Position numbers and translations under genes: made by a program. The notes below the pieces were generated by a model. It worked only from the letters and a program-made list of their open reading frames with translations, was not told where the DNA came from and did not search any database. A stretch of DNA of 64,000 bases from Amycolatopsis tolypomycina (GTDB taxonomy: Bacteria > Actinomycetota > Actinomycetes > Mycobacteriales > Pseudonocardiaceae), in NCBI RefSeq assembly GCF_900105945.1, contig NZ_FNSO01000004.1, forward strand, positions 3,844,001 through 3,908,000, given 5' to 3'. Positions 1 to 64,000 of the stretch are shown here, piece after piece (positions within the stretch are counted from its first letter, which is position 1; each line of letters begins with the position of its first letter).

Positions 1-1125
1 GCCCAGCACCTGCACGACTACGTCGGCAACCTCTCCACCAACGCCGACTCGAACAACAAGAGCCTCGCCAAGGCCGGCACCACCTGCAAGAACGGCGACA
101 AGTCCGCCTACTTCTGGCCCGTCGTCCGCATCGACACCGGCGAAGACGAAGAGAAGAACAACCCGCCCGCCAAGCAGCCCGACCGGGCCGGCAGCGCCAA
201 GGACAAGGCGAGCACGCAGGTCGACTGCCCGGACGTCGCGAGCAAGCTGCCCGACGTCCCGGACCAGGCCATGGACGAGGTCAACCGCAACCTCGACCTG
301 CTCGACAAGCAGATCGACGAGGCCAACAAGCGGATCGCGAACGGCGACCTGAAGACGCCGCAGGACGTCCAGAACGCCGTCGTCGGCCCGCTCAAGGACA
401 AGCGCGCCGCCACCATCGACCGGATCGCCATCGCGATCGGCCGCCGCGCCGCGAAGCCGACCAACCTCGGCGGGCTCGCGCCGTGCGTGCTCAAGCAGAA
501 CGGCCAGGGCGGCCTCGACAACGGTGGCCAGAACAGCGGCGGCCAGGCGGGCGAACTGCCCGGCGTGAACGACAAGAACGAGGTCGGCAACAACGACGGC
601 GAGATCCAGCGCGTCCAGGCCGCGATCATCACCTTCACCAGCGGCGGCGCCAACAAGGTCGTCGCGATGCCGCAGTTCCTCCGCATCCTCTACGGCGACG
701 CCAAGCAGAGCACCAACGGCCCGGCCAACGCCCGGCCCAGCTGGACCTGCACCGGCTTCGAGGACCGGCTCACCGACCACTACCCGATCTGCCCGCCGAA
801 CAGCAAGGTCGAGCGCATCCACGCCTTCCCGAACTGCTGGGACGGCAAGAACATCGACAGCGCCAACCACCGCACGCACATCGTGTTCGCCGACCAGCAG
901 GGCAAGTGCCCGCAGGGCTTCAAGAACGTGCCGCAGCTGGTGATCAAGCTGATCTACAACATCCCGCGGGACATCCAGGTCAAGGGTCAGTACAAAGTGG
1001 ACGCCTTCGAGCAGGAGAAGCACAACCCCCGCTCCGACCACGACGACTTCGCCAACGTCATGGGCCAGCGCCTGATGAACCAGGTCGTCAACTGCATCAA
1101 CACCGGCAAGCGCTGCAACCAGTGA
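1..1125 (+). CDS. DUF1996 domain protein, 5' end outside the window
   Basis: The reading frame is open from base 1 to the stop at 1123-1125, so 374 C-terminal residues are visible and the start and signal peptide lie upstream. It is a close paralogue of the complete protein at 42466-43899: both share the AQHLHDYVGN segment at the truncation, the central QAM-EV repeat-like helical part, a Gly/Asn-rich linker and the C-terminal DHDDFANVM block. DUF1996 proteins are secreted proteins of fungi and actinomycetes, often found with carbohydrate-binding modules; their activity is not established. Several Cys-containing motifs (PICPP, NCWDGKN, NCINTGKRC) fit an exported, disulfide-bonded fold. The gene converges on the GH2 gene with only 4 bp between the stop codons. 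Frame and family are certain; function is unknown. Confidence 0.9.
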   Translation, partial: AQHLHDYVGNLSTNADSNNKSLAKAGTTCKNGDKSAYFWPVVRIDTGEDEEKNNPPAKQPDRAGSAKDKASTQVDCPDVASKLPDVPDQAMDEVNRNLDLLDKQIDEANKRIANGDLKTPQDVQNAVVGPLKDKRAATIDRIAIAIGRRAAKPTNLGGLAPCVLKQNGQGGLDNGGQNSGGQAGELPGVNDKNEVGNNDGEIQRVQAAIITFTSGGANKVVAMPQFLRILYGDAKQSTNGPANARPSWTCTGFEDRLTDHYPICPPNSKVERIHAFPNCWDGKNIDSANHRTHIVFADQQGKCPQGFKNVPQLVIKLIYNIPRDIQVKGQYKVDAFEQEKHNPRSDHDDFANVMGQRLMNQVVNCINTGKRCNQ

Positions 1126-1129
1126 CCGG

Positions 1130-3175
1130 TCAGGACGGCCGGGTCCAGGTGACGGTGTCCGTCAGCACCCGGCCGTCCTGCACGCTGGTGGCCCGGACCA
1201 CGTTGGGTCCCGGCCGCAGGGCGACATCGGACCAGACGGCGATGTGGCCGCTCGGCACCCGGGTGCCGAGCGGCACGCCGTTGACCGAAAGGCTCACCGG
1301 CGTGGTGCCGGCGTAGACCTTGACGTCGGTCGTCTCGGTCGTCCGGACGGTGTCGCGGGCCGAGGTGATGTGCAGGACCGGCCGCGGCGACCAGTTCGCC
1401 TGGTACCAGTAGAACGCGTCCTTGCGGGTCACCCGGTCGTCGGTCACCAGGCCCTTGTCGTTGATCCCGGGGCGGTCGCCCTCGTTGCGGCCGTCCGAGG
1501 CGAAGTCGAACATCACCCACACGAAGCTGCCCCACAGGTACGGGCGGGCCTCGATCACCTGCCACGAGGCCTCGGCGACCTCCGCCTGGTACTCCTCGGG
1601 GTGCCACTTGCCGCCCGGCACCGGAGGGACGGGACGCTGCTCGTGCTGCCGGACGCTCGCGCCCGCCCCGTACTCCGAGACCGAGATCCGGCGGCCGGGG
1701 TCGGCCCGATGCAGGTCGTCCGCCCACTTCCCCAGGTTCGCCGCGCCGGGCAGGTACCAGCCGTAGTAGCGGTTGTAGCCGGTGAGGTCCGCGTGCCCGG
1801 CGAGAGGGTCGGCGTCGGACAGGCAGCAGTGCGCGTACGTCGTGAGCCGGTCCGGGTCGTCGGCGCGGAAGACGTCCTGGACCGCGGCGAGCACGGCGTT
1901 GGCGGCCGGGTTGGAGACGTACTGCTCGTTGCCGAGGCCCCACAGCGCCACCGACGGGTGGTTGTAGTTCTGCCGGACCAGTTCGCGGGCCTGCACCAAA
2001 CTGTTCGCCCTGAAGGCCGGGGAGTCGGTGACGAACCCGACCAGCGGCACCTCCGTCCACACCACCAGGCCCAGCCGGTCGGCGAGCTCGTACTCGCGCG
2101 GCGAGTGCTGGTAGTGGGCCATCCGGACGGCGTTCGCGCCCAGCTCGGCGATCAGCGCGTAGTCGGCGTCGATGTCGGCGCCGGAAACCGCCGCGCCCCG
2201 GTCCGGACGGCTGGGCAGCTGGGTGTTCACCCCGTGCAGCGGGTACGGGACGCCGTTGAGGAAGAAGCCGCGGTCCGGGTCGGCGGCGAACGTGCGCAGT
2301 CCCAGCGGGACGGTCACCGCGTCGCCGCCCACTGCGGCGGTGACCGAGTACAGGTACGGGTCCCGCACGCCGTTCCACCGGTGCGGCCGGACGACGCGCA
2401 GCGCCGACGTCACCGGCACGGTCCGGCCGGGTCCCACGGTCACCACCGTGGCCGAGACCGCCACGACACGGCCGCCCGCGTCCCGGACCACCGTCCGGAC
2501 GGGGATCCGCCGGGTCGACGGCGTGTCGTTGGTGACCCGGGTCGTCACGTCGAGGTCGGCCGCCGCCGCGGTGAGCGCTTTCTGCCGCGCGAAGACCCCG
2601 GGACCGCCGTAGTCGAGGGCGTCGACGTGCACCGGGTCCGTGACGATCAGCTTGACGTCCCGGTAGAGGCCGCCGAACAGGGTGAAGTCGCCGTCGAGCG
2701 GGGCCACCTCCGCGTTCTTCCGGTTGTCAACCGCCACCGCGACGGACACCGTCCGGCCCGCGGGCGCGAGGCCGGTGATGTCGAACCGGAAGCCGGAGTA
2801 GCCGCCTTCGTGCCGTCCGGCGCGCTTCCCGCCGACGTAGACGTCGGTGACCAGGTTCGCGCCGTCGAACTGCAGGAACACCCGCCGGTCCCCGGCCGGA
2901 ACCGTCAGCCGGGTCCGGTACCACCCGACGTCACGCCGGTAGTCGCCACCTCCGTCCGAGCCGTCGGCCGCGTTCCACGTGTGCGGCAGCGAAACCGGCG
3001 TCCACGCTGAGTCGTCGAAATCGGGGTCCGCGGCGCCGGGCACGTCACCGAGGTGGAACTTCCAGCCGGCGGCGAGGACGGTTTCGGTGCGGGCGTGCCC
3101 CGGTGCCGCCCCCGCGGCCGGGACGCCGAAACCGCACAGCAGCAGGGTGATCAGGGCGAGGACGAGGCGGCGCAT
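1130..3175 (-). CDS. Secreted glycoside hydrolase family 2 (beta-galactosidase-like)
   Basis: A 681-residue protein with an N-terminal signal peptide (RRLVLALITLLLCGFGVPAAGA). GH2 layout is visible: sugar-binding jelly roll (about 35-180), immunoglobulin-like domain (about 190-300), then the TIM barrel. The acid/base glutamate is in WGLGNEQ (Glu417) and the nucleophile in VSEYGAG (Glu501). GH2 enzymes are retaining exo-glycosidases; beta-galactosidase is the most likely activity given the neighbouring arabinose/galactose genes, but beta-glucuronidase or related activity cannot be excluded. The ATG at 3175 was chosen over an ATG 36 bp upstream because it begins the signal peptide and a -10 box sits 7 bp in front of it. 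Being exported, it would trim oligosaccharides outside the cell and feed the importers upstream. Confidence 0.9.
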   Translation of the reverse strand: MRRLVLALITLLLCGFGVPAAGAAPGHARTETVLAAGWKFHLGDVPGAADPDFDDSAWTPVSLPHTWNAADGSDGGGDYRRDVGWYRTRLTVPAGDRRVFLQFDGANLVTDVYVGGKRAGRHEGGYSGFRFDITGLAPAGRTVSVAVAVDNRKNAEVAPLDGDFTLFGGLYRDVKLIVTDPVHVDALDYGGPGVFARQKALTAAAADLDVTTRVTNDTPSTRRIPVRTVVRDAGGRVVAVSATVVTVGPGRTVPVTSALRVVRPHRWNGVRDPYLYSVTAAVGGDAVTVPLGLRTFAADPDRGFFLNGVPYPLHGVNTQLPSRPDRGAAVSGADIDADYALIAELGANAVRMAHYQHSPREYELADRLGLVVWTEVPLVGFVTDSPAFRANSLVQARELVRQNYNHPSVALWGLGNEQYVSNPAANAVLAAVQDVFRADDPDRLTTYAHCCLSDADPLAGHADLTGYNRYYGWYLPGAANLGKWADDLHRADPGRRISVSEYGAGASVRQHEQRPVPPVPGGKWHPEEYQAEVAEASWQVIEARPYLWGSFVWVMFDFASDGRNEGDRPGINDKGLVTDDRVTRKDAFYWYQANWSPRPVLHITSARDTVRTTETTDVKVYAGTTPVSLSVNGVPLGTRVPSGHIAVWSDVALRPGPNVVRATSVQDGRVLTDTVTWTRPS
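1131..1180. terminator. Bidirectional hairpin terminator inside the 3' end of the GH2 gene
   Basis: A perfect 14-bp stem (CAGGACGGCCGGGT at 1131-1144, complement at 1167-1180) encloses a smaller GACGG-TGT-CCGTC hairpin at 1151-1163. It begins 5 bp after the DUF1996 stop and lies inside the last codons of the convergent GH2 gene, so it can stop transcripts from the left while also being coding sequence on the other strand. Confidence 0.75.
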
Positions 3176-3182
3176 GCCGGGA

Positions 3183-3211
3183 CTATGACCGGCCCGCCTT
3201 CGCACGGTCAA
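3183..3211 (-). promoter_or_regulatory. Predicted leaderless promoter of the GH2 gene
   Basis: On the minus strand TTGACC (3206-3211) and TCATAG (3183-3188) are separated by 17 bp. The expected transcription start falls on or next to the ATG at 3175, predicting a leaderless mRNA; no Shine-Dalgarno sequence precedes this ATG. An AT-rich stretch with TTCGA-type repeats (3212-3245) lies just upstream and could bind a regulator. Confidence 0.55.
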
Positions 3212-3262
3212 GAATTTCCGAAATATTCGAGAAGTTCGAAAGAAACAATTCGTCGAACGGGG

Positions 3263-3296
3263 AAGGGGCCTCCCCCGCGAACGGGAAAGGCCCCTT
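3263..3296 (-). terminator. Terminator-like hairpin after mmsB
   Basis: A 9-bp perfect stem (AAGGGGCCT at 3263-3271, AGGCCCCTT at 3288-3296) lies 15 bp downstream of the mmsB stop. It would separate the importer operon from the GH2 gene, which has its own promoter. Confidence 0.6.
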
Positions 3297-3310
3297 GCCG
3301 AACAGCGGAC

Positions 3311-4527
3311 TCAGGAAGCCGCGCGGCGCTTCGTCCAGATGTCGTAGGCCACCGCGGCCAGCAGCACGACACCCTTGACCAGCATGACCCGCTCGCTCGG
3401 CGCGCCGATCAGCGACATGCCGTTGTTGATCACCGCCATGATCAGGCCACCGGTGATCGCGCCGACCACCTTGCCGACGCCGCCCTGGACGGCCGCGCCG
3501 CCGATGAACGCCGCCGCGATGGCGTCGAGCTCGAAGTTGATCCCGGCCGTCGGGCCCGCCTGGTTGAGGCGGCCGGCGAAGATGATCCCCGCCAGCGCGG
3601 CCAGCACGCCCATGTTGACGAAGATCCAGAACGTCACCTGCTTGACCTTGACGCCCGAGAGCGTCGCGGCCTGCAGGTTGCCGCCGACGGCGTAGATGTG
3701 CCGCCCGAACACCGACTTGCCCGCCACCAGCGAGTAGCCGAGCACCAGCACCGTCAGCAGGATGAGCACCCACGGCAGGTTCTTGAACCGCGCCAGCTGC
3801 ACGACCAGCGCCAGCACCAGCACCGCGATCCCGGCCAGCTTCAGCACGAAGATCGGGAACGGGTCGACGTCCTGGCCGTAGCCGAGCCGGCCCATCCGCT
3901 TGCGCCACTGCGTGAACACGATCCCGGCCACCGCGGCCACGCCGGCCAGCAGCGACACCAGGTCGGCGCCGCCGAGCGGTCCGAGGCCGATGTTGCCCAG
4001 GTAGCCGTCGGTGAAGCCGTTCGACAGCGTGCGGATCGCGTCCGGGAACGGGCCGATGCCCTGGTTGCCCAGGACCGTCAGGGTCAGCGCGCGGAACGCC
4101 AGCATGCCGGCGAGCGTCACGATGAACGCCGGGATGCCGAAGTAGGCGACCCAGTAGCCCTGCCACGCCCCGATCACCGCGCCCACGACGAGGGTGATCA
4201 GCACCGCCCAGAACCACGGCATGTGCGAGTTCACCATCAGCACCGCCGACACCGCACCGGTCATCGCGACGACCGAGCCCGCGGACAGGTCGATGTGCCC
4301 GGAGATGATCACCAGGATCATCCCGATCGCGAGGATCAGCACGTAGCTGTTCTGCACGATGATGTTGGAGATGTTCTGCGGTTCCAGCAGCGCGCCGCCG
4401 GTGAGCACCTCGAACAGCACCACGATCAGCGCGAACGCGACGTAGATGCCGCTCTGGCGCGGGTTGATCGAGATCCTCCGCTTGGAGCGCTCAACCGGGG
4501 GCACGGCGGGCCGCGCTTCGGTCGTGG

Positions 4528-4531
<4 letters not shown>
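3311..4531 (-). CDS. mmsB: Multiple-monosaccharide ABC transporter permease MmsB
   Basis: A 406-residue polytopic membrane protein of the BPD_transp_2/RbsC type. Eight or more hydrophobic segments are visible, plus the family motif [12 protein letters not shown] near residue 105 and an [13 protein letters not shown] loop near the C-terminus. It is longer than a ribose permease because of an inserted loop around residues 165-240, as in GguB/MmsB/XylH-like permeases. It forms the membrane channel for the ChvE-type binding protein and MmsA ATPase encoded upstream. The start overlaps the mmsA stop (ATGA at 4528-4531), so translation is probably coupled. Known relatives carry L-arabinose, D-galactose, D-xylose or D-glucose; the araBDA neighbours favour L-arabinose and galactose. 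Confidence 0.93.
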
Positions 4532-6044
<1,513 letters not shown>

Positions 6045-6048
<4 letters not shown>

Positions 6049-7151
6049 TTCAGCTGACCTGCCGTGTAGTAGCCCGAGTCGACGAGTTCCTTCTGGTAGT
6101 TCGTCTTGTCCACGGTGACCGGCTGCAGCAGGAACGACGGGACGACCTTCTTGCCGTTGTCGTAGTCCTTGGTGTTGTTGACCTCGGGCTTGCCACCCTT
6201 GAGGACCGCGTCGGCCATCTGGACGGTGGTGTCGGCGAGCTTGCGGGTGTCCTTGAAGATCGTCGAGTACTGCTCACCGGCGATGATGGACTTGACCGAG
6301 GCGACCTCGGCGTCCTGCCCGGTGACGATCGGGTACGGCTGGCCGGCGGTGCCGTAGCCGTTGCTCTTCAGCGCCGACAGGATGCCGATGGACAGGCCGT
6401 CGTACGGCGAGAGCACGCCCTGGACCTTGGCGCCACCGGTGTAGGTCTTGGTGAGCAGGTCCTCCATGCGGCGCTGCGCGGTGGCCGGGTCCCAGCGGAG
6501 GATGGCCGCGCGGGCGAAGTCGGTCTGGCCGCTCTTGACGACCAGCTTGCCGCTGTCCATCAGGGGCTTGAGCACCGACATCGCGCCGTTGAAGAAGAAG
6601 GTCGCGTTGTTGTCGTCCGGGGAACCGGCGAACAGCTCGATGTTGAACGGTCCCGGGCCGTCACCCAGGCCCTTGACCAGCGAGTTCGCCTGCTCGACGC
6701 CGACCTTGAAGTTGTCGAAGGTGGCGTAGTAGTCGACGTTCGGCGAGTTGCGGATCAGCCGGTCGTAGGCGATGACCGGGATCTTCTTGTCGGCCGCTTC
6801 CTGCAGCTGGGTGGTGATCGCGGTGCCGTCGATCGAGGCGATGACCAGGACCTTGGCGCCCTTGGTGATCTGGTTCTCGATCTGGTTCACCTGGGTGGGG
6901 ATGTCGTTCTCGGCGTACTGGAGGTCGACCTTGTAGCCGAGCTTCTCCAGGGCGGCCTTGATGTTGTCGCCGTCGTGGATCCACCGCTCCGACGACTTCG
7001 TCGGCATGGTGACGCCGACCAGGGCACCCGCGGCGCTCGCGGCGCCGGGCGCCGCGGTCTGGTCCGCGGTCTTCTGGCTGGAGCCGCACGCCGACAGCGT
7101 GAGCGCGAGCCCCGCGGCGGCGACCGCCGCGATTCCTCTGGTGAACTTCAT
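6045..7151 (-). CDS. chvE: Sugar-binding lipoprotein of the ChvE/MmsE type
   Basis: A 368-residue periplasmic-binding-protein-like lipoprotein. The N-terminus carries a signal peptide ending in the lipobox LSAC, followed by a Ser/Gln/Thr-rich linker. The rest is a two-lobed type 1 sugar-binding fold, with typical segments [20 protein letters not shown] and [10 protein letters not shown] that match ChvE-family ligand-binding regions. It captures monosaccharides outside the membrane and delivers them to MmsA/MmsB. The start at 7151 was chosen over an upstream codon because a purine-rich GGAAGAAAG site precedes it and the signal peptide starts here. It begins 26 bp after the conserved palindrome at 7178-7201 and follows araA, so arabinose uptake and catabolism are encoded together. 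Confidence 0.93.
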
Positions 7152-7177
7152 CGTTCTTTCTTCCTTTCTCAACAACC

Positions 7178-7201
7178 GGGCACTTTCACGTGAAAGTGCC
7201 C
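7178..7201. repeat. 24-bp perfect palindrome, copy 1
   Basis: GGGCACTTTCAC followed by its exact complement. It fills the gap between the araA stop (7204) and the chvE start (7151), and with flanking bases the symmetry extends to 7175-7204. An identical copy lies at 14952-14975 in the same position relative to a downstream start codon (26-27 bp). It could be an attenuating terminator or a protein-binding site; there is no T-run after it on either strand. Confidence 0.85.
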
Positions 7202-7203
7202 GG

Positions 7204-8703
7204 TCAGAAACCCTGGGCGAGCCGGTGGTAGGCCTGGTTCCAGCGGATGCGGTCGGCGAAGTCGTGCGGGGTCGTGCCGGAGTCGATGACGAGCAGTTCT
7301 ACACCGAGCAGGTTCGCGAAGTCGCGAAGGGTCTCCGTGCTCACCGCCTGGGTCAGCACGGTGTGGTGCGGGCCGCCCGCGGTGATCCAGGACTCCGCCG
7401 ACGTCGACAGCGACGGCGCCGGCTCCCAGACCGCCCGCGCGACCGGCAGGTTCGGCAGCGGCTCGTCCGGCGCGACGACGTCGATCTCGTTGGCCACCAG
7501 GCGGAACCGGTCGCCGAGGTCGACCAGGCCGAGGACGACGCCGGGCCCGGGGGCGGCGTCGAACACGAGCCGGACCGGGTCCTCGCGGCCGCCGATGCCC
7601 AGCGCGTGGATCTCGCAGGACGGCTTGGCGGCGGCGATGCTCGGGCAGACCTCGAGCATGTGCGCGCCGAGGATCTTCGGCTTGCCCGGTCCGAAGTGGT
7701 AGGTGTAGTCCTCCATGAAGGACGTGCCGGCGGCCTTGCCGACGCCCATCGCCTTGACCGCGGCGAGCAGCGCCGAGGTCTTCCAGTCGCCCTCGCCGCC
7801 GAAGCCGTAGCCGTCGGCCATCAGGCGCTGCACCGCGAGGCCGGGCAGCTGGCGGAGCCCGCCCAGGTCCTCGAAGTTCGTGGTGAACGCGCCGAAGCCG
7901 CCGTCGGCGAGGAACTTCCGCATGCCGGCTTCGATCCGGGCCGCGTAGCGCAGCGACTCGTGCCGCGCTCCCCCGGCCGCCAGGTCCGGCACCACGTCGT
8001 AGTCCGCGGCGTAGGCGGCGACCAGGTCGTCCACATCCGACACGGCGTCGACGAGCTCGACGAGGTCGTTGACGCCGTAGGTGTTGACCGAGACACCGAA
8101 CCGCAGTTCGGCCTCGACCTTGTCGCCTTCGGTGACGGCGACGTCGCGCATGTTGTCGCCGAACCGGGCCAGCCGCAGGTTGCGCAGGTGGTCGGCGCCG
8201 ATCGCGGCGCGCGCCCACGCGTCGATCCGCGCCACGACGGCCGGGTCGGACACGTGGCCGGCGACGGTCTTGCGCGGGACGCCGAGGCGGGTCTGGATGA
8301 ACCCGAACTCGCGGTCGCCGTGCGCGGCCTGGTTGAGGTTCATGAAGTCCATGTCGATGGTCGACCACGGCAGGGCTTCGTTGAGCTGGGTGTGCAGGTG
8401 CAGCAGCGGCTTGCGCAGGGCGTCCAGGCCGGTGATCCACATCTTCGCGGGTGAGAAGGTGTGCATCCACGCGATGACGCCGACGCAGTCGGCGTCCGCG
8501 TTCGCTTCCTGCAGCACCCGGCGGATGGCGGCGGCCTCGGTCAGCACCGGCTTGCCGACGATCTCGGCGGGCAGCCCGCCGGAGGCGGCCAGCAGCTGCT
8601 GGATCTGCAGGGACTGGCCGGCCACCTGCTCCAGGGTCTCCTCGCCGTAGAGGCCCTGGCTGCCGGTGAGGAACCAGACTTGGGGTTTCGACGCGCGGGT
8701 CAT
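7204..8703 (-). CDS. araA: L-arabinose isomerase
   Basis: A 499-residue protein, the usual AraA length, converting L-arabinose to L-ribulose in the cytoplasm. The manganese and catalytic motifs are all present: GGEGDWKT around the first metal glutamate, [10 protein letters not shown] with the second, [12 protein letters not shown] with a metal histidine, and GGPHHTVL near the C-terminus. The ATG at 8703 has a good ribosome-binding site (AAGGAGA). It is the third gene of an araB-araD-araA cluster on the minus strand, 20 bp after araD, with the ChvE importer operon immediately downstream. Confidence 0.97.
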
Positions 8704-8723
8704 CGTTCTCCTTGAGAAGAGTT

Positions 8724-9401
8724 TCAGTGCTGGCCGTAGACGTTCTGGTACCGGGCGTAGAGCCGGTCGACGTCCTCGGGCGGCAGCGGTTCGGGCGTGC
8801 CGAGCTCGAAGGCCTTGTGGACGGTGCGGGCCACGTCCTCGACCATCACCGCGGCCTTGACCGCGTCACGCGCGGTGCGGCCGACGGTGAACGGGCCGTG
8901 GTTGCGCATCAGCACCGCGGGCGACCGGCTCGAGCGAAGCGTTTCGACGATGCCGCGGCCGATGGAGTCGTCGCCGATGAGGGCGAACGGCCCGATCGGG
9001 ATCTCGCCGCCGAACTCGTCGGCGATCATCGTCAGCACGCACGGGATCGGCTCGCCGCGGGCTGCCCACGCCGTGGCGTAGGTCGAGTGGGTGTGCACGA
9101 CGCCGCCGATCTCCGGCATGTGCCGGTAGACGTAGGCGTGCGCGGCGGTGTCGGACGACGGCGCGAAGTCGCCTTCGACGAGCTCGCCGTGCAGGTCGGT
9201 GACCACCATCCGGTCCGCCGTCAGCTCGTCGTAGGACACGCCCGAGGGCTTGATGACCATCAGGTCGCGGTCCGGGACGCGGGCCGAGACGTTGCCCGCG
9301 GTCCAGATGACCAGCTCGTTGCGGGTCAGCTCGCCGTGCAGCTTCGCCACCGTCTCGCGCAGCTGGGCGACGGTGTCGAGCACTTCACCGGTCAGGGACA
9401 T
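8724..9401 (-). CDS. araD: L-ribulose-5-phosphate 4-epimerase
   Basis: A 225-residue class II aldolase-fold protein converting L-ribulose 5-phosphate to D-xylulose 5-phosphate. Zinc-binding histidines are visible in [13 protein letters not shown] and [10 protein letters not shown], and the phosphate/Gly motif in WTAGNVSAR. The ATG at 9401 shares its A with the araB stop (TGATG), so translation is coupled. Reading through upstream in the same frame only continues into non-coding antisense of araB, so the real start is here. It completes the arabinose pathway with AraA and AraB. Confidence 0.95.
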
Positions 9402-11038
9402 CAGGACTGTCCTTTCGCGACGGCGCGCTTGCGGGCGGCCAGCCGGTGCATGACATCGTTGCCGCCACGACCGAAGTAGTCGTGCAGCTCGGTGTACTCG
9501 GCGTACAGCTCGTCGTAGGCGGCGACGTGCGCGGGCACCGGACGGTACACCGCCCGTTCGACCGAGCCCATCGCGGCGGCGGCCGCGCGGATGTCCGCGT
9601 GGGCGCCGGCGGCGACGGCCGCGTGGATGGCCGAGCCGAGCGCCGGTCCCTGCGCCGAGCCGATCACCGACAGCGGGAGGTTGGTGACGTCGGCGTAGAT
9701 CTGCATGAGCAGCGCGTTCTTCGTCAGGCCGCCCGCGATGATCAGCTCGGTGACCGGGACACCGGCGGCGTTGAACGTCTCGATGATCTTCCGGGTGCCG
9801 AAGGCGGTGGCCTCCAGCAGCGCGCGGTAGACGTCCTGGGCGCGGGTGGCGAGCGTCTGCCCGACGATCACGCCGGAGAGCTCGTGGTCGACCAGCACCG
9901 ACCGGTTGCCGCTGTGCCAGTCCAGGGCGATCAGGCCGTGTTCGCCGATCTCCTGCTGGGCGGCGAGCCGGGTGAGGTGCTCGTGCCCTTCGTAGGCCCC
10001 CGGGACGCCGTGCTCGACGAACCAGCCGAAGATGTCGCCGACGCCGCTCTGGCCTGCCTCGTACCCCCAGAGCCCGGCCACGATGCCGCCTTCGACGACG
10101 CCGCACATGCCGGGAACCTCGTGCAGCTCGGCGCCGTTCATCACGTGGCAGGTCGAGGTGCCCATGATCGCCACCATCTGCCCGGGCTCGACGGCCTGCG
10201 CGGCGGGGGCGGTGACGTGCGCGTCGACGTTGCCGACGGCGACCGCGATGCCCTCGGGCAGCCCGGTCCAGGCCGCGGCCTCGGCGGTCAGCGAACCCGC
10301 GCGGGAGCCCAGCTGGCCCAGCGGGTGCTCCAGCTTGTCGGCGACGAAGTCCTCGAAGCCGGGGGCGAGCTCGCGGAGGAAGTCGCGGCTCGGGTACTGG
10401 CCGTCCTGCAGGATCCCCTTGTAGCCGGCGGTGCAGGCGTTGCGGACGTAGGTCCCGGTGAGCTGCCAGACGATCCAGTCGGCCGCCTCCACCCAGTGCC
10501 GCATCGCGGCGTAGACCTCGGGCGCCTCTTCGAACAGCTCGAGGCCCTTGGCGAACTCCCACTCCGAGGAGATCAGGCCGCCGTAGCGCGGGAGCCACTT
10601 CTCGCCGCGGGTGCGGGCCAGCTCGTTGATCCGCACGGCCTGCGGCTGCGCCGAGTGGTGCTTCCAGAGCTTCACGTACGCGTGCGGGTTGCCTTCGAAC
10701 TCGGGCAGTTCGCACAGCGGCGTCCCGTCCGCGGTCGTCGGCACCATCGTGCACGCGGTGAAGTCGGTGGCGATCCCGACGACGTCCGCCGCGTCGACGC
10801 CGGCGTCCCGCAGGGCCGCCGGGACGGCGTTGCGCAGCACGCCGACGTAGTCCGCCGGCACCTGCAGCGCCCATTCCGGCGGCAGCGCGCGGCCCGTGGC
10901 GGGCAGCGTCTCGTCGAGCACCCCGTGCGGGTACTCGAAGACGCCGGAGCCGAGTTCGGCCCCGTCGGCCACGCGCACGACCACCGCGCGGCCGGACAGG
11001 GTGCCGAAGTCGACGCCGACGGTGAGTGGTTCTCCCAC
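9401..11038 (-). CDS. araB: L-ribulokinase
   Basis: A 545-residue FGGY-family kinase that phosphorylates L-ribulose. The N-terminal ATPase motif VGVDFGTLSGRAVVV and the C-terminal IIAGGLTKNALLMQIYADV segment are typical of ribulokinase. The start is GTG at 11038 with a strong AGGAGGGAAG ribosome-binding site 9 bp upstream. The gene overlaps araD by one base. It lies only 70 bp after the GH51 gene, and a perfect 15-bp hairpin sits in that gap, so araB-araD-araA is either attenuated read-through from GH51 or has a promoter that overlaps the hairpin. Confidence 0.96.
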   Translation of the reverse strand: MGEPLTVGVDFGTLSGRAVVVRVADGAELGSGVFEYPHGVLDETLPATGRALPPEWALQVPADYVGVLRNAVPAALRDAGVDAADVVGIATDFTACTMVPTTADGTPLCELPEFEGNPHAYVKLWKHHSAQPQAVRINELARTRGEKWLPRYGGLISSEWEFAKGLELFEEAPEVYAAMRHWVEAADWIVWQLTGTYVRNACTAGYKGILQDGQYPSRDFLRELAPGFEDFVADKLEHPLGQLGSRAGSLTAEAAAWTGLPEGIAVAVGNVDAHVTAPAAQAVEPGQMVAIMGTSTCHVMNGAELHEVPGMCGVVEGGIVAGLWGYEAGQSGVGDIFGWFVEHGVPGAYEGHEHLTRLAAQQEIGEHGLIALDWHSGNRSVLVDHELSGVIVGQTLATRAQDVYRALLEATAFGTRKIIETFNAAGVPVTELIIAGGLTKNALLMQIYADVTNLPLSVIGSAQGPALGSAIHAAVAAGAHADIRAAAAAMGSVERAVYRPVPAHVAAYDELYAEYTELHDYFGRGGNDVMHRLAARKRAVAKGQS

Positions 11039-11062
11039 GGTGTCTTCCCTCCTGGTTGGTGA

Positions 11063-11104
11063 CCGGGACGCGGCGCGGGCGGCGGTGAACGCGCCGCGTC
11101 CCGG
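11063..11104 (-). terminator. Terminator hairpin between the GH51 gene and araB
   Basis: A perfect 15-bp stem (CCGGGACGCGGCGCG at 11063-11077; complement at 11090-11104) with a 12-nt loop begins 5 bp after the GH51 stop. Only 24 bp remain between it and the araB start, so it is also part of any araB leader. Confidence 0.75.
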
Positions 11105-11108
11105 GGTC

Positions 11109-14100
11109 TTAGCGGCCGGTGAGGACCAGTGTCGTCACCGAGTTGGCAGGCAACGTCAGCTTCGACGTCGCGGCCAGGCCGGTGATCTCCCTGGTCTGCG
11201 GCACGATGGCGGTCGGCGTGGCGAGGGTGTTGCGCCCCGCCGGGTCGCCGGTGAGCGTGGTGAGCGTGCCGGTGCCGTCGACGGCGGTGACGCCGGTGAG
11301 CGACAGCCGGGTGGTCTGCACCTGCGAAGTCGGGTTGACGAGTTTGACCGTGAAGGTCTTCCTTCCGCTCTTCGTGGTCACGTTGACCACCTGCCGCAGG
11401 GGGCTGCCCTGGTTGAGGCGGCTGGTGACGATCTGCTTGCCGAGGGTGCTGGAGAACATCTGCTGCACCCAGTACGACGGCGAACCGTAGCTGCTGCCGG
11501 CGTCGAGGCCGATCAGGTTGACCGGCCAGTTGGACTGGTTTTCGTGCACCAGCACCGGCGCGTACATCGAGCCGATGACGATGTCGCTGTTGCGTTCCAG
11601 CCCGGTGAGGAACGCGGCCTCGCCGATGGCGGCGGCCAGGGTGCCGGTGGGCCTGCCGTCCTGGGCGCCGTACTCGCCGACGAGGATCTCCGGGCCGGAG
11701 CGGTCCGCGGTGTCGTAGCGGGTCGAGTTGTCGGTGAACCACTGCGGCGACTGGTAGTAGTGGTCGTCCGCGGCGTCCGGGCGCACCCCGGTCGACGTGC
11801 TCGACGCGGCCCCGCCCTGCAGGCCGCCGGTCGTCGCGACGACGGTCAGCTGCGGGTACTTCGCCTTGATCGCGTTGAACATGTCGGTGAAGCGCCAGGC
11901 GTAGCTGCCCGAGGTGTCGAACCAGTCCTCGTTGCCGACCTCGACGTAGCGCAGGTCGAACGGCGCCGGGTGCCCGTCGGCGGCCCGCTTCGCGCCCCAC
12001 GTCGTCGAGGTGTCGCCGATGGCGTACTCGATCTCGTCGAGGGCTTCCTCGATGTACTGCGGGTAGTCGGCCTGGCTGACGTGCTGGCCGTTGAGGGTGT
12101 AGCCGGCGAACAGCCCGAGCAGCGGCTGGGCGCCGATGTCCTCGGCCAGCTTGAGGTAGTCGAGGATGCCGAAGCCGTCGGTGGACCAGTAGCCCCACGC
12201 GGTGTTCTGGTGGCCGGGGCGGTCCTCCAGCTTGCCGATGGTCTTCTTCCACTCGAACCGCGTGTCGAGGGTGTTGCCCTCGAGGTAGTTGCCGCCCGGG
12301 ACGCGGAACAGGCCGAGCTTCATCGCCGCGAGCTTCTGCCCGAGGTCGGCGCGGACGCCGTTGGGCCGGTTCTTGAAGGTCGGCGGGAACAGCGACACCT
12401 GCTGGAACCAGGCGTCCCCGCTCAGCGCCGTCTTGCCCTTGTTGACCAGGGAGACGACGATCCGGTTGTCGGTGGAGTTCGTGATCGTCGACGGCGTGGT
12501 GAAGCTGAACGTCTGCTGCGTCCACGCGTCCCCGACCGGCTGGACGTCCTTGCTCGCCAGAACCGTGCCGTCCGGCTTCTCCAGGCTGATCCGCACCGCG
12601 CCCTTCCAGCTGCCCTTCGCGAAGAAGCTGCCGGTGTACTTGGTGGACGGCTTCGCGGCGATACCGTAGAAGCCGACGTTCGCGGCGGCAACTCGGCCGG
12701 CGGCCGGGACGGTGTCCGCGTGCAGCTTGAGCGAGCGGTCGAGCGCGGTGTTCAGCGGATTCGCGGTGTCGACCGCGTAGGTGCCGGCCGCGCCCGCCGA
12801 GGTGACCAGCGACCAGTACGGCACCGGCGTGTTGCCCGCGCCGCTGCCGGGCTGGTAGCCCTCCTTGAAGGTGCGGTTGCGCACCAGTTCGGCGTACAGG
12901 CCGCCTTCGACCGAGTGGCTGATGTCCTCGAGGATCGAGCCGTAGGTCGTCGGCCGGGTGTTGGCGCGGACGACGTTGGCGTCGACCGCGAGCTGGTTGG
13001 CTCCGGCCAGTGCGCCGATCTGCGCGGCGGTCAGCGGGAAGCGGCGCAGCTCGACCTCGTCGACGGCGCCGGTGAACCCGGCGCCGACGGTGAACGGCGC
13101 CGCGGCGGTGCCCGAGGCCGGGCAGGCGGAGACGTCGAGGGTCGTGCCGGTGGGCGTCCCGCAGGTGCTGGTGACCGCGGAGGCGTCACCGTCGGCGTAG
13201 ACGGTGAGCCGCTGGGCGGCGCGGTCGAGGACGAGCGCGGCGTGGTGCCAGTTGCCGTCGGCGAGGCCGCCGCCGTTCGTGGTCACCTGGATCGGGCCGA
13301 CGCGGGCGGTGAGCTTGCCGCCGGTGACGCCGAGCGCGTAGCCGTCACCGTGGTCGACCAGCGTGCCGGCCGCGGTGGTGCGGAACCAGGCGGCCAGCGA
13401 GAGCGAGCCGGTGCCGGTGTCGAAGGCGGGCGAGCTGCCCATGTCCACAGTGGACTTGCCGTCGAGCTGGACGGCCTTGCCGGCCGCGCCGGTGGTCCAG
13501 GTGGCGCCCTTGAGCGTGCCGTCGGCCGCGTTCGCCGACGAGTCGCGGGCCACCGTGCCGGTACCTTCGTCGAAGTGCCACGAACCGCTGGCGGCCAGCG
13601 CGGCGACCGCGGAGCCGGTCAGCGGCGTCGGGTACGCGCGGACGTCGTCGACGCCGCCGGCGAACCAGTCGGCCGGGGCGCCCGCCCACTTGCCGCGCCC
13701 GATCTCCAGGTGCCCGGAAGCGGTCCACGGCGTCGTGAACGGGACGCTCTGCTGCAGGGTTCCGTTGACGTACAGGGAAAGCGTGCCGGCCGCCCGGTTG
13801 TAGACACCGACCAGGTGCTGCCACTGGCCGGCCTGCGCGGGCAACGTCGACACCGCTGAGGATGAAGCGGTGTCGCCGTCGCCCGCGCGGCGTGTGAAGG
13901 CGAACCGGCCGTCGGCCGCGCGCTGGAGGTAGAAGCCGCTGATGGTGCTGCCGTCGACGCTCACCGCGGTGCGGAAGCCGCCGGCCGCGGTGGGCTTGAC
14001 CCACGCCGCGACCGTGAAGCTCTGCGCGGTGTCCACGACCGGCGCCGGGACGTCGACCGCGGCGTCGGTGCCGTTCAGCGTGACGCCGTGCGCGCCGACG

Positions 14101-14924
14101 ACGCCGTCGCCCCAGGCCGCGCCACCGGTGAGAGTGCCGGTGCGCGCGTCGAGCGAGTCGTCGGCGGTCGTGGTGCCGGTGCCCTCGTCCAGGCCCCAGT
14201 GCCCGGCGATGGCCAGGCGGGCCGCGTCGGCGGCCGTCACGGCACCCGAGTAGGCGCGGACGTCGTCGATCGTGCCGTCGACGAAGTCCACCGGGTTGCC
14301 GCCGTACTTGCCGCGGCCGATCACCAGGTGCCCGGTGCCCGCCCACGCCGTGGGCGCGGCGACGGTCGTCTGGCGGGTGCCGTCGACGTAGAGCGACAGC
14401 GTCGACGCGGCCGCGTCGTACACGCCGGTCAGCTGGTACCACTGGCCGGCGACGGGGTCGAAGTTCGCGCCCGCGACGACGCCGTCGGCCGGCGAGTCCC
14501 CGGCCAGCCGGGTGAAGGCGAACCGGCGGGAGTCGTCGCGGAACTGCAGGAAGAAGTTGCTCACCTGGGTGCCGTCGACGCTGACGAACGTCTGGAAGCC
14601 GGACGTCTTGTCCAGCTTCACCCAGCTGCTCACCGAGAAGCTCTTCGTCGTGTCGAGCACCGGCGCACCGGCGTCGGCGAAGCCGTTGACCCCGTCGGTC
14701 GTCAGTGCCCCGCCGCGGATGCCCGGGCCCCAGCCCGCGCCGCCGGTCAGCGTCGCGGGGTGGCTGCCCGCGGTGTCGGCGGCGGTCGTCCCGCTGCCGT
14801 CGTCGAACGTCCAGTGCCCGGCCAGGCCCGGCTCGGGGTCCGCCGCGGCGGCCGTCACCGGCAGCGCCGAGAACAGCGTCAGGGCCGCGAGCACGGCCAT
14901 GGGCCGCCGCAGTCTGCCGAGCAT
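11109..14924 (-). CDS. Secreted LamG-LamG-LamG-GH51 alpha-L-arabinofuranosidase
   Basis: A 1271-residue exported protein. A signal peptide (residues 1 to about 28) is followed by three LamG/concanavalin-like domains (about 35-235, 240-440, 445-640), each opening with a GHW(T/G)(F/L)D(D/E)G-like block. The C-terminal half (about 650-1271) is a GH51 arabinofuranosidase with its N-terminal carbohydrate-binding insertion. The acid/base glutamate is in VEVGNEDWF (Glu999) and the nucleophile in ILVGEYGAQ (Glu1084). It removes L-arabinofuranosyl side chains from arabinan, arabinoxylan or arabinogalactan outside the cell; the LamG domains probably bind polysaccharide. The ATG at 14924 has a GGGAGAG site and starts the signal peptide. 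It lies between an importer operon and araBDA, matching its substrate. Confidence 0.93.
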   Translation of the reverse strand: MLGRLRRPMAVLAALTLFSALPVTAAAADPEPGLAGHWTFDDGSGTTAADTAGSHPATLTGGAGWGPGIRGGALTTDGVNGFADAGAPVLDTTKSFSVSSWVKLDKTSGFQTFVSVDGTQVSNFFLQFRDDSRRFAFTRLAGDSPADGVVAGANFDPVAGQWYQLTGVYDAAASTLSLYVDGTRQTTVAAPTAWAGTGHLVIGRGKYGGNPVDFVDGTIDDVRAYSGAVTAADAARLAIAGHWGLDEGTGTTTADDSLDARTGTLTGGAAWGDGVVGAHGVTLNGTDAAVDVPAPVVDTAQSFTVAAWVKPTAAGGFRTAVSVDGSTISGFYLQRAADGRFAFTRRAGDGDTASSSAVSTLPAQAGQWQHLVGVYNRAAGTLSLYVNGTLQQSVPFTTPWTASGHLEIGRGKWAGAPADWFAGGVDDVRAYPTPLTGSAVAALAASGSWHFDEGTGTVARDSSANAADGTLKGATWTTGAAGKAVQLDGKSTVDMGSSPAFDTGTGSLSLAAWFRTTAAGTLVDHGDGYALGVTGGKLTARVGPIQVTTNGGGLADGNWHHAALVLDRAAQRLTVYADGDASAVTSTCGTPTGTTLDVSACPASGTAAAPFTVGAGFTGAVDEVELRRFPLTAAQIGALAGANQLAVDANVVRANTRPTTYGSILEDISHSVEGGLYAELVRNRTFKEGYQPGSGAGNTPVPYWSLVTSAGAAGTYAVDTANPLNTALDRSLKLHADTVPAAGRVAAANVGFYGIAAKPSTKYTGSFFAKGSWKGAVRISLEKPDGTVLASKDVQPVGDAWTQQTFSFTTPSTITNSTDNRIVVSLVNKGKTALSGDAWFQQVSLFPPTFKNRPNGVRADLGQKLAAMKLGLFRVPGGNYLEGNTLDTRFEWKKTIGKLEDRPGHQNTAWGYWSTDGFGILDYLKLAEDIGAQPLLGLFAGYTLNGQHVSQADYPQYIEEALDEIEYAIGDTSTTWGAKRAADGHPAPFDLRYVEVGNEDWFDTSGSYAWRFTDMFNAIKAKYPQLTVVATTGGLQGGAASSTSTGVRPDAADDHYYQSPQWFTDNSTRYDTADRSGPEILVGEYGAQDGRPTGTLAAAIGEAAFLTGLERNSDIVIGSMYAPVLVHENQSNWPVNLIGLDAGSSYGSPSYWVQQMFSSTLGKQIVTSRLNQGSPLRQVVNVTTKSGRKTFTVKLVNPTSQVQTTRLSLTGVTAVDGTGTLTTLTGDPAGRNTLATPTAIVPQTREITGLAATSKLTLPANSVTTLVLTGR

Positions 14925-14951
14925 GACTCTCCCTTGAGTGTGATCGGAAGG

Positions 14952-14975
14952 GGGCACTTTCACGTGAAAGTGCCC
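14952..14975. repeat. 24-bp perfect palindrome, copy 2
   Basis: Identical to the palindrome at 7178-7201 (GGGCACTTTCAC plus its complement). It lies between the yjfF stop (14983) and the GH51 start (14924), 27 bp upstream of the latter. Confidence 0.85.
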
Positions 14976-14982
14976 TTCCGCG

Positions 14983-15966
14983 CTAGCGGGTTCGTCGGGT
15001 GACGAGGCGTTGCAGGACGATGAAGACGAACAGGAGGGCCCCGGTGATGATCGAGGTCCACCAGGAGTTGAGCGTGCCGTCGAAGGTGATCAGGGTCTGG
15101 ATGATGCCGAGCACCATGATCCCGAGCACGGTGCCGAGGACGTACCCGGAACCACCGGTCAGGATCGTGCCGCCGATGACGACCGCGGCGATCGCGGTCA
15201 GCTCCAGGCCGACGCCGTTGAGCGGGTCGCCCGAGGACTTGTAGAGCACCAGCAGCAGCCCGCCGAGGGCCGAGCAGACGCCGCTGATCGTGTACACGGC
15301 GATCTTGGTGCGGCCGGTCTTGAGGCCCATCAGCATCGCGGACTGCGCGTTGCCGCCGATCGAGTAGACCGTGCGCCCGAACCGGGTGAAGACCAGGACG
15401 TAGGCCGCGACGGCGACGACCACCAGGGCCACCACCACGCTGATCGAGATGTGCAGCTCGGGCCCGAGCGGGATCTGCGTCTGGGCCAGCGTGGCGATCG
15501 TGGCGTTGTCGATCGAGTACGCCTCGGTGGTGATCGTGTAGCAGAGGCCGCGGGCGAAGAACATCCCGATCAGCGTCGCGATGAACGGCTGGATCTCGAA
15601 GAAGTGGATCAGCGCGCCCATCCCGGCCCCGAGCAGCGCCCCGATCAGCAGCACCACCACGATCGCCGCCCACGCCGGCCAGCCGTGCTTCTGCAGCAGG
15701 TCGCCGGAGACCACGGTGGACAGCGCGACCACCGACCCGACGGACAGGTCGATGCCGCCGGTGAGGATCACGAACGTCATGCCGACGGCGACCACGAGCA
15801 GGAACGCGTTGTTGATGAACAGGTCGAGGATGACCTGGCCGGAACCGAAGGCCTCGTACTGGACCGCGCCGAAGACGTACGCGGCGATCAGCAGCGCCAG
15901 CGTCGCGAGGATCGGCACGTGCCGCTGCTGCGGCCGGTAGCCCTTGACACGGGCGAGGGTGGTCAT
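14983..15966 (-). CDS. yjfF: Sugar ABC transporter permease, YjfF type
   Basis: A 327-residue CUT2-family permease with about eight to ten membrane spans and the family motif TGGIDLSVGSVVALST near residue 70. It pairs with the second permease upstream, as YjfF pairs with YtfT in the galactofuranose transporter of E. coli. Translation starts at ATG 15966, overlapping the ytfT stop by ATGA. In actinomycetes this transporter type often sits with arabinan or galactan degradation genes, so arabinofuranose, galactofuranose or their oligosaccharides are plausible ligands; the exact substrate is an inference. Confidence 0.9.
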   Translation of the reverse strand: MTTLARVKGYRPQQRHVPILATLALLIAAYVFGAVQYEAFGSGQVILDLFINNAFLLVVAVGMTFVILTGGIDLSVGSVVALSTVVSGDLLQKHGWPAWAAIVVVLLIGALLGAGMGALIHFFEIQPFIATLIGMFFARGLCYTITTEAYSIDNATIATLAQTQIPLGPELHISISVVVALVVVAVAAYVLVFTRFGRTVYSIGGNAQSAMLMGLKTGRTKIAVYTISGVCSALGGLLLVLYKSSGDPLNGVGLELTAIAAVVIGGTILTGGSGYVLGTVLGIMVLGIIQTLITFDGTLNSWWTSIITGALLFVFIVLQRLVTRRTR

Positions 15967-17018
15967 GCGGTGACCTCCACCTTCTCCGGAGCGGGTGTGG
16001 GCGCCGGGGTGACCGGGCGGGCTCCGCGCCGCCGGAACTTGCGGCGGAACGCGGGCGAGAGCAGCAGGCACACCACCAGCACGACGATGGCCTTGAAGAG
16101 CATGATCGACTCCGGCGGGATGCCGAGGGCGTTGACGGTGGTGGTGAGCGTCTGGATGAGCAGCGCGCCGATCACCGAGCCGCCGAGGGAGAACCGGCCG
16201 CCGGTCAGCTGGGTGCCGCCGACGACGACCGCGAGGATCGCGTCGAGCTCGATGAACAGGCCGGCGTGGTTGGCGTCGGCGCTGTGCACGTTCGCGCTGA
16301 TCATCAGCCCGGCGATGCCGGCGCACAGCGCGCAGAAGACGTAGACGAGCCAGGTCAGCCGCGCCGAGCGGAGCCCGGCCAGCCTGCTGGCTTCGGGGTT
16401 GCCGCCGACGGCCTCGACGAGCAGGCCGAGCGCGGAGCGGCGGACGAGCACCGAGGCGATCACGAACACGGCCAGCGCGATGAGGATGGCGCTGGGCAGG
16501 GTGAACAGGTACCCGCTGCCGATCCACTCGAACGAGTGGGAGTTGACGGTGATGATCTGCCCGTCGCTGATCAGCTGCGCGATGCCGCGGCCGGCGACCA
16601 TGAGGATCAGGGTCGCGATGATCGGCTGGATGCCCAGTGCCGCGACCAGCCAGCCGTTCCACACGCCGAGCACGAGCGAGAGGCCGAGCGCCAGGCCGAA
16701 GGCGACCAGCGTGGTGCCGACGCCGTCGGGGTTGTCGCTGATCCACAGGCAGGCGAGCGCGCCGCTGATCGCGACCACGGCGCCGACCGAGAGGTCGATG
16801 CCGCGGGTGGCGATCACCAGCGTCATGCCGATCGCGATGAGGATCAGCGGGGCGCCGTTCTTCAGGATGTCGATGACGTTCCCGTAGAGGTGCCCGTCGC
16901 GGAGCTCGATCTTGAAGAACGACGGGCTCGCGATCAGGTCGCCCAGCAGCAGCACCAGCAGCGCCACGACGGGCCAGAAGAGCCGCTGTTTGGTCATGCT
17001 TTTCAAGGCGGTAGTCAC
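15963..17018 (-). CDS. ytfT: Sugar ABC transporter permease, YtfT type
   Basis: A 351-residue polytopic permease with the RbsC-like motif TRGIDLSVGAVVAISG near residue 75 and a long Arg/Pro-rich cytoplasmic tail. GTG at 17018 is chosen because it overlaps the ytfR stop in a GTGA tetranucleotide; an ATG 21 bp further in is an alternative. It forms the membrane part of the transporter with YjfF. Coupling at both ends indicates one polycistronic message ytfQ-ytfR-ytfT-yjfF. Confidence 0.9.
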   Translation of the reverse strand: MTTALKSMTKQRLFWPVVALLVLLLGDLIASPSFFKIELRDGHLYGNVIDILKNGAPLILIAIGMTLVIATRGIDLSVGAVVAISGALACLWISDNPDGVGTTLVAFGLALGLSLVLGVWNGWLVAALGIQPIIATLILMVAGRGIAQLISDGQIITVNSHSFEWIGSGYLFTLPSAILIALAVFVIASVLVRRSALGLLVEAVGGNPEASRLAGLRSARLTWLVYVFCALCAGIAGLMISANVHSADANHAGLFIELDAILAVVVGGTQLTGGRFSLGGSVIGALLIQTLTTTVNALGIPPESIMLFKAIVVLVVCLLLSPAFRRKFRRRGARPVTPAPTPAPEKVEVTA

Positions 17019-18538
17019 GCCTGCACCCCCTCGGCCATCGTGGCCATGACGTCGTCCGCGGTGAGCGCCTGGTTGTTGTCCCGCACCGCCACGACCTTGC
17101 GGTCGCGCAGCACGACGACGCGGTGGCTCAGCCGCAGGACCTCTTCCAGTTCGGCGGAGATGTACACGACGGCCATTCCTTCGCCCGAGAGCTGGGTGAC
17201 CAGCTTCTGGATCTCCGTCTTGGCGCCGATGTCGATGCCGCGCGTGGGCTCGTCGAGGATCAGCAGCCGCGGTTCGGTGATGAGCCAGCGGGCCAGCAGG
17301 ACCTTCTGCTGGTTGCCGCCGGAGAGGTTGCCCACCAGCGCTTCGGGGTTGGCGGGCCGGATGTCGAGCGCCTTGACGTACTTCTCGGCGATTTCGTCCT
17401 GGCGGCGGCGCGACAGCGGCCGCGCCCAGCCCCGGGAGGCCTGCAGCGCGAGCACGATGTTCTCGCGGACGGTCAGTTCCTCGACCAGGCCTTCGGCCTT
17501 GCGGTTCTCCGAGAGGAACGCGATCTTGTGGTCCAGACCGGCCCGAGGGGTGCGCAGCGACGTCGTGTCGCCGTCGACCTGCACGGTGCCGCTGTCGGCG
17601 TGGTCGGCGCCGAAGAGCAGCCGGGCGAGCTCGGTGCGGCCGGAGCCGAGGAGGCCGGCGAGCCCGACGACCTCGCCGGCGTGGACGGTGAGGTCGAAGG
17701 GCGCGACGCCGCCCTTGCGGCCGAGGCCTTCGGCGGCCAGCAGCACCGGCGCGCCGGCGACCTCGGCCCGGGTGGGGCCGGAGTCCTCCAGGTCCTCGAG
17801 GACCTGGAGCTCCTTGCCGATCATCTTGGTGACGAGCTCGACCGGCGTGATGTCCGCGGTGCGGTACTCGCCGATCAGTTTTCCGTTGCGCAGCACGGTC
17901 ATCCGGTCGGCGATGGCGAAGACCTGGTCGATGAAGTGGGACACGAACAGGATCGCCATACCGCTTTCGCGCAGGGACCGGACGACCTTCAGCAGCTGCT
18001 CGACCTCGCCGGCGTCCAAACTGGACGTCGGTTCGTCGAGGACGAGCACCCGCGCGTCGACGTCGAGCGCGCGGGCGATCGCGACCAGCTGCTGCACCGC
18101 GATGGAGCAGGTGGAGAGCTCGGCCGAGACGTCGACGTGGACGTCCAGCCGGGCCAGGAGTTCCTCGGCGCGCTTCCGCATCGGGCCCCACTGGATGCGG
18201 CCGAAGCGGCGGGGTTCGCGGCCGAGGCAGACGTTCTCCGCCACGGACAGGTTCGGGCAGAGGTTGACTTCCTGGTAGACCGTGCTGATGCCGGCCTGCT
18301 GGGCCTCGCCGGGCCCGCTGAAGGCGACTTCGCCGCCGCCCAGCTCGATCGTGCCCGCGTCCACCCCGTACACCCCGGTCAGCACCTTGATGAGGGTGGA
18401 CTTGCCGGCGCCGTTCTCGCCCATCAGGGCGTGGACTTCGCCGGGGTACATCCGGAAGGCGACCCCGTCCAGGGCGAGGACGCCGGGGAACTCCTTGCGG
18501 ATACCGCTCATCCGCACCATGGGCTGCGGTTCAGGCAT
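17015..18538 (-). CDS. ytfR: Sugar ABC transporter ATPase, YtfR type
   Basis: A 507-residue ATPase with two ABC domains. The first has Walker [10 protein letters not shown] and Walker B VLVLDEPTSSLD; the second has the degenerate P-loop GLLGSGRTE, signature LSGGNQQK and [12 protein letters not shown]. This arrangement is characteristic of CUT2 monosaccharide transporters. The ATG at 18538 is preceded by CCGGAG; an extension upstream would run into the perfect hairpin at 18569-18608 and was rejected. It energises uptake through YtfT/YjfF with the binding protein YtfQ. Confidence 0.93.
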   Translation of the reverse strand: MPEPQPMVRMSGIRKEFPGVLALDGVAFRMYPGEVHALMGENGAGKSTLIKVLTGVYGVDAGTIELGGGEVAFSGPGEAQQAGISTVYQEVNLCPNLSVAENVCLGREPRRFGRIQWGPMRKRAEELLARLDVHVDVSAELSTCSIAVQQLVAIARALDVDARVLVLDEPTSSLDAGEVEQLLKVVRSLRESGMAILFVSHFIDQVFAIADRMTVLRNGKLIGEYRTADITPVELVTKMIGKELQVLEDLEDSGPTRAEVAGAPVLLAAEGLGRKGGVAPFDLTVHAGEVVGLAGLLGSGRTELARLLFGADHADSGTVQVDGDTTSLRTPRAGLDHKIAFLSENRKAEGLVEELTVRENIVLALQASRGWARPLSRRRQDEIAEKYVKALDIRPANPEALVGNLSGGNQQKVLLARWLITEPRLLILDEPTRGIDIGAKTEIQKLVTQLSGEGMAVVYISAELEEVLRLSHRVVVLRDRKVVAVRDNNQALTADDVMATMAEGVQA

Positions 18539-18568
18539 TGGTGTGCTCCGGGGTGGAGGCCGGGGGGC

Positions 18569-18608
18569 GTGAGTGGTAAGGCGGGTTAGAACCCGCCTTA
18601 CCACTCAC
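18569..18608 (-). terminator. Perfect 19-bp hairpin between ytfQ and ytfR
   Basis: GTGAGTGGTAAGGCGGGTT, a 2-nt AG spacer and the exact complement. It lies 16 bp after the ytfQ stop and 31 bp before the ytfR start, inside what is otherwise one operon. This is a common arrangement for making more binding protein than transporter. Confidence 0.8.
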
Positions 18609-18624
18609 GACCTGCGGGCGAGGA

Positions 18625-19602
18625 TCAGTACTGGCGCGACGGCAGGGCGGCCTTGGCCGCGGCCTGGTCGAACTCGGTCTCCTTGGTCTCGATGCGGGCG
18701 GGCACCTGCTCGCCGGCGGCGACCTTCTTGACCAGGTCCATCAGCTGCGGGCCGAGCAGCGGGTTGCACTCGACGATGTGGTTGATCTTGCCGTCGGCGA
18801 GCGCCTGCATGCCGTCCTTGACCGCGTCCACGGAGACGATCTTGATGTCCTTGCCCGGGACCTTGCCGGCGGCTTCGATGGCCTCGATGGCACCGAGGGC
18901 CATGTCGTCGTTGTGGGCGTAGAGCACGTCGATCTTGGGCTGGGACTTCAGGAAGGCCTCCATGACCTCCTTGCCCTTGGCGCGGGTGAACTCACCGGTC
19001 TGCGAGGCGACGATCTTGTACTTCGGGTCGGCCGCGATGACGTCCGCGAAGCCCTTCTTGCGGTCGTTCGCCGGGGCCGAGCCGGTGGTGCCCTGCAACT
19101 CGACGATGTTCACCTGGCCGGTGGCGCTGCCGAACTCCTTGGTCAGCCACTCCCCCGCCTTCTTGCCCTCGGCGACGAAGTCGGAGCCGAGGAAGGTCTT
19201 GTAGAGCGACTTGTCCGGCGAGTCGATCGCGCGGTCGGTGAGGATGACCGGGATGTTGGCGTTCTTGGCTTCCTTGAGGACGGTGTCCCAGCCGGACTCG
19301 ACGACCGGCGAGAAGGCGATGACCTTGACCTTCTGCTGGATGTACGAGCGGATCGCGGAGATCTGGTTCTCCTGCTTCTGCTGCGCGTCGGAGAACTTCA
19401 GCTCGATCCCGGCGGACTTGGCCGACTCCTGGATCGACTTGGTGTTCGCCGTCCGCCAGCCGCTCTCGGCGCCCACCTGGGCGAAGCCGAGCGTGACGGC
19501 GCCGCCGGCCGAGCCGCCGGACGAACCGCCACTCCCGCAGGCGGTGAGCAGCACGAGTCCGGCCGCCGCGGCCGCCGCGGCGGCCCATCGCTTCTTCAGC
19601 AC
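18625..19602 (-). CDS. ytfQ: Sugar-binding lipoprotein, YtfQ type
   Basis: A 325-residue binding lipoprotein. A short signal peptide ends in the lipobox LTAC, followed by a Gly/Ser-rich linker. The mature part is a type 1 periplasmic-binding fold with the YtfQ-like N-terminus TLGFAQVGAESGWR, a middle segment FSPVVESGWD and DVLYAHNDDMALGAIEA near the C-terminal lobe. GTG at 19602 fits a GGAG site 8 bp upstream; a second GTG two codons earlier is less well spaced. It presents sugar to the YtfR/YtfT/YjfF transporter. A LacI-type operator 73 bp upstream indicates substrate-controlled expression. Confidence 0.9.
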   Translation of the reverse strand: MLKKRWAAAAAAAAGLVLLTACGSGGSSGGSAGGAVTLGFAQVGAESGWRTANTKSIQESAKSAGIELKFSDAQQKQENQISAIRSYIQQKVKVIAFSPVVESGWDTVLKEAKNANIPVILTDRAIDSPDKSLYKTFLGSDFVAEGKKAGEWLTKEFGSATGQVNIVELQGTTGSAPANDRKKGFADVIAADPKYKIVASQTGEFTRAKGKEVMEAFLKSQPKIDVLYAHNDDMALGAIEAIEAAGKVPGKDIKIVSVDAVKDGMQALADGKINHIVECNPLLGPQLMDLVKKVAAGEQVPARIETKETEFDQAAAKAALPSRQY

Positions 19603-19674
19603 GTTCACTCCTCGATCGACGATGATCAGTGGGAAAACCTGTGTGGGGACTTCGGGTGAAAACTGACAGTTGCG

Positions 19675-19688
19675 TGGTAGCGCTAACA
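19675..19688. promoter_or_regulatory. LacI-type operator upstream of ytfQ
   Basis: TGGTAGCGCTAACA, a near-perfect 14-bp palindrome (one mismatched pair), lies between the stop of the LacI gene and ytfQ. It matches the sites at 20835 and 31251. Confidence 0.7.
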
Positions 19689-19724
19689 ATCCCTCGGGAA
19701 CCACCGGTCCCGCCGGCCGCGGCG

Positions 19725-20768
19725 CTAGCGCGGTCCGGTGCTCTCGCGCACGATCAACTCGGGGACGACCAGGGCGCGCGCGTGCCGGTCGCCTCCGTCC
19801 ATCCGCCCGGCCAGCAGGCCGAACGTACGCCGTCCGACTTCGATGAAGTCCTGGCGCACCGTCGTGAGCGGCGGCGTGAAGTACGCCGCCTCGGGGACGT
19901 CGTCGAAGCCCGCCACGCGCACGTCCCGCGGCACCGAGATGCCCGCTTCGGCGAACGCGCGCAGCAGGCCCAGTGCCATCTGGTCGTTGCCGGCGAAGAC
20001 GGCGTCCAGATCCTTTTCCTTGGCGAGGGATCGCCCCGCCTCGTAGCCCGACCGGGAGCTCCAGTCGCCGCGGATCACCTGCGGGGCCCCGACGCCGTGG
20101 CGTTCCAGGGTTTCCCGCCAGCCGAGCTCGCGGTCGCGGGCCTCCAGCCAGTCCTCCGGCCCGGCGATGTGCCACACCGTGCGGTGGCCCAGCGCCAGGA
20201 GGTGTTCGGTGGCCCGGCGGGCGCCGTCGCGCTGGTCGACGGAGATGACCGGCACCGGTGCCGCCTCCCCGCCGCCGACGGCGACGACCGGGAAGTCCGC
20301 GGGCGCGGCTTCCAGGGCCCGGCCCGCGCTGACGTGCGGGGCGATCACGATGACGCCCTCGACCGCCTGGCGGCGCAGGTTCTCCACCGCGTCGGCGATC
20401 GACGACCGGCCCGGCCTGCTGACGCTGGAGATCGTGATCGCGTACCCGGCTTCCCGGGCGGCGTTCTCGATGCCGTAGAGCGTGCTGGCCGGACCGTACA
20501 GATTGGACTCGAGCGCGACGACGCCGAGCGTGCCGGTCCGCCCGGTGACCAGCGCGCGGGCCGCGGAATTGGGCCGGTAGCCCAGCTCCTCGATCGCCGC
20601 GAGCACCCGCGCACGGGTCTCGGGACGCACCGGGCCGGTCCCGTTGATCACCCGGGACACGGTCATGTGGGACACCCCGGCCACGCCCGCGACGTCGGTC
20701 AGGCTCGGCTGCCGCGTCCCGGCGGAGGTCGCCTTCAGGGGTCCGCCGGAGCGGGGTCGTTCGGCCAC
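19725..20768 (-). CDS. LacI-family transcriptional repressor, copy 1
   Basis: A 347-residue repressor. A basic N-terminus leads into the LacI HTH (SLTDVAGVAGVSHMTVSRVI, about residues 22-41) and hinge helix (NSAARALVTGRT), then the sugar-binding type 1 periplasmic-binding fold with AVFAGNDQMALGLL and VAGFDDVPEAAYF. GTG at 20768 has a GGAAGGGG site. It is very similar over its full length to the second LacI at 31569-32612, including identical stretches such as ESNLYGPASTLYGIENAARE. An operator of the shared type lies 67 bp upstream, suggesting autoregulation, and another in front of ytfQ. It probably senses an arabinose- or galactose-containing inducer. Confidence 0.92.
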   Translation of the reverse strand: MAERPRSGGPLKATSAGTRQPSLTDVAGVAGVSHMTVSRVINGTGPVRPETRARVLAAIEELGYRPNSAARALVTGRTGTLGVVALESNLYGPASTLYGIENAAREAGYAITISSVSRPGRSSIADAVENLRRQAVEGVIVIAPHVSAGRALEAAPADFPVVAVGGGEAAPVPVISVDQRDGARRATEHLLALGHRTVWHIAGPEDWLEARDRELGWRETLERHGVGAPQVIRGDWSSRSGYEAGRSLAKEKDLDAVFAGNDQMALGLLRAFAEAGISVPRDVRVAGFDDVPEAAYFTPPLTTVRQDFIEVGRRTFGLLAGRMDGGDRHARALVVPELIVRESTGPR

Positions 20769-20834
20769 CGGTGTCCCCTTCCGTCCGCTCCGACATGGTC
20801 TGCGTCACCTGTTCCGGTGACGACGAGGAGTTAG

Positions 20835-20848
20835 TGTTAGCGATAACA
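20835..20848. promoter_or_regulatory. LacI-type operator upstream of LacI copy 1
   Basis: TGTTAGCGATAACA, a 14-bp palindrome with one mismatched pair, 67 bp upstream of the LacI start. It probably mediates autoregulation. Confidence 0.7.
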
Positions 20849-21019
20849 CCCACGGGGTCAACCCCGGGTCGCGTAACGGTCTAGTCACATGGCCTTCACA
20901 CCGTCGCGACGACGAATTCGACGGCGCGACCTGCGCGGAGCGTCGTTTGAAATTCACCGCCCGTCAGCGCGGCCCGGTGTTCAACGGCATGTTCGCCCCG
21001 TCGGCGGGGCGTTTACCAC

Positions 21020-21036
21020 ACCGGTCCGCGACCGGT
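21020..21036 (-). terminator. Short hairpin after the EEP gene
   Basis: ACCGGTC-CGC-GACCGGT directly follows the EEP stop. The 7-bp perfect stem has a 3-nt loop. The rest of 20849-21019 shows no gene; it holds the LacI promoter region and a small GCCCC/GGGGC hairpin. Confidence 0.45.
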
Positions 21037-21037
21037 T

Positions 21038-21991
21038 TCAGAAGGCCACGGTGGCGGCGACGGGCAGGTGGTCGCTGCCGGTCGCGGGCAGGGTCCAGGC
21101 GGCCACCGGCCGCACGCCGCCGACGAAGATCTGGTCGATCCGGGCCAGCGGCAGGGCGGCCGGCCAGGTGAAGCCGAACCCGTCGCCGGCTTCCTCCTGC
21201 GCCGCCTGCAGGCGCGCGGTGACGGGCGCGAGCGCGCGGTCGTCGGCGGTGCCGTTGAAGTCGCCGACGAGCACGGTCCGGGGTGCGGCTTCCGCGGCGA
21301 CGGCGTCGGCGAGCAGGTCCATCGCGGCGTCGCGGCCGTTCGCGGTGAACCCCGCGTCGAGGCGCACGCGCACGGAGGGCAGGTGCGCCACGAAGACCGC
21401 CACCGGGCCCTTCGGAGTGTCCACTGTGGTCTGCAGGGCCCGGGTCCACGGCATGATCGCCACCGGCCGCGTGGCACGCAGCGGGTAGGTGCTCCAGATC
21501 CCGACGGTGCCCTGGACGGAGTGGTGGGGATAGGCCGCGGCGAGCGCGTCCTCGTACTTCGGCACCTCGGACTTCTTCAGCTCTTCGAGGGCGATCACCT
21601 GGGCGCCCGCGGCGGCCAGCGCCCGCGCGGTGCCGGCCGGGTCCGGGTTCTCGTCGTTGACGTTGTGCGAGACGATCGTGAGGTCGCCGCCGGGTTCGCG
21701 CTTGTCGAAGAGCCGGGTGCCGAAGAACCCGCCCCAGACCAGCGCCGGCAACAGGAGGGCGAGAAGGGCGAGCGCCGACCGGCGGACCAGGGCCGCGACC
21801 AGCAGCGGCAGCACGAGCAGGCCGGTCCAGGGCAGGAACGTCTCCAGCAGGCTGCCGGCGTTGCCCGCCCAGTTCGGCACCAGCGGGTGCGCGAGCAGCA
21901 GCAGCGCGGTCAGGACGGCGAACGCGGCGACGACCCGGCCGCGGCGCCACGTCTGCCGGGTCGGCGCGGGCCGCTCGGCGGTCACGGTCAT
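21038..21991 (-). CDS. Membrane-anchored endonuclease/exonuclease/phosphatase-family protein
   Basis: A 317-residue protein with three closely spaced N-terminal membrane segments (about residues 20-95) followed by an EEP-fold domain. Family motifs visible are VSHNVNDEN (metal/Asn), VIALEELK (catalytic Glu), VLVGDFNGTADD (Asp/Asn) and the terminal SDHLPVAATV (Asp-His). EEP enzymes cleave phosphodiester or phosphomonoester bonds; the anchored catalytic domain is probably extracellular, and the natural substrate cannot be told from sequence. The ATG at 21991 overlaps the upstream carboxypeptidase stop by ATGA, so the two are co-translated. Confidence 0.88.
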   Translation of the reverse strand: MTVTAERPAPTRQTWRRGRVVAAFAVLTALLLLAHPLVPNWAGNAGSLLETFLPWTGLLVLPLLVAALVRRSALALLALLLPALVWGGFFGTRLFDKREPGGDLTIVSHNVNDENPDPAGTARALAAAGAQVIALEELKKSEVPKYEDALAAAYPHHSVQGTVGIWSTYPLRATRPVAIMPWTRALQTTVDTPKGPVAVFVAHLPSVRVRLDAGFTANGRDAAMDLLADAVAAEAAPRTVLVGDFNGTADDRALAPVTARLQAAQEEAGDGFGFTWPAALPLARIDQIFVGGVRPVAAWTLPATGSDHLPVAATVAF

Positions 21992-22911
21992 CGGACGGCC
22001 GCCGGCAGTTCCCGCTGGATGGCGGCGATGAGGGTGGCGCTGGTCTCGAGCACGGCCCGCAGCCCCGCCGACGGCGTGCCGCCCGGCCGCTGCTGGAGGA
22101 CGACACCGAGGATCAGCGCGCCGTTGCCCGCACGGGCGGCCCACATCAGGGCGCCCCCGGCGGCGGTGGACGAGCCGGTCTTCAGCCCGATGACGCCGTC
22201 CCGGCCGAGCAGGGTGTTGGTGTTGGCGACCGTGCCCGGCACGCCGTCGATCCGCAGGCTGGGCGTGGCGACGATGGCCCGGATGACGGGGTGCTTCATT
22301 GCTTCGCGGGCCAGCCGCAGCTGGTCGGTGGCGGTGCTGGTGGTCGAGTCTTCGACCCCGCTGGCACCGGTGTAGGTGGTGCTGGTCATGCCGAGGGCGG
22401 CGGCCTCCCGGTTCATCTTCGCGACGAAGGCGTCCTGGCTGCCGGCGTCCCAGCGGGCGAGCAGCCGCGCGACGTTGTTGCCGGACGGGATGAGCATCAG
22501 GGCGAGCAGGTCGCGTTCGCTGAACCGCCGCCCCGCCCGCACGGGCGCGCTCGATTCCTCGGCCGACGTCGACTCGGCCTCGGCCTGCTCGTCGACGGTG
22601 ATCTCGGGACCGGCCTCGTCCGCGCCGAGCGGGTGGTCCTTGAGGACGACGTAGGCGGTCATGACCTTGGTGACGCTGGCGATGGGCACCGGCCGCTGCT
22701 CACCGCGGCTGCCGAGCGAGCCCAGGTTCTGCACTTCGACGCTGGCCTGTCCTTCGGCGGGCCACGGCAGCGGAAGGTCGACGACCGGCCGGGTGGCCAG
22801 CGCCCGCCCGGCGGTTTCGGGCGGCAGGACGACCCACCAGGCCGCGGCGACCACCACGGCCAAGCCGGCGGCGATACCGGCGGCAAGGGGCGGGATGCGG
22901 GTGCGGGCCAT
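21988..22911 (-). CDS. D-alanyl-D-alanine carboxypeptidase (serine-type, PBP5-like)
   Basis: A 307-residue protein with an N-terminal membrane anchor or signal (residues 8-29). The three penicillin-binding motifs are present: SVTK (Ser79-Lys82), SGN (143-145) and KTG (244-246). It removes the terminal D-alanine of peptidoglycan stem peptides outside the membrane. An acidic Glu/Ser-rich insert (about 108-122) lies between motifs one and two. It overlaps the downstream EEP gene by 4 bp. There is no C-terminal amphipathic anchor of the PBP5 kind, so attachment would rest on the N-terminal segment. Confidence 0.93.
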   Translation of the reverse strand: MARTRIPPLAAGIAAGLAVVVAAAWWVVLPPETAGRALATRPVVDLPLPWPAEGQASVEVQNLGSLGSRGEQRPVPIASVTKVMTAYVVLKDHPLGADEAGPEITVDEQAEAESTSAEESSAPVRAGRRFSERDLLALMLIPSGNNVARLLARWDAGSQDAFVAKMNREAAALGMTSTTYTGASGVEDSTTSTATDQLRLAREAMKHPVIRAIVATPSLRIDGVPGTVANTNTLLGRDGVIGLKTGSSTAAGGALMWAARAGNGALILGVVLQQRPGGTPSAGLRAVLETSATLIAAIQRELPAAVR

Positions 22912-23037
22912 CGGTCTCCTCCGAGTGCCGGGATGTGGTCACCGATCACTGTGTCGGGAGAAGATCGCCGGATCGTCGGGGCTGTTCGACAGGTGTGCAC
23001 CAGGAATGTCCCGATCCTGTACCAGCGCCCGGCGCGG

Positions 23038-23082
23038 CGAAGGGCACCTTCCGCTCGTCAGCTGCGAGGGAGGTGCCCTTCG
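23038..23082 (-). terminator. Hairpin terminator after the small secreted protein gene
   Basis: A 12-bp perfect stem (CGAAGGGCACCT at 23038-23049; complement at 23071-23082) lies between the stop at 23120 and the carboxypeptidase start at 22911. Nothing else is seen in 22912-23119. Confidence 0.65.
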
Positions 23083-23119
23083 GCCCACGCCGGCCGGGGT
23101 GCCGGGGCCCGCGCGGGGG

Positions 23120-23374
23120 TCACTTCGCGGAGCGCTGGATGCAGTCGAGGCCCAGGCCGAGCGTCGTGGCGACGTACTGGCAGACGTGCGACGCGTGCGT
23201 CTCGTCCGTCTGCGCGCAGGCGATCGGCACGCCGAAGAGGTCGACCGAACAATAGGCGTAGAACTGCGTCTTGCTGCCGGGCACCATGTCCGCCGACGCC
23301 GGCGTGGCCGCGGCGACGACCGCGGAAACCGTGAGTGCAGCGGCCGTGGCCCAGGAAGCGATCCGGGTGTTCAT
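23120..23374 (-). CDS. Small secreted four-cysteine protein, function unknown
   Basis: An 84-residue protein with a clear signal peptide (about residues 1-28, cleavage after ASA) and a roughly 56-residue mature part containing four cysteines, which could form two disulfides. I do not recognise a family. The ATG at 23374 has a GGAGAG site and is preferred over an in-frame ATG far upstream that would not give a signal peptide. It is divergently arranged with the beta-helix protein gene and followed by its own terminator, so it is a single-gene unit. Confidence 0.75.
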   Translation of the reverse strand: MNTRIASWATAAALTVSAVVAAATPASADMVPGSKTQFYAYCSVDLFGVPIACAQTDETHASHVCQYVATTLGLGLDCIQRSAK

Positions 23375-23516
23375 CGTGCTCTCCTTCCGCCGAGCTTTCC
23401 CCTGTGTGTCAAGGGGTTCACCGGGAGAATTCCCCGGCCGGCGTGCCTTCAGCTCGACGTCACCGGAAAGTGTTACGCCGCCCCGCCGTTCACATACATG
23501 ACCATTGTTCATCCTG

Positions 23517-23546
23517 TTGACCAACGGCGGGCCGGTGACCTATAAA
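23517..23546 (+). promoter_or_regulatory. Sigma-70-type promoter of the beta-helix gene
   Basis: TTGACC (23517-23522) and TATAAA (23541-23546) with an 18-bp spacer, 57 bp upstream of the GTG at 23604. It is an unusually good -10 match for this GC-rich DNA. Confidence 0.65.
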
Positions 23547-23603
23547 GGAAACGTCCGGGTGTCCGCCGCAACACCTCCGCAGTCCGCTTTCCGGAGGCCA
23601 TCG

Positions 23604-24644
23604 GTGTCCCCTCGCTCCGCCGTTTTCCTCGGCGTCACCGTCATTTCCGCCACGCTCGCGGTCGCCGCGCCCGCCCGAGCCGACGTCGTCGACGTCACCA
23701 CCGCCGCCCAGCTCCGGGCCGCGCTCGCCGGCGCCGTCCCTGGCCAGACCATCCGGCTCGCGCCCGGCACCTACCGCGGCTCCTTCGTCACCACGAAACC
23801 CGGCCCGGTCACCCTGTCCGGCCCGGCGGACGCCGTCCTGATCAACGACGGCCCCGCCGGCGCCGCCCCGGCCTGCCCGGCACCGACCGCAGGCTGGGAC
23901 TCCGGCTACGGCCTGTGGCTCGCGAACGCGCCCTCCTGGACCCTGCGGGGGTTCACCGTGCAGGAGTCCAAAAAGGGCATCGTCGCGGACAACTCACCGC
24001 ACACCACCATCGACGGTGTCACCGTGCACCACGTCGACGAGGAAGCCGTGCACTTCCGCCGTTCCTCGGCCGACAGCGTGCTGAAGAACTCCACGATCAG
24101 CTACACCGGCCTCGTGCAGCCGGGCTACGGCGAAGGCGTCTACCTCGGCTCGGCCGGCTCGAACTGGGGCTGCCACGGCAACTCCGGCGGCGCCGACCGC
24201 GGTGACCGGATCCAGGTGCTGGACAACCACATCGGCCCGTTCATCGCCGCCGAACCCATCGACGTCAAGGAAGGCACGGCGGGCGGTGTCATCCGCGGCA
24301 ACACCTTCGACGGCCGCGGGGTCACCGGCCAGAACTCGGCGGACTCCTGGATCGACGTCAAGGGCACCGGCTACACGATCGAAGGCAACACGGGCACGTT
24401 CGCCCCGCCCGGCACGTTCGCCAACGGCTACGAGACCCACAACCCGAGCACGAGCCCGGCGTTCGCCAACGGCTGCGGGAACGTCTGGCGCGCCAACAAG
24501 TCCGACCTCGGCGGCGTGGGCGCCTACGCGATCAAGATCAGCTCGGTCTCGAAGTGCGCGGCGAACCCGAATGTCGTCCACGCCTCGAACACCGTCACAA
24601 ACGCCCGGTCGGGGCTGACCAACATCCCCGTCACGGCAGGATAG
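23604..24644 (+). CDS. Secreted right-handed parallel beta-helix protein
   Basis: A 346-residue exported protein: signal peptide (RSAVFLGVTVISATLAVAAPARA) and then a repetitive beta-helix domain with the opening DVTTAAQLRAALAGAVPGQTI and LAPGTYRG motifs of pectate-lyase-like and NosD-like proteins. Repeats such as GVTVHHVDEEAVHF and DNHIGPFIAAEPIDVKEG fit helical turns. Many such proteins bind or cleave polysaccharides; a catalytic set cannot be assigned here. The GTG at 23604 was chosen because of the GGAGG site 7 bp upstream; an upstream in-frame start would bury the signal peptide. The 3' end overlaps the convergent SDR gene by 14 bp. Confidence 0.87.
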   Translation: MSPRSAVFLGVTVISATLAVAAPARADVVDVTTAAQLRAALAGAVPGQTIRLAPGTYRGSFVTTKPGPVTLSGPADAVLINDGPAGAAPACPAPTAGWDSGYGLWLANAPSWTLRGFTVQESKKGIVADNSPHTTIDGVTVHHVDEEAVHFRRSSADSVLKNSTISYTGLVQPGYGEGVYLGSAGSNWGCHGNSGGADRGDRIQVLDNHIGPFIAAEPIDVKEGTAGGVIRGNTFDGRGVTGQNSADSWIDVKGTGYTIEGNTGTFAPPGTFANGYETHNPSTSPAFANGCGNVWRANKSDLGGVGAYAIKISSVSKCAANPNVVHASNTVTNARSGLTNIPVTAG

Positions 24645-25425
24645 CGTCGACGTACCCGCCGTCCACCCGCACCGCCGCGCCCGTGGTCGCCGACGCGAAC
24701 GGCGAGCTCAGGTACACCACCAGGTGGGCGATCTCCTCGGGTTCGATCAGCCGCTGCAGCAGGGACTGCGGGCGGTGGCGCTTCATGAACTCGCGCTGGG
24801 CCTCTTCCCACGGCAGGTCCTTGTCGACGAGCTCGTAGACGAAGTCCTCGACGCCGCCGGTGTGCGTGGGGCCGGCGATCACCGCGTTGACGGTGACGCC
24901 GGTCCCGGCGGCGTGCTTGGCGAAACCGCGGGACACGCCGAGCAACGCCGTCTTCGACACTCCATAGTGGATCATCTCGGCCGGGATGACGATCGCGGAA
25001 TCGCTGGCGATGTACTGGATCCGCCCCCAGCCGCGGTCGGTCATGCCGGGCAGGTACGCGCGGGTGAGCCGCACCGCGGCCAGGACGTTGACCTCGAAGT
25101 AGTGCCGCCAGTCGGCGTCGGTGATGTCCAGTGGCTCCTGGGCGCCGAAGATGCCGAGGTTGTTGACCAGGATGTCGGCGTCCGGCACCTCTTCGACCAC
25201 CTGGGCCGCGCCGGCCTCCTCGGACACGTCGCCCGGGGCCGGCAGGAAGTCCGCGTCCGGCACCTCCTCGCGCAGCCGCGCGATGGCCTTGTGGACGCCG
25301 GTTTCGCTCCGGCCGTTGATCGCGACCCGCGCGCCCGCCGCCGCGAGGCCCGTCGCGATCGCCGCACCGATGCCCTGGGTGGAGCCGGTGACCAGTGCCG
25401 TCTTGCCGCTCAGGTCGACCCGCAT
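24631..25425 (-). CDS. SDR-family NAD(P)-dependent oxidoreductase
   Basis: A 264-residue classical short-chain dehydrogenase. The cofactor motif TGSTQGIG (about 14-21) and the NNLG motif are present; the catalytic Ser-Tyr-Lys is in ASDSAIVIPAEMIHYGVSKTA. The Arg after the Gly motif region (NGRSE) suggests NADP(H). Substrate is unknown. The ATG at 25425 starts the conserved fold. It overlaps the convergent beta-helix gene by 14 bp at the 3' end and lies divergent from the LysE-type exporter. Confidence 0.92.
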   Translation of the reverse strand: MRVDLSGKTALVTGSTQGIGAAIATGLAAAGARVAINGRSETGVHKAIARLREEVPDADFLPAPGDVSEEAGAAQVVEEVPDADILVNNLGIFGAQEPLDITDADWRHYFEVNVLAAVRLTRAYLPGMTDRGWGRIQYIASDSAIVIPAEMIHYGVSKTALLGVSRGFAKHAAGTGVTVNAVIAGPTHTGGVEDFVYELVDKDLPWEEAQREFMKRHRPQSLLQRLIEPEEIAHLVVYLSSPFASATTGAAVRVDGGYVDAILP

Positions 25426-25541
25426 CGTGAAAACCCTCTCTCGCTCGCGTGCCTCCCCGGGCGATTCAAGCACAGCTCGCCGGAGCCCACCGGCTGGAAA
25501 ACCCGGTTGCCTCCCCCGCACGAGGGCGCCACGATCTGCGC

Positions 25542-25646
25542 ATGACCACGTATCGAACCCCGCTCCTGCCGACCGTCGCCGCGACCACCGCGCCGGTCCA
25601 GCAGCAGCCGTGCCGCCGGTGGGGGTCGATCGTCTCCGCGCCGTGA
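25542..25646 (+). CDS. Possible 34-residue leader ORF coupled to the exporter
   Basis: A short frame starting with ATG at 25542 and ending in a TGA that overlaps the exporter's GTG as GTGA (25643-25646). The peptide contains QQQPCRRW near its middle and has no recognised family. The overlap and a weak GAGGGCG site upstream suggest a translated leader, but coding potential in such a short frame is uncertain. Confidence 0.35.
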   Translation: MTTYRTPLLPTVAATTAPVQQQPCRRWGSIVSAP

Positions 25647-26260
25647 GCGCCGCGCTGCTCGCCGGCCTGGTCGCGGGCTACGGCATCGCGATCCCGGTCG
25701 GCGCCGTCGGGACGTACCTGGTGGCCCTGTCCGCCCGCACGTCGCTGCGAACCGGCCTGTCCGCGGCCATGGGCGTGGCAACGGCCGACGGCGTGTACGC
25801 GCTGGTCGCCGTGCTCGGCGGCGCCGCGATCGCGGGCGTCATCGCCCCGTTCGCCACACCACTGCGCTGGCTCTCGGCGGCCGTCCTGATCGTGCTCGCC
25901 ACCCACGGTGCCGTGCGTGCGGTGCGCTCGCACCGGGCGCCGGCCACCCGCCCGGTGACGCCGCTCGCCCCCGGCCGCGCCTACGTCAGCCTGCTCGGCA
26001 TCACGCTCGTCAACCCGGCCACGGTCGTGTACTTCACCGCTTTGGTGGTCGGCGACCGCGCCGGCGCGGAGGTCACGGTGCTCGACCAGGCGGTGTTCGT
26101 GCTGGCCGCGTTCGCCGCCTCGGCGAGCTGGCAAGCGGCGCTCGCCGGCGGCGGGGCCCTGCTCGGCCGGGTCCTCACCGGGCGCCGCGGCCGGCTCGTG
26201 ACAGCGCTGGTGTCGAGCGCCGTGATCACCGCACTCGCCGTCCGGCTTGTCCTCCCCTGA
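25643..26260 (+). CDS. LysE/RhtB-type amino-acid exporter family protein
   Basis: A 205-residue protein with about six membrane spans. The N-terminal segment GLVAGYGIAIPVGAVGTYLV corresponds to the LysE signature and ITLVNPATVVYFTALVV to the conserved central NP motif. Members export amino acids or related small molecules with the proton gradient. GTG at 25643 is chosen because it overlaps the stop of the short ORF upstream and begins the first membrane segment. There is no adjacent LysG-type regulator, so the substrate is open. Confidence 0.85.
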   Translation: MSAALLAGLVAGYGIAIPVGAVGTYLVALSARTSLRTGLSAAMGVATADGVYALVAVLGGAAIAGVIAPFATPLRWLSAAVLIVLATHGAVRAVRSHRAPATRPVTPLAPGRAYVSLLGITLVNPATVVYFTALVVGDRAGAEVTVLDQAVFVLAAFAASASWQAALAGGGALLGRVLTGRRGRLVTALVSSAVITALAVRLVLP

Positions 26261-26368
26261 GGCGGAAACCGTTGCCCTGTAACGGTTTGTCCGGTTCCCG
26301 GGCGCACGCCGGAAGACGTCCGGCCGCCCGGTTCCGGGCTAGCGTCCGAGGGGACGAAGGAGGCGGCC

Positions 26369-27073
26369 ATGGCGATGCCGATGTCGATGTCGGGGTGGGA
26401 CACCGCGGGCGCGGTGCTGCTGGTGCTCTGGGCGCTGGCCATGTGGACCGCGGTCGGCGTGCTCGCGTACGCCGACCGCGGGCCGGTGCGGCCCTGGGTG
26501 TACCGCGGGGCGCTGGGGGTGATCGGCTTCGGCGTGCTCGGCCAGCTCGGGCACGTCCAGGAGCACGTCGCCCAGGTCGGGTACTGGCTCGGCCACCCGA
26601 ACTCCCCCGCCTGGATGACGCCGTGGGGCACCGGCCTGGCGAACGGCCTGCAGCTGGTCCTGCCCGGCCGGCCGACGTTCGGCATGGAACTGCTGCACCT
26701 GACCGGCAACTTCCTCTTCCTGGCCGGTCTGGCGGGCGTCATGGTGATCACCCGCCGGGCCACCGGCACCCGCACCCGCCGCTGGGCGAAGATGGGCGTC
26801 TGGATGCAAGGCCTGCACGGGCTGGAGCACCTGGTCCTGACACTGTCGATCGCGTTCGGCGCGCCCCGGGCGATCGGGCTGTCCACGTTCTTCGGGCTCG
26901 TGGACCCGGGCCCGGGGCTGACCACCTACCGCGTCTGGTGGCACTTCACCGCGAACGTCCTCGGCTCGGTCGTCTTCGGGCTCGCGCTGTACCACCTGTG
27001 GCGCGAACGCCGGGAGATCCGCGCCGGTTTCCTGCTCCGGCCGCTGCCCGCGGTCACCCGGCGGGCGGCGTGA
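26369..27073 (+). CDS. Polytopic membrane protein, probably DUF6008
   Basis: A 234-residue protein with about six membrane helices and many conserved-looking histidines in or near membrane segments (LGHVQEHVAQVG, LLHLTGNFLF, LHGLEHLVLT, WWHFTANVLG). Such His-rich polytopic proteins can bind metal or heme, but I cannot show this. I recall a DUF6008 family with this pattern, without certainty. ATG at 26369 has a GGAGG site. The last 20 bp overlap the convergent GH35 gene. Confidence 0.75.
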   Translation: MAMPMSMSGWDTAGAVLLVLWALAMWTAVGVLAYADRGPVRPWVYRGALGVIGFGVLGQLGHVQEHVAQVGYWLGHPNSPAWMTPWGTGLANGLQLVLPGRPTFGMELLHLTGNFLFLAGLAGVMVITRRATGTRTRRWAKMGVWMQGLHGLEHLVLTLSIAFGAPRAIGLSTFFGLVDPGPGLTTYRVWWHFTANVLGSVVFGLALYHLWRERREIRAGFLLRPLPAVTRRAA

Positions 27074-30000
27074 GGCAGGTCAGCGTCGGCACCGCCCAGT
27101 CGGCGTGGTCCTGGCCGTTGCCGTCGCCCACGATCAGGTCGAGCACCTGGGCGCCGGTGACGTCGACGTCGACCGGGACCGCCGCCTGGCCGCCGCGGAC
27201 CACCGGCGTCGTCACCCGCGTGACGCCGTCGACCGCGACGCTGAAGGTCACGCTGCCGCCGGTCCCGGTCTCGCCGTCGACGCCCACCGCGGCCGTCAGC
27301 CGGGTGCACGTGCCCGCCAGGTAGAGCTGGACGTCGCTCGCCGCGTGCACGCCGAGGCCCTTGGCGTAGGCCACCCCGCCGATGGTCATCGGCTTGCCGT
27401 CGCCCGCGCTCGCTTCGCCGTTGCTGGTGTCGCGTTCGACCGGGCCCCAGCCGTTCGTGGCGGTGAGGAACGGCAGCGAGCTGACGGCCGCCTGCCCCGC
27501 GGGCGGTGCCGGGGGAACGGCCCCCACGATCCGTTCCCCGGTCACCGACCCCGGGCGGCCCGCCTGCCGGTAGGCGACCGCGACCTTCAGCGCGGCGGTG
27601 TCCACAGTGGAGGGTGGCGTGACGGTCCAGGTGAACGTCGCCGACTTGCCGCCGTCGATCCGCGCGACCGAAGGCGGTGCCGCGGCGCCGACCGTCCACC
27701 CGGCCGGCGCGGTGAGCGCCGGCTTGACGTCGAACGCCGGCGGCGCGCCCGCCGGGACCCGCACGGTCGCCGACGCGGTGAACGCCTGGCCGCCCGACGC
27801 GGTGTCCGGCGCGGTCAGGGACACCCCGGCCGTCGGTGCCGGCGGCATGGCGTACCGCACGGGGTCGTAGCCGGGCGACGCGTTCGGCCGGACGGTCAGC
27901 GGCGAGCGGTAGCTGCCGTAGTTCGTCCAGGCGATCGTGCCGAGGCCGCCGGTGCTGCCGTCGAGGTTCCACACCGCGACGGCGATCGTGTTGCGGCCGT
28001 TCGGGTTCAGGACGCCGTTCGGGATCGGGAAGCTGTGCTGCGGCCCGAGGTAGTTGACGTACTGGCCGAGCTGCCAGCCGTTGACGAAGATCAGCGCCCG
28101 GTACTGCCGCGCCGGGTCGTCGGTGATCGTCAGGCCGAGCGAGGTGTCCTGACCGCGCGGCAGGTCGAGGTCCGCGGTGGTCCGGTACCACGACACGCCC
28201 GGCGTCGTGTCCTTCACCGGGAGCGAGGCCGATGCCCAGCCGCGGTCCGGGAAGCCGGGCAGCGACCAGCCCGCGCGCTCGCCGTAGAGCCCGCCGGTGT
28301 TGAGCGGCCCGCGCACCTGGTCCAGACCGGTTTCGCCGCCGCGGACGCCCTGCAGCTGCCAGGTCACCGACGTCAGCGGGGTGCCGGTCAGCCGCGCGGC
28401 GGTGAGCCCGCGCGCGGCCTTGTTGCCGTTGCTGGCGCCGTAGTCCTCTTCGTGGCCCATGTTCACGGTCAGCACGGAGAGCTCGTTGTCGCCGGGCTTG
28501 AGGGCACCCGCCGGGAAGGGGAAGGTGTGCTGCGGGCTGGTGGAGCTGCCGAGGAAGACGCCGTTGAGCCACGCCGAGAACGCCCCGGCCGGGCCGCCGC
28601 TCTGGCTGGAAAGGGTGATCCCGGTCTGCTTCCCGTCGCCGGTGAAGTGGCCGCGGTACCAGGTGTTGCCGGTGTGGAAGCCGTAGTCGTCGGCGAAGAG
28701 GACGGGTTTCGTGCCGAGCGCGGTCGAGCTGTTGGTGGTCTCCTTGTCCGCGACGGGCCACGCCGAGTCGTCGAAGCCCGGCTGGCTCTCCGGAGACTCC
28801 TGCTGGTGCTTCCAGCCGGTCAGGGCGGGCAGCGTGACGGCCTTCGCGGTCGGGGCGGTTCCGGTCAGGCTGCCGCTCGACGTCGGCTTCGCAGGCACCC
28901 AGGACCCGTTCCACAGCAGCGTTTTCGCCGTGCTGAAGACCTCGAAGGCGCCGTCGGTGCCGGTGTCGCCGGTCAGCGCCAGCACGCCGTACTGCTCGGC
29001 CGCGGTCCGCACCAGGTGGGTACCGCGGACCAGCACCGGACCGGCCGCGGTGTCCTGGCGCCAGAAGGTCGCCGCCGTCGCCTTGTCGGCGAGCAGCAGG
29101 AGCAGCGGGCGCGCACCGGGCGCGGTGACGAGCACGCGGGCCAGGCCGTCGTGGGTGTAGTTGAGCCGCAGGTCGCCGCGGGCGGCGTCCCAAGTGGACG
29201 TGGCGGCGCCGCCGAGGACCTGCACGGACGGCTGCTTCGCGAACCGCAGCACGGTCTCGCCGGGCCCGCCCTTGTCACCGTAGAGCACGGCGACGTCCCG
29301 GCCGCCGATGGCAGCGGTCGTCATGATCTCCGACGTCGAGTACTGCATCCGCGCGGCACCGAGGTCATAGCCGGCGACGAGGATCTTCGACTGGCGGCCG
29401 TTCAACGTGATGCCGGTGCCGGGCTGCTGCGGCACGACCGGGTAGTAATCGGTGCTCCCGGACAGCAGATCGACGGCGTCCACCACGACGAAAGCGCCGT
29501 TCGCCTTCGCGTTCTTCTGCCCGGTGACGACGATCTTCAGCGTGTGCGGCCCGGCAGGCAGGTCACGCACCTCGTAACCGGTGATCTGGTTCTGCTTGCC
29601 CGCGGCGTAGAGGTCGACGGAAGAGACTTTGGCGTCGTCCAGGTAGACGTCGGCGATGCCGTGACTCGGGTCCTTCGACGTCACCCAGCGGATCCCGCTG
29701 CCGGTGAAGGGAATGCTGACGCTGTCGCCGTCGACGTTGGAGAAGGACTCGGTGTGCTGGTAGTCGCCGCCGGTGTAGTTGACCTCGGGCCCGACGTGGC
29801 TCCAGGTGCCGGTGTAGGCGACCTCGGTGGCGCGGTCGTCGTAGGTGTAGCCGGCGTGCGCGGCGAGGTCGAGCGCGACGCTGGTGGTGTTCGTGGCGGT
29901 GGACGTCGAGTCGCTGTGGCGCAGGGTGTGGAACTGCGTGCGGGTGTCGGGGTTGATCCGCGCGGTGTCGGTGAGCGCCGGATCGGTCAGCGGCGCACCG

Positions 30001-31148
30001 GCGAGCCCGTCGGTCTTGGTCAGCGGCGCGACGGACTGGGTGAAGTAGCCGATCAGCTTGTCTTCGGCGTACTTCGGGTCGAACTGGCGGCCTTCGGTGA
30101 TGGCGGCGCCGTAGTCGTAGGAGGTGTAGTTCTGCGGGATCGCGCTCCAGCCCCAGGAGGTGCCGCCGTGCAGCATGTAGAAGCTCTGCACGGTGGCGCC
30201 GACGGCGATGTTCTGCTTGTAGAAGACGTTCGCGAACTGGTCGTTGATGAGCTGCGCGCACTTTTCGTAGCCAGGGCCGCCCCACGGGTCGAAGGCACCC
30301 CCCTGGAACTCGGCGGTGATGAGCGGCTTGCCGGGCACGTGGTCGTAGCTGATGTCCGGCACGCCGTTCCATTTGGCGGGGTTCGAGCAGTCGAAACCCT
30401 GCGGGTAGGAGTCGGCGGCATCGACGTCGAGGGCGGCATCCCCGGCGTTGAAGGTGCCGTTGTTGTTGCCGACGAGCGGAACGGTGATGCCGTCGGCGCG
30501 AGCCTTGCCCTCGAGGTGCTTCATGTAGGCGCGGCCGTCGGCGTTGCCGTTGTAGTACTCGTTTTCGACCTGGTAGGCGAGCACGCTCCCGGTGCCGTTG
30601 GTGAGCTGGTGCCGGGCGATGATGCGGTCGATCTGCGTCTGCCACTCGTCGGAGTACTCGAGGTAGACGGGATCGGCACTGCGGGTGTGCCCGGGAGTGG
30701 TGGACAGCCAGGTCGGGAACCCACCCCCGTCGACCTCGGCGTTGATGTAGGGCCCGGGCCGCGCGATGACGTAGAGGCCGGCCTGCTGAGCCATGTCGAG
30801 GAGCCGGTCGAGGTCCCGAACGCCGGTGAAGTCGTAGACGCCCTGTTTCGGCGAGTGGTAACCCCAGTCGAAGTAGAGCGAGGTCGCGTTGAAGCCGGCG
30901 GCCTTCATCTTCTGGAAGACGTCGAGCCAGAGATCGGGACTGGGCAGGCGGTAGGAGTGGAACTCACCGGACCACAGGTAGATGCGCTTCCCATCGACGA
31001 GGAAGGAGTACCCATCGTAGGTGACGGAGTGCAAGGCCCCCGGCCTCCCTGGCGCGGCGTGCGCCCCCGGGGCGGCAACACCGGCAAAGGCAAGCAGGGC
31101 GGAAAGCAGAACGGCGAGCAGCATCCGGCAACGGCGAGCGGAGCGCAT
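27054..31148 (-). CDS. Secreted multidomain GH35 beta-galactosidase
   Basis: A 1364-residue exported protein. After a signal peptide (about 1-33) comes the GH35 TIM barrel (about 40-350) with YQVENEYYNG carrying the acid/base Glu197 and LITAEFQGG carrying the nucleophile Glu280. Downstream lie beta-rich domains including two jelly-roll galactose-binding-like modules (around 810-900 and 930-1060), a NEW3-type immunoglobulin domain (about 1110-1200) and a C-terminal NPCBM carbohydrate-binding module (about 1225-1364, YAKGLGVHAASDVQLYL). It releases terminal beta-galactose from galactan or arabinogalactan outside the cell. ATG 31148 has an AGGAGG site and starts the signal peptide. A LacI-type operator lies 103 bp upstream, and the second LacI gene is next upstream on the same strand. 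Confidence 0.93.
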   Translation of the reverse strand: MRSARRCRMLLAVLLSALLAFAGVAAPGAHAAPGRPGALHSVTYDGYSFLVDGKRIYLWSGEFHSYRLPSPDLWLDVFQKMKAAGFNATSLYFDWGYHSPKQGVYDFTGVRDLDRLLDMAQQAGLYVIARPGPYINAEVDGGGFPTWLSTTPGHTRSADPVYLEYSDEWQTQIDRIIARHQLTNGTGSVLAYQVENEYYNGNADGRAYMKHLEGKARADGITVPLVGNNNGTFNAGDAALDVDAADSYPQGFDCSNPAKWNGVPDISYDHVPGKPLITAEFQGGAFDPWGGPGYEKCAQLINDQFANVFYKQNIAVGATVQSFYMLHGGTSWGWSAIPQNYTSYDYGAAITEGRQFDPKYAEDKLIGYFTQSVAPLTKTDGLAGAPLTDPALTDTARINPDTRTQFHTLRHSDSTSTATNTTSVALDLAAHAGYTYDDRATEVAYTGTWSHVGPEVNYTGGDYQHTESFSNVDGDSVSIPFTGSGIRWVTSKDPSHGIADVYLDDAKVSSVDLYAAGKQNQITGYEVRDLPAGPHTLKIVVTGQKNAKANGAFVVVDAVDLLSGSTDYYPVVPQQPGTGITLNGRQSKILVAGYDLGAARMQYSTSEIMTTAAIGGRDVAVLYGDKGGPGETVLRFAKQPSVQVLGGAATSTWDAARGDLRLNYTHDGLARVLVTAPGARPLLLLLADKATAATFWRQDTAAGPVLVRGTHLVRTAAEQYGVLALTGDTGTDGAFEVFSTAKTLLWNGSWVPAKPTSSGSLTGTAPTAKAVTLPALTGWKHQQESPESQPGFDDSAWPVADKETTNSSTALGTKPVLFADDYGFHTGNTWYRGHFTGDGKQTGITLSSQSGGPAGAFSAWLNGVFLGSSTSPQHTFPFPAGALKPGDNELSVLTVNMGHEEDYGASNGNKAARGLTAARLTGTPLTSVTWQLQGVRGGETGLDQVRGPLNTGGLYGERAGWSLPGFPDRGWASASLPVKDTTPGVSWYRTTADLDLPRGQDTSLGLTITDDPARQYRALIFVNGWQLGQYVNYLGPQHSFPIPNGVLNPNGRNTIAVAVWNLDGSTGGLGTIAWTNYGSYRSPLTVRPNASPGYDPVRYAMPPAPTAGVSLTAPDTASGGQAFTASATVRVPAGAPPAFDVKPALTAPAGWTVGAAAPPSVARIDGGKSATFTWTVTPPSTVDTAALKVAVAYRQAGRPGSVTGERIVGAVPPAPPAGQAAVSSLPFLTATNGWGPVERDTSNGEASAGDGKPMTIGGVAYAKGLGVHAASDVQLYLAGTCTRLTAAVGVDGETGTGGSVTFSVAVDGVTRVTTPVVRGGQAAVPVDVDVTGAQVLDLIVGDGNGQDHADWAVPTLTCLTPPAG

Positions 31149-31250
31149 CCGGGCCTCCTGAGCGGCGGGGACCACAATCGAACACGAACCTTTGCCGACC
31201 ACACAGAAGCGGTCAAGATACAACACCAAGATGGATCAGTGCGGAGGGAT

Positions 31251-31264
31251 TGTTAGCGTTAACA
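31251..31264. promoter_or_regulatory. LacI-type operator upstream of the GH35 gene
   Basis: TGTTAGCGTTAACA, a 14-bp palindrome with one mismatched pair, matching the sites at 19675 and 20835. It lies 103 bp upstream of the GH35 start in a 420-bp intergenic region. Confidence 0.75.
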
Positions 31265-31307
31265 GCAGTGGGGCGAAAGGGATTTGACGAGGCAAACCCG
31301 CCAAACT

Positions 31308-31346
31308 GGAGGAGGAGGAGGAGGAGGAGGCGGCGGCGGCGGCGGA
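31308..31346. repeat. Trinucleotide repeat (GGA)7(GGC)5 GGA
   Basis: Seven GGA units are followed by five GGC units and one more GGA. The block lies 44 bp upstream of the GH35 operator (on the GH35 side of the second LacI gene). It is not inside a credible gene. The strand-asymmetric purine tract may be length-variable. Confidence 0.8.
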
Positions 31347-31449
31347 GGGCCCGGCAGCCAACCCACCGCAAGCCAAAGGAAGCCCGGCAGCCTCCCCACC
31401 GCAACAGACGACGCCCAGACCCCCCGCAACCCCGATCCGAAGCCGAAAC

Positions 31450-31509
31450 ACGGCCGGCGGCGCCGGGTCAAGGCACGCTTTCCCGCCTTGACGCGGTGCC
31501 GCCGGCCGT
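31450..31509 (-). terminator. Large two-tier hairpin terminator after LacI copy 2
   Basis: The outer 12-bp stem (ACGGCCGGCGGC at 31450-31461; complement at 31498-31509) encloses an inner 8-bp stem (GTCAAGGC at 31467-31474; complement at 31485-31492). It starts 60 bp after the LacI stop. With the operator and triplet repeat it accounts for most structure in 31149-31568; no gene was seen there. Confidence 0.7.
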
Positions 31510-31568
31510 AGTCACAATCGGCGATCGGGGTGGCGGAAACCCGGCAGGAGCAGAAAACCCCACCGGGA

Positions 31569-32612
31569 TCAGTGCGGCCCAGTACTCTCCCGAACCACCA
31601 ACTCAGCAGCCACCAAATGCCGAGCCCCCGCATCACCACCGGCCATCCGCTCCTCGAGCAACCCGAACGTCCGCCGCCCAACCTCGATGAAATCCTGCCG
31701 CACCGTCGTCAACGGCGGCGTGAAGAACTCCGCCTCCGGCACATCGTCGAACCCCGCAACGTGCACATCCTCCGGCACCCGGATCCCGGCCTCGGTGAAC
31801 GCCCGCAACAACCCCAGCGCCATCTGGTCATTGGCCGAAAACACCGCCTTGAGCCCCCGCTTGCCCACCAGCGCGCGCCCGGCCTCGTACCCCGACCGCG
31901 GGCTCCAGTCGCCGCGGACCACCGCCGGGACGCGGGCGCCGTGGCTCTCCAGGGTCTCGCGCCAGCCGCGCTCGCGGTCGCGGGCCTCCAGCCAGTCCTC
32001 CGGGCCTGCCAGGTGCCAGACCGTCCGGTGACCGCGGGACAGCAGGTGCTCGGTGGCCAGGCGGGCGCCGTCGTACTGGTCGACCGAAATCACCGGGACC
32101 GGCGCCGCCTCGCCGCCGCCGACCGCCACCAGGGGGATGTCCGACGGGGCGGCCGCGAGCGCGCGGCCGGCCGTCACGTGCGGGGCGATCACCACGATCC
32201 CCTCCACCGCCTGGCGCCGGAGGCTCTCCACCGCGTCGCCGATCGACGTCCGGCCCGGGCGCGTCACGCTGCAGATCGCGACACCGTAGCCCGCCTCGCG
32301 GGCCGCGTTCTCGATGCCGTAGAGCGTGCTCGCCGGTCCGTAGAGATTGGACTCGAGCGCGACCACGCCGAGCGTGCCCGACCGGCCGGTGACCAGCGCC
32401 CGCGCGGCCGTGTTGGGCCGGTAGCCGAGCTTCTGCACCGCGGCGAGCACCCGCTCGCGGGTCTCCGGGCGCACCGGCCCGCTCTCGTTGACCACGCGCG
32501 AAACCGTCATGTGCGAGACACCGGCCATGCCGGCGACGTCGGCCAGGCTCGGCTGCCGCGGCCCCGGCGGGGAAGTCCTCGTCTGCTCCCCCGGCTTCGC
32601 CCGGTCCACCAC
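31569..32612 (-). CDS. LacI-family transcriptional repressor, copy 2
   Basis: A 347-residue repressor, the same length as the one at 19725-20768 and highly similar along its whole length, including the HTH recognition segment AGVSHMTVSRV. Start is GTG at 32612 (or the adjacent GTG 3 bp on), preceded by GGAGGGGG; longer in-frame extensions lack a ribosome-binding site and would not match copy 1. The nearly identical HTH predicts recognition of the same operator. Differences are concentrated in the ligand-binding domain, so the two may answer to different inducers. It is immediately upstream of GH35 on the same strand but separated by a strong terminator. Confidence 0.92.
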   Translation of the reverse strand: MVDRAKPGEQTRTSPPGPRQPSLADVAGMAGVSHMTVSRVVNESGPVRPETRERVLAAVQKLGYRPNTAARALVTGRSGTLGVVALESNLYGPASTLYGIENAAREAGYGVAICSVTRPGRTSIGDAVESLRRQAVEGIVVIAPHVTAGRALAAAPSDIPLVAVGGGEAAPVPVISVDQYDGARLATEHLLSRGHRTVWHLAGPEDWLEARDRERGWRETLESHGARVPAVVRGDWSPRSGYEAGRALVGKRGLKAVFSANDQMALGLLRAFTEAGIRVPEDVHVAGFDDVPEAEFFTPPLTTVRQDFIEVGRRTFGLLEERMAGGDAGARHLVAAELVVRESTGPH

Positions 32613-32724
32613 CCTGGCCCCCTCCACGTCGTACCGCCTCACCCCCGAGACGGTACCGCCGAACCGGCGCTTTCCGGACGTCCCGCGCCGGGCCCGGACC
32701 GCCCGGGGAAAACGGAGAACGCTT

Positions 32725-32973
32725 TCACGGCCGCCACGGTGACTCACCGGGCTCGGCGAGCCCTCCGCCCGATCCCGGTGAGCGGGACATCGGGTCGTCG
32801 CGCGGTGCCGCGGTCGCCGTCGTGGCCACGCTCGTCGTCAACGACGGCGGGGCCGGCGGCCACAGCACCGCTTCGGCCGGCTCCGGGGGCCGCAGCCGCG
32901 CGGCCAGCACGAGGACCGCCGCCACCGCGGCGACGCACGTCCCGGCCAGCAGCATCGCGATTCGTCGGCGCAT
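32725..32973 (-). CDS. Small single-span membrane protein, hypothetical
   Basis: An 82-residue frame with one hydrophobic segment near the N-terminus (MLLAGTCVAAVAAVLVLAA) and a Pro/Ala/Thr/Ser-rich tail. There is no recognisable family. It is divergent from the sigma factor gene, and its ribosome-binding site is weak. Composition is consistent with coding but the evidence is modest. Confidence 0.45.
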   Translation of the reverse strand: MRRRIAMLLAGTCVAAVAAVLVLAARLRPPEPAEAVLWPPAPPSLTTSVATTATAAPRDDPMSRSPGSGGGLAEPGESPWRP

Positions 32974-33078
32974 ACCTGCTGTTGTCCGTACCCCGGCACC
33001 CTGTTCGCCGGATGTGGCGTGCGTCTCACTCGGACGAGGGTCCGGGGACGCGGGCGGCGGGCCGCGACAACCAGTACC

Positions 33079-33648
33079 GTGACCAGAATCGTCGAACGGC
33101 TGGACCGGCCCGACCTCGCCGCGCGAGATCCGAAGGAGATCTTCGCGCGGCTCTTCGACGAGTACGCCCCTCCCCTGCGCGGCTACCTCGCGGGCCGGGT
33201 GGGCGTGCACGTCGCCGACGACCTCGTGGCGGAGACCTTCGTCGTCGCGCTGCGAAGACGGGCGAGCTACGACCCGCGGAAGGCGCCGATCCGCGGCTGG
33301 CTCTACGGCATCGCCACCAACCTGCTGCGCAACCACGTGCGCCAGGAGGTCCGCGGCTTCCGGCTGACCGCGAAGGCCGGGGCCGAAGACCGGCCCGCCG
33401 AAAACCACGACACGACGGTCGCCGGCCGGGTCGACGCGGCGGCGCGGCTGCGCGTGCTCGCCGGCGAACTCGCCGCACTGTCCGAACAGGACCGCGACGT
33501 CCTGCTGCTCACGTCCTGGGCCGGTCTCGAACCGGCCGAAGTCGCCGAGGCGCTCGGCGTGCCCGCGAGCACGGTGCGCTCGCGGCTGCACCGCGTGCGC
33601 CACCGGCTCCAGGCCCGGCTCGTCCCCACCGAGGAGAACCAGTCATGA
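33079..33648 (+). CDS. RNA polymerase sigma-70-family (ECF-like) sigma factor
   Basis: A 189-residue sigma factor from GTG 33079. Region 2 is visible as FARLFDEYAPPLRGYLAGRV...VADDLVAETFVVAL and region 4 as LSEQDRDVLLLTSWAGLEPAEVAEAL...STVRSRLHRVRHRL. Codons further upstream are in frame, but similarity starts after this GTG; the start is uncertain because no strong ribosome-binding site is seen. The stop overlaps the downstream ATG (ATGA), pairing it with a membrane protein of the CU044_5270 family. That pairing is recurrent in actinomycetes, and the partner probably modulates or is controlled by the sigma factor. Confidence 0.88.
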   Translation: MTRIVERLDRPDLAARDPKEIFARLFDEYAPPLRGYLAGRVGVHVADDLVAETFVVALRRRASYDPRKAPIRGWLYGIATNLLRNHVRQEVRGFRLTAKAGAEDRPAENHDTTVAGRVDAAARLRVLAGELAALSEQDRDVLLLTSWAGLEPAEVAEALGVPASTVRSRLHRVRHRLQARLVPTEENQS

Positions 33649-34763
33649 ACGAGCTCGACGAGACCCTCGAGCTGCTCCACCGCGACGTCCGCACCGCCCC
33701 GGCCGACCTGTCCGCGGCCCGCGCCCGGCTGCTGGCCGAGCTCGACGCCGCACCCGTGATCCCCTTGCGCCCGAAGCGCGTGCGCCGGTTCGCGCTGCCG
33801 GTCGCCGCCGCCGTGGCGGGCGTGGTGGCGGTGACGGTCGTCGTCGTCCAGCAGCGCCCGACGGCTCCGGCGCCCGGCCCGGCCGCCGCACCGCCGGTCC
33901 GGACCACTGCCTCGCCGCCGGTGCCGACGGCGGCCGCCCCGGACATCCGGCTGATGTCGGCGGCCCAGGTGCTGACGCGGGCCGCGGACGTCACCGTCGG
34001 CGCGGCCGACCAGCCCGTCGGGCCGGGGCAGTTCCGGCTGGTCGCCGAGCACACCTGGGTGCAGCGCGGCGTCCAGACCGGCGACGGCACCGGCTACACC
34101 TACCTGTGGGAGCAGCAGGTCGACCGCTGGATCCCGGCGGACGAGCACGACGTCTGGCAGGAGACGCGCAAGATCCTGAGCACCGGCCGGTTCCTCGGCG
34201 GCTCGGTGCCGCAGGCGCAGGCACCCGAGCCGGCGATCACGAACACCGACCAGGGGCAGTGGCAGGGCCGCTGCGGCGACTTCTTCCCGAAGGCCAAGCC
34301 GGCGAAGAAGTGCGGGGACGCGGGCGACTGGGACAGCCCGGCGTTCTACGCCGCACTGCCCCGCGACCCGGCGGCCCTGTACGCGAAGCTGCAGCAGCTG
34401 ACGAAGGGCCGCGGCTCGACGCCGTCGGTGATGTTCCACTTCGGCATCGAGATCCTCCGCGCCGGGCAGATGCCGGCGCAGCTGCGGGCGCAGTGGTACC
34501 GGGCGCTGGCGAAGATCCCGGGCATCAAGGTGCTGGCCGCGTCGGCGAACCTGGACGGCCGCACCGGCGTCGCGCTCGGGCTCGACGACCGCCACGCGAT
34601 CCGCCAGCTGATCATCGACCCGGGCACGGGTGCCTTCCTCGGCGAGCGCACGATCGCCGGCGCGGAACCCGAGCAGCCGTGGCTCAAGCCGGGCACGGAA
34701 CTCGGCGCGAGCGCGATCACGACGGCGGTGGTCGGGCGGCTCGGCGAAGTCCCGCCGAAGTAG
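33645..34763 (+). CDS. CU044_5270-family membrane protein, sigma-factor partner
   Basis: A 372-residue protein: cytoplasmic N-terminus of about 45 residues (MNELDETLELLHRDV), one membrane span (about 48-68), a Pro/Ala-rich linker and a large extracytoplasmic domain with WVQRGVQTGDGTGY and EQQVDRWIPADE blocks and two Cys residues (CGDFF, KKCGD). This is the layout of CU044_5270-type proteins, which are encoded after sigma factors and may act like anti-sigma or sensing partners; the biochemical role is unproven. Coupled to the sigma gene by ATGA and followed by a strong terminator. Confidence 0.85.
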   Translation: MNELDETLELLHRDVRTAPADLSAARARLLAELDAAPVIPLRPKRVRRFALPVAAAVAGVVAVTVVVVQQRPTAPAPGPAAAPPVRTTASPPVPTAAAPDIRLMSAAQVLTRAADVTVGAADQPVGPGQFRLVAEHTWVQRGVQTGDGTGYTYLWEQQVDRWIPADEHDVWQETRKILSTGRFLGGSVPQAQAPEPAITNTDQGQWQGRCGDFFPKAKPAKKCGDAGDWDSPAFYAALPRDPAALYAKLQQLTKGRGSTPSVMFHFGIEILRAGQMPAQLRAQWYRALAKIPGIKVLAASANLDGRTGVALGLDDRHAIRQLIIDPGTGAFLGERTIAGAEPEQPWLKPGTELGASAITTAVVGRLGEVPPK

Positions 34764-34778
34764 CCCGCCCGGCCCATG

Positions 34779-34917
34779 CGCCCCAATGTGGCGTTCGGTG
34801 CGCTGGACGCACCGAACGCCACATTGGGTGCGTTGAACGGGCACTGCGGCGCGGAGCGCCTCCGTTGAGGGTGGTGGCGGGGGCATGGATGGAGCAACCA
34901 ACGCCACATTGGGGCGC
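34779..34917. terminator. Nested, duplicated hairpin terminator
   Basis: A perfect 21-bp stem with a 5-nt loop occupies 34782-34828. One arm occurs a third time at 34900-34917, so the left arm (34779-34796) can pair perfectly over 18 bp with either copy, giving two mutually exclusive hairpins. It lies between the convergent CU044_5270-type and HTH-regulator genes and probably stops both transcripts. Confidence 0.75.
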
Positions 34918-34929
34918 TGCTGCCCGGCG

Positions 34930-35586
34930 TCAGTCCCGGCCGAGGCGTACGCAGCAGAAGCCCGGCTGCGGGTCCAGCCGCGCGCGCAGCTTCTTCTCAC
35001 CCACGCCGGTGAGCATGCCCTCGACCAGCCCGAGGTTCATCTCGCACACCAGGCGCGTGTGGGCCTGCGCCAGCCGGTGGAACGGGCAGTTCACCAGCAC
35101 GACCTCGCCGTCCTGCGAGCGTGGCTCGAAGCCGTTGTCCTCCAGCGTGGCCACGAGGTCCCGGCCGCCGGCCGCCAGCTCGGCGCCGTGCTCGCGGGCG
35201 CACCGCGTGAGGATTTCCCGCGGCGAGCCGCCGGTTGCGTCGGCCTCCTCGACCGCCGCCGCCAGGAGCCGGCCCGCCAGCTCGTACTGGCGCTCGGGCA
35301 GCGACACGCTCACCTGACGGTCGGAGCGGCGGTACAGCTTCGCCGGGCGGCCCGCCCCCGGCCCGTTGCGGCCCGTGCGGCGCTCGTGCCCGACGGCCAG
35401 CAGCCGCTCGTCCACCAGGCGGTCGAGGTGGAACGCGACCGTCGCGCGCGGCACGCCGAGCGCCGCGGCGACGTCGTCCCGGCTCACCGGCTCCGCGCGG
35501 CGGACGACGTACTCGTACAACCGGCGCCGGGTCGGCTCGTCGAGTGCCGCGACCGCGGCCAGCGCCCCCGCCTGGGTCTCCTGCAT
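34930..35586 (-). CDS. HTH transcriptional regulator with C-terminal cysteine cluster (SufR-like)
   Basis: A 218-residue regulator (219 if the GTG one codon upstream is used). The N-terminus has a winged HTH (SRDDVAAALGVPRATVAFHLDRLVDERLLAV, about residues 37-67), and the C-terminus has cysteines arranged as VNCPFH, LVCEMN and FCCVRL, like the iron-sulfur regulator SufR and its COG2345 relatives. It may bind an Fe-S cluster or a metal, which is an inference. It is divergent from folE. A TAGAAT -10 box ends three bases before the GTG, so the mRNA is probably leaderless starting at the ATG. TTTTAGAA elements in both divergent promoters are candidate operators. Confidence 0.85.
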   Translation of the reverse strand: MQETQAGALAAVAALDEPTRRRLYEYVVRRAEPVSRDDVAAALGVPRATVAFHLDRLVDERLLAVGHERRTGRNGPGAGRPAKLYRRSDRQVSVSLPERQYELAGRLLAAAVEEADATGGSPREILTRCAREHGAELAAGGRDLVATLEDNGFEPRSQDGEVVLVNCPFHRLAQAHTRLVCEMNLGLVEGMLTGVGEKKLRARLDPQPGFCCVRLGRD

Positions 35587-35592
35587 CACCGC

Positions 35593-35661
35593 ATTCTAAA
35601 ACAAATACCTGTTGACGAAAACCCCGGGGAGCTTCTAACTTCGGTGTGACTTGATTTTAGA
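35593..35661. promoter_or_regulatory. Divergent promoter region of the HTH regulator and folE
   Basis: Rightward: TTGACG (35612-35617), 18-bp spacer, TAACTT (35636-35641). Leftward: -10 TAGAAT (complement of 35593-35598) abutting the regulator start. The inverted pair TTCTAAAA (35593-35600) and TTTTAGAA (35654-35661) overlaps the leftward -10 and sits directly on the folE ribosome-binding site, as expected for a regulator that controls both genes. Confidence 0.6.
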
Positions 35662-35674
35662 AGGAGGCACGTCC

Positions 35675-36295
35675 GTGACCGTCGAACCCGTGAGCGCCCC
35701 GATCCCGCTGCGGCACCTCGGTGTCGTTCCCGACCGCGACGCCGTCGACCTGCACGCGGCGGAGCGCGCGGTCGCCGACCTGCTGCGTGCCCTTGGCAAG
35801 GACCCGTCCTCGGAGCACCTGGACGACACCCCGCGGCGGGTGGCCCACGCCTACGCGGAAATGCTGCGGCCGCGCGACTTCCAGCTGACGACGTTCCCCA
35901 ACGACGAGGGCTACGACGAGCTCGTGCTGGCGAAGAGCATCCCGGTGCAGTCGCTGTGCGAGCACCACCTGCTGCCGTTCCGCGGCGTCGCGCACGTCGG
36001 CTACCTGCCCGGCGAGCGGATCCTCGGGCTGTCGAAGCTCGCGCGCGTCGTCGAGATGTTCGCGCGCGACCTGCAGGTGCAGGAGCGGCTGACCAAGCAG
36101 GTCGCGGACTGGCTGCAGGAACACCTGGCACCGAAGGGGGTCGGCGTCGTGATCGAGGCCGAGCACCTGTGCATGTCCCTGCGCGGGGTCCGGGCGAGCG
36201 GCGCGCTGACCGTGACGTCCTCCCTGCACGGCCTGCTGCGGGAGGAACCCAAGACGCGGCAGGAGTTCTTCGCCCTGTCCGGAGTGAGCGGCTGA
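35675..36295 (+). CDS. folE: GTP cyclohydrolase I
   Basis: A 206-residue enzyme converting GTP to 7,8-dihydroneopterin triphosphate. Zinc-site motifs VQSLCEHHLLPF and AEHLCMSLRGV and the loop GLSKLARVVEMFARDLQVQERLT are typical of zinc-dependent GCYH-IA. GTG 35675 has a perfect AAGGAGG site 8 bp upstream. It is not accompanied by folate genes (folP, folB, folK) but by a cysteine-rich regulator, so it may be a second, regulated copy serving another pterin product or a stress condition. Confidence 0.95.
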   Translation: MTVEPVSAPIPLRHLGVVPDRDAVDLHAAERAVADLLRALGKDPSSEHLDDTPRRVAHAYAEMLRPRDFQLTTFPNDEGYDELVLAKSIPVQSLCEHHLLPFRGVAHVGYLPGERILGLSKLARVVEMFARDLQVQERLTKQVADWLQEHLAPKGVGVVIEAEHLCMSLRGVRASGALTVTSSLHGLLREEPKTRQEFFALSGVSG

Positions 36296-36299
36296 CGGA

Positions 36300-36480
36300 C
36301 ACCTTCGCCGGCGCCGAGCCCGACCTGCCCTACGAGCGCGCGGCGGTGTTCGTCCACGACGAGCAGTGGGAGGCCGACCAGGACATCGAGGCGCTGACCG
36401 GCCGCGGCGGCTGCGGATGCCCGGCAGCGACCTCGACGGCGTCCACTACCTGCGCCGGCTCGCGCTGGCCGGGTCGTCGT
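36300..36480 (+). pseudogene. Decayed ferredoxin/rubredoxin reductase remnant
   Basis: Directly after folE, one frame reads GAEPDLPYER and then VFVHDEQWEADQDIE (36307-36390), blocks that in FAD-dependent ferredoxin reductases are separated by about 15 residues. The next frame reads LRMPGSDLDGVHYLR (36411-36455), which follows the NAD/FAD domain in the same proteins. The order is correct, but intervening segments are missing and the frame changes, with no start codon or full-length continuation. This indicates a gene fragment with internal deletions. Assignment is from remembered family motifs. Confidence 0.6.
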
Positions 36481-36542
36481 GGCCGACCGGGCTGGGTCGG
36501 CCTGGCCGACCCGGCCCGGCCGCGACGGACCAGGTTCCGCGC

Positions 36543-37181
36543 TCAGCCGAGACGAACGCGGGCCGAGGCCAGGCCCGGCCCCTCGAGCCGGTCGTAGGCC
36601 GCGGGGCGGTTGGTCAGCAGGAGCAGGAAACTCGCCGCCGGGCCCCGCACCTCGGGGCCCGAGCCGACCGCCCAGTCCGCGTCCTCGGCGACCAGCCGGA
36701 GCCCCTTCAGGTGCTTGCGCGGGTTGAACGGGAACCGGAGCTTCCACAGGCTGCCCAGCCCCGCGACCGCGTCCTCCGGCGGGATCTCCGGCTCGTGGCC
36801 GAGGACCAGCCCGATGTCCAGCGTGTGCGTGAGCACGTCCATGATCGTCGAGTCCGCACCCGCACCCGGCGCCGGCGGCACCCGGCGCGAACCGGCGAAC
36901 GTCCGCAGCTGCGCCACGATCTCCCCGGGCGGCGCGGCGGCCAGGCGCCGGGCCGACTCGCGCACCATCCGGTCGAAGCTGCCCCGGGCACGGACCGCCT
37001 CGCGCAGCCAGTCCTTCGTCCCGAACTGCGCGTTGCCCGCCAGGTGCGCCGCCACGTCGCGAATCCGCCAGCCGTCGCACAGGGACGGGCGTTCCCAGTC
37101 CTGCTCGGACAGTCCTTCGAGGAAATCCGCCAGCCGCAGCCTGCCCTGCTCCACCCCGGCCCACATCCGTGCTTCGTCCAT
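36543..37181 (-). CDS. DinB-like maleylpyruvate isomerase-family protein (TIGR03083 type)
   Basis: A 212-residue protein of the DinB/MDMPI fold, with the N-terminal helix WAGVEQGRLRLADFLEGLSE, the LCDGWRIRDVAAHLAGN motif containing a putative metal histidine, and VLTHTLDIGLVLG carrying the other histidine/aspartate pair. In actinomycetes these are mycothiol-dependent enzymes or related metal proteins of mostly unknown substrate. ATG 37181 with an AAGGA site. It is a stand-alone minus-strand gene. Confidence 0.85.
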   Translation of the reverse strand: MDEARMWAGVEQGRLRLADFLEGLSEQDWERPSLCDGWRIRDVAAHLAGNAQFGTKDWLREAVRARGSFDRMVRESARRLAAAPPGEIVAQLRTFAGSRRVPPAPGAGADSTIMDVLTHTLDIGLVLGHEPEIPPEDAVAGLGSLWKLRFPFNPRKHLKGLRLVAEDADWAVGSGPEVRGPAASFLLLLTNRPAAYDRLEGPGLASARVRLG

Positions 37182-37279
37182 GCGGAGTCCTTGCCTAGGA
37201 GGGGAACCGGCCGTCCTCGACGATACGAGCGGTCACGGCCCCGGAGTTCTTCCGGATTGCCGACCGCCGGGCCCCGCCG

Positions 37280-37729
37280 TCAGTCCTCCCGCCGGTGCCG
37301 GCCGCGGCGGGTGCCGGCGATGGCGCGGACCCGGCTCGCCAGGTCGCCCCGGTGCTCGCGGCGGGCGTACTCCAGCAACGCCTCCACCTGCTCCTGCGGC
37401 AGCCAGCCGCGGTCCGCGCCCGCCTCCAGGCGCAGCAGGTGGGTCACCAGCTCGCGGGACTCCACGTCGTGCTCGCCCGCCAGTTCGGCGAACCTGCGGG
37501 CCGCCTCCGCTTCGCCGTCGCACCAGGCCGTCATCGCCAGCAGGGTGGCCGTGGCCGCCATGATGTCGCCGCGGTGGATGCCGCCCTCCGCCGCCAGGTG
37601 CTCCGCCAGCTGGAAGCTGTGCGTGCCCACCCCGCCCGCCCCCTCCCGGCGCACCGCGTCCGCGAGTGCCCGGATCTGCCCCGTGACGTAGTCCTGCTTG
37701 ACACAGTCCCCGCCCGACAACCCCGCCAT
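37280..37729 (-). CDS. Hypothetical helical protein
   Basis: A 149-residue protein, mostly alpha-helical by composition, with segments AEHLAAEGGIHRGDIMAATA and ELVTHLLRLEAGADRGW and an Arg-rich C-terminus. ATG 37729 has a GAGGGGA site. I do not recognise a family. It lies 110 bp after the response-regulator gene on the same strand and could be expressed with it. Confidence 0.7.
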   Translation of the reverse strand: MAGLSGGDCVKQDYVTGQIRALADAVRREGAGGVGTHSFQLAEHLAAEGGIHRGDIMAATATLLAMTAWCDGEAEAARRFAELAGEHDVESRELVTHLLRLEAGADRGWLPQEQVEALLEYARREHRGDLASRVRAIAGTRRGRHRRED

Positions 37730-37839
37730 GTCGTCCCCTCGTTGCCGCGCACGCGCTCCGTGCGTCACCCGACAGGTGTACTCCATCGGCGGCTGGATAC
37801 GTCGAACGACCCACCCGTTACGTCCGAACAGTCCCGGAT

Positions 37840-38499
37840 TCAGCCCGATCGGCCGGGCTCGGCCCGCCGCTGGGACATGTACACCGCCGCCGACGTGCGG
37901 CGCTCGACGCCGAGCTTGTGCAGCACCGAGGAGACGTAGTTCTTCACCGTCTTCTCGGCCAGGAACAGCCGCTCGGCGATCTGGCGGTTGGTCAGGCCCT
38001 CCGCGACCAGGTCCAGCACCCGCCGCTCCTGCGGGCTCAGCTGCTCGTACCGCGGGTCGGGGGCCGCGACGTTCTCGCCGCGCAGCTTGTTCATCACCGA
38101 CGCGGTCAGCGTGGCGTCCAGCAGGGAGCCGCCGGCGGCGACCGTGCGGACCGCCTCGATCAGCGACCGGCCGGAGACCTGCTTGAGCATGTACCCGGCC
38201 GCGCCCGCCATGATCGCGCCGAACAGCGCGTCGTCGTCCGAATAGGACGTCAGCATCAGGCAGGCCGGCGGCGGGTCCACCGTGGACCGGATCTCCCGGC
38301 ACACCGCCACGCCCTCTCCGTCGGGCAGCCGGACGTCGAGCACCGCCACGTCCGGGCGGGCCTGCGGGATCCGGACCAGCGCCTCGGCCGCCGTCCCCGC
38401 CTCCCCGACCACCTCGATGTCGGCTTCGGGCTCGAAGACGGTCTTCAGCCCGGTCCGGACCAGCTCGTGGTCGTCCAGCAGGAACACGCCGATCGTCAT
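37840..38499 (-). CDS. NarL/FixJ-type response regulator (DevR-like)
   Basis: A 219-residue response regulator. The receiver domain carries acidic residues LLDDHE (9-10), phospho-acceptor Asp55 in VAVLDVRLPDG and Lys in GYMLKQ. The C-terminal LuxR HTH reads LSPQERRVLDLVAEGLTNRQIAERL...VKNYVSSVLHKLGV. The ATG at 38499 overlaps the kinase stop (ATGA). Sequence layout resembles DevR/DosR-type regulators, which answer to hypoxia, NO or redox, consistent with the GAF-domain kinase and PPOX protein next to it; the signal here is inferred. Confidence 0.93.
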   Translation of the reverse strand: MTIGVFLLDDHELVRTGLKTVFEPEADIEVVGEAGTAAEALVRIPQARPDVAVLDVRLPDGEGVAVCREIRSTVDPPPACLMLTSYSDDDALFGAIMAGAAGYMLKQVSGRSLIEAVRTVAAGGSLLDATLTASVMNKLRGENVAAPDPRYEQLSPQERRVLDLVAEGLTNRQIAERLFLAEKTVKNYVSSVLHKLGVERRTSAAVYMSQRRAEPGRSG

Positions 38500-40016
38500 C
38501 GTCCACTCCCCTGCTCGCCGGTCATCGCCGGCAGTTCCGCCGTCCATTCCAGCCGCGCGCCGCCGTCCTCGCCTGCCGCCAGCACGCAGGTGCCGCCCCA
38601 CCGGGCCGCCCGCGACGCGAGGTTGGCCAGCCCGCTGATCCGGCCGGCCTCCGGCGGCGGCCCGGCCCCGTCGTCGCGCACCACCAGCGTCAGCCGCCGG
38701 CCGAGCCGGTCCACCGTGACCTCGACCGACGACGACTTCGCGCCCGCGTGCCGGGCGACGTTCGTCAGGGCTTCGCGCAGCGACGCGATCAGGTCGGAGC
38801 GGACCGCGTCCGGGACCGCGGCGTCGAGCGGCCCGTCGAAGCCGACGCGCGGCTCGAAGCCGAGCGCGTCCCGGGCGTCGACGGCCACCCGCAGCAGCTC
38901 CGCGCGGAGGCTGCCCTGCGCCTGCGCGGGTGCCTGGAGCGAGAAGATGCTGTTGCGGATCTCCCGGATCGTGCCGTCGAGGTCCTGGGCGAACCCGGCC
39001 ACCCGCGCGGCGACCCCGGCGTCGGCGATCAGCCTGCTGACGCCCTCCAGGCCGAGCCCGGTCGCGAACAGCCGCTGGATCACCAGGTCGTGCAGGTCGC
39101 GGGCGATCCGGTCGCGGTCGGAGAACACCGCCAGCTGCTGGCGGGCCTCCTGCGCCCGGGAGAACTCGACGGCGAGCGCGGCGTGCCCGGCGAACGTCTC
39201 GGCAAGCTGGACGTCGGACTCGGTGAACGGCGAGCGGTCGCGGAACTTGGCCACCACCAGCACCCCGAGCGTCTCCTCGCCGACCATCAGCGGCACCGAG
39301 ATCGCCGAGTCGAGGTCCTTGACGACCGCCGGCATCCGCCCGGCGTGGTGGCGCTGCTGCTCCTGCACGTGCTCGCCGTAGTCGCGCACCACGACCGGGC
39401 GCCGGGTGGTGAACGCCATCCCGGTGGCGGTGCCCTCGGTCGGGACGGTCAGGCCCGTGAGGCGGTCGGCGTCCTCGCCCGGCGGCTCGACGACGTCGAA
39501 CACGAGCCGGCCGGGGCCGTCGGGCCGGGCGATCGCGCCGGCCGTCCCGCCGGCGACGACGCGGGCGCGTTCGGCGACCAGCCGCAGCGTCGCCCGCAGG
39601 TCCTGGGCCGCGAGCAGGGCGCGGGTGACGTCGTAGGACGCCTCGAGCCAGCGTTCGCGGCGGCGCATCTGGTCGACGAGCAGGGCCTTCTCGACGGCCA
39701 TCCCGGTGGCCGCGGCCAGCGCGCCGAGCACCTCGCGCTCACGACGGCCGAACTCCCCGCCGGCACCGGGCTCGACGACCAGGGTTCCGAACGTCTCGCT
39801 GCCCGCGCGGACCGGCAGCTCGACGGCGCCCGGGCCCGGCTCGCCCCGGCCGTAGTCGGCTTTTCCACCCTCGGTCAGTGTCAGCCGGCCGCGCCGGGCG
39901 CCGAGCAGCTCGCACGTCGCCGTCACCGCGCGGTCCAGCAGGGCGGGCAGCTCCAGCTCGCGGGCGATGCCGCCCACGGCGGCCAGGATCGCCGGCATGC
40001 TGATTTCGTCCGCCAC
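38496..40016 (-). CDS. Two-GAF sensor histidine kinase (DevS-like)
   Basis: A 506-residue cytoplasmic kinase: GAF 1 (about 10-115), GAF 2 (about 130-290), HisKA_3 dimerisation domain with phospho-acceptor His309 in RIARDLHDLVIQRLF, then HATPase with LREALTNVARHAGA (N box) and DDGAGPPPEAGRISGLANL (G boxes). The GTG at 40016 lacks a strong ribosome-binding site; ATG at 39998 is an alternative start. DevS-family GAF domains can bind heme or flavin, but a heme-ligand histidine is not obvious here. It phosphorylates the response regulator encoded by the overlapping downstream gene. Confidence 0.92.
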   Translation of the reverse strand: MADEISMPAILAAVGGIARELELPALLDRAVTATCELLGARRGRLTLTEGGKADYGRGEPGPGAVELPVRAGSETFGTLVVEPGAGGEFGRREREVLGALAAATGMAVEKALLVDQMRRRERWLEASYDVTRALLAAQDLRATLRLVAERARVVAGGTAGAIARPDGPGRLVFDVVEPPGEDADRLTGLTVPTEGTATGMAFTTRRPVVVRDYGEHVQEQQRHHAGRMPAVVKDLDSAISVPLMVGEETLGVLVVAKFRDRSPFTESDVQLAETFAGHAALAVEFSRAQEARQQLAVFSDRDRIARDLHDLVIQRLFATGLGLEGVSRLIADAGVAARVAGFAQDLDGTIREIRNSIFSLQAPAQAQGSLRAELLRVAVDARDALGFEPRVGFDGPLDAAVPDAVRSDLIASLREALTNVARHAGAKSSSVEVTVDRLGRRLTLVVRDDGAGPPPEAGRISGLANLASRAARWGGTCVLAAGEDGGARLEWTAELPAMTGEQGSGR

Positions 40017-40164
40017 TGTCCGTCGACCCCGCTGGCTCCGCTGGTTCCCCGGGCCTACCCCGGGCCGTCAAGGGTGCCACAGGCCACTGCCCGTGTCGGC
40101 CCAATCCGGTTCATCCATCCGGTGGGTCGATGACGGGCGCCCCACCGTTACGGCGATCGCGGGA

Positions 40165-40572
40165 TCACTCCGCGTGGCAGACGATGCGGTGGCCGCTGAT
40201 GGTCTCGGCCGGAACGCGCAGGAACCGCTGGAAAACCGGCGTGGGCGCCGGGCACGGGCAGGCGGGCACGCCGAGGTCGACGGCCGTGGCCTCGGTGGCG
40301 CGGCCCAGCAGGCTGACGTACCAGCCGGCGCCCAGGTCGGCGGCGAGTTCGTCGGCTTCGAACGCGACGACCGCGTCGCGCGCCCCCGCGTACAGGGGAC
40401 TGCCGGGCGGGACGGCGAAGACGACGGCGTCGTCGACGACCGTGAAGCGCACCGGACGCACCGCCGGCATGGCCCGGTGGGTGAAGATCACCCGTCCGAG
40501 GCTCGCCGTCCGGAGCAAGGCGAGGCACTGCTGCCGGTCCAGCAACAGCCCGAAGCCCACGTCGTCGACCAT
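40165..40572 (-). CDS. Pyridoxamine 5'-phosphate oxidase-fold flavoprotein
   Basis: A 135-residue split-barrel protein. LGRVIFTHRAMPAVRPVRFTVVDDAVVFAVPPGS is the FMN-binding start of the PPOX family, shown here in pieces: LGRVIFTH, PAVRPVRF and AVVFAVPPG. A CPCP motif lies near the C-terminus. Members bind FMN, F420 or heme. It is 148 bp upstream of the two-component genes on the same strand, an arrangement seen around DevR/DosR systems. ATG 40572. Confidence 0.85.
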   Translation of the reverse strand: MVDDVGFGLLLDRQQCLALLRTASLGRVIFTHRAMPAVRPVRFTVVDDAVVFAVPPGSPLYAGARDAVVAFEADELAADLGAGWYVSLLGRATEATAVDLGVPACPCPAPTPVFQRFLRVPAETISGHRIVCHAE

Positions 40573-40815
40573 CTCGTTCCCTGTGTTTCTCCTGTGAATT
40601 CCCCGGCCACCAGCGTGATCGCTTCACCCGGTCCGCCGATAGGGCCGTTCGGCCCGGCCGCGCGCGCCGCCGCACGCAGGCACATCCGGGCGGTTCCGGC
40701 CAGGGCCGGAAGACCCGGTTCGGGACGGTCGCCCGGCCGGTGTCGCGGCCACGCGGAGTGACCTAGCGTCGTGACCGTCCGTTGCCGGGAACGTCGCGAA
40801 AAGAGGGTGAGGCCG

Positions 40816-41442
40816 ATGACGGCGCACTCCACCGACGGCGGCCCGCCACCCGCAACGGCCGCCGCGCTCGACCCGGAGCTCGTCCGGTCGGCGGTGCAGG
40901 GCAACCGCGCCGCGGTGGCCGCGCTGCTGCGCACGCTGCGGCCGATGGTGTTCCGCTACTGCCTCGGCCGGCTGCGCACGTGGCAGGACGGTTCGTCCGA
41001 CGCCGAGGACTGCGCCCAGGACGTGCTGCTGGCGATCGTCCGCGCCCTGCCGGACTACCGCCTCGCACCCGACGGGTTCGTGCCGTTCGTGTTCGGCATC
41101 GCCGCGCACAAGGTGTCCGACTTCCACCGGCGCCGGGCGCGCGACCGCACCAGCCCGGTCGCCGAACCGCCGACCGGCCGCGCGGGCGGCGCCGGCGGCG
41201 CGGACCCGACGGGTGAGGAGGTCGAGCGGTCCGCGGCGCTCGACTGGTCGTCCGGCCTGCTCGACACGCTCCCGCCGCGCCAGCGCGAAATCCTCGTCCT
41301 GCGGATCATCCTCGGCATGACGGCGGAAGAGACGGCCGCGGCGGTCGGCCTCGGCAGCGCCGGCGCGGTCCGCGTCGCCCAGCACCGCGCGCTCACCACC
41401 CTGCGGCGCAGCCTGCTGGCCCATGACGAGGCGGCTTCCTGA
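40816..41442 (+). CDS. ShbA-like RNA polymerase sigma factor
   Basis: A 208-residue group 4-like sigma factor. Region 2 reads RPMVFRYCLGRLR...SSDAEDCAQDVLLAIVRALPDYR and the FVFGIAAHKVSDFHRRRARD block is characteristic of ShbA (SigD-type) factors; region 4 is LPPRQREILVLRIILGMTAEETAAAVG. Streptomyces ShbA drives transcription of the principal sigma gene hrdB, so a global role is possible. ATG 40816 has a GAGGGTGAGG site and is preferred to an in-frame GTG 45 bp upstream. Divergent from the PPOX gene; 40573-40815 otherwise holds only the promoters. Confidence 0.9.
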   Translation: MTAHSTDGGPPPATAAALDPELVRSAVQGNRAAVAALLRTLRPMVFRYCLGRLRTWQDGSSDAEDCAQDVLLAIVRALPDYRLAPDGFVPFVFGIAAHKVSDFHRRRARDRTSPVAEPPTGRAGGAGGADPTGEEVERSAALDWSSGLLDTLPPRQREILVLRIILGMTAEETAAAVGLGSAGAVRVAQHRALTTLRRSLLAHDEAAS

Positions 41443-41472
41443 CCCGGTGACCGCGCGTGCGAGGATCTCCCG

Positions 41473-41994
41473 GTGCCGCCCCCGTGCCTGGTCGTCGTCG
41501 GCGGCCTGCCCGCGACCGGGAAGAGCACGATCTCCGCGGAACTCGCCCGCCGCACCGGCTTCGCCTTCCTGCGCATCGACACGATCGAGCAGGCGATCCT
41601 GCGCAGCACCGCACTGGCCGCGCCGCTCGGCCCGGTGGGCTACGTCGTCGCCTACGACGTCGCCGCCGACCTGCTCCGCACCGGCGTGAGCGTGATCGCC
41701 GAGTGCGTCAACCCGCTCGCCGTCACCCGGGATGCCTGGCGGGCCACGGGTTCCGCCGCCGGGGCGCGGGTGCTGGAAACCGAGGTCGTCTGTTCCGACC
41801 CGGCCGAGCACCGGCGGCGCGCGGAGACCCGCGACCCCGGCGTCCCCGGACTCGACCCGCCCACCTGGGCGGAGATCGTGGCCCGCGAATACGCACCGTG
41901 GGACCGCGAGCGGCTGGTCGTCGACACCGCCGGGCGGCCGGTCGGCGAATCGGTCTCGCTCATCACCGCGGCGCTGGCGGCCGCGGAGTTCTGA
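41473..41994 (+). CDS. P-loop kinase (AAA_33/zeta-toxin-like fold)
   Basis: A 173-residue nucleotide kinase-like protein. Walker A VVGGLPATGKST lies at residues 7-18, followed by FLRIDTIEQAIL with the conserved Asp, a lid region with RRRAETRDPGVPG, and a C-terminal LVVDTAGRPVGES strand. Such stand-alone kinases phosphorylate small molecules (for example antibiotics or gluconate-like substrates), but the target cannot be read here. GTG 41473, 31 bp after the sigma gene. It may be co-transcribed with the ShbA-like factor. Confidence 0.85.
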   Translation: MPPPCLVVVGGLPATGKSTISAELARRTGFAFLRIDTIEQAILRSTALAAPLGPVGYVVAYDVAADLLRTGVSVIAECVNPLAVTRDAWRATGSAAGARVLETEVVCSDPAEHRRRAETRDPGVPGLDPPTWAEIVAREYAPWDRERLVVDTAGRPVGESVSLITAALAAAEF

Positions 41995-42027
41995 GAATGG
42001 GTCGCCGAAGGCACCATTCACCCATTT
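41995..42027 (+). terminator. Terminator-like inverted repeat after the kinase gene
   Basis: AATGGGT (41996-42002) and ACCCATT (42020-42026) flank a GCC/GGC inner pair right after the stop codon. Beyond it, 42028-42465 has no gene I can support. Base composition drops in GC between 42090 and 42260, where the promoter of the DUF1996 gene lies. Confidence 0.5.
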
Positions 42028-42221
42028 CACGGCAATTCCCGGTGAGCACCCGTACCGCGGGCATTCAACCGGCCTCACCGAGGGATACGGATGCCGGTTC
42101 ACTTCGGTTCAAAGTTTTTTCCGCTGGCCTGCCACACGGAGACAATCTGCAGGTCAGCGCCGTGTTCCGCTACGGAAACACGAACCGGGCCTGACGCGTT
42201 GTAACAGTCGAAAAGAACTTC

Positions 42222-42250
42222 TTGCCCGGTGTCAAGCGACCGTGTAGCTT
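42222..42250 (+). promoter_or_regulatory. Predicted promoter of the DUF1996 gene
   Basis: TTGCCC (42222-42227), a 17-bp spacer and TAGCTT (42245-42250) in an AT-enriched stretch, leaving an approximately 210-nt untranslated leader before the ATG at 42466. Confidence 0.5.
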
Positions 42251-42465
42251 CCATAACGGAACGATAACCAGCCGGTTGACGGCGCGGCCACGGGCAGGTG
42301 GGCGCGCACCCCACTGATGTCGGGTCAGTGGACCAGCCGGGCATCGTGCCTTGCCGACGTATCACCAAACCCGTGACGCCAACCCCGCCTGTTCGGGACG
42401 AGCCTGGGCTCGTTCCCGTGCAGTGTCGCGCGTTCCCGCCAGCCCGACACCCCGGAGGATTTCCC

Positions 42466-43899
42466 ATGTCCCGCACCCAAGGACGGCATCGGCTGTCCCG
42501 TCGGACGAAGATCGCGACCGGCGGCCTCGCCCTCGCGATCGCGGTCGGCGGCATCGTCGTCGCGACCACCACCGGCAACACCGGTGAAGCCAGCGCCGAC
42601 GAGGCGAACCCCGCCTTCTTCGTCGACATCCTGAAGGTCAAGCCCAACCAGTTCGACCCGCGCCCGGTGAGCGGCGCGGCGACGGGCACGTTCACCGTCG
42701 ACTGCGGCCGCAACGAGAACAAGCACTTCAACCCGGACAACTTCATCGCCCAGCCCGGCGTCCGCAACGGCGCCCAGCACCTGCACGACTACGTCGGCAA
42801 CCTGTCGACGAACGCCGACTCGAACAACAAGAGCCTGCTCAAGGCCGGCACCACCTGCCGCAACGGCGACAAGTCCGCCTACTTCTGGCCCGTCGTCCGC
42901 ATCGACACCGGCGAAGAGGAGAAGAACGAGCCCGCCAAGAAGCCCGACGGCGACCGGGCGCAGGCCGACCGCGAAGCGAAGACCGTCCAGGTGGCCTGCC
43001 CGGACGTCGCCAGCAAGCTGCCCGACATCCCCGACCAGGCCATGGCCGAGGTCGACGGCAACCTGGACCAGCTCGACGCCCAGAGCGACGAGGCCAACCA
43101 GCGCATCGCCGTCACCCAGGGCCAGGGCGGCCCGGACTTCGTGCGCAACGCGATCCTGAACCCGCTCAAGGACCGGCGCACCGCCATCATCGACCGGATC
43201 GCCATCGCGATCGGCCGGTTCGCCCAGAAGCCGCGTGATCTCGGCGGGCTGGCGCCGTGCGGGACGAAGCCGGGCAAGGACACCGGGACGCCCACCCCGC
43301 CGCCGAGCTCGTCGGCTCCCGGTGGCGCGCTGCCCGGGCAGGACGAGAACAACGAGCTGCCCGGCAACGACGGCGAGATCCAGCGGCCGCAGCGGGTGCA
43401 GATCACCTTCCGCGGCAGCCCGGCCGGGAAGGTCGTGGCCATGCCGCGCTTCCTGCGCGTGCTCTACGGCGACGCGAAGGTCTCGACCAACGGACCGGCC
43501 AACGCCAAGGCGAGCTGGACGTGCACCGGGTTCGAGAACCGCGTCACCGACAAGTACCCGATCTGCCCGGAAGGCAGCAAGGTCAAGCGCATCCACACGT
43601 TCCCGAGCTGCTGGGACGGCAAGAACACCGACAGCGCCAACCACCGCACGCACATCGTCTACCCGGACCGGTTCGGCCGGTGCGGCAACGGGTTCAAGGC
43701 GGTGCCGCAGCTGCAGATCTCGCTGACCTACGACATCCCGCGGGACATCCAGGTCAAGCGGCAGTACAAAGTGGACGCGTTCCCGCAGGAGAACCACAAC
43801 CCGCTGTCCGACCACGACGACTTCGCCAACGTGATGTCGCAGCGGATCATGAACGGACTGGTGAACTGCGTGAACCGCGGGCGGACCTGCCGGGCGTGA
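42466..43899 (+). CDS. DUF1996 domain secreted protein, complete copy
   Basis: A 477-residue exported protein. A twin-basic N-terminus and hydrophobic stretch (TKIATGGLALAIAVGGIVVA) form the signal, followed by the DUF1996 core (FFVDILKVKPNQFDP to about residue 470) with motifs GAQHLHDYVGN, SCWDGKNTDSANHRTHIVYP and DHDDFANVM. A Pro/Ser-rich linker (about 268-290) splits the domain in two. The His and Asp-rich motifs could bind metal or sugar; function is unproven. The ATG has a CCGGAGGA site. It is a close paralogue of the truncated gene at the left edge of the window. Confidence 0.92.
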   Translation: MSRTQGRHRLSRRTKIATGGLALAIAVGGIVVATTTGNTGEASADEANPAFFVDILKVKPNQFDPRPVSGAATGTFTVDCGRNENKHFNPDNFIAQPGVRNGAQHLHDYVGNLSTNADSNNKSLLKAGTTCRNGDKSAYFWPVVRIDTGEEEKNEPAKKPDGDRAQADREAKTVQVACPDVASKLPDIPDQAMAEVDGNLDQLDAQSDEANQRIAVTQGQGGPDFVRNAILNPLKDRRTAIIDRIAIAIGRFAQKPRDLGGLAPCGTKPGKDTGTPTPPPSSSAPGGALPGQDENNELPGNDGEIQRPQRVQITFRGSPAGKVVAMPRFLRVLYGDAKVSTNGPANAKASWTCTGFENRVTDKYPICPEGSKVKRIHTFPSCWDGKNTDSANHRTHIVYPDRFGRCGNGFKAVPQLQISLTYDIPRDIQVKRQYKVDAFPQENHNPLSDHDDFANVMSQRIMNGLVNCVNRGRTCRA

Positions 43900-43905
43900 C
43901 TCGGC

Positions 43906-43940
43906 ACCGGCGGCGCACCCGGGGATGGTGCGCCGCCGGT
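43906..43940 (+). terminator. Hairpin terminator after the DUF1996 gene
   Basis: A perfect 14-bp stem (ACCGGCGGCGCACC at 43906-43919; complement at 43927-43940) with a 7-nt loop, 7 bp after the stop codon. Confidence 0.8.
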
Positions 43941-44288
43941 TCCCGCGCGAAGATGGCGGCATGGTCACCGGCGCGCCTTTCCCCGCGGGCAAGGTCTGGA
44001 CCACATACTCGGAGACTCACCCGCGCTGACCCCCGACCTCCGGGTCGACCGTGAAGGCCTTCTCGACGGCTGTGCCGCTGAGGAGGCCTTGCGTCGTCAT
44101 GCCCGTGCGGGCCTCCGCACGGCCCATGCGGAACGCACGAACCGGAGGTGCGCACCGCATTCCAGAAGACGTCACGGCGCACACTCGGAACCCATATTTG
44201 TTCACGTCACCCCGACCCGGTGACACCTCACCGGAACCCGTTGAAGGAGGAACTTTCGCCAGGTAGCAGTCACAACCACACCGCCGGC
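43941..44288 (+). other. Leader region of the YcaO-type gene, no supported ORF
   Basis: This stretch contains a degraded hairpin with AAGGCCT/AGGCCTT arms (44054-44090), an AT-enriched segment with a possible -10 around 44193-44199, and a strong Shine-Dalgarno sequence GAAGGAGG (44243-44250) that is not followed by ATG, GTG or TTG at a usable distance. Short frames present here lack good starts or codon bias. This is where a RiPP precursor gene would be expected, but none can be supported. Confidence 0.5.
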
Positions 44289-44320
44289 GTGCCGCGGCCC
44301 CCGCTCCCGGGCCGCGGCAC
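44289..44320 (+). terminator. Perfect hairpin before the YcaO-type gene
   Basis: A 12-bp stem GTGCCGCGGCCC with its complement and an 8-nt loop, 36 bp upstream of the ATG at 44357. It could attenuate transcription entering the enzyme gene. Confidence 0.7.
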
Positions 44321-44356
44321 GGCCCCGTCCGGCTCTTTCCGATCGAGGGGTTCGCC

Positions 44357-46504
44357 ATGCCCGACCACATCCGCCCGCAACTGACCGGGATCGAGCTCCA
44401 CGCCCTCGAACCCGGACTGTGCCTGCTCAGCACGCCGAACGGCGGCCAGTTCCCGATCACCGCCCCGGTGGCGGAGGTCCGGGGGTGGCTCGACCGGTGC
44501 GACGGCACCCGCACCCGCGAGAAGCTGCTGGCCGGGATGGACCCCGGCTACGCGGAGGTGCTCGACTTCCTCGAGGCGGACGCCTGCCTGCGCGCGGACC
44601 AGGACGCCGGTGCCCGCCGCCTCGCCGCGACCACGGTGCTGCTCGCCGGGGCGCCGGAGCTGACCGAACCCCTCGCGGGCCTCCTCGCGCCGTCCGGTTA
44701 CGCGCGGATCGCCCGGCTCACCGGCCTCGACCACCCCTTCCCGGTGGCTCCCGCGGACACGATCGTCGTCGCCGCGTTCACCCATCCGGCCTATGCCGAG
44801 CTGACCGCGCTGGAGGCCTTCTGCGCCGACCGCGGGGTGCGCTTCCTCCCCTTCCGCTGCGAACGCGGCCAGGGGATCGCCGGGCCCGCGGTCACCCCCG
44901 GCTCCGGCCCCGACTTCGCCGACGCGCTGGCCCGCCGCCGCTCCGCCGCCCCCGACCCGCGGGTGCTCGACGCCTTCGCCGCCGCCGGTGCCCCGCCCGG
45001 CCCGCGGTTCCGGCCCGGGGAGACCCGCTGGCTGCTCACCGCCCTCGCCGTCCAGCTCGAACGCTGGGCCTCCGGTGCGCCCGCCGAGACCACGACCGGC
45101 GAACTCGAACTCGACCCCGTCCGGCTGCGGGTGCTCTCCCGGCCCGTGCTGCCCGTGCCCGACCGGCCCCGGCCGGTGGTGGTGGCGCACGGGCCGCGGC
45201 CCGACCTGCTCGTCGACGACCGCACGGGGATCGTCACCGCGGTCCGCGAACTGCCCGCCGCGCCGGGCATGCCCGCCCGCCTGAAGGTGTGCGCGGTCGA
45301 CGTCGCCGACCTGCCCCACGACAGTCAGGCGTCCGGCACGTCGTGGCACGACTTCGAACCCGCCCGCGACTCCGCGATCGGCGCGGCCGTGGCGCGCTAC
45401 TGCGGCAGCCGGCTCGGGCCGGAACGCCGGATCCGCCACGCCAGTTACGACCGGCTGCGCCGCGACGGCGTCCCGGCCCTCGACCCACGCCGCCTGAACC
45501 TCTACTCGGCACGGCAGTACGCGAGCGCAGGTTTCCCGTTCGCGCCGTTCACGACCGACGTCGAGTGCGCTTGGGTGGAAGGCTTTTCGCACACGACACA
45601 GGACCCGATCTGGGTCCCGGCGTGCCTCGTCTCGGCCGAGCCCGAACCCGGCGGCCCGCGGTTCACCGGCCCGGTGACCGCCGGGCTCGCCGGCGGCACC
45701 AGCGTGGAAGACGCCGTAACCTCCGGCCTCGAAGAGGTCCTGGCACGCGACACGACCATGGTCTGGTGGGCCAACACGCCCCGGCTGCGCCGGCTGTCCG
45801 TCCCGGCGGAGATCCGGGCACTGGTCGCCGACACCGCCGACACCTACGACGTCACCCTCATCCCGCTGGACAACGAGTTCGACGTCCCGATCGTCGCCGC
45901 CGCGGTGTTCGACCGGACCCGGCGCCGGCTGTCGATCGGGTTGGCGACCCGGCCCGACGCGTTCGAAGCGGCCAAGAAGGCGCTCGCCGAAGGGTTCACC
46001 CTCCAGCACACCTACCGCACCCTCGACGACGAGCGCGCGCCGGCCGGCCGGCGGTACCCGGGCCACCTCAAGCCCTACCGCGCCGACCGCCGCTACCTCG
46101 ACTCCTACCGCGAAGACTTCGCCGACGTCGTGGACCCGGCGTGCCGGCAGCAGATCCACCTCGACCCCCGAGCCGCGGCGCGGGTGGCGCCGTGGGTGCG
46201 CAACCTCCCGGTGCGGACCTGGGAGGGCCTCCCGTCCCTGGGCGAGCGGCGGCTCAAGGCCTACCAGGAACGCGTCGAGGAGCGCGGGTTCGAGGTGATC
46301 AGCGTCGACCGCACCACCCGCGACGTCGAGGCCGCCGGCTTCCACGCCGCGCACACCCTGGTGCCGGGTCTGGTGCCGAACCTCCCGGCCGGCATCCCGT
46401 GCTGGGGCGACGGCCGGATCCGCCGAGCCGCGGTCGACCTCGGCTGGCGGTCCACGCCCCTGCCCGAAGAGGGGTTGAACGTCTTCCCGCTTCCCCACGC
46501 CTGA
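44357..46504 (+). CDS. Fused E1-like/YcaO TOMM cyclodehydratase-type protein
   Basis: A 715-residue protein. Residues 1 to about 280 resemble the leader-peptide-binding, ThiF/E1-like partner of azoline-forming enzymes (AATTVLLAGAPELTEPL); residues from about 285 to 715 are a YcaO domain with GLAGGTSVEDAVTSGLEEVL and a C-terminal FPLPHA tail like the Pro-rich end of cyclodehydratases. In working enzymes the fused protein converts Cys/Ser/Thr of a precursor peptide to azolines with ATP. Here the first YcaO motif reads SAIGAAVARYC where active enzymes carry GEA-ER, and the second reads EEVLARD instead of E-ERD, so metal/ATP-binding glutamates appear replaced by Ala. No dehydrogenase or precursor is adjacent. 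ATG 44357 follows a GAGGGG site. Confidence 0.88.
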   Translation: MPDHIRPQLTGIELHALEPGLCLLSTPNGGQFPITAPVAEVRGWLDRCDGTRTREKLLAGMDPGYAEVLDFLEADACLRADQDAGARRLAATTVLLAGAPELTEPLAGLLAPSGYARIARLTGLDHPFPVAPADTIVVAAFTHPAYAELTALEAFCADRGVRFLPFRCERGQGIAGPAVTPGSGPDFADALARRRSAAPDPRVLDAFAAAGAPPGPRFRPGETRWLLTALAVQLERWASGAPAETTTGELELDPVRLRVLSRPVLPVPDRPRPVVVAHGPRPDLLVDDRTGIVTAVRELPAAPGMPARLKVCAVDVADLPHDSQASGTSWHDFEPARDSAIGAAVARYCGSRLGPERRIRHASYDRLRRDGVPALDPRRLNLYSARQYASAGFPFAPFTTDVECAWVEGFSHTTQDPIWVPACLVSAEPEPGGPRFTGPVTAGLAGGTSVEDAVTSGLEEVLARDTTMVWWANTPRLRRLSVPAEIRALVADTADTYDVTLIPLDNEFDVPIVAAAVFDRTRRRLSIGLATRPDAFEAAKKALAEGFTLQHTYRTLDDERAPAGRRYPGHLKPYRADRRYLDSYREDFADVVDPACRQQIHLDPRAAARVAPWVRNLPVRTWEGLPSLGERRLKAYQERVEERGFEVISVDRTTRDVEAAGFHAAHTLVPGLVPNLPAGIPCWGDGRIRRAAVDLGWRSTPLPEEGLNVFPLPHA

Positions 46505-46593
46505 GGAGCCGCACCCCATTTCCGGGCAACGCGCGAGCGTAACGCGGAACCCGGCCGAGGCGACTCACGGACGACCGGACCCGGGGAGGAAGC

Positions 46594-47643
46594 ATGGCGA
46601 AACGTCTGGTGATCTGCTGCGACGGGACGTGGAACAGCCTCCGCCAGCCGGCTCCGACCAACGTCGGCCAGCTCCAGGCCGTGGTCGCGCCCGCCGATCC
46701 GGCCGGCACGGAACAGCGGGTGTACTACCGCGAAGGGGTCGGTACCGGAAAGCTGTGGGACCGCATCACCGGTGGCGCTTTCGGCGTCGGGCTCTCGGCG
46801 AACGTGAAGGACGCCTACCGTTTCGTCGCCGAAAACTACGAACCCGGTGACGAACTTTTCTTCTTCGGCTTCAGTCGCGGCGCCTACACCGCGCGCAGCG
46901 TCGTGGGCTTCATCCGCAACTGCGGCGTCCTGCACCCCGGCGAGCTCGGCCGGCTCGAGGAGGCCTACGGGCTGTACCGCGCTCGCGACCGGGCGACGTC
47001 CGGTCCGGACAGCCCGCGGGCCCGCGAGTTCCGCGCGAAGTACGCCCGCGAAGACCGGACGCCGATCCGGTTCGTCGGGGTCTGGGACACCGTCGGTGCG
47101 CTGGGCATCCCGCTCAGCGGCGGCCGGCTGATCCACCTGCTGAACAAGCGCTGGCAGTTCCACGACATGGAGCTGACGTCGATCGTGCAGGCGGCGTTCC
47201 AGGCGCTGGCGGTGGACGAGCACCGCAAGTCGTTCAGCCCGGCCGTGTGGGCGCCGTCGAAGGCCTCGAACGGCCAGCTCCGCGAACAGGTCTGGTTCGC
47301 CGGCGCCCACTCCGACGTCGGTGGCGGCTACCGGCAGCCTGCGCTGTCGAACCTCGCCCTGCGGTGGATGGCCGACCGGGCCGAGCGGTGCGGCTTGGCG
47401 TTCGAAGACGACGCCTTCGGCCACCTGGCCGCCCGCGACGAACTCGGCGAACTGCACAATTCGCTCAACGGGTTCTTCCGGTGGTTCGGCTCGGCGAACC
47501 GCGTCATCGGCCGCGCGGACCCGGCGACGGAGTTCGCGGGGTCGTGCGCGCTGCACCGCAGTGAGCAGATGCAGCCGCCGTACCGGCCGGGCAACCTGCT
47601 CGCGTACCTGGCGGACCCGGCGCACCGGATCATGAAGGTGTGA
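46594..47643 (+). CDS. DUF2235 alpha/beta-hydrolase (Tle1-type lipase-like)
   Basis: A 349-residue DUF2235 protein. The N-terminus KRLVICCDGTWNS is the family signature, the nucleophile elbow is FFGFSRGAYTAR (Ser of GFSRG), the acid is in FVGVWDTVGALG, and the His region is WFAGAHSDVGGGY. Some DUF2235 members are type VI phospholipase effectors; others are stand-alone cytoplasmic hydrolases, and with no secretion genes the latter is likelier. ATG 46594 has a GGGAGG site. It lies 90 bp after the YcaO-type gene on the same strand. Confidence 0.9.
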   Translation: MAKRLVICCDGTWNSLRQPAPTNVGQLQAVVAPADPAGTEQRVYYREGVGTGKLWDRITGGAFGVGLSANVKDAYRFVAENYEPGDELFFFGFSRGAYTARSVVGFIRNCGVLHPGELGRLEEAYGLYRARDRATSGPDSPRAREFRAKYAREDRTPIRFVGVWDTVGALGIPLSGGRLIHLLNKRWQFHDMELTSIVQAAFQALAVDEHRKSFSPAVWAPSKASNGQLREQVWFAGAHSDVGGGYRQPALSNLALRWMADRAERCGLAFEDDAFGHLAARDELGELHNSLNGFFRWFGSANRVIGRADPATEFAGSCALHRSEQMQPPYRPGNLLAYLADPAHRIMKV

Positions 47644-47652
47644 GACGCGCCC

Positions 47653-47685
47653 GGGCCCCTGTCCGAGGGAGGCGGACAGGGGCCC
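47653..47685 (+). terminator. Hairpin terminator after the DUF2235 gene
   Basis: GGGCCCCTGTCC (47653-47664) and its complement (47674-47685), 10 bp after the stop. It lies between two convergent genes and can serve both. Confidence 0.75.
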
Positions 47686-47701
47686 GTGCGCGGTCAGCGG
47701 G

Positions 47702-48460
47702 TCAGTGGTTGATCTTGAACCACGGCTGCGCCCAGCCGAGGTAGGTCTGGCCCCACTTGCTCTTGATCTGGGCGATCGTGGTCTCGGTGTAGCTGCCGTA
47801 GCCGTTGATGTCGTTCGACAGGAACTTGCCGTCGCCGATGGAGATCATCGTGTGGCCGGCGCCGCTGCTCTTGAAGTAGGCGAGGCCGCCCGCCGGGACC
47901 TGGTAGTCACCCGCGTGCTTGAACGAGGCCGGGATCTGGGTCCAGTGGATGTAGGCCGTCTCCGAGCCGGACGCGGACCAGCCGTAGTTCTGGGCGTTGA
48001 TCCGGTCGCACCAGCCCTCGTAGGAGTCGAGGTCGTTCGTGTGGATGCGGGTCTTGGCGTAGGCCACGGCCTGCGCGCAGGTCTTCGGGTTGCCGGTGCC
48101 CGCGGTGGAGCAGGTCAGCGTCGAGCCCGCGCAGTCCGGGGCGACCCGGCCGTCGGAGCCGGTGTAGACGTAGGCGTCGCTGATGTAGCCGTCGCCCACC
48201 TTGTCCCAGATGTCCGAGGTGCCGTACTTGCCGTCGACCGTGGAGCCGTTGGTCTGGCAGGTGATGGTCACGGCGGTGCCGTCGGCGATGCTGCCGATGG
48301 AGCCCGCGGTGGCGCTCGGGCTGGACCGCACGGTCAGCGGCGCACCCGAGTCGGTGTGCACGGTGCCCGTGGCCGCGAACGCCGGGCCCGCGCCGGCGAC
48401 CACGAGCGCCGCGGCGATGCCGGCCACCCCGGCCAGCCGCTTCACGATCCCCAAGTTCAT
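47702..48460 (-). CDS. Secreted SH3-domain protein with a C-terminal CHAP-like segment
   Basis: A 252-residue exported protein: signal peptide (about 1-29, AFAAT), a bacterial SH3 domain (about 30-100; APLTVRSSPSATAGSIG) and a C-terminal domain with CAQAVAYAKTRI, DSYEGWCDRINAQNYGW and GHTMISIGDGKFLSND. The Cys near the start of the C-terminal domain, with GHTMI as the His segment, suggests an NlpC/CHAP-like cell-wall hydrolase or a catalytically altered relative; this is tentative. ATG 48460 with a GGAGGA site. It is a monocistronic gene. Confidence 0.82.
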   Translation of the reverse strand: MNLGIVKRLAGVAGIAAALVVAGAGPAFAATGTVHTDSGAPLTVRSSPSATAGSIGSIADGTAVTITCQTNGSTVDGKYGTSDIWDKVGDGYISDAYVYTGSDGRVAPDCAGSTLTCSTAGTGNPKTCAQAVAYAKTRIHTNDLDSYEGWCDRINAQNYGWSASGSETAYIHWTQIPASFKHAGDYQVPAGGLAYFKSSGAGHTMISIGDGKFLSNDINGYGSYTETTIAQIKSKWGQTYLGWAQPWFKINH

Positions 48461-48571
48461 TGTTCTGTCCTCCAGTATTCGGTGTGGGAACAGAATGGGG
48501 ACCGCCGGTACAAGGCGCGTACAAACCGCGGCCGGACTTCTGGAGATACGGCAAAGCGGACGAAATCCCGG

Positions 48572-50005
48572 TCAGGCCAGGTATTCCGCGGCCGCGCGGA
48601 GGCTGACCCAGGAGCCGCTGAAGGTGTCGATCCGCGGGCCACCGCCGGGTCCGGGTACGCCCGTTTCCACGCGGATGTACTCGAGCCCGGACAGGGCGTC
48701 GAGCAGCGCGCGGACCTTCGGGTGCCGGTGCGCCTCCCGCGTCACCACGACGACGCTGCGAAACCCCTTCGCCCCTTCGAGCACCGCGTCGGCGTCGTCC
48801 GGCGTCGCGGTCATCGCCCGGCTGCCCGGCACGAGCTCGGCCAGGTGCGCGCCGAGGCCCCACGGCATCGGCCCGGCCGCGATGGTCGGCTCGGTCTGGA
48901 CGTCGACCACCAGCGCCGGCCCGGCCAACCGCGGCTCACCCTGGATGCGCAGCGCCTTGCGGGCCGCTTCCAGGCCGAGCCGCCGGTCGACCGGGCCCAC
49001 CGACGCCGGGGCCGGGTCGGTGCCCAGCGCCGCCGTCCGCGCCGCCGCCTCCGCCAGCCGCTCCAGGGGCAGCTCCCCCGCCGCGACCGCGGCCACGATC
49101 GCCGTCACGCAGGCGTCCAGGTGTGCGGCTTCGAAGGCCGCGCCACCGAGGCACAGCGCGTCCGCCCCGGCCGCCAGGGCCCGCACCGCCGAGCGGCCGA
49201 GGCCGTCGTGGCGCCCGTATGCCCCGGACACCGCGCCCATCTCCAGCGCGTCGGTGATCACCGCGCCGGTGAAGCCGAGTTCGCCGCGCAGGACGTCGGT
49301 GAGGGCGGTGCGGTTGAGCGTGGCCGGCTCGTCGCCCCAGGCCCGGACGACCAGGTGACCGGACATCACCGAGCGCACCCCGGCCCGGATTGCCGCGGCG
49401 AACGGGACCAGCTCGATCTCCCGCAGCTCTTCGACGGTCCGCGGCAGCACCGGCAGGGCCACGTGCGAATCCTCGGTCGCGGCGCCGTGGCCCGGGAAGT
49501 GCTTCGCGCAGGCCGCCACGCCGTACTTCTGCAACCCGGTCACGTAGGCCGCGACGTGCGGCGACGCCTTCGCCGGGTCGGCCCCGAACGCCCGGACGCC
49601 GATGATCGGGTCCTCGGCGGCCAGGGTGAGGTCCGCGCACGGCGCGAGGTTCACCGTGACGCCGCACGCGGCCAGCCGCTCGCCGAGGGCGGCGGCGACC
49701 GCCGTCGTCAGCTCCGGGTCGTCCGCGGCGCCGAGGGCCAGCGGGCCCGGCACGAACGACCCCGTGTTGACGTCGAGGCGGGTGACGTCGCCGCCCTCCT
49801 CGTCGATGCCGACCACGACGCCGTCCCGCGCACTCCGCAGCTGGGCGGTCAGGGCGGCGACCTGCTCGTCGTCGACGACGTTGCGGCCGAACAGGACCAC
49901 CCCGCCGAGCCCCTCGGCGATCCGGCGGCGCAGCCAGTCCGGCGCGGTCGTGCCGGCGAACCCGGGCAGGAGGACGGCTTCGGCGAGCTTCTCGGGAGAA
50001 CTCAA
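48572..50005 (-). CDS. GH3 beta-N-acetylhexosaminidase-like protein
   Basis: A 477-residue GH3 protein. The barrel carries VVLFGRNVVDDEQV, GIDEEGGDVTRL, the GH3 N-acetylglucosaminidase signature KHFPGHGAATEDSH (about 165-178, with the catalytic His of the Asp-His dyad region) and ITDALEMGAV with the nucleophile Asp. No signal peptide is visible, so it acts in the cytoplasm on imported chitobiose or muropeptide-derived sugars. The start is TTG at 50005 with an AAGGGG site; it lies 3 bp after the permease stop. Being the last gene of an ABC-importer operon under a DasR-type site supports an amino-sugar role. Confidence 0.9.
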   Translation of the reverse strand: MSSPEKLAEAVLLPGFAGTTAPDWLRRRIAEGLGGVVLFGRNVVDDEQVAALTAQLRSARDGVVVGIDEEGGDVTRLDVNTGSFVPGPLALGAADDPELTTAVAAALGERLAACGVTVNLAPCADLTLAAEDPIIGVRAFGADPAKASPHVAAYVTGLQKYGVAACAKHFPGHGAATEDSHVALPVLPRTVEELREIELVPFAAAIRAGVRSVMSGHLVVRAWGDEPATLNRTALTDVLRGELGFTGAVITDALEMGAVSGAYGRHDGLGRSAVRALAAGADALCLGGAAFEAAHLDACVTAIVAAVAAGELPLERLAEAAARTAALGTDPAPASVGPVDRRLGLEAARKALRIQGEPRLAGPALVVDVQTEPTIAAGPMPWGLGAHLAELVPGSRAMTATPDDADAVLEGAKGFRSVVVVTREAHRHPKVRALLDALSGLEYIRVETGVPGPGGGPRIDTFSGSWVSLRAAAEYLA

Positions 50006-50008
50006 CAG

Positions 50009-50839
50009 CTACCCCTTCACGGCGCCGGCGGTCGCGCCGGACACGAGCTTGCGTTGCACGAGCAGGAAGAAGATCAGCGCCGGGATCGCGTAGATGACCG
50101 ACGCGGCCATGACGCCGCCCCAGTCGGTGGCGAACGCGGTGCGGAACGACGCCAGCCACACCGGCAGCGTCTCCTTCGGCTTGTCCTGGATGAACACCAG
50201 CGCGAACAGGTACTCGTTCCACGCGGTGATGAAGCTGAACACCGAGGTGGTGACCAGCCCCGGCCCGAGCAGCGGCAGCGTCACCCGGCGGAACGCGCCG
50301 GTCTGGCTGCAGCCGTCGATCATCGCGGCCTCTTCCAGCTCGTACGGGATCCCGTTGACGAAGCCGTAGAGCATCCAGACCGTGAACGGCAGCGTGGTGG
50401 CGAAGTAGATCAGCAGCAGCGACGGCAGCGTGTTGAGCAGCCCGGCGTCCCGCATCAGCAGGAACAGCGGGATGAACAGGGCCGACACCGGCGCCAGCTG
50501 CGCCACCATGACCAGCACCAGGAAGCCCCGGCGGCCGGTGAACCGCAGCCGGGACAGCGGGATCGCCGCCAGCGTGCCGGCCACCAGCGCGCACAGCACC
50601 GAACCGACCGTGACGATCAGGCTGTTCATCAGGTAGGTCGGGAAGTTGTCCTTGCTCAGCGCGGTGGCGAAGTTGCCGAACGAGAACGACGTCGGGATCA
50701 GGTCGTACTTCGGCGAGAGGATCTGGCCGGGCGATCTCAGCGACGTGACGAACATCCAGTACGTCGGGAAGACGATGGCCAGCGCCACCAGGACGCCGAC
50801 GACCGACAGCGCGATCCGCTGCGGCAGCGATTTCCTCAC
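50009..50839 (-). CDS. Carbohydrate ABC transporter permease (MalG family)
   Basis: A 276-residue permease with six membrane spans and the EAA loop EEAAMIDGCSQTGAFRRVTLPLLGP (shown as EEAAMIDGCSQ and VTLPLLGP). GTG at 50839 overlaps the stop of the partner permease (GTGA). It forms the transmembrane channel with the MalF-type permease. No ATPase gene is in the operon, so the transporter is expected to use a shared ATPase of the MsiK type encoded elsewhere, as in streptomycete sugar importers. Confidence 0.92.
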   Translation of the reverse strand: MRKSLPQRIALSVVGVLVALAIVFPTYWMFVTSLRSPGQILSPKYDLIPTSFSFGNFATALSKDNFPTYLMNSLIVTVGSVLCALVAGTLAAIPLSRLRFTGRRGFLVLVMVAQLAPVSALFIPLFLLMRDAGLLNTLPSLLLIYFATTLPFTVWMLYGFVNGIPYELEEAAMIDGCSQTGAFRRVTLPLLGPGLVTTSVFSFITAWNEYLFALVFIQDKPKETLPVWLASFRTAFATDWGGVMAASVIYAIPALIFFLLVQRKLVSGATAGAVKG

Positions 50840-51822
50840 TTGAGATCACCTTCCGGGGTCCGGACGAGCAGCTGGATGTACCGGCCGGTGATGAGCGCCA
50901 GCACGATCAGCATCAGCGTCGCGATCGCGCCCGCCGCGCCGAAGTGGTTGCCCGCGATGCCCTTGAGGTACAGCACGACGGCTAGGGTGGTGCTCCCGCC
51001 GTCGGGGCCGCCCTCGCGGATCGCCCAGATCTGGGCGAAGGCGTTGAAGTCCCACAGCACCGACAGGAACGTCACCATCGTGGTGATCGGCCGGATGGCG
51101 GGCCAGGTGACCGCGCGGAACGTCTGCCACGCGCTGGCGCCGTCGATGCCGGCCGCCTCGTACTGCTCGCGTGGGACGCCGATGATGCCCGCGTAGAGCG
51201 AGAACGTCACGAACGGCACGGCCTGCCACACGATGAGCAGCCCGATCACCGTCAGCGTGCTGGCCCCGCTGGAGAACCACGAGAAGCCGATGAAGGAGTG
51301 GAAGCCCAGCCGGTCCAGCGTCTTGTTGAGGATGCCGTACTGCTGGTCGAAGATCCACTGGAACACCGTGGTCGTGGCGATCACCGGGGTGGCCCACGCG
51401 AGGACCAGCGTCACCTGCACCATGATCCGCACGACCGGGCCGAGGTGGCGCATGAGCACCGCCAGCAGCAGCCCGCCGGCGATCGTGGCGGCCACGATGG
51501 CCGCGGTGAAGACCAGGGTCCGGACGGTGATCGTCCAGAACTCCGGGTCCGACAGCGTGTTCGTGTAGTTGTCGAACCCGATCCAGATCATCTTCCCGGA
51601 GACGAGCTGGCCGATGTCGAGCTTGCGGAAGCTGATCGCCAGCACCTGGACCAGCGGCCAGGCGAGCAGCACCAGGATCGCCGCCAACGCCGGGAGCAGC
51701 AGCAGGTACGGGAGCACCCGGTCGCCGAACCGGCCCCGCCTGCGCTTGGTGACCCGGGTGTCGCGCGGCGATGCCGGCGGGGTCGCCCCCGCCGGCATCG
51801 TCACGTTCGCGGTCGCGGTCAT
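50836..51822 (-). CDS. Carbohydrate ABC transporter permease (MalF family)
   Basis: A 328-residue permease with a Ser/Pro/Arg-rich cytoplasmic N-terminus (about 35 residues) and six membrane spans. The EAA loop reads EQYEAAGIDGASAWQTFRAVTWP. It starts with ATG 51822, overlapping the binding-protein stop (ATGA), and ends overlapping the MalG-type gene. Together they form a CUT1 importer for oligosaccharides. Confidence 0.92.
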   Translation of the reverse strand: MTATANVTMPAGATPPASPRDTRVTKRRRGRFGDRVLPYLLLLPALAAILVLLAWPLVQVLAISFRKLDIGQLVSGKMIWIGFDNYTNTLSDPEFWTITVRTLVFTAAIVAATIAGGLLLAVLMRHLGPVVRIMVQVTLVLAWATPVIATTTVFQWIFDQQYGILNKTLDRLGFHSFIGFSWFSSGASTLTVIGLLIVWQAVPFVTFSLYAGIIGVPREQYEAAGIDGASAWQTFRAVTWPAIRPITTMVTFLSVLWDFNAFAQIWAIREGGPDGGSTTLAVVLYLKGIAGNHFGAAGAIATLMLIVLALITGRYIQLLVRTPEGDLK

Positions 51823-53120
51823 CCGCCGATGAGCTTGTTCAGCGCTGCGTTGGCGTCGGCGGTCGCCTGGTCGAGCGTCTTCTTGCCGGTGAGGTACGCG
51901 GTCAGCATGTCCTTGACCGGGTTCTGGCCGGACTCGACGTCACCCCACTTGGGGCTGGCCGGCACGGCCTTGCCGTTGGTGGACGCCTTGGCCATCACGC
52001 TGCCCAGCGGGTCCTTGTCCAGGCCGGTGAGGTCGGTCGACGTGCCGGGCACGACGCCGGCGGCGGCGAGCTGGCTCTGGTACTTCGGGCTGGAGAGCAG
52101 CTTGATGTACTCCTTGGCCGCGGCCACGTTCTTGCTGTTGGCCGGGATGGCGAGGTTCGAACCACCCAGGAAGACCGGGGCGCTCTGGCCGGCGGTCTTG
52201 CTCGGGATCGCGAAGGCGCCGGTCTTGGCGGTCAGGCTCGCGTCGGTCTTGGCGGCGGTCGCCAGCTCCCACGGGAGGCCGATCATCATGGCCGCCTTGC
52301 CGGCGCCGTAGACGGTCGCCTGCTGCGGCTTGGCCTCGTCGGCGTCCTTCGGCGCCTTGGTGCCGGAGGTGTCGACGAGCTTCTTGTAGAACTCCAGGCC
52401 GGCCTTGGCCTCGGGGGTGTCCAGGGTCGCCTTGTAGTTCTTGCCGTCGGCCTTGGCGATGTCACCGCCGTTGTCCCAGATGAACGACAGCAGCGCGTAC
52501 CAGTTCTGGCCCGGCATGTAGAGCGCCTGGAACTCGGGGTCGGCGCCGAACTTGGTCTTCAGCTTGCCGATCGCGTCGATCCACTCGTCGTTCGAGGTCG
52601 GCGTCTTGGTGATGCCGGCCTGCTCGAACATGTCCTTGCGGTAGATGACCTCGCGGTTGGCCGCGTAGAACGGGACGCCGTAGACCTTGCCGTCGTAGCT
52701 GCCCGAGTCGGCGAGGCCCTTGAGCCACTGCGCGCCGTTGAAGCTGTCCTTGTCGGCGGTCAGGTCGGTCAGGACGCCGTCCTGGGAGGCGAACGCGGCG
52801 GTCTGCGTGTTGCCGATCTCGATGACGTCCGGCGGCGCGCCGCTGGCCAGCGCGGTGGTCAGCTTCTGCTGGATGCCGTCCCACTGCTGGACTTCGTACT
52901 TGACCTTGACCCCGGGGTGCGCGGCCTCGAACTCCTTGTTGAGCGCGTCGGTCAGCGTCTCCGGCGCGGAGCCGGTCATCAGCCAGACCGTGACGGTCCC
53001 GCTCAGCGGCGCGTTGCCGCTCGGCGAGGCCGCGGTGTCCGAGCCGCCGGAGCCCGCGCAGCCCGCGGTCGCGAGCGTGAGTGCGGCGGCGCCCGCCGCC
53101 AGCTTGAGCCAGCGTTTCAC
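51819..53120 (-). CDS. Extracellular solute-binding lipoprotein (CUT1 sugar importer)
   Basis: A 433-residue lipoprotein: signal peptide with lipobox LATAGC (Cys about residue 21), Gly/Ser linker, then a type 2 binding fold with TVTVWLMTGSAPETL, HPGVKVKYEVQQWDG and DVIEIGNTQTAAF, typical of oligosaccharide-binding proteins. It delivers the substrate to the two permeases encoded downstream. The operon's GH3 hexosaminidase and the operator resembling DasR sites favour chitobiose or GlcNAc-type oligosaccharides (NgcE-like role), which is an inference. The ATG at 53120 begins the signal peptide. Confidence 0.92.
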   Translation of the reverse strand: MKRWLKLAAGAAALTLATAGCAGSGGSDTAASPSGNAPLSGTVTVWLMTGSAPETLTDALNKEFEAAHPGVKVKYEVQQWDGIQQKLTTALASGAPPDVIEIGNTQTAAFASQDGVLTDLTADKDSFNGAQWLKGLADSGSYDGKVYGVPFYAANREVIYRKDMFEQAGITKTPTSNDEWIDAIGKLKTKFGADPEFQALYMPGQNWYALLSFIWDNGGDIAKADGKNYKATLDTPEAKAGLEFYKKLVDTSGTKAPKDADEAKPQQATVYGAGKAAMMIGLPWELATAAKTDASLTAKTGAFAIPSKTAGQSAPVFLGGSNLAIPANSKNVAAAKEYIKLLSSPKYQSQLAAAGVVPGTSTDLTGLDKDPLGSVMAKASTNGKAVPASPKWGDVESGQNPVKDMLTAYLTGKKTLDQATADANAALNKLIGG

Positions 53121-53168
53121 TCGATGCCGTCCTTTCCCTGCCCGGCCACCGCGGCCGGACGCCCCAAA

Positions 53169-53208
53169 TGGTGTAGACCAATGTTGGGGTTAGAGTGGTA
53201 CGTACCAC
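53169..53208. promoter_or_regulatory. DasR-type operator and adjacent palindrome
   Basis: TGGTGTAGACCA (53169-53180) matches the remembered DasR-responsive element core TGGTCTANACCA on the other strand (TGGTCTACACCA). A perfect 14-bp palindrome GTGGTACGTACCAC follows at 53195-53208, 15 bp further upstream of the importer. Both lie within 90 bp of the binding-protein start. Confidence 0.65.
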
Positions 53209-53384
53209 AGGCCCTGTCAAGGCGGTTGCCGGAACGTTGTAAACGCATGCGAGGAGTAACCGGGCGGTCACCTGGGTGCGGCCCGACGTGCCAGAAGTCG
53301 TCCGAATAGGAAGGTGGTCCGGACCTTTTTCACCGCGGGGACACCGGGATTCCGCATGCCCCGGTCCGCGCGGCACAACGAAAA

Positions 53385-53412
53385 CCGCCCCGGGAAAGGG
53401 TTCCCGGGGCGG
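53385..53412 (-). terminator. Intrinsic terminator with T-run after the QsuB-like gene
   Basis: A perfect 12-bp GC-rich stem (CCGCCCCGGGAA and complement) with a 4-nt loop, followed on the minus strand by TTTTCGTT. It is the most classical rho-independent terminator in the window. 53209-53384 otherwise shows no gene. Confidence 0.85.
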
Positions 53413-53421
53413 CGGTGGTGA

Positions 53422-55221
53422 TCAGGCCGGCGTTTTCACCGGTGGGGCCGCATGTCGGCGGGCGCGGTGGGCGGCCATCCGCACCGGCGCGTTGGCCACG
53501 CCGAAGCCGCGGTACCCGCCGATCCGCTGCACCACCTCGAAGAACACCCGCGCCCCGGCCAGCGCGGTGTAGAAGTGGAGGAACTCGCCCTCGGCGTCCC
53601 GGTCGTAGAGCACCGAGTGCTCCCGCAACGCGGCGAGCCGGGCCGGCGGCAGCTCCAGCCGGGCGGCCAGGTCGTCGTAGTAGTTGCCGGGGATGTCCAG
53701 CAGCGGGGCGCCCGCCGCGCGCATCGCCGCGGCCGCGGCCAGTGCGTCCGTGCAGGCGAACGCGACGTGCTGCGGTTCGGGGACCGCCGGCGCCCATTCG
53801 CCGCGGCGGACCACGGCCGCCTCCAGCGTCAGCCGGACGTCCCCCGCCGCCACCGCACGGCTGCGCACCAGCCCGAACGGCGCCGCGTACTCCGTCACCG
53901 GCGACGGCGTCAGCCCGAACACCGCGTGGTGGAACAGCGCGGCTTCCTCGAAGTGGTCGAAGGGCTGGGTGAGCGCCACGTGATCGATCCCGAAAACGCC
54001 CGCGCCGCCTGCCGTTTCCCCGGTCGGCACGAAGTCCTCGCGCCAGTCGTCGCCGCAGAGGAACACCTGGGTGCCGTCCGGCGCCGAGACCGACGCCAGG
54101 TCGGCCTCGCGCGGGCCGCGCACCCGCGGCAGGACCGGCGCCCGCAGCGCTTCGGCCCGGCGCGCCGAGCGGACCGGGTCGGTGCTGGCCAGCGCGACGG
54201 CGCCGACGGCACCGTGCGCCGCGCCGCCTTCGTTGACCACCACCCGGGCGTCGCCCTGCTCCCACAGCTCGACCGGCTTGGTGCGGTGCACGCCGGTGCG
54301 CGCGAACCCGAGGCTCGCGAGGACGCGCCCGCCGCCCGGGTCGGTGACGACCTCGGCGAACGCGTGCCCGGTCAGGGCCGGCGCGGCCGGCAGGTCGAGC
54401 ACGCCCAGGGACTCCTGCAGCACCAGCAGCGACCGCAGCGCGTCGACGGCGGCGGGGCGCGGGTCGGCCTGGCGGAACACGTCGTTGAAGACTTCGAGGG
54501 ACAGCGGCCCGCGGTAGCCCGCGGCCAGCACGTGCCCGGTGAACGCCGTCAGGTCGAAGTCGCCCTGTCCCGGGAAGAGCCGGTGGTGCCTGCTCCAGGG
54601 CAGCACGTCCATCGGCAGCTTCGGCGCGTCGGCCAGCTGCAGGAAGAAGATCTTGTCGCCGGGGATGGCGCGGATCGCCGCCGGGTCGTGGCCCTTCGAC
54701 AGGATGTGGAAGCTGTCCAGGCAGACGCCGAGCGCGGGGTGGGCGGCGCGGCGGACGATGCGCCAGGCGTGCTCGTACCCGCTGACGTGCCTGCCCCAGG
54801 CCAGTGCCTCGTAGGCGACCCGCATCCCGCGTGAATCGGCCAGCTCCGCCAGCGCGTGCAGCTGTTCGGCGGCCAGTTCGTCGTCGTCGATCGCTTCGGG
54901 CGAGACCGACGAGCAGACCAGGATCGTGTCCGTGCCGAGCTCGGCCATGACGTCGAACTTGCAGGCCGCCCGGCGCAGGTTGGCCCGGTGCAGGTCAGGC
55001 GGGACGGCTTCGAAGTCGCGGAACGGCTGGTAGAGGTCGATCGACAGGCCGAGGTCGGCGCAGCGGCGACGGATTTCGGCCGGGCTCGACGGGGACACCA
55101 GCAGGTCGTTCTCGAACAGCTCGACGCCGTCGAACCCGGCCGCGGCGGCCGCGGCGAGCTTGTCCTCCAGGGTGCCGGACAGGCAGACGGTGGCGATGGC
55201 GGTGCGCGGCTCAGGCAGCAC
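53422..55221 (-). CDS. qsuB: 3-dehydroshikimate dehydratase fused to an HPPD-like domain
   Basis: A 599-residue two-domain protein. Residues 1 to about 280 are a sugar-phosphate-isomerase TIM barrel with GFDGVELFENDLLV, KFDVMAELGTDTILVCSSV, GVCLDSFHIL and LSLEVFNDVFR, matching the metal-binding 3-dehydroshikimate dehydratase of QsuB/QuiC. Residues about 295-590 are a vicinal-oxygen-chelate/hydroxyphenylpyruvate dioxygenase-like domain (GIDHVALTQPFDHFEEAALFHH, ...EFLHFYTALAGARVFFEVVQR). Corynebacterial QsuB has the same fusion and size. It converts 3-dehydroshikimate to protocatechuate. GTG at 55221 has GGGGAGG; the gene overlaps the upstream dehydrogenase by 11 bp. The role of the second domain is unclear. 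Confidence 0.9.
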   Translation of the reverse strand: MLPEPRTAIATVCLSGTLEDKLAAAAAAGFDGVELFENDLLVSPSSPAEIRRRCADLGLSIDLYQPFRDFEAVPPDLHRANLRRAACKFDVMAELGTDTILVCSSVSPEAIDDDELAAEQLHALAELADSRGMRVAYEALAWGRHVSGYEHAWRIVRRAAHPALGVCLDSFHILSKGHDPAAIRAIPGDKIFFLQLADAPKLPMDVLPWSRHHRLFPGQGDFDLTAFTGHVLAAGYRGPLSLEVFNDVFRQADPRPAAVDALRSLLVLQESLGVLDLPAAPALTGHAFAEVVTDPGGGRVLASLGFARTGVHRTKPVELWEQGDARVVVNEGGAAHGAVGAVALASTDPVRSARRAEALRAPVLPRVRGPREADLASVSAPDGTQVFLCGDDWREDFVPTGETAGGAGVFGIDHVALTQPFDHFEEAALFHHAVFGLTPSPVTEYAAPFGLVRSRAVAAGDVRLTLEAAVVRRGEWAPAVPEPQHVAFACTDALAAAAAMRAAGAPLLDIPGNYYDDLAARLELPPARLAALREHSVLYDRDAEGEFLHFYTALAGARVFFEVVQRIGGYRGFGVANAPVRMAAHRARRHAAPPVKTPA

Positions 55222-56059
55222 GGGCGGCCTCCCCTTCCAGGGCGTCGAAGTGGCGCAGCATCCGGCCGGGGTCCGGGTCGGCGCCGGTGAACAGCCGGAA
55301 CGACTCGGCGGCCTGCAGCACGACCATGCCGCCGCCGTGCAGCACCCGGCACCCGCGGGCGCGGGCGGCGGCGAGCAGCGCGGTTTCCAGCGGGCGGTAG
55401 ACGATGTCGGCGACCCACAAATCTTCGTGCAGCAGCTCGGCGGGGACGGGCGAGCCGGGGTGGGCGGCCATGCCGGTCGGGGTGGCGTGCACGAGCCCGT
55501 CGGCACGCTCGAGCGCGGTCAGGTCGCCGGTGACCGCGCGGCCCGGGCCGAACCGCCGGTCGAGGGCCGCGGCCAGGTGGGCACTCCGGGCGCCGTCGAC
55601 GTCGTGCACGGTGAGGCGTCCGGTGCCGAGGGAGAGCAGCGCGTGCGCGACCGCCGCGCCCGCTCCCCCGGCGCCGAGCAGCACGACGTCGTCCATGCGG
55701 ACGTCCGGCAGGCCGCGGCTGAGGCTGCGGGCGAACCCGGTCGCGTCGGTGTTGTGGCCGATCGCGCGCCCTTGGCGGAAGACGACGGTGTTGACCGCCC
55801 CGAGCGCGGCGGCTTCCGGCGAGAGCTCGTCGAGGTGCGGGACGACGGCCTGCTTGGCCGGGTGGGTGACGTTGAGGCCGTCGAACCCGGCGAGCCGGGC
55901 GGCGGCGAGGACGTCGGCGACCGGGCGGCCCAGGACGTCGAGGTCCAGCAGCCGGTAGAGGTAGCGCAGGCCCAGCTCGTCGGCCTCGCGCTCGTGCAGG
56001 GCCGGGCTCGCGGACGGCCCGATGCCCGTGCCGACAAGCCCGATCAAGTAGCTGGTCAC
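55211..56059 (-). CDS. Shikimate/quinate dehydrogenase (AroE/QsuD family)
   Basis: A 282-residue dehydrogenase. The substrate domain has GPSASPALHEREA and the FDGLNVTHPAKQAVVPHLDEL segment with catalytic Lys and Asp partners; NTVVFRQGRAIGHNTDATGF follows. The Rossmann motif is LLGAGGAGAAVAHAL, and the residues after the second strand (HDVDGARS) have an Asp, which favours NAD over NADP, fitting a catabolic enzyme. GTG 56059 has a GGAGGG site. It overlaps the QsuB-like gene, so the pair converts quinate/shikimate to protocatechuate precursors. It is not part of a biosynthetic aro cluster here. Confidence 0.9.
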   Translation of the reverse strand: MTSYLIGLVGTGIGPSASPALHEREADELGLRYLYRLLDLDVLGRPVADVLAAARLAGFDGLNVTHPAKQAVVPHLDELSPEAAALGAVNTVVFRQGRAIGHNTDATGFARSLSRGLPDVRMDDVVLLGAGGAGAAVAHALLSLGTGRLTVHDVDGARSAHLAAALDRRFGPGRAVTGDLTALERADGLVHATPTGMAAHPGSPVPAELLHEDLWVADIVYRPLETALLAAARARGCRVLHGGGMVVLQAAESFRLFTGADPDPGRMLRHFDALEGEAARAA

Positions 56060-56077
56060 GCCGCACCCTCCGAACTT

Positions 56078-56092
56078 AATGTACGAACTAGT
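56078..56092. promoter_or_regulatory. Candidate TetR operator in front of the shikimate dehydrogenase gene
   Basis: AATGTACGAACTAGT, whose reverse complement is nearly identical to the element at 56866-56880 (13 of 15 positions). It lies between the divergent TetR and dehydrogenase genes, within a wider dyad of TAC and GTAC elements. Confidence 0.6.
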
Positions 56093-56173
56093 ACGTTCAC
56101 GGTAGCGCGGCGTGCGTTCGAGCGGAAGGGCTGCACTAGAGTGGGGGCGTTCACCTGCAGCGGAGGGAGCCCG

Positions 56174-56815
56174 GTGGCCGCACCATCGTCGGAGGCCGAG
56201 CGCCAGCGCGACAAGGACCGCACGCGCGCCGACATCCTCGCCGTGGCCACGCGGGAGTTCGCGGACAAGGGCTACACCGGCGCCCGGGTCGACGAGATCG
56301 CCGCCCGCACCAGCACCACCAAGCGGATGATCTACTACTACTTCGGCGGCAAGGAACAGCTCTACATCGCCGTGCTGGAGCGGGCGTATTCCGCCCTCCG
56401 CGCCTCGGAACAGCAGCTCGACGTCGAGCACCTGGATCCCGAGGAGGCACTTCGGCAGCTGGCGGCACTGACCTTCGACCACCACCAGGCCAACCCCGAC
56501 TTCATCCGGCTGGTCAGCATCGAGAACATCCACCGCGCGGAGCACCTGTCGCAGTCGGAGATCCTGGCCGGACTGGCCGACCCGGCCCTCGGCGGGATCA
56601 CGCGGATCCTCGAGCGAGGCCACAAGGCCGGCCTGTTCCGGGCGGACGCCGACGCGCTCGACGTCCACATGATCATCAGCTCGTTCTGCGTGTTCCAGCA
56701 GGCGAACCGCCACACGTTCCAGGCGATCTTCGGCCGCGACATGCTCGATCCGGCCCGTCGCGAGCACTACCGCACGATGCTGGGCGACCTGCTGATCAAC
56801 TACCTGACCGCCTGA
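56174..56815 (+). CDS. TetR-family regulator of the quinate/shikimate unit
   Basis: A 213-residue regulator. The HTH lies at about residues 16-62 (RADILAVATREFADKGYTGARVDEIAARTSTTKRMIYYYFGGKEQLY in pieces), and the C-terminal ligand domain includes FDHHQANPDFIRLVSIENIHRAEHL, typical of the TetR_C group that recognises aromatic-type ligands. GTG at 56174 has GGAGGGAG. It is divergent from the dehydrogenase/QsuB genes and upstream of the transporter, and candidate operators flank both. It probably represses them until a shikimate-pathway ligand binds. Confidence 0.9.
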   Translation: MAAPSSEAERQRDKDRTRADILAVATREFADKGYTGARVDEIAARTSTTKRMIYYYFGGKEQLYIAVLERAYSALRASEQQLDVEHLDPEEALRQLAALTFDHHQANPDFIRLVSIENIHRAEHLSQSEILAGLADPALGGITRILERGHKAGLFRADADALDVHMIISSFCVFQQANRHTFQAIFGRDMLDPARREHYRTMLGDLLINYLTA

Positions 56816-56865
56816 AATCCGCCTCTTGACACCCGGCGCCCCGGTCTCGCACTCTCTATTAACTA

Positions 56866-56880
56866 ACTAGACCGTACATT
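56866..56880. promoter_or_regulatory. Candidate TetR operator in front of the transporter gene
   Basis: ACTAGACCGTACATT, matching the reverse complement of 56078-56092 at 13 of 15 positions. It lies 53 bp before the transporter GTG. A TTGACA at 56826-56831 is a possible -35 element, but no well-spaced -10 was found. Confidence 0.55.
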
Positions 56881-56933
56881 GCTTCCCCGCCGAACTCTGC
56901 GCAACGAAGCACGGATGTCAGGAGATCGTTCCC

Positions 56934-58247
56934 GTGACCGGATCGATGCCCCGCAAGGCGGCGCTGGCCGCCTGGATCGGCAGCGCGCTCGAGTACTACG
57001 ACTTCTTCATCTACGGCACCGCCGCCGCGCTCGTGTTCGGCAAGGTGTTCTTCCCCGCCTCCTCCCCCGCCACCGGCACCCTGCTGGCCCTGGCCACCTT
57101 CGGCGTCGGCTACCTCGCCCGGCCGGTCGGCGCGTTCGTCCTCGGCCACGTCGGCGACCGGTTCGGCCGCAAGCGGGTGCTCGTCTTCACCCTGCTGCTC
57201 ATGGGGTTCGCGACGTTCTGCGTCGGCTGCCTGCCGACGTACGGGAGCATCGGCGTCCTCGCGCCGGTCCTGCTGGTCGTGCTCCGTCTGCTGCAGGGCC
57301 TTTCCGCGGCCGGCGAGCAGGCGGGCGCGAACTCGATGTCGCTGGAACACGCCCCGGAGCACCGGCGCGCCTACTTCACCAGCTTCACCCTGAGCGGCAC
57401 GCAGGCCGGGCAGATCCTGGCCACCGCGATCTTCCTGCCGGTCGCCGCGCTGCCCGCCGAGGACCTGCTGACCTGGGGCTGGCGCGTGCCGTTCTGGGGC
57501 AGCGCGCTCGTGGTCGTCGTCGGCTTCGTGATCCGGCGCAAGCTCGACGAGACGCCGGTGTTCGCCCGCACCGAGGTGGCGAAACTGCCGGTCGCGCTGC
57601 TGTTCCGGCACCACTGGGCCGACGTCCTGCGCGTGGTCGTCGCGGCGACGATCGCCTCGGTCAGCACCATCTTCACCGTCTACGCGCTGAGCTACGCGGT
57701 CAACACGATCGGCCTCGCCCGCACGCCGATGCTGTGGGTGGGCGTGCTGGCCAACGTCGTCGCGCTGGCGGCGATCCCGCTGCTGGCCGGCCTCGCCGAC
57801 CGCGTCGGGCGCAAGCCGGTGTTCATCACCGGCTGCCTGGCCTGCGGGGTGCTGATCTTCCCGTACCTGTGGTCGATCTCGATCGGCTCGTACGCGCTGC
57901 TGTTCGGGCTCGGCATCGTGCTGTTCGGGGTGGCCTACTCCGGCGTGAACGGGGTCTGGCCGTCGCTGTACGGCGAGATGTTCAGCGCCCAGGTCCGGTT
58001 GTCCGGCATGGCGATCGGCACCCAGATCGGCTTCGCGGTGGCGGGTTTCGCCCCCAGCGTGGTCGCGGCGATCGGCTCGGGCCGCGACGACTGGCTCGGC
58101 GTCGCGATCTTCACCGCCGCGGTGTGCGTGGTGGCGGCCGGAGCCGCGGCGACGGCGCGCGAAACCTACCGGGTGCCGACCGCGCAGCTGGGCGGCCGGA
58201 CACTCGCGGCACCGTCCACTGTGGTCGCCTCCACTGTGGACGGCTAG
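56934..58247 (+). CDS. MFS transporter of the metabolite:H+ symporter (shikimate transporter-like) type
   Basis: A 437-residue 12-span transporter. MHS-family motifs are clear: WIGSALEYYDFFIYG at the N-terminus, GHVGDRFGRKRVL (MFS loop 2-3), LRLLQGLSAAGEQAG and GLADRVGRKPVF (loop 8-9). ShiA-type members import shikimate or dehydroshikimate with protons. GTG 56934 with an AGGAG site. It follows the TetR gene by 118 bp and shares its operator, so it completes an uptake-plus-degradation unit. The last 4 bp overlap the convergent gene at 58244. Confidence 0.92.
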   Translation: MTGSMPRKAALAAWIGSALEYYDFFIYGTAAALVFGKVFFPASSPATGTLLALATFGVGYLARPVGAFVLGHVGDRFGRKRVLVFTLLLMGFATFCVGCLPTYGSIGVLAPVLLVVLRLLQGLSAAGEQAGANSMSLEHAPEHRRAYFTSFTLSGTQAGQILATAIFLPVAALPAEDLLTWGWRVPFWGSALVVVVGFVIRRKLDETPVFARTEVAKLPVALLFRHHWADVLRVVVAATIASVSTIFTVYALSYAVNTIGLARTPMLWVGVLANVVALAAIPLLAGLADRVGRKPVFITGCLACGVLIFPYLWSISIGSYALLFGLGIVLFGVAYSGVNGVWPSLYGEMFSAQVRLSGMAIGTQIGFAVAGFAPSVVAAIGSGRDDWLGVAIFTAAVCVVAAGAAATARETYRVPTAQLGGRTLAAPSTVVASTVDG

Positions 58248-58615
58248 AACGGAACGCCGACCGCGGCGGCCAATGCCCGCACCGCGGTCCACAGCCCGGC
58301 GCCGGCGGTCGCGAGGCCGCCGGCGTCCCGGAGCAGGTCACGGGCCCGGCGCACCTTCGCGCCCGCGTCCTTCCCGCCGTGCACGACGTCCCGGTCGACC
58401 TCGTCGAGGGCGTCGTGCACGGCGTCCTTCGTGGCCGGCGGCAGCCGGGCCGCGTCGAGTTCCGCGCGGACCGACCGCACCAGGGCGGCGACCTGCCGCG
58501 CGTCGAAGCCGCGGTGGATCTCCTGGTGTCCACCGTGGACGGTGTTGATGTCGCCGTGGACGGCGTTGTTGACCGTCCCGGCCCGGACGTCGCCGTGGAA
58601 GTGGATGCCGTCCAT
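58244..58615 (-). CDS. Small protein with GDV-AGT-NNA motif, function unknown
   Basis: A 123-residue protein. The N-terminus repeats short Gly/Asp/Asn units (FHGDVRAGTVNNAVHGDINTVHGG in pieces: FHGDVRAGTVNNA, HGDINTVHGG), then a helical part (RQVAALVRSVRAELDAA, VRRARDLLRDAGGLATAG) ending in a short hydrophobic helix. The repeat unit recurs in the FHA protein just upstream. Its ATG directly abuts the FHA stop (TAG-ATG). In bacterial conflict proteins such beta-arc repeats act as adaptors, but that assignment is only an analogy. Confidence 0.8.
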   Translation of the reverse strand: MDGIHFHGDVRAGTVNNAVHGDINTVHGGHQEIHRGFDARQVAALVRSVRAELDAARLPPATKDAVHDALDEVDRDVVHGGKDAGAKVRRARDLLRDAGGLATAGAGLWTAVRALAAAVGVPF

Positions 58616-59377
58616 CTAGCGCCTCCCGTTCCGGCGCCGCTCGCGCGCCGCCTTGGCCATGACCAGTCCGATCAGCAGCACGACCCCGCCGAGCCCGAAG
58701 AGCGCGAACCCGACCACCCCGAGCGGCACGCCGTCGAAGACCTCCGGCCCGAGCAGCGGCGGCGGCGCGTCGAACGACCCGGACGAGACCGCGTCGGAGC
58801 CCGCCTTGATGAACCGGAAGATCACCGACGCCCAGATGCCGAACCCGGCCAGGATCGTCAGCAGCCCCAGCACCATGACCGCGCGGCCGGCGCCCCGCCC
58901 GGTGGCCAGCTCCGAGATCATCTGCCCTTCGGGCGTGCTGAACTCGTAGTTGTGCTGCTGCCGGTGGTCGTAGCTGTTGTTGACGTCGCGCCCGGCGTTG
59001 TTGATCGTCCCGGCGGACACGTCCCCGAAGGAGACCCCGCCGGACGGCGAACGCTGCCAGGTCCGGGTGTGCGCGGCCCCGGACCCGTCCGCGTAGACGG
59101 CGGAGACCGGCCCGAACTCGAGCCGGTCACCGTCGCGCAGCGGGTGGTCCTGCCGCGGCGCCAGGCGCCGCCCGTTGACCCAGGTCCCGTTCCGCGACCC
59201 GGCGTCGGCCACCCAGGTGCCGCGCGCGTCCTGCCGGATCCAGGCGTGCCGCAGCGACACCTGCTCCGAGCGCAGCCGCAGGTCAGCGTCGGGCCCGCGC
59301 CCCACCAGCCACGAACCCCGGCGCACCTCCAGGCGCACCCCGGACCCACCGAGCGTCTCGATCCTCGCCCCGCCCAT
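58616..59377 (-). CDS. FHA-domain membrane protein
   Basis: A 253-residue protein. Residues 10-90 are an FHA phosphothreonine-binding domain: SWLVGRGPDADLRL, SLRHAWIR (Ser/His) and DAGSRNGTWVNG (NGT). Residues 113-140 carry SFGDVSAGTINNAGRDVNN, the motif shared with the downstream protein. Two membrane spans follow (about 166-189 and 217-241), with a basic C-terminus. It probably recruits a phosphorylated partner, for example a Ser/Thr kinase substrate, to the membrane. ATG 59377 is preceded by GGAGGAG. No kinase gene is in view. Confidence 0.88.
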   Translation of the reverse strand: MGGARIETLGGSGVRLEVRRGSWLVGRGPDADLRLRSEQVSLRHAWIRQDARGTWVADAGSRNGTWVNGRRLAPRQDHPLRDGDRLEFGPVSAVYADGSGAAHTRTWQRSPSGGVSFGDVSAGTINNAGRDVNNSYDHRQQHNYEFSTPEGQMISELATGRGAGRAVMVLGLLTILAGFGIWASVIFRFIKAGSDAVSSGSFDAPPPLLGPEVFDGVPLGVVGFALFGLGGVVLLIGLVMAKAARERRRNGRR

Positions 59378-59393
59378 CGGCCCTCCTCCCGCC

Positions 59394-59422
59394 GCACGGC
59401 TCCCTTACAGGAAGAGCCGTGC
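59394..59422 (-). terminator. Hairpin after the PH-like gene
   Basis: GCACGGCTC (59394-59402) and GAGCCGTGC (59414-59422), a 9-bp perfect stem, 61 bp after the stop at 59483. It separates that gene from the FHA gene. Confidence 0.6.
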
Positions 59423-59482
59423 GACGGGCCGGGGATATCCGGCGAACGGGTGAACCCGTTCAGACCTTCGGCGCCGGCTCGC

Positions 59483-60313
59483 TCAGCCTTCCTGGTACTC
59501 GGCCCAGGACGGGACGCGACCGTTCCCGGTCCGGAGGAAGCTGTGCGGCTCCAGCAGGAGCGCCTGGATCCGCGGGAAGAGCTGCATCAGCGGTGTGTGG
59601 CAGCGAAAGTTCCAGGCCCACAGCCAGTCGACCATGTCGTCCACGGAGTTGAGGACGCGATCCTCCGGGCCGCCACCGTCGAACCGGTCGTGGAACCGCC
59701 GCGCCGCATCGTCGTCGCCCCACTGGCGGAAGTACTCGTCTGCCTGACCCATCACCATCACGAACACCCGCTCGATCAGGTTGACGACGTTCTCCGGGTT
59801 CGCCGGGACACCTGTTTCGGTCAGCAGGTCCAGGTAGAAACCGGGGTACAGGATCGGGACGGCCCGACCGTCGGTCGCCGCGAACCCCGAGGCGGCGGTT
59901 TCGACCGGCGGCCGGCGCCGGGCCAGCTTCTCGATCGCCTCCCCGACGGAATACGCGACGCCGGGTCGCTGGAACTTGACCGTGGTTCCCGGCCCCGCGA
60001 CCACGAGGAGGAACGACCCGGTGCCGGTCGGGCGCACCTCGACGTCTCGGATCTCCTCCGGCGTGACCGAACGGTCCAGGACCCGGCCGCCCTTGCGCAT
60101 GACGAGCAACCGGCGATCGGTCACCACCAGGGTGTGCGTCGCGGTGAAGTCCTCCACGGCGATCAGCCGGACAGTCTCGCCGTCCTGGAAGCACGACCGG
60201 ATGTTCGGCTCGCCCTTCGCGATCATCCGGCGGTGGTGTCCCGCGTCATCGGCCAACGCAGCACGAAAGTCCTCCGACAACGATTCTCCGCCTCCGAAGA
60301 GTCCCACGACCAT
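59483..60313 (-). CDS. PH-like domain hypothetical protein
   Basis: A 276-residue soluble protein. Residues about 40-125 (ETVRLIAVEDFTATHTLVVTDRRLLVMR...EIRDVEVRPTGTGSFLLVV) look like a bacterial PH/YdjM-type beta-barrel. The C-terminal half is helical, with YPGFYLDLLTETGVPANPENVVNLIERVFVMVM and many aromatic residues (DWLWAWNFRCHTPL). I know no named family for the C-terminus. ATG 60313 is only 2-3 bp from the AAGGAG site; GTG at 60307 is better spaced and may be the true start. It diverges from the NUDIX-like gene. Confidence 0.75.
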   Translation of the reverse strand: MVVGLFGGGESLSEDFRAALADDAGHHRRMIAKGEPNIRSCFQDGETVRLIAVEDFTATHTLVVTDRRLLVMRKGGRVLDRSVTPEEIRDVEVRPTGTGSFLLVVAGPGTTVKFQRPGVAYSVGEAIEKLARRRPPVETAASGFAATDGRAVPILYPGFYLDLLTETGVPANPENVVNLIERVFVMVMGQADEYFRQWGDDDAARRFHDRFDGGGPEDRVLNSVDDMVDWLWAWNFRCHTPLMQLFPRIQALLLEPHSFLRTGNGRVPSWAEYQEG

Positions 60314-60415
60314 TCTCCTTCCTGGACAACCCGCAAATCACTGAACAGTCGATGTTTCGGCAGAAGCTGTTACGATCACCGAGGTCACGATTCCGGACGA
60401 CGGGAGGCTGTAATC

Positions 60416-61105
60416 GTGAAACCCCCACCGACATTCCTGCCTGCTCGCCGGGGACGGGTGCGGATCTCGTTCAGCGTCCTGCTCCGCCTCGCCGATGACG
60501 ACCGTTTTGTACTGTTCGACGCCCCCAAACGTCCGGGCGCCTTCGGACCGCCGGGCGGAGTGATCAAGTTCTTCCCCCCGGCCGCCCGGATCCTGGACGC
60601 GCTCGGGTTCCAGCCCGAGCGCACGGGTTCTCCGCACCACAAGCTCAGAGCGGACCTTCGCGGCACTCTCCCGGCCGGCGCGCTGCGCCGGTTCCGAACC
60701 TGGTTCGCGACGGGGGCGTACCGCGAAACCGCTGACGAGTGCCTACGTCGCGAACTGCACGAAGAGCTCGCCGAGGTCGGCGTCCACCACTTGGACAGGA
60801 TTGTCCCGGAATTGGAGTTCACCAACGTCCGCACCGTCCAAGAAGGTCCGCAATCCGTGCCAGGCAAACACTACCGGCAGTTGCGCGGATTCGACGTGCG
60901 CGAGCTGGCGATGACGAATCATGCCGCGCGACGCCTGAGCCGGGAACTGATTGAAGTGGCCGAAGACGAGGCGTATCCGGGCGTCCTGCTGGCTGGTTTC
61001 GACGACATCGCCCACGGTCGCCTCGATCGCGCTCTGATCGCCCCGCAGAGCGCGTTCCTCGCCGGTCCGTCACGGCTCGCCCCGGATCTGCCGCCGCTGC
61101 GATGA
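60416..61105 (+). CDS. NUDIX-like protein (SMODS-associated-NUDIX type)
   Basis: A 229-residue protein. The GAFGPPGGVIKFF segment (42-53) and TADECLRRELHEELAEVG (105-122) form a NUDIX-like core with an atypical Nudix box (RELHEE present, spacing altered). This resembles the SMODS-associated NUDIX domain of nucleotide-second-messenger conflict systems, recalled from family pattern, not checked. GTG 60416 with GGGAGG. A TACGAT -10 (60371-60376) lies 17 bp from GTCGAT. The stop overlaps the next ATG by ATGA, so it is made together with the cyclase-like protein, and it may hydrolyse or sense the nucleotide. Confidence 0.7.
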   Translation: MKPPPTFLPARRGRVRISFSVLLRLADDDRFVLFDAPKRPGAFGPPGGVIKFFPPAARILDALGFQPERTGSPHHKLRADLRGTLPAGALRRFRTWFATGAYRETADECLRRELHEELAEVGVHHLDRIVPELEFTNVRTVQEGPQSVPGKHYRQLRGFDVRELAMTNHAARRLSRELIEVAEDEAYPGVLLAGFDDIAHGRLDRALIAPQSAFLAGPSRLAPDLPPLR

Positions 61106-62232
61106 CCGATTCCGAACGGCGCGTCGCCGAACTGCGCACCCCGTCCCGGAAACGCGCTCTCGGTGAAGTGACGATCGGCGTGCCGACCGCGCACCCGGCC
61201 GAGCCCGACGAGCCGGCCCTCGACGCCCCCGCAGGGACGGGCCTGGTGGAGATCCGTCAGCAGTACGCCTGGGAAACCGCCGGTCACCGCGCCCGGATCG
61301 GGGCCGTGTACCTGATCGCCGGGTTCTCCGATCCGCGGGTGCGCGTCCACGAACTCTCGGGCACGACGGCCGAGCCGGCCACCGAGATGGTCGTCTCCGA
61401 ACTGCCGCAAGGTTGCGGCTGGCTCGTCGGCGATCCACTCGGCGCGAGCGCGGCGCCCCGGACCGCCGAAGTCCGGGCCACCCTGTGGGTACCGTTGGAC
61501 CAAGCGGAGCTGGCCGGCGTCAACCGGCTCGACGGAACCCTGCTGCGCCCTGCTTGGCACCGCCGACGGCTCCACGCCGGCACCGGCCCGGTCCCGTTCT
61601 CCGTCACCCTGCCGTCGGGATGGGGACAGCGCCCCGTGCCGCCGCCCCGGCCGGTCGGCCACCGGAGCCCGGCCGTGCGCCTCTGCATGGCGGCCGACAC
61701 CGTGGCGTACGGCCGCTTCACCACGGGGGAAGCGGCCCGGTCGCAAGAACGGCTCGTGGAGGTACTGGCGAAGGCGAGGCGAGCCGCCGGAATCCCGGAA
61801 GACGAAGTCGACCTCCAGCCCTCCGGCGACGGCCAGTTCGCGATTCTGCCCACCGGGCTGGACGAGACGGTCGTCATCCCGCGGCTCGTCGAAGGTGTCC
61901 GCACTGCACTGGCCACCGTCAACGCCGACCTGAGTGACCGGGCGCGGCTGAGGCTGCGGGTGGCGCTGCACCGAGGCCACGTCGCCCCGGGCGCGAACGG
62001 CTGGGTCGGCGCCGTGACCGTCGCCGTGCACCGGCTGCTCGACTGCGCGCCGTTGAGGGCCCGGCTCGTGCAGGACCGCTCGGCCGATTTCGCCCTGATC
62101 GTCTCCGACGTGCTCTTCGGCGATGTCATCGTCGGCGGCGACCTCGACGCGGCGGCGTTCGAGCCGGTCGACGCGGTCCTCCCCGACAAGGCCTTCGCCG
62201 AACGCGCATGGGTGCACACACCCCAGCTCTGA
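61102..62232 (+). CDS. Class III nucleotide-cyclase-like protein
   Basis: A 376-residue protein. The N-terminal part (about 45-175) is an uncharacterised beta-rich domain. The C-terminal part (about 190-345) follows the adenylate/guanylate cyclase fold: RLCMAADTVAYGRF (Asp199, first metal position), QPSGDGQFAILP (Asp243, second metal position) and RLRVALHRGHVAPGANGWVGAVTVAVHRLLD. Both metal Asp positions survive, so cyclisation of a nucleotide is possible; purine/pyrimidine selectivity cannot be judged. Coupled to the NUDIX-like gene by ATGA and convergent with the CHAT protease gene (5 bp between stops). The pairing suggests a signal generator for a defence or stress response. Confidence 0.72.
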   Translation: MTDSERRVAELRTPSRKRALGEVTIGVPTAHPAEPDEPALDAPAGTGLVEIRQQYAWETAGHRARIGAVYLIAGFSDPRVRVHELSGTTAEPATEMVVSELPQGCGWLVGDPLGASAAPRTAEVRATLWVPLDQAELAGVNRLDGTLLRPAWHRRRLHAGTGPVPFSVTLPSGWGQRPVPPPRPVGHRSPAVRLCMAADTVAYGRFTTGEAARSQERLVEVLAKARRAAGIPEDEVDLQPSGDGQFAILPTGLDETVVIPRLVEGVRTALATVNADLSDRARLRLRVALHRGHVAPGANGWVGAVTVAVHRLLDCAPLRARLVQDRSADFALIVSDVLFGDVIVGGDLDAAAFEPVDAVLPDKAFAERAWVHTPQL

Positions 62233-62237
62233 CTTCC

Positions 62238-63491
62238 TCACTGGCCGTGGTACAGCACCGGGACGTGCCGCCCGTGCAGGCGCTCGTCACCCAGAGCCAT
62301 CGCCGCTCGGGCCCTCTTGAACGCGGGCTCGATCGGCAGGCCCGCGACCAGCGCCTGGTAGAACCCGACGCTGAAGTCCGTGGCCGAACGGTCACCGAGC
62401 CAGCTGCGCATGCCGATGACGTAGCTGATGTGTTCCGCGAGGGCTTCGGCCAGCCGCGCACTGTGACAGGCGTTGACGATCACGCACTCCACGGTGTCCG
62501 AGACTTCCTCGAACAACGCGGCCAGCCCCGGCACCGAAAGCACCTGGCCTTCGCCTCCCGCGGCCTCGGCGAGGAACTGCCCGTCCTCGGTGCCGTGCCC
62601 CGAAAGGTGCACGATCCGCGGCGAGAAGTCGAGCAGGGCCTGAGTCAGGTCCCGCACGCGCAGCGCACCGCGTTGGCGGAGCACGAACCGGTCCCGGTGC
62701 CGGCCCATCCGCAGCGTGTCCTCCACATCACGCAACTCGGCGTCCCAGCTGATCCGCTCGGTGTCGGTCGGATTGGCCGCCAGGTAGAGGACTTCCACGG
62801 TGCCGGGCTGCTGCTGCCCGAGGTGCCCCACCGCGACGGTTCGCCGTACTTTGCGCTCGACCGGGCCACCCGCTCCGTTCGCGCACACCGCCGTCAGGTG
62901 GACGGGAACGGCCCGCCCCGTTTCCCTGGCCAGGATGTGGAACTCGAATGATTCCCGCTCCCCGGGCGGGAGATGGCCGAGCGAGACGGCCGTCCCCTTC
63001 GGGTCGACCGAGAACGGTCCCTGCAGGCTGAGCCGCCCCCAGGTGATGGCGGCGGCTCCGGTGTTGACGATCTCGCCCTTGACGGCGTCCCACTCCCCGC
63101 ACGCGACGCGGACGGTCGAGAGTTCGATCTCGAACCTCGGCGGCTCCGCCGGCGGGAGCTCCACGGGCGGCGCCACGTCGAGCACGGCCTGGAAGTCGGT
63201 GATGCGGTGACCGCCGCCGACGTCGTCGCGGAACGAGAAGTTCGCACTGGTCGCCGTCCAGGAGCCCGGGCGCAACGGCCGGACCTTGACCGTCGTCGTC
63301 CACTCGGTGCCCGCGTCGAGCCGGGGCACCGCGAACTCCTTGTTGCCCCGCAGGGCCGGGATCTGCGCCGGCAGCCGCAGCGCGAAGTGGATGTTCGTGC
63401 ACGGCTTCGGCCCGTCGTTGCGCAAGTGCACGACGATGTTCGCGTCCTCACCGGCGTGGAGCCCGCCGGACGTGATTTCGGCGTGGATCAT
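62238..63491 (-). CDS. CHAT-domain (caspase-like) protease with N-terminal Ig-like domains
   Basis: A 417-residue protein. Two N-terminal immunoglobulin/CARDB-like beta domains (about 1-108 and 115-225; NIVVHLRNDGPKPC, GEIVNTGAAAITWGRL) precede a CHAT caspase-fold peptidase (230-417). The catalytic dyad is intact: His299 in VHLSGHG and Cys342 in VIVNACHSA. Such proteases cleave specific partners when a sensor is triggered, often in conflict systems. ATG 63491 overlaps the upstream zinc-ribbon gene stop (ATGA). Neighbours are a nucleotide-cyclase-like gene and adaptors, consistent with an effector role. Confidence 0.88.
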   Translation of the reverse strand: MIHAEITSGGLHAGEDANIVVHLRNDGPKPCTNIHFALRLPAQIPALRGNKEFAVPRLDAGTEWTTTVKVRPLRPGSWTATSANFSFRDDVGGGHRITDFQAVLDVAPPVELPPAEPPRFEIELSTVRVACGEWDAVKGEIVNTGAAAITWGRLSLQGPFSVDPKGTAVSLGHLPPGERESFEFHILARETGRAVPVHLTAVCANGAGGPVERKVRRTVAVGHLGQQQPGTVEVLYLAANPTDTERISWDAELRDVEDTLRMGRHRDRFVLRQRGALRVRDLTQALLDFSPRIVHLSGHGTEDGQFLAEAAGGEGQVLSVPGLAALFEEVSDTVECVIVNACHSARLAEALAEHISYVIGMRSWLGDRSATDFSVGFYQALVAGLPIEPAFKRARAAMALGDERLHGRHVPVLYHGQ

Positions 63492-63733
63492 CGTGTCCTC
63501 CCGTCCATGAGCGTGGCCCGCGGGTGATGGGCCCGGCGGCAGCTCTCGCAGTGCAGCGCGATCCGGTCGAGCGGGATCAAGCCACCGGTGCCGGTCACCG
63601 CGAAGGCGTCGTCGAGCACGGCCTGCTGGTGCGACCGGCAGAGCGGTTTCCCGCAGTGGTGGCAGACGGCGTCGACCACGACCTTTCCCTCGCCGTCTTC
63701 CTCGGTGTCGCAGTCACTGCACTTCCAGGCCAT
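63488..63733 (-). CDS. Small zinc-ribbon protein
   Basis: An 81-residue protein with two zinc-binding pairs, WKCSDCDTEED and VCHHCGKPLCRSHQQ, plus a third HCESCRRAHH. This gives a treble-clef/B-box-like arrangement. It may bridge proteins or bind nucleic acid. Coupled to the CHAT protease by ATGA and 1 bp after the stop of the gene upstream, so the three are one operon. Confidence 0.8.
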   Translation of the reverse strand: MAWKCSDCDTEEDGEGKVVVDAVCHHCGKPLCRSHQQAVLDDAFAVTGTGGLIPLDRIALHCESCRRAHHPRATLMDGRTR

Positions 63734-63734
63734 T

Positions 63735-64000
63735 TCACCCCTCCCAGTTCCGGTTGCCGCCGTAGCCTTCGTCCAGTTCGGCGATGTCGCGATCGATGTG
63801 GGCGAGGATTTCCCGGCAGACGTCTTCGGAGATCCGCCGATTCAGCAACGCGTCCTCGAATCTCTCGCGCCGCCGTTTCAGCTCCTGGATTCGCACGTCC
63901 GACGCGCGGTGCCTCGCCCCGACGTGGTGCTCGTCGTGCGACCGGCCCGGTTTGCGCTGCTGCAGGGTCTCCGAGATGATGCCCTGCAAGCCGTACCAGA
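63735..64000 (-). CDS. C-terminal part of a helical protein, runs off the window
   Basis: The frame is open to the window edge and starts outside; 87 residues are visible after the first WYG. The tail is charged and helical (VRIQELKRRRERFEDALLNRRISEDVCREILAHIDRDIAEL), probably coiled coil or SHOCT-like. A TTG at 63989 could be a start but has no ribosome-binding site, so a longer protein is more likely. It is the first visible gene of the zinc-ribbon/CHAT operon. Confidence 0.6.
   Translation of the reverse strand, partial: WYGLQGIISETLQQRKPGRSHDEHHVGARHRASDVRIQELKRRRERFEDALLNRRISEDVCREILAHIDRDIAELDEGYGGNRNWEG

What the first reader, a model, noticed from the sequence alone, without database searches (positions are those of the whole stretch)
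58244..64000. Candidate new conflict (immunity) system: CHAT protease, nucleotide-cyclase-like, NUDIX-like, FHA and zinc-ribbon genes
Seen: two compact operons face each other. One (+) makes a NUDIX-like and a class III cyclase-like protein with a 4-bp overlap; the other (-) makes a coiled-coil protein, a zinc-ribbon protein and a CHAT protease, also coupled. A FHA membrane protein, a small motif-sharing protein and a PH-like protein lie beside them. Known: CHAT proteases and nucleotide-signal enzymes are recurrent parts of bacterial conflict systems. Inference: the cyclase-like protein makes a nucleotide signal, the NUDIX-like protein senses or removes it, and the CHAT protease is the effector. 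I know no described system with exactly this set.
Basis: partly seen in the sequence, partly recalled or inferred. Interest (0 to 1): 0.85.

Follow-up and report, generated by a model that had tools for sequence, protein, structure and literature searches.

The report
Cyclase–CHAT protease immune gene cluster
An actinobacterium (closest named relatives: Amycolatopsis) carries a conserved nine-gene cluster in which a protein predicted to have a nucleotide-cyclase fold, and so to make a small alarm signal, sits with two CRP-type regulators that would read the signal and a CHAT protease that is likely the weapon; beside the protease is a protein whose predicted fold matches the cargo-binding part of animal and yeast vesicle-coat adaptors, and no function here has been tested in the laboratory.

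The parts
60416..61105 (+). Sa_NUDIX protein (229 aa), no hydrophobic segment; predicted to hydrolyse or bind the nucleotide signal
   Evidence: PF18167 E 1.8e-33; E-x7-RE-x2-EE kept in 18 of 18 aligned homologues; the only Sa_NUDIX in the genome
61102..62232 (+). class III nucleotide-cyclase-fold protein (376 aa): N-terminal all-beta domain (about 7-169) + cyclase domain (about 186-376), both as predicted
62238..63491 (-). CHAT protease (417 aa) with N-terminal Ig-like (NEW3/CARDB-type) region; likely effector; His299/Cys342 present
   Evidence: PF12770 5.2e-11, PF10633 1.2e-6; PDB 8tl0 E 3.2e-15; dyad read; TIR replacement in L066
63488..63733 (-). 81-aa zinc-ribbon-like protein, 4-bp overlap with CHAT
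   Evidence: conserved Cys/His pattern in 7 of 7 aligned; no Pfam match above cut-off
63735..64000 (-). C-terminal tail of the 632-aa protein (whole gene 63735-65633, beyond the window): CxxC zinc-ribbon-like motifs, hydrophobic hairpin at residues 73-112, then a region related to the C-terminal half of the 518-aa protein. Upstream in the same direction, beyond the window end (window numbering continued; add 3844000 for G000:C4): 518-aa protein 65664-67220; CRP1 67252-67950; CRP2 68012-68704; TCAD9/STAND 68772-73178
   Evidence: relation of the 632- and 518-aa proteins hhalign probability 85.5, E 5.7e-6 over 196 columns (33.7 with fewer sequences)

Best explanation
The nine genes form one conserved cluster that likely works as an infection-response system: a protein with a predicted class III cyclase fold would make a cyclic mononucleotide, two CRP-type regulators would sense it and switch on the protease genes, and the CHAT protease would be the effector. 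Step by step. (1) Trigger, inferred: the TCAD9-kinase/STAND protein would act as an NLR-like sensor. (2) Signal: predicted cyclase fold and conserved metal-binding residues are shown; activity and product are not. (3) Receptors: CRP1 and CRP2 carry cNMP-binding and HTH domains and a phosphate-binding cassette (shown); they differ at the base-reading position (Asp versus Thr), so they may read two ligands or act as activator and modulator (inferred). (4) Output: the 518-aa protein (predicted adaptor-like fold), its membrane-anchored 632-aa relative and the zinc-ribbon protein would hold the Ig-CHAT protease and present or select its substrate (inferred from gene order, predicted fold and the TIR swap); cleavage would stop infection or kill the cell. 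(5) Off-switch: the NUDIX keeps its catalytic glutamates and likely clears the signal, or reads it as a second receptor.
For: NUDIX-cyclase / CHAT-ZnR-632-518-CRP1-CRP2-TCAD9 set in 7 of 7 genus loci with a strong 518-aa gene, of 80 genomes searched; the cyclase orthologue (354 bits or more) is in exactly those 7, next best 97 bits. Same genes in G027, with TCAD9 on the other side. Eleven longest-contig lengths, the window's included, appear in all three homologue lists for cyclase, 518-aa and CHAT (same contig inferred from equal length). Cyclase fold; residues. Effector swap: G243 keeps 518-632-ZnR but has TIR_2 (7.4e-14) behind a related N-terminal region. Wider family, 39 loci: CRP within the locus in 24, CHAT or caspase in 26; caspase overlapping the cyclase by 4 bp in 15 of 18 loci with that gene although ten such genomes hold only 35 PF00656 matches in all. 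CRP cassette GE[LM]...PR[SA]A in 14 of 14 Amycolatopsis copies; CRP1 Asp 8 of 8, CRP2 Thr 8 of 8 at the base-reading site. One NUDIX-cyclase pair lies beside pPIWI-RE defence genes (L061).
Against: No activity is known for any protein here. The asparagine of class III cyclases is I/V/T in 72 of 72, so the domain could be weak or only bind nucleotide; Kaur et al. note inactive versions in vWA components. The upstream alignments showed no clear CRP palindrome, only an unexplained GCCGAACGGG element (read by eye). 15 of the 39 wider loci have no CRP and 13 no CHAT or caspase by these models, so the wider module is loose. CRP1 of G027 departs from the cassette (DEM...RTA). In G243 the 518-632-ZnR module runs with no cyclase, NUDIX or CRP detected in the 20 kb fetched, so the output module does not need this signal; the shared N-terminal region there is weak (26 bits; CARDB E 0.0094). 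One of the seven genus copies (G738) has an in-frame stop in the 518-aa gene. The genus co-occurrence may partly reflect shared descent. CRP proteins often regulate metabolism or development (recalled).
Confidence: 0.5

Rival explanations
1. Direct-activation system like CBASS or SAVED-CHAT: the nucleotide binds the NUDIX (as receptor) and through it, or an unrecognised site, switches CHAT on post-translationally; the CRP proteins only set expression levels.
For: Sa_NUDIX is named for SMODS and here matches PADLOC models labelled Effector/2TM; the only PDB sequence match of the CHAT protein at E up to 0.1 is a CHAT protein, 8tl0, recalled as SAVED-CHAT; in other loci the cyclase overlaps a caspase gene by 4 bp.
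Against: The NUDIX keeps its catalytic glutamates in 18 of 18, which fits a hydrolase better; NUDIX is on the other strand from CHAT; no nucleotide-binding domain was recognised on CHAT, ZnR, the 632-aa or the 518-aa protein.
Confidence: 0.25
2. A developmental or metabolic cNMP-CRP circuit, with CHAT as a processing protease, not immunity.
For: CRP/FNR regulators and class III cyclases are ordinary regulators (recalled); the best PDB sequence matches of CRP1 are CRP/FNR-family regulators, 3h3u and relatives, recalled as mycobacterial CRP.
Against: Patchy presence (7 of 80 in the genus, 4 of 297 in the family, 1 of 394 in the class, that one being the window's own genome), rearranged gene order in G027, TIR swap, Sa_NUDIX and TCAD9 families, pPIWI-RE neighbour in L061.
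Confidence: 0.15
3. The cyclase domain is catalytically dead and only binds a nucleotide as a switch.
For: Asn position is I/V/T in 72 of 72 and the purine-selecting Lys/Glu position is Gln in 68 of 72 (positions inferred from spacing); inactive cNMP cyclases occur in vWA components.
Against: Both metal aspartates and the arginine invariant in 72 of 72; metal-pair spacing of 44 equals that of EaPycC D102/D146.
Confidence: 0.2
4. Two unrelated systems that happen to be neighbours.
For: The two strings are convergent and so separately transcribed; G243 has the output module alone; NUDIX-cyclase occurs without the 518/632 genes in other loci.
Against: Exact co-occurrence in 7 of 7 genus genomes and in G027; genus cyclase copies are 53-80% identical to the window's.
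Confidence: 0.05

Closest known systems
Pycsar (PycC cyclase + CNBD effector)
   Different: The CNBDs are on HTH regulators, not on a TIR or membrane effector; a NUDIX, a CHAT protease and adaptor-like proteins are added; pyrimidine specificity is unproven.
VMAP/vWA-MoxR ternary systems and other multicellular-bacterium conflict systems (Kaur et al. 2020, PMC7159879)
   Same: The cyclase domain matches the N-terminal part of VMAP proteins (P0110, E 1e-8); TCAD9 is Pfam's 'Ternary complex associated domain 9'; that paper links CRP-like cNMP-recognising factors to peptide-processing systems and describes cyclase domains taking the place of caspase domains.
   Different: No MoxR, vWA or VMAP-C match in the genes scanned; cyclase, NUDIX and CHAT are separate genes.
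CBASS with Sa_NUDIX (2TM-NUDIX) effectors (link recalled)
   Same: Same NUDIX family.
   Different: No CD-NTase/SMODS match in the genes scanned and no hydrophobic segment on the NUDIX.
SAVED-CHAT (PDB 8tl0; identity and CRISPR link recalled)
   Same: CHAT domain alignable over both catalytic residues.
   Different: Ig-like region in place of SAVED; CRISPR arrays or cas genes were not searched for.
Mu-homology domain of clathrin/COPI adaptors
   Different: No detectable sequence similarity; bacterial; extra C-terminal region; peptide binding untested.

Membership tests
class III nucleotide cyclases | class III catalytic fold | tested here: met
class III nucleotide cyclases | two metal-binding Asp and transition-state Arg | tested here: met
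   D199, D243, R311 in 72 of 72; equivalence by motif and spacing
class III nucleotide cyclases | conserved Asn four residues before the Arg | tested here: not met
   I 52, V 16, T 4 of 72; Asn present in VMAP-type P0110/P0111
class III nucleotide cyclases | cyclase activity | not testable with these tools
   needs biochemistry
Pycsar | pyrimidine-specific cyclase pocket | tested here: inconclusive
Pycsar | effector fused to a cyclic-nucleotide-binding domain | tested here: not met
   CNBDs sit on HTH_Crp_2 proteins; CHAT has none
CBASS | CD-NTase (SMODS) gene in the operon | tested here: not met
   no such Pfam match among the 12 locus proteins scanned, nor PADLOC match among 9 of them
CBASS | Sa_NUDIX domain | tested here: met
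   PF18167 E 1.8e-33
VMAP ternary system | MoxR + vWA + VMAP-C proteins | tested here: not met
   none among the locus proteins scanned
CHAT (clan CD) proteases | CHAT domain with His/Cys dyad | tested here: met
   PF12770; H299, C342; both present in the 7 CHAT proteins aligned
CRP/FNR cNMP-responsive regulators | CNBD + HTH_Crp_2 + G-E...R-[SA]-A cassette | tested here: met
   PF00027 6.3e-17 and 4.5e-18, PF13545 8.7e-15 and 2.2e-14; cassette in 14 of 14 Amycolatopsis copies; CRP1 of G027 departs from it
NUDIX hydrolases | RE-x2-EE catalytic core | tested here: met
   18 of 18 aligned homologues
mu-homology domain (adaptin mu) | MHD fold | tested here: met
   predicted model only, pLDDT 82.6, rmsd 4-5.5, best TM-score 0.49 by target
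mu-homology domain (adaptin mu) | recognisable MHD sequence profile | tested here: not met
   no adaptor family among the matches of 57 members to Pfam at E up to 5

The most novel reading that the evidence does not exclude
A bacterial immune protease complex built on a clathrin-adaptor-like (mu-homology) protein pair: the 518-aa protein and its membrane-anchored 632-aa relative select peptide-tagged cargo at the membrane for an interchangeable Ig-domain effector (CHAT here, TIR in G243), and a cyclase-made cyclic mononucleotide, read by two CRP regulators of different base specificity and erased by an Sa_NUDIX, switches the whole complex on by transcription. It would place the adaptor-mu fold in bacterial immunity.
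Probability: 0.25. Interest if true: 0.92.

Novelty: new variant of a known kind. Interest (0 to 1): 0.72.

Why it matters
The nucleotide-signalling phage defences I know of (recalled) switch on a pre-made effector. This cluster instead puts two nucleotide-binding transcription regulators in front of the protease genes and next to a cyclase, so a transcriptional immune relay becomes directly testable. It also brings a class III cyclase family that Pfam does not recognise (no cyclase match in any of 72 members) and a bacterial family whose predicted fold matches the cargo-binding subunit of eukaryotic vesicle adaptors, in a setting where CHAT and TIR effectors are exchanged.

Tried and rejected
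Rejected as members: FHA (58616-59377), small (58244-58615) and PH-like (59483-60313) genes; among the loci examined FHA and small recur only in L005, the PH-like gene only in L082. Rejected: chance neighbourhood. Tried without result: a CRP palindrome or shared operator before the operon (alignments read by eye: only GCCGAACGGG, exact in 6 of 8 loci and one base off in 2); sequence search of PDB for cyclase and NUDIX (none) and for the 518-aa family (one match, E 0.25, taken as chance); class-wide search for the 518-aa family (only the window's genome, 1 of 394). The first 518/632 profile comparison was weak (probability 33.7) and improved with more sequences (85.5). The 1082-aa CHAT gene beyond TCAD9 was found in the window's genome and L086 only, of 7 genus loci (phmmer), so I left it out of the core.

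Literature searches. No listed title or start of abstract describes this gene set; searches returned no paper, and searches returned mostly irrelevant ones because generic terms matched. Papers: PMC7159879 abstract, outline, passages and section 33; PMC11224242 and PMC8195603 passages only; all others search listings only. The library lacks most subscription papers, so 'not described' is not proven.

Limits: gene calls in loci come from my own simple caller, which for instance missed the window's NUDIX gene altogether; domain hits on all frames came from phmmer and home-made HMMs. Duplicated contigs (L057, L058, L063) and L084 were left out of the table. My CHAT HMM is weak on large TPR-type CHAT proteins, so the CHAT count may be low. 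The regular expression missed or misread several distant CRP copies; L082 CRP1 was read by eye. My notebook line says the CRP cassette is kept in all 14 aligned; that overstates it, since CRP1 of G027 departs. CyaC residue roles, the E. coli CRP register, the species of 3h3u, the CBASS link of Sa_NUDIX and the identity of 8tl0 as SAVED-CHAT are recalled.
Full report
What is in the window. The window is G000:C4:3844001-3908000 of a 10.36-Mb genome; the best named relatives of its cyclase are from Amycolatopsis. NUDIX (60416-61105 +) and a 376-aa protein (61102-62232 +) overlap by 4 bp; CHAT (62238-63491 -) and an 81-aa zinc-ribbon-like gene (63488-63733 -) overlap by 4 bp; one base further lies a 632-aa gene cut by the window end. 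Beyond the end, in the same direction, come a 518-aa gene, two CRP-type regulators (PF00027 + PF13545) and a 1468-aa protein with TCAD9 (1.4e-80), a kinase-type HGDLNARN motif and a P-loop. Divergent from TCAD9 lie a 126-aa gene and a 1082-aa CHAT gene.

One system. In the genus, 518-aa genes are strong in 7 of 80 genomes (an eighth match has 20 bits; its locus, L084, carries no other system gene, only a 22.6-bit MFS match). The cyclase orthologue is in exactly the same 7 (354 bits or more; next 97). The other six copies fall into two groups by cyclase identity to the window (77-80% and 53-56%); shared descent is not excluded. G027, another genus, has the same genes with TCAD9 on the opposite side. 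In the family the 518-aa gene is in 4 of 297, a 632-aa match in 7 of 297 of which 3 are full length, and a cyclase-domain match of any distance in 141 of 297. In the class sample the 518-aa gene is in 1 of 394, the window's own genome.

Effector logic. The fourth family member, G243, keeps 518-632-ZnR but has no cyclase, NUDIX or CRP detected in the 20 kb fetched, and it is not among the 141 genomes with a cyclase match. Its CHAT slot holds a 272-aa protein with a related N-terminal region (26 bits to the window's CHAT protein; CARDB E 0.0094) and a TIR_2 domain (7.4e-14); a patatin-type gene is next in line. A swap of one effector enzyme for another behind a constant region is a usual sign that this gene is the weapon (recalled rule). 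A second TIR relative is P0279 (the search profile contained the G243 protein).

Wider family. Among the 39 loci found with the cyclase profile, HMM searches find NUDIX next to the cyclase in 8, TCAD9 in 8, a CRP regulator in 24 and a CHAT or caspase domain in 26. In Micromonospora, Actinoplanes and Paractinoplanes loci the cyclase overlaps a caspase gene (PF00656 4e-15 in L017) by 4 bp, in 15 of the 18 loci that hold this gene cluster; ten such genomes of 7.0-11.3 Mb hold only 1-7 PF00656 matches each, 35 in all. In L040-L043 a CRP gene lies directly before the cyclase. So 'cyclase + caspase-fold protease', often with a CRP receptor, is a recurring theme, and the window's cluster is one elaborate form of it. 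Against this, 15 of the 39 have no CRP and 13 no CHAT or caspase by these models.

The receptors. Both CRP proteins keep the cassette that holds the cyclic phosphate (14 of 14 Amycolatopsis copies; CRP1 of G027 departs). Passages of PMC11224242 give the base-reading position: Ser/Thr for cAMP in CRP, Asn for cUMP in PycTIR, Glu for cGMP in XC_0249. By alignment to 3h3u (recalled as mycobacterial CRP, and the E. coli register is recalled), CRP2 has Thr in 8 of 8 and CRP1 has Asp in 8 of 8 loci. Two receptors with different base preference is therefore a prediction; 3h3u itself has Asn there, so the position does not decide the ligand alone.

Mechanism. Shown: gene order, co-occurrence, domain content, conserved catalytic residues, predicted folds, TIR swap. 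Inferred: TCAD9/STAND sensing, cyclic mononucleotide synthesis, CRP-driven transcription, CHAT as effector, NUDIX as eraser, immune role. The commitment is to a transcriptional relay; the main rival is direct activation through the NUDIX.

Known or new. Cyclase, CRP-like, NUDIX, FHA and caspase-type domains are described in bacterial conflict systems by Kaur et al. 2020 (passages, section 33; the word CHAT does not occur there). No title or abstract start listed describes this set, and searches listed nothing; the library is partial and most listed bodies were not read. The cluster fails defining tests of Pycsar (receptor on effector), CBASS (CD-NTase) and VMAP systems in the genes scanned, but is likely to work like the first two. 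Hence: new variant of a known kind, with one potentially more novel element, the adaptor-like pair.

Noticed in passing
58244-59377: The small protein and the FHA membrane protein share a GDVxAGTxNN segment, like the short amyloid-type signalling motifs of bacterial immune proteins (recalled, not tested); the two genes abut and recur together in L005.
   Followed up: partly
L066 8708-9756: In G243 the CHAT slot holds a related N-terminal region fused to TIR_2; a 1163-aa patatin-type gene lies at the other end of the string.
   Followed up: yes
window numbering 73199-76866 (beyond the end; L085 1200-4867): Divergent from TCAD9 lie a 126-aa gene that recurs near TCAD9 in other loci and a 1082-aa CHAT gene: a second CHAT domain within 15 kb of the first.
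   Followed up: partly
L061 8797-16626: A NUDIX-cyclase pair lies directly beside pPIWI-RE defence genes.
   Followed up: no
L012 11207-15247: NUDIX-cyclase beside TCAD9 with a B12-binding radical SAM gene and a nucleoside deoxyribosyltransferase-type gene.
   Followed up: no
between CRP2 and TCAD9 in 7 loci and before CRP2 in L056 (about window 68750, beyond the end): Conserved GCCGAACGGG element, exact in 6 of 8 loci and one base off in 2; not an obvious CRP palindrome and not explained.
   Followed up: partly
L040, L041, L043: CRP > cyclase > roughly 690-730-aa > 250-aa gene string; the two L040 products downstream have no Pfam match; these CRPs have Asn at the base-reading site, as in the cUMP receptor PycTIR.
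   Followed up: no
53422-58247: From the sequence alone this looks like a quinate/shikimate catabolism cluster (TIM-barrel + HPPD-like fusion, shikimate dehydrogenase-like, TetR-like, MFS); not searched.
   Followed up: no
L083 (G738), 518-aa gene: This copy of the 518-aa gene carries one in-frame TGA in the search result, so that locus may be decaying or have a sequencing error.
   Followed up: no
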